From positions 1 through 30,873 of the IMG/VR virus record IMGVR_UViG_3300009311_000016: a stretch of 30,873 nt of DNA; one strand, written 5' to 3'. This document shows, one piece after another, positions 1 through 30,873 of the stretch (position 1 is the first letter of the stretch; each line of letters opens with the position of its first letter). The notes beneath the pieces were generated by a model, which did no database searches, was not told the origin of the DNA, and saw only the letters and a list, made by a program, of their open reading frames with translations. The translations under genes were made by a program, and so were the position numbers. The stretch comes from a virus.

Positions 1-43
1 CATGGTAGAAGCTGGTTAGAGGTGATGGGATGCCGACGTGCGG

Positions 44-211
44 ATGGTTATTTGGGATGATGTTCAGGGAAGGGGAGCGAGGATACCGAGGGATACGGAG
101 TCGAAGCCAGAGGCAGAGGCGGAGAGCGAGGCGACGCAGGTGACAGTGAAGAGGAAGGGTAGCCTGCGGGCTGGGGTACAAGGTGGATTGACGTTACAGG
201 TGCTGTGCTGA
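44..211 (+). CDS. small hypothetical protein, about 55 aa
   Basis: An open frame runs from a stop at 23 to TGA at 209-211. ATG 44 gives 55 residues; GTG 38 is an alternative in the same frame. An AGAGGTGAT ribosome-site-like stretch at 18-26 lies upstream. The product has an acidic, Glu/Ala-rich middle and a basic stretch after it, with no domain I recognise. The few bases before it (2-19) end in a TAG and could be the tail of another gene, but too little is present to call. Position just before the terminase genes fits a small packaging-region protein; this is inference only. An out-of-frame competitor from ATG 30 ends at 143. Confidence 0.4.
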   Translation: MVIWDDVQGRGARIPRDTESKPEAEAESEATQVTVKRKGSLRAGVQGGLTLQVLC

Positions 212-255
212 GGGGTACTCTGGCCCGTGGGTCGTTCAAGAAAGGAGTGAGGGCG

Positions 256-513
256 ATGGTTGCAGAGGAAGTGACGGTTGACGAGATAGTAGGCATCATC
301 AAGAAGTACAACCTGTGGTGGCAGGTGTCACCGAGGACGGACCCGGCGGGGCGGGACGATGCGGCGGTAAGGGCGTCGGCGATGAACGGATTGCTGGTGA
401 ACGTCTGCCGTGATGTAGCGGCGCTCCAGAGGTCGAGGATGGCCGGGGAACTGGTTGAGTCGGACATTGAGGAGCACCTGGGGATACCGATGGTAAAAGA
501 GGGTAGCGGATGA
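256..513 (+). CDS. hypothetical protein upstream of TerL (possible small-terminase position)
   Basis: 85 residues. I chose ATG 256 because AAGGAG at 242-247 sits 8 bases before it; the frame extends back to 205 without a better site. The protein is mostly helical by composition, with an acidic N-terminus (MVAEEVTVDEIVGIIKKY) and a second charged helix near residues 50-75. No helix-turn-helix or other family signature is obvious. Its TGA (511-513) overlaps the terL ATG (510) in an ATGA arrangement, so the two are translationally coupled. Small-terminase genes commonly occupy this position, but nothing in the sequence proves that role. Confidence 0.7.
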   Translation: MVAEEVTVDEIVGIIKKYNLWWQVSPRTDPAGRDDAAVRASAMNGLLVNVCRDVAALQRSRMAGELVESDIEEHLGIPMVKEGSG

Positions 514-1946
514 AGCCGATAGAGGTACCGGTCCAGGACTATACTGAAGAAGTGCTGGAGCTTCAGAAGCTGGGTCAGACGAGGCCGGACTTATGGATAG
601 AACAGGTGTTCCGGTGTCGGTTGTGGGGGAAGCAGGCAGAGGTAGCCCGGAGCGTCATGGAGAATACGAGGACTGCCGTGAGGAGCTGCTCGGGTAGTGG
701 CAAGAGTTTCATCGCGGCGAGGGTAGCCCTGGCGTTTCTCCACAACTTTGAGCCGAGTACAGTCATATCGACGGCGCCGACATTCAGGCAGGTTGAGCTC
801 ATACTGTGGCGTGAGATTGCTGCGGCGCAGGGTCAGGCGAGCATACGTCTTGGTGGGGATTTGACGAATGTCCGCCTGGACATTACGGAAAACTGGTTTG
901 CTGTGGGTCTGTCGACGGACCACCCGGAGCGTTTCCAGGGTTTCCATAATGAGAACATTCTGGTGATTGGCGATGAGGCGAGCGGTTTGCCGGAGACCAT
1001 CTACTCTGCACTGGAGAACCCGATGGCAACGGGAAACGCCCACGAGTTGCTCATCGGTAATCCGACGCAGCCGGTAGGACCTTTCCGGGACTGCTTCACA
1101 TCGCCACTCTATCAGACGTTCCACATCTCGGCGTTCGATACACCGAACTTCACCGCCCTGGGGATAACGCGGGAAGACATCAGAGACGGGGCCTGGGAGA
1201 AGAAGGTCGGCGATAAGGTCATGCCCTATCCTGGTCTGGTATCTCCGCGGTGGGTGGCCGAGAGACTCATTGAGTGGGGAGAAGGTTCGTACCTGTGGCT
1301 GGTGTACGTCGAGGGAGAGTTTCCCGGTAGCGGTGTCAACACACTCTTCCACCTGCCTGACGTTGAGGCTGCCGTAGAGAGGACTATCGAGTCGGAAGGC
1401 GACAAGATAAGTAGCCTCGATGTCAGCCGGTACGGTGACAGTGAGACGGTGTTTGCCGTGCGCCAGGGTGACCATGTCTTCGAGATGGCCGCTTGGAGCC
1501 ATGCTGATACCACCCATACCGCCGGCCGGACGGCCCGGCATATCCGGTTGAATAATCCGACGTACAACTTCGTCGACTCGGTCGGAGTCGGCGGTGGCGT
1601 TGCCGATATGCTCAAAGCCGAGGACATTTCGATAACCGACTTCAATGCCGGGGCGGTGGCGGTCGATAAGGAAAGGTACGGCAACCGGCGGGCCGAACTC
1701 TTCTGGTATCTTTCACGGAAGTTTGTCGAGGGTACTATTGATATACCTGATGATGGCAAGCTCAAGAGCCAGCTCTGCGACATTCGGTACCGCTATGACC
1801 AGAGGGGCAGAATGTGGATTGAGACGAAGGAAGAGGCCAAGGCGCGGGGCAGCCGGTCGCCGGACCGGGCGGACGCACTGATGATGACTTACGCTCCCGC
1901 GAAGTCGCGGGGTAAAAAGGGTAGACCCAATCAGAAAATATACTAA
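510..1946 (+). CDS. terL: terminase large subunit (DNA-packaging ATPase/nuclease)
   Basis: 478 residues, normal length for TerL. It drives DNA into the procapsid through the portal and cuts the concatemer. The N-terminal ATPase domain shows Walker A SCSGSGKS (59-66), Walker B ILVIGDEA with D155/E156 (150-157) and a motif III-like LIGNPT (181-186). The C-terminal RNase H-fold nuclease shows three acidic positions in the expected order: D304 in SLDVS, D356 in FVDSVG, and D452/D455 in SPDRADALMM. The basic tail (RGKKGRPNQK) is typical. It overlaps the preceding small ORF by an ATGA and is followed 20 bases later by a virion-like gene. The 316-aa opposite-strand open frame inside it is a shadow. 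Identification is firm; the packaging strategy (headful or cos) cannot be told. Confidence 0.96.
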   Translation: MKPIEVPVQDYTEEVLELQKLGQTRPDLWIEQVFRCRLWGKQAEVARSVMENTRTAVRSCSGSGKSFIAARVALAFLHNFEPSTVISTAPTFRQVELILWREIAAAQGQASIRLGGDLTNVRLDITENWFAVGLSTDHPERFQGFHNENILVIGDEASGLPETIYSALENPMATGNAHELLIGNPTQPVGPFRDCFTSPLYQTFHISAFDTPNFTALGITREDIRDGAWEKKVGDKVMPYPGLVSPRWVAERLIEWGEGSYLWLVYVEGEFPGSGVNTLFHLPDVEAAVERTIESEGDKISSLDVSRYGDSETVFAVRQGDHVFEMAAWSHADTTHTAGRTARHIRLNNPTYNFVDSVGVGGGVADMLKAEDISITDFNAGAVAVDKERYGNRRAELFWYLSRKFVEGTIDIPDDGKLKSQLCDIRYRYDQRGRMWIETKEEAKARGSRSPDRADALMMTYAPAKSRGKKGRPNQKIY

Positions 1947-1968
1947 GGTGGGGAGGTAAGGAAGGATG
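1947..1968 (+). repeat. duplicated translation-initiation sequence, copy 1
   Basis: 22 bases ending exactly on ATG 1966, containing GGGGAGG and AAGGAAGG. An identical 22-base copy precedes the next gene (2349-2370). It supplies the ribosome-binding site for the 124-residue protein. Confidence 0.9.
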
Positions 1969-2340
1969 CCAGCACCAACGAAGACAGACATCAAGGACGT
2001 AAGGGCAATATCGCCGCATGACATCTCGGGTCATGTAGAGGGCACCACGGTTGATGCCTATGCAAATGCGCTTGACCTGGACACCAGAGGACAGAGGAGC
2101 AAGACCATCATCCTCAAGAATACAGCCGGCGCTAACGGGCTGAAGTATAAGCTGCTCATCAGTGCGTTCTTTGAGGCAGGTGAGCAGGCGGAAGAGGTTG
2201 CCGAGACGACGCTGGCGGCCGGAGCAACGGCCAAGTTTCGGTATGTCGGTGCCTACGGGCGCATGATACTCCAGGTGAAAGCGGCTGTCGGGTCTGCCCA
2301 GGCCACGTACACGGCCGACTACACGATGAGCGGGATATAG
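1966..2340 (+). CDS. hypothetical virion-type protein, 124 aa
   Basis: Unrecognised 124-residue protein. It lacks a signal peptide or membrane segment. The composition is Ala/Thr/Gly-rich with alternating hydrophobic residues (for example SKTIILKNTAG, KYKLLISAFF, RMILQVKAAVG), which suggests a small beta-sandwich. Its Thr-rich end (QATYTADYTMSGI) is also virion-like. It begins after a strong purine-rich ribosome site that is duplicated before the next gene, so the two probably form a pair made at similar levels. A decoration, head-fibre or tail-attachment protein are all possible; I have no motif to choose between them. Confidence 0.8.
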   Translation: MPAPTKTDIKDVRAISPHDISGHVEGTTVDAYANALDLDTRGQRSKTIILKNTAGANGLKYKLLISAFFEAGEQAEEVAETTLAAGATAKFRYVGAYGRMILQVKAAVGSAQATYTADYTMSGI

Positions 2341-2348
2341 AATTAGCT

Positions 2349-2370
2349 GGTGGGGAGGTAAGGAAGGATG
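2349..2370 (+). repeat. duplicated translation-initiation sequence, copy 2
   Basis: Identical to 1947-1968 and ends exactly on the ATG at 2368. It provides the ribosome site of the fibre-like gene. Confidence 0.9.
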
Positions 2371-3555
2371 GCTATTTCCGCATATCACACAGATACAATC
2401 GAGGAGCTGTTTCGGATAAGCGGCTTCGACCTACTGCCACCGACCGATAACGAGTTTTCTATCGGTTCTGTGGCCTTCAGTCTGAAGGACATACACGTCC
2501 AGAACATCGTCTACGCCGGGGCTCTGGCGGGGAATTGGGAGCCGTCGGCCGATGACACGTATCTCCTGGGGAGTGCAACAAAGGGGTGGATTGGTCTGCA
2601 CCTGCCGGACACGTTCATAGTGGACGATCCCGGGGTGGTGAAGCTCCGAAACAGTGTCAATGATGCCTACGTTGACCTGGAAGCCATGGACATCCAGCTG
2701 GCAGGAACAACGACTGCCTTGACCTTTTCCAATGCGGCTACAATAGTGGCAGGTTCTGGCCTGACTCTGCCTGCGTTTGCTATGGGTGGACAGATAACTG
2801 GCGGTGGACAGAGTATTACAGGTTTAGCTTCTCTGTCTTTTGCAACAGGAGCCAACCGTATTATATTTATGGAGGACGTGGCAGAAGATAAGGAATTAAC
2901 ACTCAGAGGTGGCCCTAATGCAGGAGGTTCGGGAGGACTGATACTAATTCACGGTCACGCCGATGCTACTCAGCCGGGAGCTATCCGGATGGGTACTTCG
3001 AATGCAGCTGGGAATGCCGATGTTATCAGAATAGATTTGTCAGGTGCAGCAGCAACAGCTGAACTCGCTCTAACCAACGTGACTGTTACTGGCATAGTCC
3101 TATCAGGTGACCTAGAGTTCGGTCCCTCATCTCTTGACCTTTTGGGGCCGTCTACTGATGCTGGTTTCTTTGAGATAAAGGCAAAGGACTCTGGTGTTGG
3201 TATGGTAGCTGTGGCTAGTGTTCGCGGGGCTTCTGACCCCTTTATTGCGTTAGGTGGTGGACAAGAGTTCAAGTTTACCAACGCCGGCCTAGTTGGCTTC
3301 TTCGGAGCGACCCCGGTTGCCCAGCCCTCAGCCTACACACAGACCTACGCCACGGCTGACAAGACCATCGCGAACCCGACCTGTACTTCGATGGGTGACC
3401 TGGGAGCTACCGATGCTGGATGGGGTGCTTCGAGCGAGGCCAACTTCGACAAGATTACCACGGCCATCGACCAGATAATCGCTGACAACCTGGACTTGAG
3501 ACAGGCGTTGACCGCCCTGGTCGATGACCTGCAAAGTCTGGGACTGTTGCAGTAG
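2368..3555 (+). CDS. phage fibre/appendage-like structural protein
   Basis: 395 residues, rich in Gly, Ala, Thr, Ser and Asp with a beta-rich repeating texture. Near residues 58-80 it has the motif DDTYLLGSATKGWIGLHL, a pattern common in fibre and appendage proteins of environmental phages ('GSATKxW..L.L'). The middle (about 125-300) reads as short beta strands separated by glycines, fitting a beta-helix or trimeric fibre. The end contains GFFGATPVAQPSAYTQTY and finishes in a helical segment (LTALVDDLQSLGLLQ). The hub/fibre protein at 17767 shares both the GSxxK module and the 'FFG...LGLL' ending, so the two probably belong to the same outer structure. The location between terL and portal is unusual for a fibre gene. 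Function is inferred from composition and motifs. Confidence 0.7.
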   Translation: MAISAYHTDTIEELFRISGFDLLPPTDNEFSIGSVAFSLKDIHVQNIVYAGALAGNWEPSADDTYLLGSATKGWIGLHLPDTFIVDDPGVVKLRNSVNDAYVDLEAMDIQLAGTTTALTFSNAATIVAGSGLTLPAFAMGGQITGGGQSITGLASLSFATGANRIIFMEDVAEDKELTLRGGPNAGGSGGLILIHGHADATQPGAIRMGTSNAAGNADVIRIDLSGAAATAELALTNVTVTGIVLSGDLEFGPSSLDLLGPSTDAGFFEIKAKDSGVGMVAVASVRGASDPFIALGGGQEFKFTNAGLVGFFGATPVAQPSAYTQTYATADKTIANPTCTSMGDLGATDAGWGASSEANFDKITTAIDQIIADNLDLRQALTALVDDLQSLGLLQ

Positions 3556-3565
3556 GGGGCTTGAA

Positions 3566-3781
3566 GTGGAAGACAGACGCACAGTGAGTTACCCAGGCGA
3601 CGCCCGGGTTATCCGAGACAAACGCACCGGCGTCTTTCGCCGGAACCGCGAGAGAGTCATCTCACCAGAGGACATAGTGCCGCTTGGTGAGCACGTCTGG
3701 GTTTGCCGTATCGCTGATGCAGAAGGCAGGCCCAGACCAGGGCACCCCATTATGGCGTTCGACCGCGTGGCGATAGAATAG
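3566..3781 (+). CDS. small hypothetical protein, 71 aa
   Basis: I chose GTG 3566, which has an AGGGGG element about 6 bases upstream; an in-frame ATG at 3524 would overlap the fibre-like gene and lacks a good site. The product is basic (RVIRDKRTGVFRRNRERV) with a beta-like C-terminal half (HVWVCRIADAEGRPRPGHPIM). No family is recognised. It is in the late structural operon, 17 bases before the next gene. Confidence 0.65.
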   Translation: MEDRRTVSYPGDARVIRDKRTGVFRRNRERVISPEDIVPLGEHVWVCRIADAEGRPRPGHPIMAFDRVAIE

Positions 3782-3797
3782 AAAGGAGAAGAGAAAC

Positions 3798-4226
3798 ATG
3801 CCAGGAAAAGAAGAAGAAACACCTGGGCTGGAGAGTGGAACAAAGTCACCTGACTCTTCGGCAGAACCGACAGTACCCGATGTGGAAAACGCTGTCGAGG
3901 AACACGTAGACCCTGAGGACTTGGGCGATGTCGACATTGGTCTTGACGGCACTTACGTCCTGACACTGGTGGCCAGTCAGAGGTTTCAGTTGGCCAGAAA
4001 CTACCAGGCCAATGCCCTTGCCCTCCAGCATCTCAGGCTCTCAGTCACGGCTAACAAGGCTGTCGGCAATGAGAGGAGCACCAGGGATTACGAGAAGAGG
4101 ATTGAGGACTTGGAGCCCGAGGTCAAGCATATACTCCGTAGCATTAAGGCAATCGACAAGGAGTATCCGAAAGCCAAGGCCGAGATGCAGAAGCAGGTGG
4201 AAAAGGCTAACCGCGAGCAAAAGTAG
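3798..4226 (+). CDS. hypothetical coiled-coil protein, 142 aa
   Basis: The gene starts after AAAGGAG. Residues 1-45 are acidic and low-complexity (Glu, Pro, Ser); residues 50-142 are strongly helical with heptad-like spacing and many charged residues (RIEDLEPEVKHILRSIKAID), so a coiled coil is likely. There is no membrane segment. It lies directly before the portal gene. A scaffold-like or head-completion role is possible from composition and place, but a separate scaffold candidate sits next to the coat gene. Confidence 0.75.
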   Translation: MPGKEEETPGLESGTKSPDSSAEPTVPDVENAVEEHVDPEDLGDVDIGLDGTYVLTLVASQRFQLARNYQANALALQHLRLSVTANKAVGNERSTRDYEKRIEDLEPEVKHILRSIKAIDKEYPKAKAEMQKQVEKANREQK

Positions 4227-4244
4227 GTAAGGTGGAGGCTGCCG

Positions 4245-5993
4245 ATGGCAGACATAGATTGGAAGAGGCGGATAGCAGACAGGGAAGGTGAGCTCAACGC
4301 CTTGAGAAGCCGTTGGAAAACCGACGAGGACCTCTTGTACTTGAAAGAGTATAAGATGAAGCGCCTCGATGGGCAAGAAGAACCTGGTGAGAGGACGTAT
4401 AACATCACTCTCAATGACCCGGCCACTTTCGCAGCCCGTGTGATCGCTGTCCTTATGGGTGCTTACCAACAGGAGCTCGTCGAGGGAGATGGTCTCAGTG
4501 ACAGGGACACAACCGAGATTGAGACACTACTCCGACATGCGGAAGAAGAGGCAGCCGAAAGGCTGGTCAACCGTGGGCTGTGGCCTGCGTACGCACATGC
4601 GGTCGAACAAATGTGCATGAGAGGTCGTGCCGCTTCGAGGCTCCTTGTACGGCTGAAGGACGGTAAGGCCATCATAGACGATACTCCACTCGATGCCCGG
4701 TATGTCGTATGGCAGTTTGACTCTGAGGGGTTGGAGTATATCGCATATAAGGTAACAAGACGCCGGTCGGAACTTGAGGCGGAGTATCCTGATTATGACC
4801 TGGCATCTACGGCGGATACGGCTGAACTAACTGACCTATGGACCCGGAGGCACAACCAGATATGGGTCAATGACATCGATGTCAGGAACGAGAAACACCA
4901 ATATGGAGAGTGTCCAGGTGTCTACACTATCTGCCCGGCCGGGTCTATGCTCGCTGGTGATGGCTCTATCGCTCACCACGGAGAGGGCATCTTTGCCGCT
5001 GACCGGGGTCTGTGGCCAGAGATGAACCGTGCTGCGTCTATACTCCAGACTCTCAATGTTACCTCATTCAATCAGGGCCTTCAGTTGGAAAGTGATGCTG
5101 GAGCAGAGGGCGCACTGCCAGAGAAGGACCCGAGGACACCATGGGCGATAACGGCGGTTGAGAAGAGGGGCGGCTTTAAGCTCATTCCAGTCGCGGATAT
5201 CAGGAACGCAACAAGGCATCTACTCTCAATGCTGGAGGGGCGCATTCAGCGTGGTGCTCTCCCGGCAATCGACTATGGTAACCTTACTTTCCCCTTGTCG
5301 GCGGTGGCAATAGCACGGTTGACGGAAGGACGGGACCAGATATTCGTACCCCGCATACAAGGACTGGCGTTGCACCAGCAGGCCAAGAGTCGTCTCATCA
5401 TCCGGCAACTGAAAAGGCTCGGTGGTGAGATTGAGTTAGGGGCCGAAGGGCACAGGCGCACGTTCAGCGTGGCGATACTCAATAAATCCTTCTCCATTAA
5501 GTACCGCTACTTCAGTGAGGCACCGGAGCAGAAGATAGCCAACTACGCCGTTGCCGAGGCAGCGAAAGCGGCCGGCCTTTCAGACGACACGATATTCCGT
5601 GACATACTCAGACTGCCCGACCCAAACGGTGAGCACCGTAAGAGGCGAGCAGAGAACGCCGAGCGTTTGGACCCGGTGCTGTCTCTGTACCGGCATTGCC
5701 ACAACCTGATTGAAGAGGGCAAGGACGTTGAGGCTAGGCTGATGAAGACCTCTCTCCTCAGGATGCTACGTGAGCGGGGTATTGGCAAGGAAGAGGAGTC
5801 TGTCCAGGCCGGTCCGCCGGCGATACAGTCTGCACCTTTGGTGCCCTTGCTTTCCCGGGGGGAGTCGACAGGAGCGAGGGGTCCGAACCGTGATGTCGAA
5901 GACATATCAGAGGCGCTCCAACAAGCCGAGGACAACAACGAAAAACAGGCCGATATTATGAGAGCGGCGAGGGAGGTGGAGGCTCGTGGTTGA
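4245..5993 (+). CDS. portal protein
   Basis: 582 residues, within the usual range for podovirus and siphovirus portals. The portal is the dodecameric ring at one head vertex through which TerL pumps DNA and to which the tail attaches. The N-terminal helices, NDPATFAARVIAVLMGAY, the central beta-rich part (DDTPLDARYVVWQFDSEGL) and long late helix (RHLLSMLEGRIQRGALPA) match the general portal pattern. The C-terminus (from about 510) is a low-complexity Gln/Glu/Arg-rich tail. The start ATG follows GGTGGAGG. Context is good: terminase upstream and scaffold/coat downstream, all on the same strand. No catalytic motif is expected. The main uncertainty is that the call depends on overall pattern and position. 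Confidence 0.82.
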   Translation: MADIDWKRRIADREGELNALRSRWKTDEDLLYLKEYKMKRLDGQEEPGERTYNITLNDPATFAARVIAVLMGAYQQELVEGDGLSDRDTTEIETLLRHAEEEAAERLVNRGLWPAYAHAVEQMCMRGRAASRLLVRLKDGKAIIDDTPLDARYVVWQFDSEGLEYIAYKVTRRRSELEAEYPDYDLASTADTAELTDLWTRRHNQIWVNDIDVRNEKHQYGECPGVYTICPAGSMLAGDGSIAHHGEGIFAADRGLWPEMNRAASILQTLNVTSFNQGLQLESDAGAEGALPEKDPRTPWAITAVEKRGGFKLIPVADIRNATRHLLSMLEGRIQRGALPAIDYGNLTFPLSAVAIARLTEGRDQIFVPRIQGLALHQQAKSRLIIRQLKRLGGEIELGAEGHRRTFSVAILNKSFSIKYRYFSEAPEQKIANYAVAEAAKAAGLSDDTIFRDILRLPDPNGEHRKRRAENAERLDPVLSLYRHCHNLIEEGKDVEARLMKTSLLRMLRERGIGKEEESVQAGPPAIQSAPLVPLLSRGESTGARGPNRDVEDISEALQQAEDNNEKQADIMRAAREVEARG

Positions 5994-6171
5994 AAACCTT
6001 ACGCATGAAGAGCTGGATAGCGAAGTAATGGAAGCTCTGGCTGACTACGAGAAGGCTCAGAAGGCAAAGGGCGGGGCCCGGAGTGCCTTGAGTGCCTTCA
6101 CGGAAAAGCTCAGCCGTAAGCCCAAGGTAAATCTACCCGTATTGCAAAGAGGACAGCGAGGGCAGCAGTGA
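5986..6171 (+). CDS. small hypothetical protein between portal and giant gene
   Basis: 61 residues from GTG 5986, which overlaps the portal stop by 8 bases and follows a GGGAGGTGGAGG ribosome site. The N-terminal half is acidic and helical (HEELDSEVMEALADYEKAQ); the C-terminal half is basic and ends QRGQRGQQ. Its TGA overlaps the GTG start of the 2218-residue gene, so translation of the giant protein is probably coupled to it. No family is recognised. Confidence 0.75.
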   Translation: MVENLTHEELDSEVMEALADYEKAQKAKGGARSALSAFTEKLSRKPKVNLPVLQRGQRGQQ

Positions 6172-9100
6172 CACTACCAACCCACGTAGTAGAAATTGAC
6201 CCGGCGAGAAAAGCGGCAGAGGCTCAGAGGGCGCTATCGAAGAAAAAGAAGCCGGCGGCGGAGCAGGAACCGGAGATTAAGATAGGTCCTGAGGGCGAAG
6301 TCGTCCCTGAAGTCAGCTGGCTTCGGCAGCCCGAGAAGAGGGCCAGGTGGGCAGAGAGATGGAGAGCGGAAAGAAGGCCGACTGCCGAGGAACCGGCGGT
6401 TGGTCCGCCCCTGGTTGCTGTGCCCGAACCCCTTTGGGGCGGTGGCGGCGGCATCAGTGAACCGGGGGAAGGTGCCGAGCAGCCGCCAGTCGTACCAACC
6501 GAACCTGACTTGCCTACCAGAGCACGTGAGGCCCTGACTGAGGTCTTCCCGGAGAGAGACGTAGAAGAGCTCGTGCTTGACCTGGAGAGTGCCTATGCCC
6601 GTATCGCTGAGATTGCGTCGACTCTCGAAGGCGTAGTGCCGCCGTTTGAGAAGCAGCCCATGGAGATAGAGCGGGCCGGTCTTGAAGCTGACCTTGACAA
6701 GTTTTTCATGGCGATATTCGAGTACGGTCGGACGTCCGGTACCGAGTCCCTCCTCCGTGCTATGGGAGCTACCAGGGAAGAGGTTGAAGGCTTCTTTGCC
6801 GTAGCAAAGCAGGCCATACCGGAAGAAGGCTCACCCGTTGAAATGGAGACTGTGGACGGTGAGATAGTCCACGCGACCATCTTCCCGGACTTCTCCGTTT
6901 CTGTCGAGGGCCGCATTGTCGGCAGGTTTGACCCGAGCACTGGAGATTGGGAGGAGCAATACGTCCCGACATCTCGGAAGGAAGCGTGGGAGCGTTATCA
7001 GGTCCGGCTTGTCGAGGTCGCCAATGAGTATGAGGACGTGGCCGACTGGACGCGGAAAGGATGGGAGGATAGGCGGAAGCAGAACCCCGAGAGAGTGCAG
7101 GCTTGGTGGGATGCCAAGAATAAGGCTTGGGACGAATACCTGGTAGAGTACGGTCTGACCTTCGGCGCTTTGTCATTCAGGAAGTTACTGGCTCCGGCGG
7201 CGGAGTGGGGAGAGAGGTATCTTGGTCGGCCCTGGGAAGTCCTGCTTATGGAGGTTGCCGCTCGTACGGCGCAGGCCAACAATGCCATCAACAGGGCGTT
7301 GGGTATGGAGGAGTTTGGAGCTAACCTCGACGAGGAAATCCAGGCTGTCCGCCAGATGGACGAGTTGTATGAGACATACGGCTGGCAGGCCATCTTTGCC
7401 GATGAGGTACATGGGGTGTGGGAAGACTTCAAGGAAGTTGCCGAGGAGAAACGTGGTACTGGCGGTTTCCTTACTGCGCTGGAATGGGCCAATCCTGTCT
7501 ATCTTATCCCGATAGGCCGATTTTTCGGGTGGGGTTCAAGGCTCTCCAGCAGGGTGCCGGTGATCGGCAAGGGTATGGAGCGCACCGCAGCCGCCGTGCA
7601 GTATCTTGAGTTGCAGGCCGGTAAAGCCATAGCATACCCGATTGTGAAGACACTCCGAGCTCCCGGGCGGGTACTGGAGAATGTAGGCGAGAAGCTCGGC
7701 AAGAAGTATGTCCAGCAGTCCGTCAAGAGGAGCAGGTACCTGGAGCTCGCTATCGACTTGCCCGCCAATGAAGAGCTGCTCAATGGGGTCTTGGTCGATA
7801 ACTGGATGAAGAGGGTTATCATCAATGCCTCGAAGGTCAAGCCGGTAAGGGTGGGTGTCGAGAAGGCACTCGGCTGGCGAATACTCGTCGAGCGGCAAGG
7901 TACTCTCATTGATGACATCGTTGGTCGTGGTGCTGTTGTTCATGCCGAAGTAATGAGACGCGGGCCCAATGTGGCTAGGGTCAAGGTCAACGAACTCCGC
8001 AGCCTAGTGAAGGACCCGGTCAAATACTTCGGCTTCGATGACGCAGCCTTCTCTACCAGCATGGCCAAGCGTTTAAGGAAAGGCGAGACGGTGACTCCAG
8101 AGGTCGGCACACTGGAGCACGTCTTCACCAGACCGGAAGCCTACAACTGGAAAGGCATGGACTTGGGGCTGGAGTATGTGACTCGTGTCCACGAGGTCAA
8201 TACCCAGGTGCTCAACTTCCTCAAGAAGCAGGGCGTCCCGCCTGAGGGTGTGCTCGAAGACTGGTGGATACACCGGGTGGTAACAGGCAGGGTGGATGCC
8301 GAGGGGGAGCTGCTCGCTCTCCGTGGACGGCCCGGTCGTGGTGGCTTTGCCATCGGCAAGCGAGCGTCCTATGACTTCAAGAGAAAGGCTCCCACGATGG
8401 CTGAGGGCATGGCGTGGGGGGTCAAGTACAGCCCGAACATTGAGGACTCCGTCGGTACATACATTCAGGAAGCGTATAAGAAGGTAGCCGACCATCGGTT
8501 TATTGACTATGTGGCGACGTTCCCTGAGATTAGTGCCGTCACGCCTGCGGAGCGTTTCGTCAGCCAGTTCCCCGAGTTGGCGGCAGAAGTCGTGCAGACA
8601 GCCAAGCTCAAGGCCGATGCGGAGATATTCCGGGGCCATATTCAGAAAGCGATTGAGGGCTGGCGTCCAAACAAGCAGACACTCAATGCCATTGATAGGC
8701 GCTTCCCACAATGGAGTGCTGAGTTCCGCCGTCTGATAGCCAAGCCTGCCCAGGTCGAGGAGGAGTTGCGAAAGCTACTACTCCAAAACAGGAGGATAAT
8801 CGACGACCTTCAGAAGCGCCTTGTCGTTGCCGAGAAGGTTGACGTCCGGGCCACTGCCGAACGTGCGCGCCAGGAAGGTTACCGCATGGCTCGCCAAGAA
8901 GTGCCTCCAGACTTCAAGCTGCGTGAGGCTTTCGAGGTCATGGACCATAGCGATAAGCTGGCCTTTCGAGAGGCTATGGAAGGGCAGATAGTCGACCTTG
9001 ACCAGTTGTTTGCTGAACAGGCTGCGGAACTAGAGGTGCTGTCGTCTTTCCTGAAGGACGATGTACTCTGGCACCATCAGATGATGCTCGGGCGGCGTAA

Positions 9101-12100
9101 GGTAGGGTGGGCATATTTCTTCGGTAAGAAAGAGGGTCTGCTCCGTGAGACAATCACGGTAAAGGAAGCGCAGGCGCTCCTCGGACGGGATACGCCCGTG
9201 GGCTGGGCTCTCGATGCAAAGGGTCGTGTCAAGACTGATGTTCTACTGCCCGATGTGGTCGAGCGCCTGGAAGATACACTCGGTATAAAGATAGGCACGG
9301 CTGACGACTTCGTTGAGCGGCTGGTCAAGGCTAATGAGATGGAGAACACCGTCGCTGACCTTGATTTGCTCATGGGCATAAGCAAGGAACGGATGCAAGC
9401 CGTCGAGCGCATGATACACATACTCGACGATGTGACCGTGAAACCTGGCCAACTTGCTGAGTTCAGACCGATAGAGCCCGAACCGACTGTGCCAAAGGCC
9501 GAACCTGGTATGCCGGAGGCCGGACTCCAGAGGGACATCTTCGGCTACGAGCATCCGGTCTACCCAAAGGGTAAGGGTGAGGTCACACAAATCAGCATGG
9601 ATGACGCTGTTAAGCTGGCCAAGGCGTATGATGACGCCGGGCTTCCTCCTCCTCGGGACGTGGTTATCAAGCCTAAGATTGAGGGTGTGCCGGAGTTGTC
9701 AGCAGCGACGAGCTTCGAGAGAATTACATTGAAGGTCCCGTCTGAGCTCACTGAGGCGCAGAGGAAAGCTGCGCTCAAGAAGCTCAAGGTAGATGTCGGT
9801 GACCTGCTCAATACAAGGAAAGCCAGGCTTGCTCTGGTAAAGGCCAGGAAAGCAAAGGAGATGGCCATGTCCAGGCAGCCGCAGATTGGCGAGGGCTACC
9901 TGATGCAGCCGTTCGCCGGCGGTAAGATATACGAGCGGACATTCATCGACTCTTTCAACAGGTTCTTCGGACATGAGGGCGGGCTGCCGGGACTGACGGT
10001 TGTCGCGGATACTGCGGGCATACTGCGAATTACTAAGGCGGCGCTGGACTTCTCTATCATGTCCATTCAGGGATTGCCGGCGTGGGGTATTGCTCACGCC
10101 TATATGGTTACTAACCCTGCAATCGGCTCGAAGCTGATGGCTTCATGGTACAAAGCCTTCGCTATGTCTATTGAGGCTGCATTTGCTCCGGAGACGATGG
10201 CCAAGTATATGACGAAGCACCAGAAGACGGTCATGCAGCGTGTCAATATGGGTGGCAGTGTGGCCAGCGTGGACTTCTTCGCAACTCTCGAAGCCAGGGC
10301 CGGGCTTGGTGGGTGGGCAGAAAAAGCAATGGGCAAGATACCACTGAGGCCATACCATCGTGCCGAGGCTGCCTTCTTTGCAGGCGGTGAAGTCGTACGT
10401 GACGAGTTCTGGAAGATACTCTCTCCGAAGGCCATCGCTCAAGGAAAAGAGTATGAGTTGGCCCGTTTCCTCGACCGCATTACTGGTATCTTCGACAGCA
10501 AGGCGGCGGGTGTACCTTTATCTGTCCGCCAACTTGAGCAGTCTTTCGTATGGTTCGCTCCCAACTATACAAGGGCTTGCCTCACTGTTGTCGGGGACAT
10601 CTTCAGGGGTGGCTATACAGGCTCAGAGACTCGGAAAGCTCTCGGTGGCCTGATTGCTGCCGGCGCCTCCTACTACACCGGTGTCCAGTATGCCCTTGCC
10701 ACTGCCGAAGGCCAGTCACACGAGGACGCCATGGAGACTGTCCTCGAAGGTTTCGGTGTCGTGAAAGACCCGATTACAGGAGAAACCAAGTGGGCCCCCA
10801 CAGGTCGGTTTATGACTATTCAGGTGGGCAACTACCGTATGGGCGTGGGCGGCTTCTGGTACGGCCTGGTGAGGTTGGCAGGGAACATTATGGCCACGGC
10901 TACGGAGGCTGGCGACCGTGAGCGTGTAGACTTCGTCAAGATTATCAAGGATGGTGAGGCCAACCGCGACAATCCTTTCGTCTACTGGTGGTACACAAGG
11001 TCATCGCCGATAGTAGGCACAGGCATAGAACTGGCGACCGGCAAGGACTTTCTGGGCTATCCTTTGGAGAGCCCGATGGATTACGCCCGGTACGTGGCGA
11101 CACGGTTCGAGCCTATCTGGATGGAGCAAGGCATAAACTGGATGATACCGGGCATGGCCCGTGACCATGAGGTGCCAGAGGATAAGGCGAAGTATCTTGT
11201 GCCTCTGGGCGAGCTCTTCGGTCTGAGGACCTTCCCTGACAGTGCGTGGACTGACTTCTATGACAAGGCCAGCGAACTCATCAAGCACATAGAGAGGAGT
11301 GCGCTTGACCCGAAGCAGGTCGAGGCATGGCAGAGAGGCAATCTGGAGTGGCGCTACCTGACGAAATCCCAGCAGATACAATTATTGTCTCGCTACCCTG
11401 AGCTGCAGGAACTCTACGAGACTGCACAGACAGACAGCTTCGTTAGGGACTCGGAGGAGTGGAAGGCGTGGGGTATGCGGACTGACGAAGAGCAGACTGT
11501 CTACTACGGACGGGGTGCCAGCATAGTCGAGCGTCTGAAGGCGGGCGACCTCAACACCAGGGCTCTCCGGGAGAAGTGGGGAGACGCTGGTCAGAATTAC
11601 GGCGTGGCGCTTGACTCCATAGCTCGGGACCCTCATTACCAGAACATTTACGACTACTTCGAGGAGAAAGAAGCCAACGGTGATAAGTACGGCTTCATGG
11701 ATGACCTGGCTCTCTCGGAGTATGAGTTGCTGATGTTCTCGGACTTCACGGATAGCCATGGCGAACCCGATTGGGATGAGAGAGACCGGCGCATAGATGA
11801 TTTCATCGAGAAGTGGGGCGAGGACACATACCTCCGTATCCGACAGATGTACGCGGACAAGAAGGCGATGGCGGGGCTTGACCCGATGCTCCTCCGTCTC
11901 TCTGACGATAAGGACAAGCTCGGCCGGACATACTGGAGGCTACCACGAGCTCCGTACATTGAGCTCGATGAGAGCGAAGTGCCGGCTGAGTCGGTCGCAC
12001 TCTGGAAGCAGGCTCAAGGGCTGGAAGATAACGAACTTGAAGCCTTCCTGGGCGCCCACCCGGAATTAAATAAGGACTGGCGGGCCGAGTACCGCAAGGC

Positions 12101-12824
12101 CAATCCTGAGCATGATGCCATGTTGTCTCTGTGGGGATACGGTGGCAAGCTTCACAGTAGAGAAGCATATGACCTGGTCCTCAAATGGGCTGGTGAGTTG
12201 GGTATCCCCCTCGCTCAGATAGGTCTTGGTCTACCTCCGGAGAGCCTCATTGACGACTACTTCGGTCTGAATGCCGTCGTGTCTGAACACAGTGGAAATA
12301 GCGCCGAGGCCAAGTTATTCAAGCTCCAGCATCCCCGGTACCTGGAGTGGGGCTTGGAGCAAGGTATATGGAGTGATGACCTGTCAGATGAGAGCGTTGA
12401 GGCGCTGAAACTCAAGGTGGAGATGGGTACATTGCCAGAGGGCTCAGTCGAACGAGCTCAGATGTCAAAGAGGATTGAGGCATACGAGAACGATATGCCA
12501 GAGGCTATGATAGAGACCTATGTCGACTGGTACATGGTCGACCGGTCCGGGTATGAAGATGACTGGTATCTGCTCTCGAATGGAGCATTTTACAAAGAGA
12601 TGGTCAGGAGCGGTATATGGCAGGACCGGGACTTCTCAAAGGTGCCCACTCGTGAGGTCTTCGCTCTCTATGAGGAGTACCAGACTCTCGGTAAGGGTGC
12701 TCCGCGGACTGCCTTCAGGATACTTCACCCTGCGCTCGATAATTGGTTCCATGTGACCAAGGGGTACAAGCTCTTAACTGAGCTTATTGATAAGGCAGAA
12801 TATCTCGCTGCCGAACAGAAATGA
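6168..12824 (+). CDS. giant internal/ejected virion protein candidate, 2218 aa
   Basis: One uninterrupted 2218-residue frame from GTG 6168, overlapping the previous stop. Residues 1-120 are low-complexity (Lys/Glu/Pro-rich with a Gly run), likely a flexible tail. Residues about 120-1000 are mostly charged helices, with coiled-coil-like stretches near 850-1000. Hydrophobic helical segments occur near 1272-1342 and 1478-1515. A segment near 1604-1652 (YTRSSPIVGTGIELATGKD) resembles a recurring motif in very large 'polyvalent' proteins of environmental phages (large polyvalent protein-associated domains). Residues from about 1700 are acidic and Trp/Tyr-rich. I see no peptidase, transglycosylase or tape-measure signature. 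Its place between portal and scaffold/coat fits an internal core or ejection protein that travels with the DNA, as in podoviruses. Function is inferred. Confidence 0.8.
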   Translation: MTLPTHVVEIDPARKAAEAQRALSKKKKPAAEQEPEIKIGPEGEVVPEVSWLRQPEKRARWAERWRAERRPTAEEPAVGPPLVAVPEPLWGGGGGISEPGEGAEQPPVVPTEPDLPTRAREALTEVFPERDVEELVLDLESAYARIAEIASTLEGVVPPFEKQPMEIERAGLEADLDKFFMAIFEYGRTSGTESLLRAMGATREEVEGFFAVAKQAIPEEGSPVEMETVDGEIVHATIFPDFSVSVEGRIVGRFDPSTGDWEEQYVPTSRKEAWERYQVRLVEVANEYEDVADWTRKGWEDRRKQNPERVQAWWDAKNKAWDEYLVEYGLTFGALSFRKLLAPAAEWGERYLGRPWEVLLMEVAARTAQANNAINRALGMEEFGANLDEEIQAVRQMDELYETYGWQAIFADEVHGVWEDFKEVAEEKRGTGGFLTALEWANPVYLIPIGRFFGWGSRLSSRVPVIGKGMERTAAAVQYLELQAGKAIAYPIVKTLRAPGRVLENVGEKLGKKYVQQSVKRSRYLELAIDLPANEELLNGVLVDNWMKRVIINASKVKPVRVGVEKALGWRILVERQGTLIDDIVGRGAVVHAEVMRRGPNVARVKVNELRSLVKDPVKYFGFDDAAFSTSMAKRLRKGETVTPEVGTLEHVFTRPEAYNWKGMDLGLEYVTRVHEVNTQVLNFLKKQGVPPEGVLEDWWIHRVVTGRVDAEGELLALRGRPGRGGFAIGKRASYDFKRKAPTMAEGMAWGVKYSPNIEDSVGTYIQEAYKKVADHRFIDYVATFPEISAVTPAERFVSQFPELAAEVVQTAKLKADAEIFRGHIQKAIEGWRPNKQTLNAIDRRFPQWSAEFRRLIAKPAQVEEELRKLLLQNRRIIDDLQKRLVVAEKVDVRATAERARQEGYRMARQEVPPDFKLREAFEVMDHSDKLAFREAMEGQIVDLDQLFAEQAAELEVLSSFLKDDVLWHHQMMLGRRKVGWAYFFGKKEGLLRETITVKEAQALLGRDTPVGWALDAKGRVKTDVLLPDVVERLEDTLGIKIGTADDFVERLVKANEMENTVADLDLLMGISKERMQAVERMIHILDDVTVKPGQLAEFRPIEPEPTVPKAEPGMPEAGLQRDIFGYEHPVYPKGKGEVTQISMDDAVKLAKAYDDAGLPPPRDVVIKPKIEGVPELSAATSFERITLKVPSELTEAQRKAALKKLKVDVGDLLNTRKARLALVKARKAKEMAMSRQPQIGEGYLMQPFAGGKIYERTFIDSFNRFFGHEGGLPGLTVVADTAGILRITKAALDFSIMSIQGLPAWGIAHAYMVTNPAIGSKLMASWYKAFAMSIEAAFAPETMAKYMTKHQKTVMQRVNMGGSVASVDFFATLEARAGLGGWAEKAMGKIPLRPYHRAEAAFFAGGEVVRDEFWKILSPKAIAQGKEYELARFLDRITGIFDSKAAGVPLSVRQLEQSFVWFAPNYTRACLTVVGDIFRGGYTGSETRKALGGLIAAGASYYTGVQYALATAEGQSHEDAMETVLEGFGVVKDPITGETKWAPTGRFMTIQVGNYRMGVGGFWYGLVRLAGNIMATATEAGDRERVDFVKIIKDGEANRDNPFVYWWYTRSSPIVGTGIELATGKDFLGYPLESPMDYARYVATRFEPIWMEQGINWMIPGMARDHEVPEDKAKYLVPLGELFGLRTFPDSAWTDFYDKASELIKHIERSALDPKQVEAWQRGNLEWRYLTKSQQIQLLSRYPELQELYETAQTDSFVRDSEEWKAWGMRTDEEQTVYYGRGASIVERLKAGDLNTRALREKWGDAGQNYGVALDSIARDPHYQNIYDYFEEKEANGDKYGFMDDLALSEYELLMFSDFTDSHGEPDWDERDRRIDDFIEKWGEDTYLRIRQMYADKKAMAGLDPMLLRLSDDKDKLGRTYWRLPRAPYIELDESEVPAESVALWKQAQGLEDNELEAFLGAHPELNKDWRAEYRKANPEHDAMLSLWGYGGKLHSREAYDLVLKWAGELGIPLAQIGLGLPPESLIDDYFGLNAVVSEHSGNSAEAKLFKLQHPRYLEWGLEQGIWSDDLSDESVEALKLKVEMGTLPEGSVERAQMSKRIEAYENDMPEAMIETYVDWYMVDRSGYEDDWYLLSNGAFYKEMVRSGIWQDRDFSKVPTREVFALYEEYQTLGKGAPRTAFRILHPALDNWFHVTKGYKLLTELIDKAEYLAAEQK

Positions 12825-12905
12825 TATTACCCGCCCTTCGCAGCTATGGTAGGCAGGTGTGTATGGGTAGCGCCGACGGGCAAGGAATAATCAAGGGGGT
12901 TTGTA

Positions 12906-13649
12906 ATGTTGGACGAAACCAAACCTGATGACCGGGACACTTCTGATACACAGGAGCCTTCTGGTGAGAAGGAGGGCGGTACTTCGACGCCTGCCGCATC
13001 CAAAGAAGCGGACAAAACAAAGGAGCTCAACGACCGACTTTCATCTCAAGGTCGAGAGGTGAAGGCGCTCGGAGAGCAGGTTACCCAACTCACCACCGAG
13101 AGAGACGCTGCGGTTGCACAGGCCACGACAGCCCGCACGGACGTCGACGATGTCCGCAAGCAAATCCGCGAGCTGAAACGTGAGGGTATCGGTGATAACG
13201 CCGAAGCCATCAAACTGTTTCAGCTTGAGGAGGACCTTGTGGGAAGAGAGCGAACGCTCCGTGATGCTGAAGCGGCCTTGACCACCAGGGAGACGTCTGT
13301 CAAAGCACGAGAGGCTGTTTTGGGTGTTACGGCACTCGGAGCGACCATAACTCGCCTGGCCAAGGACCACGGTGTCACTGAAAAAGAACTGGAAGACACC
13401 GGCATCACAGATGCTACCCAGTTGGAGAAAGTGGCTCGTGTGATAGGGCAACGGGGCAAACCGAGAGACCCTCAGCCCCGGAAAGAAAATGACGCAAAAG
13501 GTGATGACAAGGGAGACGAAACCGAGCCCGCCTCAGTGGATGGTCCAGGTGGGACAGCTACTCCTAGCGTTGAACAACTGGATAATATGTCAGTTGCAGA
13601 CTACTTTGCGGCTAGGCGGAAGCAAGACCCTACTCTAAAAATCGGATAG
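12906..13649 (+). CDS. head scaffolding protein candidate
   Basis: 247 residues, starting after an AAGGGGG ribosome site. The N-terminus (1-45) is acidic and disordered, residues 40-135 form a long coiled coil (LSSQGREVKALGEQVTQLTT), followed by a small helical part and a basic/acidic linker. The C-terminal helix (VADYFAARRKQDPTLK) is the type of positively charged end that scaffolds use to bind coat protein. It stops four bases before the coat start, the classic scaffold-coat arrangement. High charge, helicity and position support scaffold; there is no protease motif. Opposite-strand frames here are shadows. Confidence 0.8.
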   Translation: MLDETKPDDRDTSDTQEPSGEKEGGTSTPAASKEADKTKELNDRLSSQGREVKALGEQVTQLTTERDAAVAQATTARTDVDDVRKQIRELKREGIGDNAEAIKLFQLEEDLVGRERTLRDAEAALTTRETSVKAREAVLGVTALGATITRLAKDHGVTEKELEDTGITDATQLEKVARVIGQRGKPRDPQPRKENDAKGDDKGDETEPASVDGPGGTATPSVEQLDNMSVADYFAARRKQDPTLKIG

Positions 13650-13653
13650 GTAA

Positions 13654-14760
13654 GTGACACAGACTCTTATTACTCCTAGCATTGTAGCGAAAGAGGCCCT
13701 GCTCCAGCTCGAAAACAACACGGTCATGGCCAATCTCGTTCACAGGGACTTCTCCAAAGAGTTCAAGAAGGTTGGTTCCACAGTCACCATTCGCAAGCCG
13801 GCTACTTTCACTGCAACTGCGGTCTCGTCCACAGTAGCAGTGCAGGAAGTCGTTGAGGGAAGCGTCCAGGTCGTACTCAACCAGCTCCTCGATGTCTCCG
13901 TAGAGGTTACGGCAAGCGAGTTGACCCTGCAAATCGTCAGCTTCTCCGAGCAGGTCATCCGGCCTGCCATGATTGCCCTGGCTGACAAGGTGGATACACT
14001 GCTCACGGCCCTCTTCGTTGACATCGCAGGCCATTCGGCGGTATCGTCCACTGCTGCGGTGAGTGACGTCGCCAACCTGAGAGCTCAGCTCAATATCCAG
14101 AAGGTCCCGTTCTCTGAGAGACGTGTGGTACTGCACCCGGTCACAGACGCCAGGTACGTCCCCCTGGACTCCTTCCTCAACGCTGACAAGCGCGGAAAAC
14201 CCCTCACCATCGACGATGCTTGGCTCGGTCGTGTCCTGGGTATGGACTTCTACGTTGACCAGAATATCGCCACTCACACCAGCGAGGTCGTGGATACGGC
14301 CGGTGCCATGAAGGGTGCGGCTGCTGCGGCTGCTACGGCGGCTACGGTGGACGGCCTGACCGACAATGAGGTCATCGCTGCGGGCGACGTGTTCAAGGTT
14401 GCCGGAAACGACCGGGGCTATCTCATCCTCACCGGTGGTACGGTAGCATCCAACACGGCCACAATCACCTTCACCCCTGCCGCGACTGGTGCCTTTGCCG
14501 ACAACGCAGTCGTGACCTTCCAGGCTACTCACGACGCGAGCCTGGCGTTCCACAAGAACGCCTTTGCCCTGGTGTCGGCACCCCTGGAGCCGCCTCTCGG
14601 CGGAGCAAGCTACGCTGTGGAGTCGTACAAAGGGCTGTCCTGCCGGGTCGTGTTCGATTACAACATCACCAGCAAGACGAACCAGATGTCCATCGACTTC
14701 TTGTGTGGTGTGAAGACACTCGACAAGGAACTGGCAGCGCGGTTCTGCGACGCTCAGTAG
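13654..14760 (+). CDS. major capsid protein, P22 coat-like HK97 fold
   Basis: 368 residues from GTG 13654, directly after the scaffold gene. The start (ITPSIVAKEALLQLENNTV, then MANLVHRDFSKEFKKVG, then TVTIRKPATF) is characteristic of the P22 gp5 coat-protein family: N-arm, 'vmanLV.rd...ef.kvGdtv.vrkP'. A domain near 235-300 (Ala/Thr-rich then DVFKVAGNDRGYLILTGGTV) corresponds to the inserted beta-rich domain common in this family. The conserved end includes SYKGLSCRVVFDYNITSK. The protein assembles the icosahedral shell on the scaffold and matures without an obvious propeptide. A 307-aa opposite-strand frame over this gene is a shadow. A stable hairpin follows. Confidence 0.92.
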   Translation: MTQTLITPSIVAKEALLQLENNTVMANLVHRDFSKEFKKVGSTVTIRKPATFTATAVSSTVAVQEVVEGSVQVVLNQLLDVSVEVTASELTLQIVSFSEQVIRPAMIALADKVDTLLTALFVDIAGHSAVSSTAAVSDVANLRAQLNIQKVPFSERRVVLHPVTDARYVPLDSFLNADKRGKPLTIDDAWLGRVLGMDFYVDQNIATHTSEVVDTAGAMKGAAAAAATAATVDGLTDNEVIAAGDVFKVAGNDRGYLILTGGTVASNTATITFTPAATGAFADNAVVTFQATHDASLAFHKNAFALVSAPLEPPLGGASYAVESYKGLSCRVVFDYNITSKTNQMSIDFLCGVKTLDKELAARFCDAQ

Positions 14761-14785
14761 ACGTAGTGCACAAGGAAAAACAGGT

Positions 14786-14812
14786 ACGGGGAGCTTCGCA
14801 AAGGCTCCCCGT
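14786..14812 (+). terminator. hairpin after the major capsid gene
   Basis: A perfect 9-bp stem (ACGGGGAGC at 14786-14794 with GCTCCCCGT at 14804-14812) can extend by a wobble and an A-T pair into an 11-bp stem with a CGCAA loop. It lies 25 bases after the capsid stop. No run of T follows, so it may be a partial terminator, an mRNA-end stabiliser, or a site reducing expression of the inserted metabolic genes relative to capsid. Confidence 0.65.
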
Positions 14813-14838
14813 CCTCATAACGAATAGAAAGGAGTATC

Positions 14839-16404
14839 ATGCGAATACTATGGCTATCAAACTCGCCATTCTGTAATACCGGCTACGGCCAGCAGACGGC
14901 CACCATCAGTAAGTATCTGAGGGAAAGCGGGCATGACCCGGCTGTCTTTGCCTTTGTCGGACTCCTCGGCAGTATGATTGATTGGGGTCCAATTCCCATC
15001 TTCCCGAATGACAAGGATGACTTCGGCCTTACTCACTGCGAAAAGTATTATGACCATTGGGAAGCCGAGGCTCTGATTACCCTGGTCGATGTATGGGTGC
15101 TCAAGAACCTACCCCCGGCGTTAAAGTGGTTCCCATGGACGCCTATCGACCACGAGCCTATACCACCACTCGTCCGAGATGTACTCAAGACTCATTCCGG
15201 CCTTATCAAGCCGATAGCCATGTCTCAGTACGGCCTAAAGGAGATGAAGAAACACGAAATCGAAGCCTTCTACGTGCCTCATAGCGTAGACTGTGAGAGC
15301 TTCATCGTCTCACCAGAGCGCCGGGCAGCAGCCCGGAAACTCTACGAGTGGGAGAATACCTTTGTCATCGGCTGCGTCGGGACTAACGTGCGAGAACGTA
15401 AGAACTGGCAGGCATCCTTCATGGCTATTCAGAAGTTTGCTAAGAAGCACGATAATGTGGTCATGTACTGCCACACTGATGCCTTCGATGACCGGGGTCG
15501 AAACCTGCACTCTCTAAGGGAATCCCTCGGTATCACCGACTACACTCGGTTCCCCAGCATCAGTGAGATGGCAATAGGCATCAGCAAAGACGCTATGGCC
15601 AGCATGTATAACACTCTCGATGTCTTTCTCCTGCCCAGCAAAGGGGAGGGTTTCGGTATCCCAATCATCGAAGCTCAAGCCTGCGGGGTACCGGTCATTG
15701 TGAGTAACAACACGGCCATGCCCGAGCTCTGCGGTAGTGGCTGGCTCCTGAAGGATATGCGGCCTGAGTACACCATGCAGAACTCATGGGAAGGGGCGGC
15801 CAATCCCGATGAGATTGCCGAGTATCTCGAAGAGGCGTACGCTCTTTGGGAAGACAACGGCGATGCCTGGAAGGCTAAGAGGGCCAAGGCCCGAACCTTC
15901 GCCTTAGATTACGATGACGCTTTGGTCTTTAAGGACTATTGGATGCCGACCTTGGAAGAGATGGGCAGGCTCATCAAAGCTCCGCGGTGCATGGAGGGAC
16001 ACAGGACACAGGACTGGCGGCAGGTCCTTATACCGCCAAGCTGCAAGCCTACGAAGGTGCTTGACATCGGCTGCGGTATCAAGCAATCGTGGCGGCCTCA
16101 ACTGGCACATCTGGGCGAGTACGTCGGCATAGACACGCGCGAGGCAGAGGGCGTCACGGTAATGGATGCTCACAATCTGCGCTACCGGGCGAAAGAGTTT
16201 GGCTTTGCCTGGTGCTGTGATGTGCTGGAGCATGTAGACGATCCTCGTCGGGTGGTGGACGAGGCAAAGAGAGTGGCGAAGCACGGGGTTGTCATCTTCA
16301 CGTCGCCGGCGAGCAAGGACTTCAAGGCTGACCCTGGACACAAGAGGGTTACCAATGTGAAGTACACCATAAACACCACTGGCCAGGGTATGATTATCTG
16401 GTAG
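14839..16404 (+). CDS. glycosyltransferase (GT4/GT-B type) fused to SAM-dependent methyltransferase
   Basis: 521 residues after a good AAAGGAG site. Residues 1-375 are a GT-B glycosyltransferase: N-terminal Rossmann start MRILWLSNSPFCNTGYGQQT, a nucleotide-sugar domain around 175-300 (FVIGCVGTNVRERKNW), and the EX7E motif E270-GFGIPII-E278 followed by EAQACGVPVIVS. Residues about 405-521 are a short class I methyltransferase: motif I VLDIGCG (407-413), a YVGIDTRE strand that would bind the ribose, and CCDVLEHVDDP (about 459-468). The family is retaining glycosyltransferases; acceptor and sugar donor are unknown. It could modify host surface sugars, phage virion proteins or DNA. It sits between capsid and adaptor genes as an insert with its own ribosome site. 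Confidence 0.9.
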   Translation: MRILWLSNSPFCNTGYGQQTATISKYLRESGHDPAVFAFVGLLGSMIDWGPIPIFPNDKDDFGLTHCEKYYDHWEAEALITLVDVWVLKNLPPALKWFPWTPIDHEPIPPLVRDVLKTHSGLIKPIAMSQYGLKEMKKHEIEAFYVPHSVDCESFIVSPERRAAARKLYEWENTFVIGCVGTNVRERKNWQASFMAIQKFAKKHDNVVMYCHTDAFDDRGRNLHSLRESLGITDYTRFPSISEMAIGISKDAMASMYNTLDVFLLPSKGEGFGIPIIEAQACGVPVIVSNNTAMPELCGSGWLLKDMRPEYTMQNSWEGAANPDEIAEYLEEAYALWEDNGDAWKAKRAKARTFALDYDDALVFKDYWMPTLEEMGRLIKAPRCMEGHRTQDWRQVLIPPSCKPTKVLDIGCGIKQSWRPQLAHLGEYVGIDTREAEGVTVMDAHNLRYRAKEFGFAWCCDVLEHVDDPRRVVDEAKRVAKHGVVIFTSPASKDFKADPGHKRVTNVKYTINTTGQGMIIW

Positions 16405-16413
16405 GGGGATACC

Positions 16414-16581
16414 ATGCCGGCTGAGAGCGAAAGACAGAGGAAAGCGGCTGGAATTGCCCTCAGAGCGAGGCGTGGTGAAGTGCCTATGTCGAGCCTGAAG
16501 GGGCCGGCAAAGCAGATGGCGAAGTCAATGGAGATTAAAGAGCTTGAGGACTTCGCTCGTAAGCAGACAGGCGGGAGATAA
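16414..16581 (+). CDS. small DUF3008-like protein, 55 aa
   Basis: ATG 16414 lies 9 bases after the GT-methyltransferase stop, with AGGGGG just before it, and the frame runs to TAA at 16579-16581. The product begins MPAESERQRKAAGIALRARR and later has KQMAKSMEIKELEDFARK. The 'MPAxSxxQRKAxGxALxxxRG ... KxMAKSMxxxELxDFA' pattern is that of small phage proteins of the DUF3008 type. It is strongly basic. Function is unknown in the family; it is often near structural genes. Codon pattern, ribosome site and tight spacing support a real gene despite its size. Confidence 0.8.
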   Translation: MPAESERQRKAAGIALRARRGEVPMSSLKGPAKQMAKSMEIKELEDFARKQTGGR

Positions 16582-16601
16582 CGTCGTGAAGGGAGACGGC
16601 G

Positions 16602-16994
16602 ATGCACCTGATAATGGACGGGCCGTGCAAGAACACGGCACTAATGCGTGACCCCGGGCTCCTCTCCAGGTGGCTCCATGACACCGCTATAAAGGCGGAC
16701 ATGACTCCCCACGGCGAGCCTTTCATTGATGGCTTCGCATGGCCTGGCTCCGATGACAAGGACGCTCTCTCTGGCGTTCAGTTCCTTAAGGAGTCAGCCA
16801 TAATGATACACACCTGGCCTGAAGTACCATACGCTTTCGTTGATGTATTCAGTTGCCGGGACTTCGATGCTCTGACTCTGGAGCGGCATATCAGGGAGAC
16901 GTTGGGGATGGGTCCGGCCAAGCCGCTCATCCTCGAACGGGGAGTAAATCCTACGACGGGCGTCATAGTGTCAACTCGTCTAAGGAGGCCGTAA
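16602..16994 (+). CDS. speD: S-adenosylmethionine decarboxylase-like pyruvoyl enzyme (SpeD family)
   Basis: 130 residues, the length of bacterial type SpeD proenzymes. The core is LKESAIMIHTWPEVPYAFV followed by DVFSC. Aligning to the Thermotoga enzyme puts the cleavage/pyruvoyl serine at S65 (after E64), the processing histidine at H70 and the proton-donor cysteine at C85; the 5- and 20-residue spacings match S63/H68/C83 exactly. The usual His after the serine (ESH) is Ala here. SpeD self-cleaves to make a pyruvoyl group and normally decarboxylates AdoMet for spermidine synthesis; some SpeD homologues act on arginine or ornithine instead. The ribosome site AAGGGAG precedes ATG 16602, and the TAATG overlap couples it to the adaptor gene. 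No spermidine synthase gene is visible in the window. Confidence 0.88.
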   Translation: MHLIMDGPCKNTALMRDPGLLSRWLHDTAIKADMTPHGEPFIDGFAWPGSDDKDALSGVQFLKESAIMIHTWPEVPYAFVDVFSCRDFDALTLERHIRETLGMGPAKPLILERGVNPTTGVIVSTRLRRP

Positions 16995-17770
16995 TGGCGA
17001 TGACTCATACAGAGATGGTAGACCGGATTGAAGAGATACTCCACGATAGCAGCAACGCTATCTGGTCGGCGTCCTTGATTGGAGCTGGTATTACTGAAGT
17101 TCTTAAAGAGATTAGCCGGTACGTGCCGGTGCTTATCAAGGAGACACTCACGACCACCGATGGTGAAAGGACCCTCGACGTGAGTACCTTGGTCGATGTT
17201 ATCGACATCGTAGAGGTCGAGTATAAGGTCGACAAAGACCCGCGTCAGCTCCGTAACATCATCTGGATTGACCTGAATACTATCAGGCTCGACATCGCCT
17301 TCGACTGCGATGGTGGTAGTGCCTACCTCTTCTGCAAGAAAGGACATCGCCTCGACGCAGATTGGGTGGCGAGCACAGTCTACTCACTGACAAACATGGT
17401 CGCTCCCACCACCAAGAACGCCTATCACTATGAGTGTACGACTGCCGGTACCTCGCACAGCTCTGAACCGACCTGGCCCACAACTGTCGGGGATACTGTC
17501 AGCGACGGGAGTGTGACGTGGACCTGCCGGAACGTACCGAGTAACAGTCTGAAGTACGGCCGGGTAGACTTGGAAGACCTGTTTGCTCGGCTCGTGGCGG
17601 CTCGCCTTGCTGAAGCTAAGGGCGTTGACAACATCAACAAGGTGAACGTCGGCGGCAAGGGCGTCATGCGGGACTACGCAGGATGGGCCGGACTCACTCT
17701 GGGGCAGGTCATGGCCGACCTTAAGAAGCTCCGACCGCCAAATCAGAAGGTGTGGTTACCTGACACATGA
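16994..17770 (+). CDS. head-tail adaptor-like protein with an inserted beta domain
   Basis: 258 residues. I chose ATG 16994 because TAAGGAGG (16981-16988) sits 5 bases before it; the frame stays open back to 16853, inside speD. The N-terminal helices (TEMVDRIEEILHDSSNAIW), ERTLDVSTLVDVIDIVEVEY strand pair and C-terminal helices (DLFARLVAARLAEAKGV) suggest a head-tail connector of the gp4/adaptor class. Residues about 120-180 carry a separate module (TVYSLTNMVAPTT, CTTAGTSHSSEPTWPTTVGD), a common beta-rich insert in phage virion proteins, here with two Cys. Its last codons overlap the next start (ATGA). The adaptor role comes from position after capsid genes and secondary-structure pattern. 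Confidence 0.65.
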   Translation: MAMTHTEMVDRIEEILHDSSNAIWSASLIGAGITEVLKEISRYVPVLIKETLTTTDGERTLDVSTLVDVIDIVEVEYKVDKDPRQLRNIIWIDLNTIRLDIAFDCDGGSAYLFCKKGHRLDADWVASTVYSLTNMVAPTTKNAYHYECTTAGTSHSSEPTWPTTVGDTVSDGSVTWTCRNVPSNSLKYGRVDLEDLFARLVAARLAEAKGVDNINKVNVGGKGVMRDYAGWAGLTLGQVMADLKKLRPPNQKVWLPDT

Positions 17771-20127
17771 GGACTCTCTCGGCGAAACTAACGGCGGGCC
17801 AGAAGGCCGCCAGTATAGACGCCCTCTGGAAGGTAGTCTTGACCAAGTCAGGTCAAGCTACCCGGACGTATGAGCTTGACCGGGTCCTCGACATAGATGA
17901 CCCTGAGCAGCCGACCAGCCGCAAGGCCGTGGTTATGCTGGACAACTCGGATGGCGCTCTCACGTCTCTATCTCTACAAGGGTATAAGGCCGTCATCAGC
18001 TACGGCGCCGTCACGAGTGACGGCGATGAGTATTCGTCTACTGCCCCTCTATGGGTTGTTGGCCAGGAGTTCGACAGCATGGAGGGGCGGCTCGTTTGCG
18101 TTCTCCAACTGTGGTCTATCCCTGACCTGCTGGCAGAAGACAGGGCCCGGACACCATACTTGCCTGATGATACCGACACGAAGACGGTCAAGACCATCAT
18201 TCAGGATATGTTCGATGGCACCATGCCGGCCTTCGATGCTTGCCCTAACTATACCGTCACCTTCGACTCTGAGGACGCCCTCATAGATGTCTACATACCG
18301 AAGGACAGCTTTCGCGTGTACGTCAATAGCACCAGGATGGCGGCGTTCCGCAAGCTGATTGACTGGACCGGCTGCGTCGTTCGATACGAGGATGACGGGG
18401 AGATACACATATTCGTGCCTACGACAACGGGCACGACCTATGACTACGACTATTCTCTGGCGACGGGCCATACGTTCTTCTCTGAAGCGTACCGAAATCG
18501 CCTTGTTATACCGAACAAGATTGTAGTCGAGTCGGAGCCCGACGCCGCCAGTCCGTTCACCGGGAACGCTGCCGACAGTGCCTCTTACACTGCCCTCGGC
18601 TTCTATATCACTCAGTATGAACAGACATACCTTGCCAGCGACGCCCAGGGTACGGCGGTTGCTACGGCTATTCTACTGAAGTACCAAATTAACGCCGAGA
18701 GGGGCAAGGCCGTCGTACCTATGAACGTCGGCGCGGAGCTCTTCGACTACGTCAACGTCGTTGACGCCAGGCAGAGTACGGAACGTGCAGGCAACATCGG
18801 CAGTATCCGTCGCCGGGTCAGCACTCTCAAGTCTCCGACTACCTGGACCATGACGTTCTCGTTCGGCGGGTGGCTGACAGCTCGGGAGCAAATGGCAAAC
18901 CTTGAGATACTCTCTTCGGGCTTTGGCAGTATGGGTCAAGACCTAGGCCGCATGGAAGTCAAGAACCTGTATGCTGAGAACATTCAGGCGGATAACATCA
19001 ACTTCAGCCTATTCGACCTCGACGACCTGCCGGATGGCAGCTCGTATGCTCGTGTGCTGGGTGCTCACCTGGACACGGGCAAGATACAACTCATCGCCGC
19101 AACTGTTGTTGACGATGCCTTCACGACGGACAAGATAGGTGAGGGTGTTACCAATGAGTATTTCAGTGGGAAGACTCTCGATGACCTCGTCGATGGAGCA
19201 AGCTACTCTAAGGTGCTGGCCACGGACATAACTGCCGGCCATGTCCTTCTCTCTGAAGTGATTCAGAGCTCATCGTACCGCACCGTCACGGACACCGAGA
19301 AGGGCGTGTGGACGGGCAAGCCCGACGACATGGACGAGATTGGCGATGGCAGCACCTATTCTAAGGTACTGGCGACCGATATATCCTCAGGTCACATAAA
19401 CCTCACATCAGCCTTTCTCATTGACGGAGTGGCGCAGGCTACGGCCGGCGTCTACATAGATGCTACCAACGGCATCACTATCAAGGGCGGTAAGCTCAAG
19501 TTCCAGAGCAGTGACGAAGTTGAGTCGGCTGTCATCTACCTCGAAAACATCGGCGCTGGTGCCAGCTCGCTCCACTTGGAAGCTGCTGGATGGGTCAAGA
19601 CGCAGAGCCTTGCACCGGACATCAACTACTCTGCTCCTGCCACCGGGCGTTTCATGGGTGCCTCTAATCTGGTGTGGTATGCAGGCTATTTCGCTCATCT
19701 CTACGCCACAGCAGACCTGACCGTGGACAGCTTGCTTGATAGTGGCGGTGGCTCCATTGACATCGCTTCCAACTTACTCCCGGCCACCACTGACACCTAT
19801 AATATAGGCTCCACGGCCAAGATTGTTAAGTTCGCCTATATCAAGGCTGTATATCTGAGAGACGCCTCGGGCTCAGTGGGTGCACTCGTCGGTAGTGGGA
19901 GCACTGTCTACCTCTCAGGTGTAACCAACGTGGACATAAACATCCAGTCCTACGGCACTGGTGATATTGACATCGTTCCTGCCCGCAACCTGGCCTTCTT
20001 CGGCGTAGCCGGTCAGACTCGGCAGGCACACATAGTCGACGCCAATGGAACACTGGCTGACATCACGACAAAGTTCAACACCTTGCTGGCGGACCTGGAA
20101 GGGTACGGTCTGTTGAATACCGCATAA
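17767..20127 (+). CDS. tail hub/fibre protein with internal repeats
   Basis: 786 residues from ATG 17767. Residues 1-380 look like a tail-hub or baseplate domain (LDIDDPEQPTSRKAVVMLDN early; NIGSIRRRVSTLKSPTTWTM later). Residues from about 400 are fibre-like. Three copies of a 25-residue unit start near 418, 471 and 522, each of the form 'DxDG.SYSKVLATDI..GHI.L', about 51-53 residues apart. Near 675-700 is DTYNIGSTAKIVKFAYIKAV, matching a module in the protein at 2368. The C-terminus (from about 741) begins NLAFFGVAGQTRQAHI and ends in a helix (LLADLEGYGLL), also shared with that protein. It probably forms the tail knob and/or receptor-binding fibre. No enzyme motif is seen. Confidence 0.8.
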   Translation: MRTLSAKLTAGQKAASIDALWKVVLTKSGQATRTYELDRVLDIDDPEQPTSRKAVVMLDNSDGALTSLSLQGYKAVISYGAVTSDGDEYSSTAPLWVVGQEFDSMEGRLVCVLQLWSIPDLLAEDRARTPYLPDDTDTKTVKTIIQDMFDGTMPAFDACPNYTVTFDSEDALIDVYIPKDSFRVYVNSTRMAAFRKLIDWTGCVVRYEDDGEIHIFVPTTTGTTYDYDYSLATGHTFFSEAYRNRLVIPNKIVVESEPDAASPFTGNAADSASYTALGFYITQYEQTYLASDAQGTAVATAILLKYQINAERGKAVVPMNVGAELFDYVNVVDARQSTERAGNIGSIRRRVSTLKSPTTWTMTFSFGGWLTAREQMANLEILSSGFGSMGQDLGRMEVKNLYAENIQADNINFSLFDLDDLPDGSSYARVLGAHLDTGKIQLIAATVVDDAFTTDKIGEGVTNEYFSGKTLDDLVDGASYSKVLATDITAGHVLLSEVIQSSSYRTVTDTEKGVWTGKPDDMDEIGDGSTYSKVLATDISSGHINLTSAFLIDGVAQATAGVYIDATNGITIKGGKLKFQSSDEVESAVIYLENIGAGASSLHLEAAGWVKTQSLAPDINYSAPATGRFMGASNLVWYAGYFAHLYATADLTVDSLLDSGGGSIDIASNLLPATTDTYNIGSTAKIVKFAYIKAVYLRDASGSVGALVGSGSTVYLSGVTNVDINIQSYGTGDIDIVPARNLAFFGVAGQTRQAHIVDANGTLADITTKFNTLLADLEGYGLLNTA

Positions 20128-20139
20128 GGAAGTAGAGAC

Positions 20140-20598
20140 ATGGGCGTTAATAAGCTCAGGTTGGTTTCGGTCATGCCCCCACCGCCGAAGCGTGAGAGAC
20201 CTTCGGTGTCCTTGTCCAGACTCAACTCCATTCTCCGTGAGGTTGTCGGCTCTCATGGCGAAATCTATCTCGGGGATACAAGACGATGGCTGCCTTCCCT
20301 TGAGGACATCGAAATCCTGCTCGATGCCGATGAGACTAACCACTTCAAGTATGTCTCTGATACCGGCGACAATCCACAGATGTATAACTGCAACCACTTT
20401 GCCGCCCATCTGTATGGGCAGGTCAACGTGCCCGGTTGGGCACAGTTCGCCTTCGGTCTACAATGGACAGACCTTCATGCACTCTTAATCGTGGTAGATG
20501 ATTGCGAGGACGTATTCTGGGTAGAACCCCAGACGGATAAAAGACGTAGCGGACTTCTGAGTTGGCAAGGACGAATAAACAGGTTCGTAGTAATGTAA
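20140..20598 (+). CDS. Cys/His hydrolase-like phage protein, possible lysin
   Basis: 152 residues, 12 bases after the tail gene. A Pro/Arg-rich N-terminus is followed by a globular part with MYNCNHFAAHLYGQ (C84) and WTDLHALLIVVDDCEDVFWV (H113) then EPQTD (129-133). The 'C-[DN]-x-F-A ... H-A-[LN] ... W-x-E-P-Q' layout resembles papain-like/agglutinin-C-type cysteine hydrolases often found near phage tail and lysis genes. Supposed roles are a virion-associated or endolytic wall hydrolase. The next gene is holin-like, which supports a lysis pairing. It lacks a signal peptide. I see no third catalytic residue with certainty, so activity is inferred. Confidence 0.55.
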   Translation: MGVNKLRLVSVMPPPPKRERPSVSLSRLNSILREVVGSHGEIYLGDTRRWLPSLEDIEILLDADETNHFKYVSDTGDNPQMYNCNHFAAHLYGQVNVPGWAQFAFGLQWTDLHALLIVVDDCEDVFWVEPQTDKRRSGLLSWQGRINRFVVM

Positions 20599-20609
20599 GG
20601 AGACCAGCG

Positions 20610-20840
20610 ATGCTAGATAGTGCACTGTTAGACATACTTCAGGGCGCAGGTCCCGCAGGAGTCGTGGCCGTTGGCGCACTCTTTATGTACCGCCAACAGG
20701 TGAAGCAGAACCGCGAAGACCGGAAGTATATGCAAGACCAGCAGGAGACGATGATACGGGAAGACCAGGCGACTCGTGAAAGGCACACAACAGCTCTGAC
20801 GGGGCTGCTCACCTGGCTCAAACGACACAACGGCGACTAA
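20610..20840 (+). CDS. holin-like small membrane protein
   Basis: 76 residues. ATG 20610 follows a TAAGGAG site by 8 bases; the frame extends upstream into the previous gene and that longer form is rejected. Residues 10-27 (LQGAGPAGVVAVGALFMY) form a single hydrophobic segment near the N-terminus, followed by a long charged, probably coiled-coil cytoplasmic helix (about 28-70) rich in Arg, Glu and Gln, ending WLKRHNGD. One transmembrane helix plus an amphipathic helix is usual for several phage holin/antiholin classes. It is the last gene of the late operon and ends at a terminator. Confidence 0.65.
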   Translation: MLDSALLDILQGAGPAGVVAVGALFMYRQQVKQNREDRKYMQDQQETMIREDQATRERHTTALTGLLTWLKRHNGD

Positions 20841-20852
20841 AGAGGCCACGAT

Positions 20853-20896
20853 ACGCCCCTGAGTAAGCGAGAACGCCCCTGAAAACTCAGGGGCGT
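20853..20896 (+). terminator. late-operon terminator with duplicated 5' arm
   Basis: A 10-bp perfect stem (20873-20882 with 20887-20896, loop AAAC) is followed by TCTCTTTGTATTT, a rho-independent layout. The left arm is duplicated: ACGCCCCTGAG at 20853-20863 can pair over 11 bp with CTCAGGGGCGT at 20886-20896. The two hairpins are mutually exclusive. The stem includes the stop codon of the convergent integrase gene, so the structure marks the end of both transcripts, although no T-run follows on the minus side. Confidence 0.85.
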
Positions 20897-21858
20897 CTCT
20901 TTGTATTTCCGAGCAAGTTGTCAACCGGACTGGCAATCTTGTGTACCTTGAGTAGATGCTTCTGTTTCAGTGACTCGGTGTAGCGGCGGGTCATTGTGGG
21001 ACTTGAGTGACCGAGCATGGTCTGGAGGGTGAAAGGGTCGCCACCATTGAGAAGATAGCTCATCGCCGCCGTATGCCTGAAGGTGTGGGCACCTCGTTTC
21101 TTTGTTCTATGGATTGCTCTCGCAGTAAGCCGACGAATGAGGGTCTTGACGCCGTCGCTACTGAGGGGAGCACCTGTCACCGTCACCCACAGAGCGTCAT
21201 GCGTGTCTGTACGCTTCGTGACGTATCTGACAAGGGCCTGCCTGGTGTGCTGCCCGAATGGTACGAGCCGTTCCTTGGCTCCCTTACCATTGACCTTTAT
21301 CGTGCAGTTGTCGAAGTTGAGGTCGGGGAGCATCATGTTGGCGACTTCCTTCCTGCGCGGGCCGGCATCAAGGAACACGAGGAGCATGGCTGTATCCCGC
21401 AACGGATAGGAGGACTTGCCACACTCACGCAGCAGATTGGTAGTCTCGTCGTCGGTGAAGGGTTTGATAAGCGTGCGTGGTAGTTCCGGACCTTTGACAT
21501 TCTTCATCGGGCTGGTCCTCATCCGACCTTCCTGGCACAGCCAGTTGAACCACGTCTTGAGGCTCCGGTAGTAGATGTGGACAGAATTAGGGCTCATGCC
21601 TCCATCCTGAAGTGATAGCAGAAAAAGCCGTACATTATCCGGGGATGGCTCTACGGTCTCAAGGAACCGGAGATAGCGGGAGACTACCATTGCATATAAG
21701 TCGACAGTGGTGGCCGCCTTATTCTCACTGCGGGCCGTTAGTAGATAGCGCATCAAATCATCTCGGAGGTTGTGCTGAAGAGTGGAAAGCAAGGGGTCGA
21801 GTCTAGGCGTGACACGTAGCTGGACTTTCTCGATAGGCAAGGGGTTTCGCATGGTCAT
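20887..21858 (-). CDS. int: tyrosine recombinase/integrase
   Basis: 323 residues, a normal phage/XerC-like integrase. Residues about 30-110 form the SAM-like core-binding domain (TTVDLYAMVVSRYLRFLETV). The catalytic domain has all six expected residues: R168 (DAGPRRKEV), K192 (NGKGAKERLVPF), H258 and R261 (HTFRH), H284 (MLGHSS) and nucleophile Y293 (TRRYTE). It inserts phage DNA into the host chromosome at attB and, with an excisionase, removes it. The attP-like core lies 33 bases upstream of its start. ATG 21858 and a second ATG six bases in are both possible; neither has a strong ribosome site, suggesting modest translation. It is convergent with the late operon. No excisionase is identified nearby. 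Confidence 0.95.
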   Translation of the reverse strand: MTMRNPLPIEKVQLRVTPRLDPLLSTLQHNLRDDLMRYLLTARSENKAATTVDLYAMVVSRYLRFLETVEPSPDNVRLFLLSLQDGGMSPNSVHIYYRSLKTWFNWLCQEGRMRTSPMKNVKGPELPRTLIKPFTDDETTNLLRECGKSSYPLRDTAMLLVFLDAGPRRKEVANMMLPDLNFDNCTIKVNGKGAKERLVPFGQHTRQALVRYVTKRTDTHDALWVTVTGAPLSSDGVKTLIRRLTARAIHRTKKRGAHTFRHTAAMSYLLNGGDPFTLQTMLGHSSPTMTRRYTESLKQKHLLKVHKIASPVDNLLGNTKRRP

Positions 21859-21891
21859 TATTGGGCTTCAGACGCCGTACTAGGCTCGGAA

Positions 21892-21938
21892 TGGGCGGTA
21901 CAGGACTCGAACCTGTGACCCCTTGCGTGTAAAGCAGG
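21892..21938 (-). other. attP: attP core: 3' half of a tRNA-Val(TAC) gene
   Basis: On the minus strand this reads as a tRNA 3' half: anticodon stem-loop CCTGC-TTTACAC-GCAAG (anticodon TAC, valine), a 5-base variable region GGGTC, T-arm ACAGG-TTCGAGT-CCTGT, then ACCGCCC and discriminator A at 21892. The 5' half is missing: upstream there is no D-arm and no GGGCGGT acceptor strand at the right distance. The anticodon stem has one C-A mismatch at the second pair, suggesting homology with the host gene starts inside that arm. A tRNA 3' half next to an integrase gene is the classic attP, which restores the tRNA on integration. Confidence 0.85.
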
Positions 21939-22000
21939 GCGTTAGTACCGTCACTTTCTATGGGAGTACAGAAAACAACGCTGAGTTGCTTCTCCTTTCA

Positions 22001-22330
22001 TCAGGCCCGGCGTGGTAGCTCTAGTGGTGAGGACTGACTACGGTTTTGGCGGTAGTTGACCTCGAAGTAGAGTACACATACGAACAAGACTGTCACTAGC
22101 AGATTTACCCATCCGTTGCGAATACCGTTGAGCCAGGTGGGGTTATCGGGCTGGCTGATAGGCACAGCCTCGACCTGCCTCCCCGCGCCTCTGTCGAAGT
22201 AGTCCAAGACCTGCCCTGTATAGTGGTACTCATAGGTGACGAAGGGGAAGGATAGGTCCGTCCAGAGTCGGATGCCTACCAGACTCACGAAGAGTGAGAG
22301 GCACAGCCACAATCTAAGCGGTCTCTTCAT
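22001..22330 (-). CDS. small two-helix membrane protein, lysogeny region
   Basis: 109 residues from ATG 22330; an in-frame GTG at 22342 is an alternative. Two hydrophobic segments are seen: residues about 6-23 (RLWLCLSLFVSLVGIRLW) and 76-93 (WVNLLVTVLFVCVLYFEV), with a roughly 50-residue region between them containing RGAGRQVEAVPISQPDNPTW. The C-terminal tail is basic. It is 18 bases after the gene at 22349 and probably shares the repressor transcript. Membrane proteins expressed with repressors often alter superinfection or host envelope properties; there is no direct evidence here. Confidence 0.65.
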   Translation of the reverse strand: MKRPLRLWLCLSLFVSLVGIRLWTDLSFPFVTYEYHYTGQVLDYFDRGAGRQVEAVPISQPDNPTWLNGIRNGWVNLLVTVLFVCVLYFEVNYRQNRSQSSPLELPRRA

Positions 22331-22348
22331 CGCTTCGCCCACTCCGGG

Positions 22349-22522
22349 TTATCTTCTTTCCTCTCGTAGTCTCATAAAGCGCAACCAGGCAACCGCAAAG
22401 ACCACCATGGCAATCCCTGGGACAGCAACGATAAGACCTCTTCCAGCAGCAAGGAGCGCGAAGGTTACGAAGGCGCCGGCGCACAGAATGAGGTAGGCCA
22501 GCACCTTCTTCCAGTTTCTCAT
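22349..22522 (-). CDS. small membrane protein overlapping the repressor stop
   Basis: 57 residues. ATG 22522 overlaps the repressor TGA in a TGATG arrangement, so the two are coupled; longer forms would run into the repressor gene. Two hydrophobic stretches fill the protein: residues about 7-25 (LAYLILCAGAFVTFALLAA) and 29-45 (LIVAVPGIAMVVFAVAW), with a basic C-terminus (RFMRLREERR). No family is recognised. Because it is made whenever the repressor is made, it is a candidate lysogenic-conversion or exclusion protein. Confidence 0.65.
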   Translation of the reverse strand: MRNWKKVLAYLILCAGAFVTFALLAAGRGLIVAVPGIAMVVFAVAWLRFMRLREERR

Positions 22523-23133
22523 CAGTGCTGCTTCCACTTGAGAGACAGAATAACCTTGGCCACCACCCGGCAATCCTTCAAGGGCATACGACGGTCGCTG
22601 TTCTCCACGAACTGCTCGTGCCCAACCACTCGCAACCGCCCAATGTGGAGCTTCTGCTCAAAAAGAGTGGCCACGATGTTACCCACGTCGATGTTGGCAT
22701 CACGGTCTACGATGATAGTATCGCCGTCTGCGATATCTGGCTCCAGGCAGGTTCCTTCGCACAAGAATGCCTGAATATCACGGCCTGCAAACTCAGGGCG
22801 TGGCAGGTACACGTAGTCCAAAGGTTCTGTTCCATCTTCGCCCAAGTGGATAGGAAACTCGGCGTATACCGGGATGCGAACCGGCGTTGCCAACCGCAGC
22901 CTTTCCACTATGTCCTCGGGCGATTCAGGAGGCAGTCTTCGCCCGACAGTCAGATAACCTATGGGTACGTGCAGGGCTTCAGCAATCCGGTTCAGGACAT
23001 CATAGCTCGGTTTGCCAATCTTGTTCTTCTCAAGCTGGCTGATGTAACTGCGGTCTACCCCTACCCTTCGTGCGAGCTCCTCCTGGGTTAGCCCATACTC
23101 AAGCCGCAAAGCCTTCAGATTCTCCCCAAACAT
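22522..23133 (-). CDS. CI-like repressor: XRE helix-turn-helix plus S24/LexA-like domain
   Basis: 203 residues from ATG 23133, after AGAGAGGTGG; a longer form from 23166 lacks a site. Residues 3-60 form an XRE helix-turn-helix (GLTQEELARRVGVDRSYISQ, EALHVPIGYL). Residues about 85-203 are an S24/LexA-like dimerisation domain with the usual CEGTCLEPDIADGDTIIVD strand. However, the Ser of the canonical G-[DN]-S-M site is Cys (C129), the catalytic Lys position (around residues 165-166, IGRL) is Gly/Arg, and no Ala-Gly cleavage pair lies about 35 residues before C129. It should bind operators in 23134-23325 and keep lysogeny, but self-cleavage in the SOS response looks unlikely. Its promoter is divergent from the Cro-like gene. 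Confidence 0.88.
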   Translation of the reverse strand: MFGENLKALRLEYGLTQEELARRVGVDRSYISQLEKNKIGKPSYDVLNRIAEALHVPIGYLTVGRRLPPESPEDIVERLRLATPVRIPVYAEFPIHLGEDGTEPLDYVYLPRPEFAGRDIQAFLCEGTCLEPDIADGDTIIVDRDANIDVGNIVATLFEQKLHIGRLRVVGHEQFVENSDRRMPLKDCRVVAKVILSLKWKQH

Positions 23134-23164
23134 GGTCCACCTCTCTCTGCGGGCACATACAAAC

Positions 23165-23192
23165 ATAATAACATAGTGTGCTTCTCTGTCAC
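23165..23192 (-). promoter_or_regulatory. predicted repressor promoter
   Basis: Minus-strand GTGACA (complement of 23187-23192, five of six to TTGACA), 16 bases, then TATTAT (complement of 23165-23170, five of six to TATAAT). It would start about 25 bases before the repressor ATG. The -35 lies inside one of the two TGTCACAA repeats, so repressor binding could control it. Confidence 0.6.
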
Positions 23193-23290
23193 AACCTACA
23201 ACAGGGCATGGATGATGCAGTCTCGGTGAGTATGTGCGTGACTAATATACCCAGGTGTGTCACAATTCACAGGAGCACAGATATAGGAGG

Positions 23291-23319
23291 TTGACTGTAC
23301 TCCCTTATAAAGTTAGACT
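23291..23319 (+). promoter_or_regulatory. predicted promoter of the early (Cro-side) operon
   Basis: TTGACT (23291-23296), 17 bases, then TAGACT (23314-23319). The start point expected from this lies at or within a base or two of ATG 23326, so the transcript may be leaderless. An AGGAGG at 23285-23290 is too far upstream to serve that ATG. Confidence 0.4.
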
Positions 23320-23325
23320 ACTCAC

Positions 23326-23658
23326 ATGAACCTTGTAGACCGTTTGGTCAATATCCAGAAGGAAAATGGGTGGTCTGACGGGAGGATGGCGGCAGAGCTG
23401 AGTGTTGAGCGCACTCACTGGCTACGTCTAAGGCGCGGTAATCGTCTACCTGGTACTAAGATTCTCAAGGGTGTGATGGGACGTTTTCCAGAACTGAAGG
23501 AAGATGTCTCTCTTTTTTTGTCGTCAGAAGGGAGTAAAGTCACGGATTGTGACAGAATAGTCCCTGAGACGACACAGGATGACCACTACGGAGCTTCTGC
23601 TGTGTCGAGGCGACTAGGATACTGGTGGCAATGTATCCGTCAAAGGTTCGGAGCGTAG
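23326..23658 (+). CDS. Cro-like helix-turn-helix regulator
   Basis: 110 residues. The N-terminal 55 residues fit an XRE-type helix-turn-helix: NIQKENGWSDGRMAAELSVE then RTHWLRLRRGNRLPGTKIL, with conserved spacing of the first helices and a basic recognition region. The remaining half (about 60-110) is polar and shows no domain. It is the first rightward gene facing the repressor, the usual place of Cro or an early activator. There is no ribosome site before ATG 23326, and the promoter may place the start point at the ATG, so leaderless translation is possible. It is followed 17 bases later by the next early gene. Confidence 0.75.
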   Translation: MNLVDRLVNIQKENGWSDGRMAAELSVERTHWLRLRRGNRLPGTKILKGVMGRFPELKEDVSLFLSSEGSKVTDCDRIVPETTQDDHYGASAVSRRLGYWWQCIRQRFGA

Positions 23659-23675
23659 TAGAAAGGAGGGAGCCA

Positions 23676-23960
23676 ATGACAAGACCGAGTGTAAAACCGC
23701 AAAGCCACATGGACGACACGGTCATCAAGAACCCCGACTTGGAGCAGTTGCTTGAGGAACGTGAGGAACTGAAAGAGTCCGTGTCTCAATACCGAGCTGC
23801 CGACAAGAAGGTGAAGGGACTGATACAGGGTATCGAAACTCCCACGCCCTACCGTGTGGGGCGGTTCGTCATCGACAGGTCGAAGGTAGCACCGAGGCAG
23901 GTAAACTTTGAGACGGCTGAAGGTTTCAGGTTCACTATTAAAACAGCCGACGAAACATAG
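23676..23960 (+). CDS. hypothetical early protein, 94 aa
   Basis: I chose ATG 23676 since AAAGGAGGG precedes it by about 5 bases; the frame is open from 23625 inside the upstream gene. Residues 15-55 are a charged helix, probably coiled coil (LEQLLEEREELKESVSQYRA). The C-terminal half (about 58-94) looks like a small beta domain (YRVGRFVIDRSKVAPRQVNF, FRFTIKTADET). I do not recognise a family. It is in the early operon before the recombination genes, so a nuclease-inhibitor or recombination-accessory role is conceivable but unsupported. Confidence 0.75.
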   Translation: MTRPSVKPQSHMDDTVIKNPDLEQLLEEREELKESVSQYRAADKKVKGLIQGIETPTPYRVGRFVIDRSKVAPRQVNFETAEGFRFTIKTADET

Positions 23961-23981
23961 TGCATCATGGCCTCGTCAGTA

Positions 23982-23996
23982 AAAGAAAGGAGAGAG
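23982..23996 (+). repeat. duplicated ribosome-site repeat, copy 1
   Basis: AAAGAAAGGAGAGAG, identical to 24156-24170. It is followed by no ATG, GTG or TTG at a normal spacing, so it appears to be an orphan ribosome-binding site 5' of the structured region. An open frame passing through it (23967-24182) has a poor start. Confidence 0.8.
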
Positions 23997-24052
23997 GCTT
24001 ACATTCTGCCGCTTTGCACAGGTCTGCGGCGAGGCCATTACTTGATTACTCA

Positions 24053-24150
24053 GCATCGGGTAGGGTGCCGAAACCAACAGGGAGAGGAATCCCCTGACAG
24101 AGGTTATATCGGTAATGGTGGCCCATCTTATGACCAGCCCTACCCGATGC
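24053..24150 (+). ncRNA. candidate structured RNA, three-way junction
   Basis: A perfect 13-bp closing stem (GCATCGGGTAGGG 24053-24065 with CCCTACCCGATGC 24138-24150) encloses two hairpins. P2: AACC 24072-24075 with GGTT 24102-24105, then CAGGG 24078-24082 with CCCTG 24092-24096. P3: TGGT 24116-24119 with ACCA 24133-24136, then CAT 24124-24126 with ATG 24130-24132. A competing pairing exists: GGCCATTAC 24033-24041 with the GTAATGG region at 24112-24122, which would break P3. It is the 212-base gap between two early genes. It may be a small RNA or a 5' leader controlling the gene at 24173. I do not recognise a known RNA family. Confidence 0.4.
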
Positions 24151-24155
24151 CCGGC

Positions 24156-24170
24156 AAAGAAAGGAGAGAG
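24156..24170 (+). repeat. duplicated ribosome-site repeat, copy 2
   Basis: Second copy of AAAGAAAGGAGAGAG, placed directly before ATG 24173, where it serves as the ribosome-binding site. The first copy is 174 bases upstream, so the pair flanks the candidate RNA. Confidence 0.85.
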
Positions 24171-24172
24171 TC

Positions 24173-24832
24173 ATGGAAGTGAGTACAGCCACGGTTCTGA
24201 TTGCACCACAACAGGACCCGGGCGTAGCCGCCCTTGTCGACAACATCTCGGAGTTGCTCAAGTATGCCCAGGAGCGTACCGTTGAGAACCCCGAAGATGT
24301 CACCACAGCTACCGAAGACCTGAGTATCATCGCTAATCTCAAGAAGCAGGTCTCCACCAAGCGGGAAGAGTACACCCGGCCCCTGATGACACACTTGGAC
24401 ACTGTCAGGGGCACCTTCAAGACTATCGAGGGGCCACTGCTTGAGGCTGACCAGATACTCCGGAAGAAGGTGCTGGCGTACCAATCCGAGGTCATGCGCA
24501 AGGCAGAAGAAGCCGCCAGGATAGCTGATGCCGAGAGAAGGCTGGCCGAGGAGAAAGCCGCACTGAACGGCACGCCCGTAGCCGAGGTTGAGACAGTCGC
24601 GGTCGAGAAACCACAGCCGACCACAAAGGGAGAGCTCGGCGACTCCGGGCAGATGATGATAGCCAAGTACGAGATCGTTGACTTCTCCCTGCTCCCGGAC
24701 AAATACAAACTACCGAATGATGCACTCATTGGCAAACTGGTCCGGGCTGGTGAGACGGACATACCCGGTGTCCGCATCTGGAAAGAGCCGACACTGGCAA
24801 TCAGGCGCAAGACCACGACGGGGAAGGTGTGA
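24173..24832 (+). CDS. RecT-associated phage protein, 219 aa
   Basis: 219 residues. The N-terminal part (about 20-125) is a long charged helix rich in Glu, Lys, Arg and Ala (VSTKREEYTRPL, SEVMRKAEEAARIADAERRL), likely a coiled coil. A Pro/Thr linker leads to a C-terminal beta domain (YEIVDFSLLPDKYKLPNDAL then IGKLVRAGETDIPGVRIWKE). Proteins of this two-part form commonly sit next to RecT, ERF or Bet-type genes in phages, and this one overlaps the RecT-like start by TGATG. Its biochemical role is not established; an accessory or nuclease-modulating role is inferred from place only. The ribosome site is the duplicated repeat. A very long opposite-strand frame covering it is a shadow. Confidence 0.75.
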   Translation: MEVSTATVLIAPQQDPGVAALVDNISELLKYAQERTVENPEDVTTATEDLSIIANLKKQVSTKREEYTRPLMTHLDTVRGTFKTIEGPLLEADQILRKKVLAYQSEVMRKAEEAARIADAERRLAEEKAALNGTPVAEVETVAVEKPQPTTKGELGDSGQMMIAKYEIVDFSLLPDKYKLPNDALIGKLVRAGETDIPGVRIWKEPTLAIRRKTTTGKV

Positions 24833-26103
24833 TGCCTATCACTGAGAAAGAGATGACCTATGAGGAGATGAAGGCCGTCATCGCCAATCCTCAGAACAAA
24901 TGCCAGGACTGCGGTGGTGGTCTCAGTATAGCGTGGGGCGGATCCCACGGATACGACACCCACATTCTGCGTTGCCTGACAGACATCACTCACGCAGGCT
25001 ACGCCCGAGAAAAGAAGGAAATCATGTACCCTGGCTCTCATGTTGGGGGAATACCAAGAAAGGAGTATGGAGCATTGGAAGAGAAACACGGACAGGAAGC
25101 AACAAGGGCACTGGCAGTCCACTCCACCAAGACTGCACTCACAAGGCGAGACGCCACAGAGATAGTAGAGACGCTCTGGCCCGGAGCGCCAGAAATCGAG
25201 AAGACAAAGGCCATCGCTCTCTGCGTCAACTACCAACTCAATCCACTCATGCGCCACGTCTACCTCGTCGGCTACAATAAGTACAACGATAAACGTGAGG
25301 TCATCGGCCAGGAATGGAGTATCCAGGTGGGCATCCAGGCCAACCGGCTCATCGCTTCTCGCAACAAGGACAGGCCATTCGGGTATGCCCACGATACTCC
25401 CCGGTTGATGACTGATGAGGAAGAACTCCGGTACTACAAGAAGGCCGATGCCACTAAGGTCAGGGCTATCACCGTCCTCGTGGACAGGGAACATCTGGAA
25501 GCCCGAGGCATTGGCCAGATAAACCGGGATGCCTCTATCAAGGGCCAAGAAAAAGGCAACTCTCACGAGAACATGGCTTGTATCCGCTCGGAGAGGGCCG
25601 CCCTTGACCGGATGTGTCCAGGTGAGATGCCTCAGAACGTCGAGATAATCGACGCTGAGTACGAGGTCTTGCCCGATGCCGACCCAGAGACCGGGGAGAT
25701 ACAGGAAGCTGCACCGACCAGGGACGAAGCTGCAAAGGGTACACCCTCGGATGTCAATGAGGCGGTCGCCGTAGAGCGGAACCCTGAGGATGACCTCGAT
25801 GGCGAAGCTCCTATCCTTCAGGAACCTGACGGAACCAAGGCCGATAACCCTGAGCGTCAGGTGACACCCGATGAGATTGCCGGTCTCCGCGCTCTTCTGC
25901 TCAGCATCTACGTTGACAAGGATTTGCCAGAGGAAGAGCAGGAGAAGGACCGTAAGTCTGCGCAGCGCCGTCTCGGTGTGTGGTGCAAGAAGCAAGGCTG
26001 GGACTTGGCCTCACGGAACGAGAAAGTCGTGGCTAACCTGGCCGACCTGAAGTACGGCGAGCTTCTGAAGGTCACGGATGCAGTAGGGGCAAAGAAGATA
26101 TAA
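24832..26103 (+). CDS. recT: RecT-family single-strand annealing protein
   Basis: 423 residues from ATG 24832; a GTG one codon earlier is an alternative. The recombinase core spans about 90-270: LCVNYQLNPLMRHVYLVGYN is the RecT/Bet signature ('C..y.LNP....vyl..y'), followed by SIQVGIQANRLIASRNKD and a mixed beta region. The N-terminus has four Cys/His-type ligands (CQDCGG, then HILRC), a possible zinc-binding element not usual in RecT. Residues about 275-345 are an acidic linker, and the C-terminal helical domain ends EKVVANLADLKYG. The protein anneals complementary ssDNA during phage recombination/replication. No RecE-type exonuclease is in the window; the upstream 219-aa protein is its coupled partner. 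Confidence 0.82.
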   Translation: MPITEKEMTYEEMKAVIANPQNKCQDCGGGLSIAWGGSHGYDTHILRCLTDITHAGYAREKKEIMYPGSHVGGIPRKEYGALEEKHGQEATRALAVHSTKTALTRRDATEIVETLWPGAPEIEKTKAIALCVNYQLNPLMRHVYLVGYNKYNDKREVIGQEWSIQVGIQANRLIASRNKDRPFGYAHDTPRLMTDEEELRYYKKADATKVRAITVLVDREHLEARGIGQINRDASIKGQEKGNSHENMACIRSERAALDRMCPGEMPQNVEIIDAEYEVLPDADPETGEIQEAAPTRDEAAKGTPSDVNEAVAVERNPEDDLDGEAPILQEPDGTKADNPERQVTPDEIAGLRALLLSIYVDKDLPEEEQEKDRKSAQRRLGVWCKKQGWDLASRNEKVVANLADLKYGELLKVTDAVGAKKI

Positions 26104-26115
26104 AGGGCGTCAAGT

Positions 26116-26439
26116 ATGAACATTCAACCGCCCGGAGTCCTAGAGAGATACCACCATCAGGCAATACGAGATAACCCAGAGTACAGGGCACAGTTCAATG
26201 CTGACGTGCTTCGGGAAGAAATGATGATGGCCATGCCTATCGTCCAGCCTCGTGTTGAAGAGCCTGCGCTTGAACCGCCGATGGAATGGCAGCGCCGGCA
26301 GTGGGGATACGTCCAGCAGCTACGGGCCCAGGTCAACTATCTGAACAGTAAGCTGGCTGAGCATATCGAGACCACCAAGCCCAAGAAACGGGCTGACCCT
26401 TTGGCTCCATCGAAGAAGTATAAAGGCATAGATAGATGA
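26116..26439 (+). CDS. hypothetical early protein, 107 aa
   Basis: 107 residues between the RecT and ATPase genes. The N-terminal half includes several Met and Pro residues (MMMAMPIVQPRVEEPALEPP); the second half is a helix with heptad-like spacing (YVQQLRAQVNYLNSKLAEHI), ending in a Lys-rich tail. Its stop overlaps the ATPase start by ATGA. No family is recognised. A helicase-loader or adapter is one possible role given tight coupling to the ATPase, but that is inference. Confidence 0.75.
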   Translation: MNIQPPGVLERYHHQAIRDNPEYRAQFNADVLREEMMMAMPIVQPRVEEPALEPPMEWQRRQWGYVQQLRAQVNYLNSKLAEHIETTKPKKRADPLAPSKKYKGIDR

Positions 26440-27740
26440 GCCCTGGCGTGGTAGACAGGACTCTCTCAGGCTATACCGTCTCGTGGGATGAGGACCATCT
26501 GACTTGCGAGGCTACCGGAGTCCGCTCTCATAAGGACGAACGGCTCACGGCTTGGCTGACGTTTACCACTGACACCCCTGGGTACAGTCCCGTTCTCCAT
26601 GAGGCGCAGTACAACCTTGGCTCTGCTCGTACAATGCAGGGCCTTGCTACCTATATGCAGTCGGTCTATGACGTCGGTGATTGGGCTACCAGAATACAGG
26701 AACTCTCCTATCTGGTCCGGAAGGCAACTCGTAGCGGTGAGAAAGCCGAGAGCCTTGACCCTGACAGCGATGTCCCTCCTCTTGAGTGGATACTCTACCC
26801 CCTCATCGTGAAGGGATACCCTAATATCATCTTCGGTGAAGGCGGCCTCGGTAAGAGCTTGATAGCGATGGTGGCAAACGCCTGTGTCACAATACCGTGG
26901 AAGTACAACGGCCTTCAACTGACGGTGCCCGATACAATCAATAGCTTCACCCTGGATTGGGAGAGTGATGGCGTCACTACCCTGCGCCGGTGGCAGCAGC
27001 TCAAGTACGGGATGGGGCTTGACTCAAAGCCAATGAACTATCTCCATTGCAGTATGCCGTTCGCTGATGACATTGACCGCATCGTCCGCGAAATCACACC
27101 GGTTGACCCCGAGCTCCTGATAATGGACAGCCTAGCCATGGCCTGCGGCCGGCGGGACCTTAACGACCCGCAGACGGCGACGGAGTTCTACACGATAGCC
27201 AGGCAGATTGACAAGACAATGCTCATCATCGCCCACACGAGCAAGGAGCAAGGCAACCGGAAGACGGTCTTCGGCTCGGCCTTCTTCAACTACTATGCCC
27301 GGAACGTATGGGAAGTCCGGGCTGGTCAACGTGAGTCACGTAACGTCATCACCTTCGGCCTCTTCCACGTCAAGGACAACTACACCGGACGCTTCCCGCC
27401 CATGGGCTTCAAGATTATCTTCGGAGAGAACGGTATCAAGGTAGGCAGGATAGACCTGAAGAAGGACGCGGTGCTGAGTGAGGAGCAACCCCTGTATCGC
27501 CGGGCCCAGCAAATACTTACGAGTCAAGGGCATAAAGGGACGTTGGAACTCGCCGACCTCCTCGGGACGCAGGCAAAGAAACTCAAGGGTCTACTCAACA
27601 AATACAAGGACATCTTTCAGCACTACGAGGATGGCTGGGGTATCCTGGCCGAGAGTGAGGGACCGCCTCAGTCCACACTACCTGAGCAGTTCGATGAAAT
27701 CGAGGGCGAAGGCGAGGAGGTAGAGTTTGGCGATGATTAG
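26436..27740 (+). CDS. RecA-fold ATPase, RepA-like replicative helicase candidate
   Basis: 434 residues. The central domain (about 115-300) is a RecA/AAA_25 fold: Walker A GEGGLGKS (134-141), a second acidic strand FTLDWESDGV (about 171-180), Walker B ELLIMDS (226-232), and sensor IIAHTSK (264-270) followed by GSAFFNYYARNVWEVR. This layout is that of hexameric RepA-type plasmid/phage helicases. The first 110 residues have no recognised domain. The last part (about 350-420) looks like a winged-helix domain (YRRAQQILTSQGHKGTLELA). It probably unwinds DNA at the phage origin. It is coupled by overlap to both neighbours, RuvC downstream. Confidence 0.85.
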   Translation: MSPGVVDRTLSGYTVSWDEDHLTCEATGVRSHKDERLTAWLTFTTDTPGYSPVLHEAQYNLGSARTMQGLATYMQSVYDVGDWATRIQELSYLVRKATRSGEKAESLDPDSDVPPLEWILYPLIVKGYPNIIFGEGGLGKSLIAMVANACVTIPWKYNGLQLTVPDTINSFTLDWESDGVTTLRRWQQLKYGMGLDSKPMNYLHCSMPFADDIDRIVREITPVDPELLIMDSLAMACGRRDLNDPQTATEFYTIARQIDKTMLIIAHTSKEQGNRKTVFGSAFFNYYARNVWEVRAGQRESRNVITFGLFHVKDNYTGRFPPMGFKIIFGENGIKVGRIDLKKDAVLSEEQPLYRRAQQILTSQGHKGTLELADLLGTQAKKLKGLLNKYKDIFQHYEDGWGILAESEGPPQSTLPEQFDEIEGEGEEVEFGDD

Positions 27741-28197
27741 GATTGGGATTGACCCCGGTGTGCATGGCGCCATAGCCGTCCTGGAGGGCGAGGACGTTCT
27801 TCACGGCGTCTACGATATGCCGACAATGAACCTGACGGGTAAGAAACAGCAGGTCAATGCAGCAGAAGTGGCTAAGCTCATAGAGTTCTGGTTGCCCATA
27901 GGAGTAGCTCTTCTTGAGCGAGTAGCAGCCATGCCCGGTCAAGGCGTCTCAGGTATGTTCAACTTCGGGGTATCTTATGGCGTCATGCAGGGTGTGCTCG
28001 GGACTCTGAAGATACCGATGGTCCTGGTGAGCCCTCTGGTCTGGAAGCGCCGGGCGGGACTCGCCGGCAAGGAAAAAGAAGCAAGCCGAACACTGGCCCA
28101 GCAGCTCTACCCTGCGGCGCCATTGAGCCGGGTCAAGGACATAGGCCGGGCCGATGCCATACTGATAGCCCGGTTTGGTTCACAGAAGGAGGATTAA
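27733..28197 (+). CDS. ruvC: RuvC-like Holliday junction resolvase
   Basis: 154 residues from ATG 27733, which gives the family's typical start MIRIGIDPG. A TTG at 27727 is better spaced from AGGAGG (27715-27720) and is an alternative. The RNase H-fold acidic residues are visible: D7 in GIDPG, E62 in LLERV, and D136/D141 in VKDIGRADAILIA. The middle (GMFNFGVSYGVMQGVLGTL) matches the conserved RuvC helix. It cuts branched DNA, probably resolving recombination or replication intermediates before packaging. It overlaps the ATPase gene by 8 bases, so it belongs to the replication operon. Confidence 0.92.
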   Translation: MIRIGIDPGVHGAIAVLEGEDVLHGVYDMPTMNLTGKKQQVNAAEVAKLIEFWLPIGVALLERVAAMPGQGVSGMFNFGVSYGVMQGVLGTLKIPMVLVSPLVWKRRAGLAGKEKEASRTLAQQLYPAAPLSRVKDIGRADAILIARFGSQKED

Positions 28198-28200
28198 GAG

Positions 28201-28983
28201 ATGAAATCGACAATCTATCTGACCAGAGGACGAGCCAAAGAGTTCTGTGAGCTGGCCATGAATCACTATACCGGGTGTGGTCACCAGTGCGTGTACTGCT
28301 ACGGGCCGGCGGTCACCAAGACCGAGCGGACGGAATGGTATCAGCATCCCCATGCCCGGCTGAACCCCAATGAGATACGGAATGGCATCAAGGCATGGCG
28401 TGGGGACAAGGGCCCGGTGCTACTGTGCTTCGTGACTGACCCATACCAGCCTATCGATGCAACCAGTGGACTGACTCGCCGGGCAATCCAGTTGCTCAAT
28501 GAGGCTGGCTTCCCGGTCCACATCTTGACCAAGGCCGGGAGCCTGGCACAGAGAGACTTCGACCTGTTGAAGCAACGCACGGATAACGCCTTCGCCACGA
28601 CGCTGACGTCCCTTGATCTCGATCATCAGCGGCAATGGGAGCCGAAGGCTGGCAGTCCTGGTGAGCGGATGATAAACCTCGATCTGGCTCAGCGTACAGG
28701 CATACCGACTTGGGTGAGCCTTGAACCAGTGATTGACCCTGACTGGACACTGAATGTCATTCACGCAGTGCATCGCATAGCGGGCCACTTCAAGGTCGGC
28801 AAGATGAACTATCATTACCTGCCCGGTAAGATCGATTGGCGAGAGTTTGCCGTCGAGGTACAGATATTGCTGGATAGACTCGGGGCGCGGTACTACATCA
28901 AGAAGGACCTGGCGAAGTACCTGGGATACAGCGAGGGCTTCTGGAAGAATCACGCAGCGCTGCCGGAGAAAGGGGGCAACTGA
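28201..28983 (+). CDS. radical-SAM protein of the SplB (DNA repair photolyase-like) group
   Basis: 260 residues after AAGGAGG. Near the N-terminus is the radical-SAM cluster motif C26-x3-C30-x2-C33 in GCGHQCVYCYGP, with the aromatic that typically follows. LLCFVTDPYQPID, VHILTKAGSLAQRDFDLL and ATTLTSLD are the strands expected of the COG1533/SplB group. SplB enzymes reverse the spore photoproduct in DNA using AdoMet and a [4Fe-4S] cluster; many phage homologues are uncharacterised. The protein lacks the C-terminal cysteine context I would need to call a true spore photoproduct lyase. It could be a repair or nucleotide-modifying enzyme. It overlaps the next ORF by ATGA. Confidence 0.85.
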   Translation: MKSTIYLTRGRAKEFCELAMNHYTGCGHQCVYCYGPAVTKTERTEWYQHPHARLNPNEIRNGIKAWRGDKGPVLLCFVTDPYQPIDATSGLTRRAIQLLNEAGFPVHILTKAGSLAQRDFDLLKQRTDNAFATTLTSLDLDHQRQWEPKAGSPGERMINLDLAQRTGIPTWVSLEPVIDPDWTLNVIHAVHRIAGHFKVGKMNYHYLPGKIDWREFAVEVQILLDRLGARYYIKKDLAKYLGYSEGFWKNHAALPEKGGN

Positions 28984-29384
28984 TGAGGATATTAGGTTTC
29001 TCAAAGCTCGACTGGATGAACTACAACATGCAGGTGCCCAAGCTCGTCGTCCCGACGTTCACCACCTTCAGGATGCCCCGGCGAGACAAAGACTGGCAGG
29101 CCGGGGAAGAGGTTAAGGTCGTACTGCGACCTCGCACGAAAGACCGCGAGTACCTGGGCCAGGCGACGATAACCGTCGTGCAGGCGTTCGAGCAGCATCA
29201 GTTCACCGATGCCATGGCTCGGCAGGATGGCTTCCTGCGCAAGACTGATCTCTACCTCTATCTGGTCAAGGCGCACCGTGGCCGCCTGCTCCAGGAGAAG
29301 GTCAACCGGCTGACACTTACATGGAACCTGTGGCAAGAGCCGTTGATACGCTTCTCAAGGGACTGGAGAAGGCTCGGGCTATGA
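28983..29384 (+). CDS. ASCH/PUA-like domain protein, 133 aa
   Basis: 133 residues starting on the overlap with the radical-SAM stop. The segment KLVVPTFTTFRMPRRDKDWQ then AGEEVKVVLRPRTKDREYLG and QATITVV reads like an ASCH-type fold: 'k..T.R..r....w..G..v.v...pR.k...lG.a.I'. The remaining half includes DGFLRKTDLYLYLVKAH, common in that family. ASCH proteins bind RNA or nucleotides. The call rests on pattern matching by eye. The start of the next gene overlaps its stop. Confidence 0.5.
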   Translation: MRILGFSKLDWMNYNMQVPKLVVPTFTTFRMPRRDKDWQAGEEVKVVLRPRTKDREYLGQATITVVQAFEQHQFTDAMARQDGFLRKTDLYLYLVKAHRGRLLQEKVNRLTLTWNLWQEPLIRFSRDWRRLGL

Positions 29385-29587
29385 GAATGTCCTGGCCGCT
29401 CTGGTACTGCATAACTGTTGAGGCCCAGGCCGCCCTCATGGTCTATCAGTATGACCTCTACGGTGTGAAACTTGACCTCCTCTTCTCAGAAAGCGGGGCT
29501 ATAACGTGGCAGTCCCGCATAGAGCGACTTCCAGAGATAGAGCGCCTGATGAAGATGCCGCCCACCAAGTCCAGAGGGCTGTACTGA
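29381..29587 (+). CDS. small hypothetical protein, 68 aa
   Basis: I chose ATG 29381, in an ATGA overlap with the previous stop and with GGAGAAGG upstream; ATG 29321 in the same frame would overlap the ASCH-like gene by 64 bases. Visible features: a Trp/Tyr-rich N-terminus (MSWPLWYCITVEAQAALMVY) and a helix LPEIERLMKMPPTKS. No family is recognised. Its stop overlaps the methyltransferase start, so it is part of the same operon. Confidence 0.65.
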   Translation: MRMSWPLWYCITVEAQAALMVYQYDLYGVKLDLLFSESGAITWQSRIERLPEIERLMKMPPTKSRGLY

Positions 29588-30423
29588 TGGAGATAGCATT
29601 CAAGTCAGACACGTCATATCGTAAGGACTTCTTTGTGCCAGAGTCGTTTGCTCATCCTGCCAAGATGGTAGCGCCTCTTCTCCTGTGGATTGTTGACCGC
29701 TATACCAAGCTTGGGGAGACTATATTGGATCCGATGGCAGGAAGCGGCACAATGATGCTGGCCTGTCCACTTGGCAGGAACGTGGTCATGGTGGAGCTTG
29801 AGGATAAGTTTTGCCAGATGCAAAGGGACAACTGGGAGAAGGTCAGGCAGATGCCCCAACTCGGGTACTCTATGGGAGAATGCACGATAGTCCAGGGTGA
29901 CGCTCGTAATCTTGAGGGGCTGTTTGATTCAGTGGTTACCAGTCCACCGTATGCGTCGGGAGGCCATCATGCTGACCAGACAGGAGCATGGGGAGGGCAA
30001 GCACAGGCCAACACCCAAGAACAAGCTAACTACGGTAGCACCCAGGGGCAGATTGGGCAACTTCATTATGTAGAGAACTCCCAGCCGGTAGCAGCTGCGA
30101 GGTATGACCCCTCTGCTGAGAACATCGGCAACCTGAAATCAGACTCATATCTTCAGGCCATGCTCACTGTATATCAAAAGTGCCATTCCGTACTCAAACC
30201 TAGCGGTATCATGGTGCTGGTTACTAAGGATTTTATCCGGAACCAGAAGCGGATAGACCTAGCAGGTGACACGATAAAGCTCTGTGAAGAGGCCGGGTTT
30301 ACTTTTATCGAGAGACACTATCGTAAGCTGACAGCCGTTAGCTTCTGGCGGACCATCTACAAACAGAAGTATCCCGATGCCCCGGTAATAAACACTGAGG
30401 ATATTCTGGTATTCAGGAAGTGA
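29587..30423 (+). CDS. DNA methyltransferase, N4-cytosine or N6-adenine class
   Basis: 278 residues from ATG 29587, overlapping the previous stop by one base. SAM-binding motif I is DPMAGSGT (residues about 43-50); catalytic motif IV is TSPPYAS (about 117-123). SPPY favours N4-cytosine modification, although it does not exclude N6-adenine. Motif I precedes IV, with a segment HPAKMVAPLLLWIVDRYTKL before motif I that resembles motif X; such motif order is a permuted arrangement. No restriction endonuclease lies beside it, so it is an orphan methyltransferase, perhaps protecting phage DNA from host restriction or altering its packaging/replication signals. Confidence 0.88.
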   Translation: MEIAFKSDTSYRKDFFVPESFAHPAKMVAPLLLWIVDRYTKLGETILDPMAGSGTMMLACPLGRNVVMVELEDKFCQMQRDNWEKVRQMPQLGYSMGECTIVQGDARNLEGLFDSVVTSPPYASGGHHADQTGAWGGQAQANTQEQANYGSTQGQIGQLHYVENSQPVAAARYDPSAENIGNLKSDSYLQAMLTVYQKCHSVLKPSGIMVLVTKDFIRNQKRIDLAGDTIKLCEEAGFTFIERHYRKLTAVSFWRTIYKQKYPDAPVINTEDILVFRK

Positions 30424-30436
30424 AAGGGCGATTCCG

Positions 30437-30844
30437 ATGACCGAGTGGTATTCACCAGGACAGATAGCCTTCACTGAAGAGCAGACCCTATGGCTCCTGG
30501 AGAACTTCGATACCCTGCGGAATGGGGCTTGGCCTGCTGAAGCCGGGAGCTATGTGGACCCTTCTATCTCCAAGCCGTCGCCGTCTAGTCATGCTCCATT
30601 CGAGAGCGCCGTCCAGGTCAGTGCCGAGCTGCAGCGCCGGCTTGAGGACTGCGGCTATGACGGGGCTATCACCCTGCTATATTACGCCTACGACCACAGT
30701 ACCGAGGCGCTGGCCAGGTATTTCCGGTTGCCCGAGGACGTGGTAAAGCACCGGGCCAAGGTAGTGCTACGGCGTATCAGCCGGCGGAACTATCGGGTGG
30801 GCCGGTACCGCAGGTGGAACGTATCAAGAGGGCGCAAGCTATGA
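30437..30844 (+). CDS. helix-turn-helix late-gene regulator candidate
   Basis: 135 residues. The C-terminal half (about 70-125) looks like a sigma-region-4 or RinA/ArpU-type helix-turn-helix: DGAITLLYYAYDHSTEALAR then YFRLPEDVVKHRAKVVLRRI, ending in an Arg-rich tail. Such proteins often activate the late operon of temperate phages and lie just before the terminase region, which is the direction of reading here. The N-terminal half (1-60) is Ser/Pro-rich in the middle and unrecognised. Its stop overlaps the start of the last partial gene. Confidence 0.55.
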   Translation: MTEWYSPGQIAFTEEQTLWLLENFDTLRNGAWPAEAGSYVDPSISKPSPSSHAPFESAVQVSAELQRRLEDCGYDGAITLLYYAYDHSTEALARYFRLPEDVVKHRAKVVLRRISRRNYRVGRYRRWNVSRGRKL

Positions 30845-30873
30845 GTGATATGTGGTTCGTGGACTGCGTCAAC
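30841..30873 (+). CDS. start of a further gene, cut by the window end
   Basis: ATG 30841 overlaps the TGA of the previous gene (ATGA) and reads MSDMWFVDCVN to the end of the window. Only 11 residues are present, too few to identify it. Confidence 0.5.
   Translation, partial: MSDMWFVDCVN

Follow-up and report, generated by a model that had tools for sequence, protein, structure and literature searches.

Phages are known to carry homologues of the AdoMet decarboxylase (AdoMetDC) SpeD, among them pyruvoyl-dependent arginine and ornithine decarboxylases, as described for pelagiphage HTVC201P, a Lake Baikal phage and UCP01-04 (PMC9992855), and the pyruvoyl L-arginine decarboxylases termed SpeDA are derived from SpeD (PMC10407285). 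The position of speD beside the agmatinase gene speB is a sign of arginine decarboxylase activity that has been biochemically validated in lineages other than those considered below (PMC10407285). Both phage SpeD and SpeD homologues acting on arginine or ornithine, a shift that a preliminary description of the present DNA had pointed to, are already published (PMC9992855, PMC10407285). The present case stands out by a speD gene located next to the coat gene of P22-coat phages, by Ala and Gly variants at the position after the catalytic serine, and by the likeness of the encoded protein to an agmatinase-linked SpeD type.

The window, meaning the whole 30,873-base stretch analysed, is an IMG/VR record (IMGVR_UViG_3300009311_000016). 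Its reading was confirmed by a near-identical twin record from another UViG, which also has this SpeD and shares 99.9% identity with the window across 15.6 kb. The two show 12 differences, ten of which cluster in 33 bases (13569-13601) towards the end of the probable scaffold gene; this small patch is either hypervariable or misassembled. Genes for a terminase large subunit, a portal (assigned by position), a 2218-residue protein, a probable scaffold and the coat protein are followed by a glycosyltransferase-methyltransferase (GT-MT) fusion, a 55-residue ORF, SpeD, an adaptor-like protein and a large probable tail protein, after which an integrase and a repressor are encoded on the opposite strand (Table 1). 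The phage structural operon of the preliminary description is thereby borne out, by the terminase and P22-type coat matches and a weak adaptor match downstream. The putative portal and tail proteins matched no family in profile searches, the 2218-residue protein between the portal and scaffold genes (6168-12824) had no Pfam match, and the window contained no tRNA genes. The closest cultured capsid relatives, Gordonia, Streptomyces and Vibrio phages, are less than 42% identical. A host link was sought through the capsid gene, with three weak matches (27-32% identity) in 393 Dehalococcoidia-class genomes, and through the GT-MT gene, which at E 1e-40 matched none of 400 Chloroflexota genomes in a search run without a positive control.

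Table 1. Features of the late operon around speD and of the predicted SpeD proenzyme (window coordinates).
Feature	Coordinates	Strand	Basis
Terminase large subunit	510..1946	+	phrog_2, E 3e-34
Probable scaffold	12906..13649	+	Position before coat gene and make-up; matches coiled-coil-like only
P22-type major capsid protein	13654..14760	+	PF11651, E 7e-49; phrog_283
Glycosyltransferase-methyltransferase fusion	14839..16404	+	PF13692 and PF08241; conserved position
Small ORF, 55 aa	16414..16581	+	In many capsid relatives, short ORFs of about this size precede the adaptor gene
Shine-Dalgarno-like AAGGGAG, 6 bases before speD ATG	16589..16595	+	Sequence
SpeD-like pyruvoyl-dependent decarboxylase proenzyme, 130 aa	16602..16994	+	PF02675; PDB 1tlu by sequence and fold
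Predicted chains: beta 1-64, alpha 65-130	within 16602..16994	+	Boundaries inferred from homology
Codons E64-S65, predicted self-cleavage site (S65 to pyruvoyl)	16791..16796	+	Alignment to T. maritima E62-S63
Codon A66 (His in 133/135 homologues)	16797..16799	+	
Codon H70, processing/catalytic histidine	16809..16811	+	Aligned with T. maritima H68; invariant
Codon C85, catalytic cysteine	16854..16856	+	Aligned with T. maritima C83; invariant
TAATG, overlap of speD stop and next start, preceded by AAGGAGG	16992..16996	+	Sequence
Adaptor/head-decoration-like gene, directly downstream of speD	16994..17770	+	phrog_20658, E 1e-13; weak PF24175 SU10_adaptor, E 0.02

The Shine-Dalgarno-like element upstream and the stop/start overlap downstream make speD an integral member of this operon, and the overlap with its AAGGAGG reads as translational coupling to the next gene. 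A recent horizontal gain of speD was considered and is unlikely because its composition (GC 0.56, GC3 0.65) is that of the phage.

The open frame, which has no internal stop, encodes a member of the AdoMet decarboxylase family, well beyond chance: the protein matches PF02675 (AdoMet_dc) at 60.7 bits, where the gathering cut-off is 25 (E 2e-16), the phage family phrog_3125 ‘S-adenosylmethionine decarboxylase’ (E 3e-12) and, by sequence, the Thermotoga maritima AdoMetDC structures PDB 1tlu/1vr7 (E ~1e-6). Its AlphaFold model, built from 43 window and locus sequences with an input alignment that consisted of homologues, reached a mean pLDDT of 93 and a pTM of 0.86, and all five PDB matches of the model at E <0.001 were class 1b AdoMetDC (TM 0.68-0.69 by query length), led by the Thermotoga and Aquifex enzymes. 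The comparison with Thermotoga AdoMetDC that the preliminary description proposed therefore yields the expected fold, as predicted from an alignment of homologues, and a SpeD-like pyruvoyl decarboxylase remains the best description of this predicted enzyme. No close relative was found among 50,697 phage records (best match, 30% identity), and searches of viral contigs with the window protein, with the two related SpeDs described below (L085 and L087) and with the window and L085 sequences aligned together added only the twin and L171, a distant jumbo-phage copy.

The catalytic residues are conserved. E64-S65, H70 and C85 align with T. maritima E62-S63, H68 and C83, without gaps from Ser to Cys; the spacings of 5 and 15 residues and the motif IHTWPE are identical in the two proteins, as had been noted from the sequence. 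Among 50 aligned homologues only the columns of S65, H70 and C85 are invariant, and the window protein keeps these three together with E64 and S57, while the remainder has diverged to 25-37% identity. The Ala that replaces His directly after the serine, already remarked on, is indeed exceptional: 133 of 135 homologues have His at this position, the window has Ala and one related phage (L085) has Gly. In a second related phage (L087:1468-1812, minus strand), HYYNLDG stands in place of HTWPE, with Ser, His and Cys retained, and the predicted structure keeps the AdoMetDC fold (pLDDT 93.6; best PDB matches T. maritima AdoMetDC, E 5e-4).

The best cellular matches of the window protein were SpeDs of Chloroflexota, chiefly Dehalococcoidia (≤37% identity, E 2e-24), belonging to what we call the K-type, a SpeD type found mainly in Dehalococcoidia and Thermodesulfobacteriota. 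K-type proteins are marked by FSC[KR]xFD (FSCKxFD) and mostly HTF, classical SpeDs by FTCG and HTW, and the window protein combines the two, with FSCRDFD as in the K-type and HTW as in the classical type. Counted from the first His, the catalytic Ser lies 63 residues away in the window, 59-63 (nearly all 62-63) in the K-type and 56-58 in classical SpeDs; two classical rows could not be counted, the automatic motif search having misfired on them. The window protein reached 81.7 bits with a K-type model from Dehalococcoidia and no more than 61.5 with classical models, and 69.1 against 56.8 bits when equal-size random sets were used, although selection may account for part of the gap, the K-type set having been gathered by means of an alignment headed by the window protein. 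By profile score and indel, the K-type thus appears to be the best fit. In the NCBI AdoMetDC equivalog TIGR03330 (cut-off 75.65), one classical copy passed with 110 bits, whereas two Dehalococcoidia K-type proteins (71 bits) and the window protein (43.9 bits) fell below. Phylogeny including viral sequences, another of the checks proposed at the outset, decided for neither type, because in maximum-likelihood trees the window SpeD is a long branch, flagged with long-branch warnings, between the K-type and the classical type. A firmer placement was sought by adding or removing divergent viral copies and by adding classical copies from Dehalococcoidia, and the window protein stayed between the types.

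The two types differ sharply in genomic context. Agmatinase (speB) lies within 2 kb of 58 of the 73 K-type loci and of none of the 10 classical loci, whereas spermidine synthase (speE) lies within 2 kb of 8/10 classical and 0/73 K-type loci (Fisher p 1e-6 and 1e-9, values that are too small since related genomes are not independent). Both speB neighbours of K-type genes that were tested pass the agmatinase equivalog TIGR01230. Six of seven Dehalococcoidia-type genomes carry both paralogues, with the classical copy adjoining speE; in the genome loci L172-L251 and L253-L265, the K-type copy of such genomes adjoins agmatinase. This speB linkage, read by the context logic of PMC10407285, leads us to predict that the K-type is a pyruvoyl arginine decarboxylase which annotation misnames AdoMet decarboxylase; the Dehalococcoidia copies are not named in PMC10407285, and the prediction is made here. 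The 274-kb record of Microcystis phage MaAM05 (L089) has a speH-speH-speE-speB cluster with one classical and one K-type SpeD. In a gut ‘Bacteriophage sp.’ record that appears more bacterial than phage (MT839461; L003:1606-3273), one ORF joins a branched-chain polyamine synthase domain (BpsA_C, PF01861) to an entire SpeD domain (PF02675).

We interpret the window gene, with moderate confidence, as a phage auxiliary metabolic gene for a pyruvoyl-dependent decarboxylase of AdoMetDC fold with arginine as its most likely substrate. As part of this explanation, the speB-linked K-type, present in bacteria such as Dehalococcoidia, may well be the ancestor or the closest kin of the protein, with the chances roughly balanced, and it is this closeness that points to arginine. 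The proenzyme would cleave itself between E64 and S65, and S65 would become the pyruvoyl group that forms a Schiff base with the substrate amino acid, L-arginine being the likeliest; with C85 donating the proton, decarboxylation would then produce agmatine. A host agmatinase might turn this into putrescine, from which host SpeD and SpeE might make spermidine, so that polyamine would be raised in late infection. Neither agmatinase (PF00491) nor spermidine synthase (PF01564) had a match in the phage record, in searches whose positive controls were detected. This agrees with the preliminary description, which saw no partner synthase, and means that the host would have to supply the speB or aguAB partner that the window speD lacks as a neighbour. 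Counting against this explanation are HTWPE, which is like that of true AdoMetDC, K-type proteins having mostly HTF, and A66, unusual at a near-fixed position, besides the long branch between the types and the window-led gathering of the K-type set. The substrate, left open in the preliminary description, is therefore narrowed rather than settled, since profiles and indel favour the speB-linked arginine type and AdoMet remains a rival through HTWPE.

A true AdoMetDC, supplying a host spermidine synthase with more decarboxylated AdoMet in the manner of cyanophages and other phages, is possible but rather unlikely. Its HTWPE is identical to that of T. maritima, phage AdoMetDCs of the same fold have been proven functional (PMC9992855), and a position between the types in the trees is compatible with it; moreover, loss of a conserved Pro is described as marking arginine decarboxylases (PMC10407285), and the window keeps P73 of HTWPE, presumably the equivalent residue. 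However, the TIGR03330 score is below the cut-off, which a classical copy passes, the indel and profile scores fit the K-type, and the phage record has no speE.

Action on another amino acid, be it ornithine, lysine or a substrate new to the fold, we consider unlikely. Five phage SpeD homologues decarboxylate ornithine (PMC9992855), and the neighbourhood of the pocket is altered in all three SpeDs of the capsid group (A66 in the window, Gly in L085 and HYYNLDG in L087). Against ornithine, for which nothing specific was seen in the gene context, the window has Glu39, Ser57, Trp72 and Tyr77 at the presumed positions of the diagnostic Gln, Thr, Phe and Tyr of Fig. 8 in PMC10407285; ornithine is accordingly less likely because three of these four ornithine decarboxylase markers appear to be missing if the presumed positions (ITQ, TG, HTF, Y) hold.

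More doubtful again is the view that the protein has lost all decarboxylase activity and is drifting, or has found a new use, in the capsid operon as a pseudoenzyme or a component of the virion, as the long branch, A66 at its nearly fixed position and the site between structural genes might suggest. The retention of S65, H70, C85, E64 and S57 despite divergence argues against drift, as does that of Ser-His-Cys in the very divergent SpeDs of two capsid-related phages, and, being absent from nearly all capsid relatives, the gene does not encode a general virion component.

Among 80 viral records whose coat gene is related to that of the window, 3 have a PF02675 gene (the twin, G024 with L085, and G016 with L087), a lower bound because many of these records are fragments, and the site of the gene differs by phage lineage: between the 55-residue ORF and the adaptor gene in the window, immediately before a small-terminase-like gene in G024, and behind the tail genes in G016. 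Present in so few capsid-related records and at three different places, speD is cargo, an optional metabolic gene and not part of the core. In the nearest relative (L006, coat 72% identical), just a 58-residue ORF lies between the GT-MT fusion and the adaptor gene, and other relatives have genes for GDP-mannose dehydratase, GHMP kinase, cupin, methyltransferase or B12-binding radical SAM proteins in the same interval. This variable cargo region (16404-16994 in the window; equivalents in L009, L011-L013, L016, L018-L020, L023 and L026) lies behind the coat gene and the GT-MT fusion and is apparently a module for virion or host glycans; in some 20 relatives the fusion comes directly after the coat gene, and it is possibly a capsid glycosylation enzyme.

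The suggestion that the phage alters polyamines to neutralise DNA charge at packaging is unsupported here, because near-absence from capsid relatives and the variable cargo site fit an optional metabolic gene better than a packaging part; the paper on SpeD in the virosphere does not mention capsids or packaging (PMC9992855). A further reading, that in a subset of P22-coat phages the pocket was remodelled for a substrate new to the fold (candidate changes are an Ala or Gly following the pyruvoyl serine and the HYYNLDG loop) and that the amine might decorate glycan or virion instead of serving bulk polyamine, given that the cargo region is otherwise filled with sugar- and methyl-modifying genes, strikes us as very improbable.

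The window SpeD adds a divergent, naturally varied copy to the known phage polyamine genes, and its late-operon site would make expression coincide with assembly. Possibly more useful are the two SpeD paralogues of the Dehalococcoidia type, which predict a group-wide pyruvoyl arginine decarboxylase, while the Ala and Gly variants offer a direct test of the near-invariant His after the pyruvoyl serine.

Compared with known systems, the window protein shares with the phage SpeDs of PMC9992855 the class 1b fold, Ser-His-Cys and a single gene without spermidine synthase, but those tested come mainly from marine and freshwater phages, whereas this one belongs to a P22-coat phage, lies beside the coat gene and has Ala after the serine. 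It resembles class 1b AdoMetDC (SpeD/SpeH; T. maritima 1tlu, TIGR03330) in fold, Ser-His-Cys and HTWPE but is 5-7 residues longer than classical copies ahead of the catalytic Ser, with FSCRxFD in place of FTCG and a sub-cut-off TIGR03330 score. As for SpeDA, its nearest cellular type is agmatinase-linked, the context from which PMC10407285 predicts arginine decarboxylase; the window copy differs in its AdoMetDC-like HTWPE and far divergence, with an activity that is predicted only.
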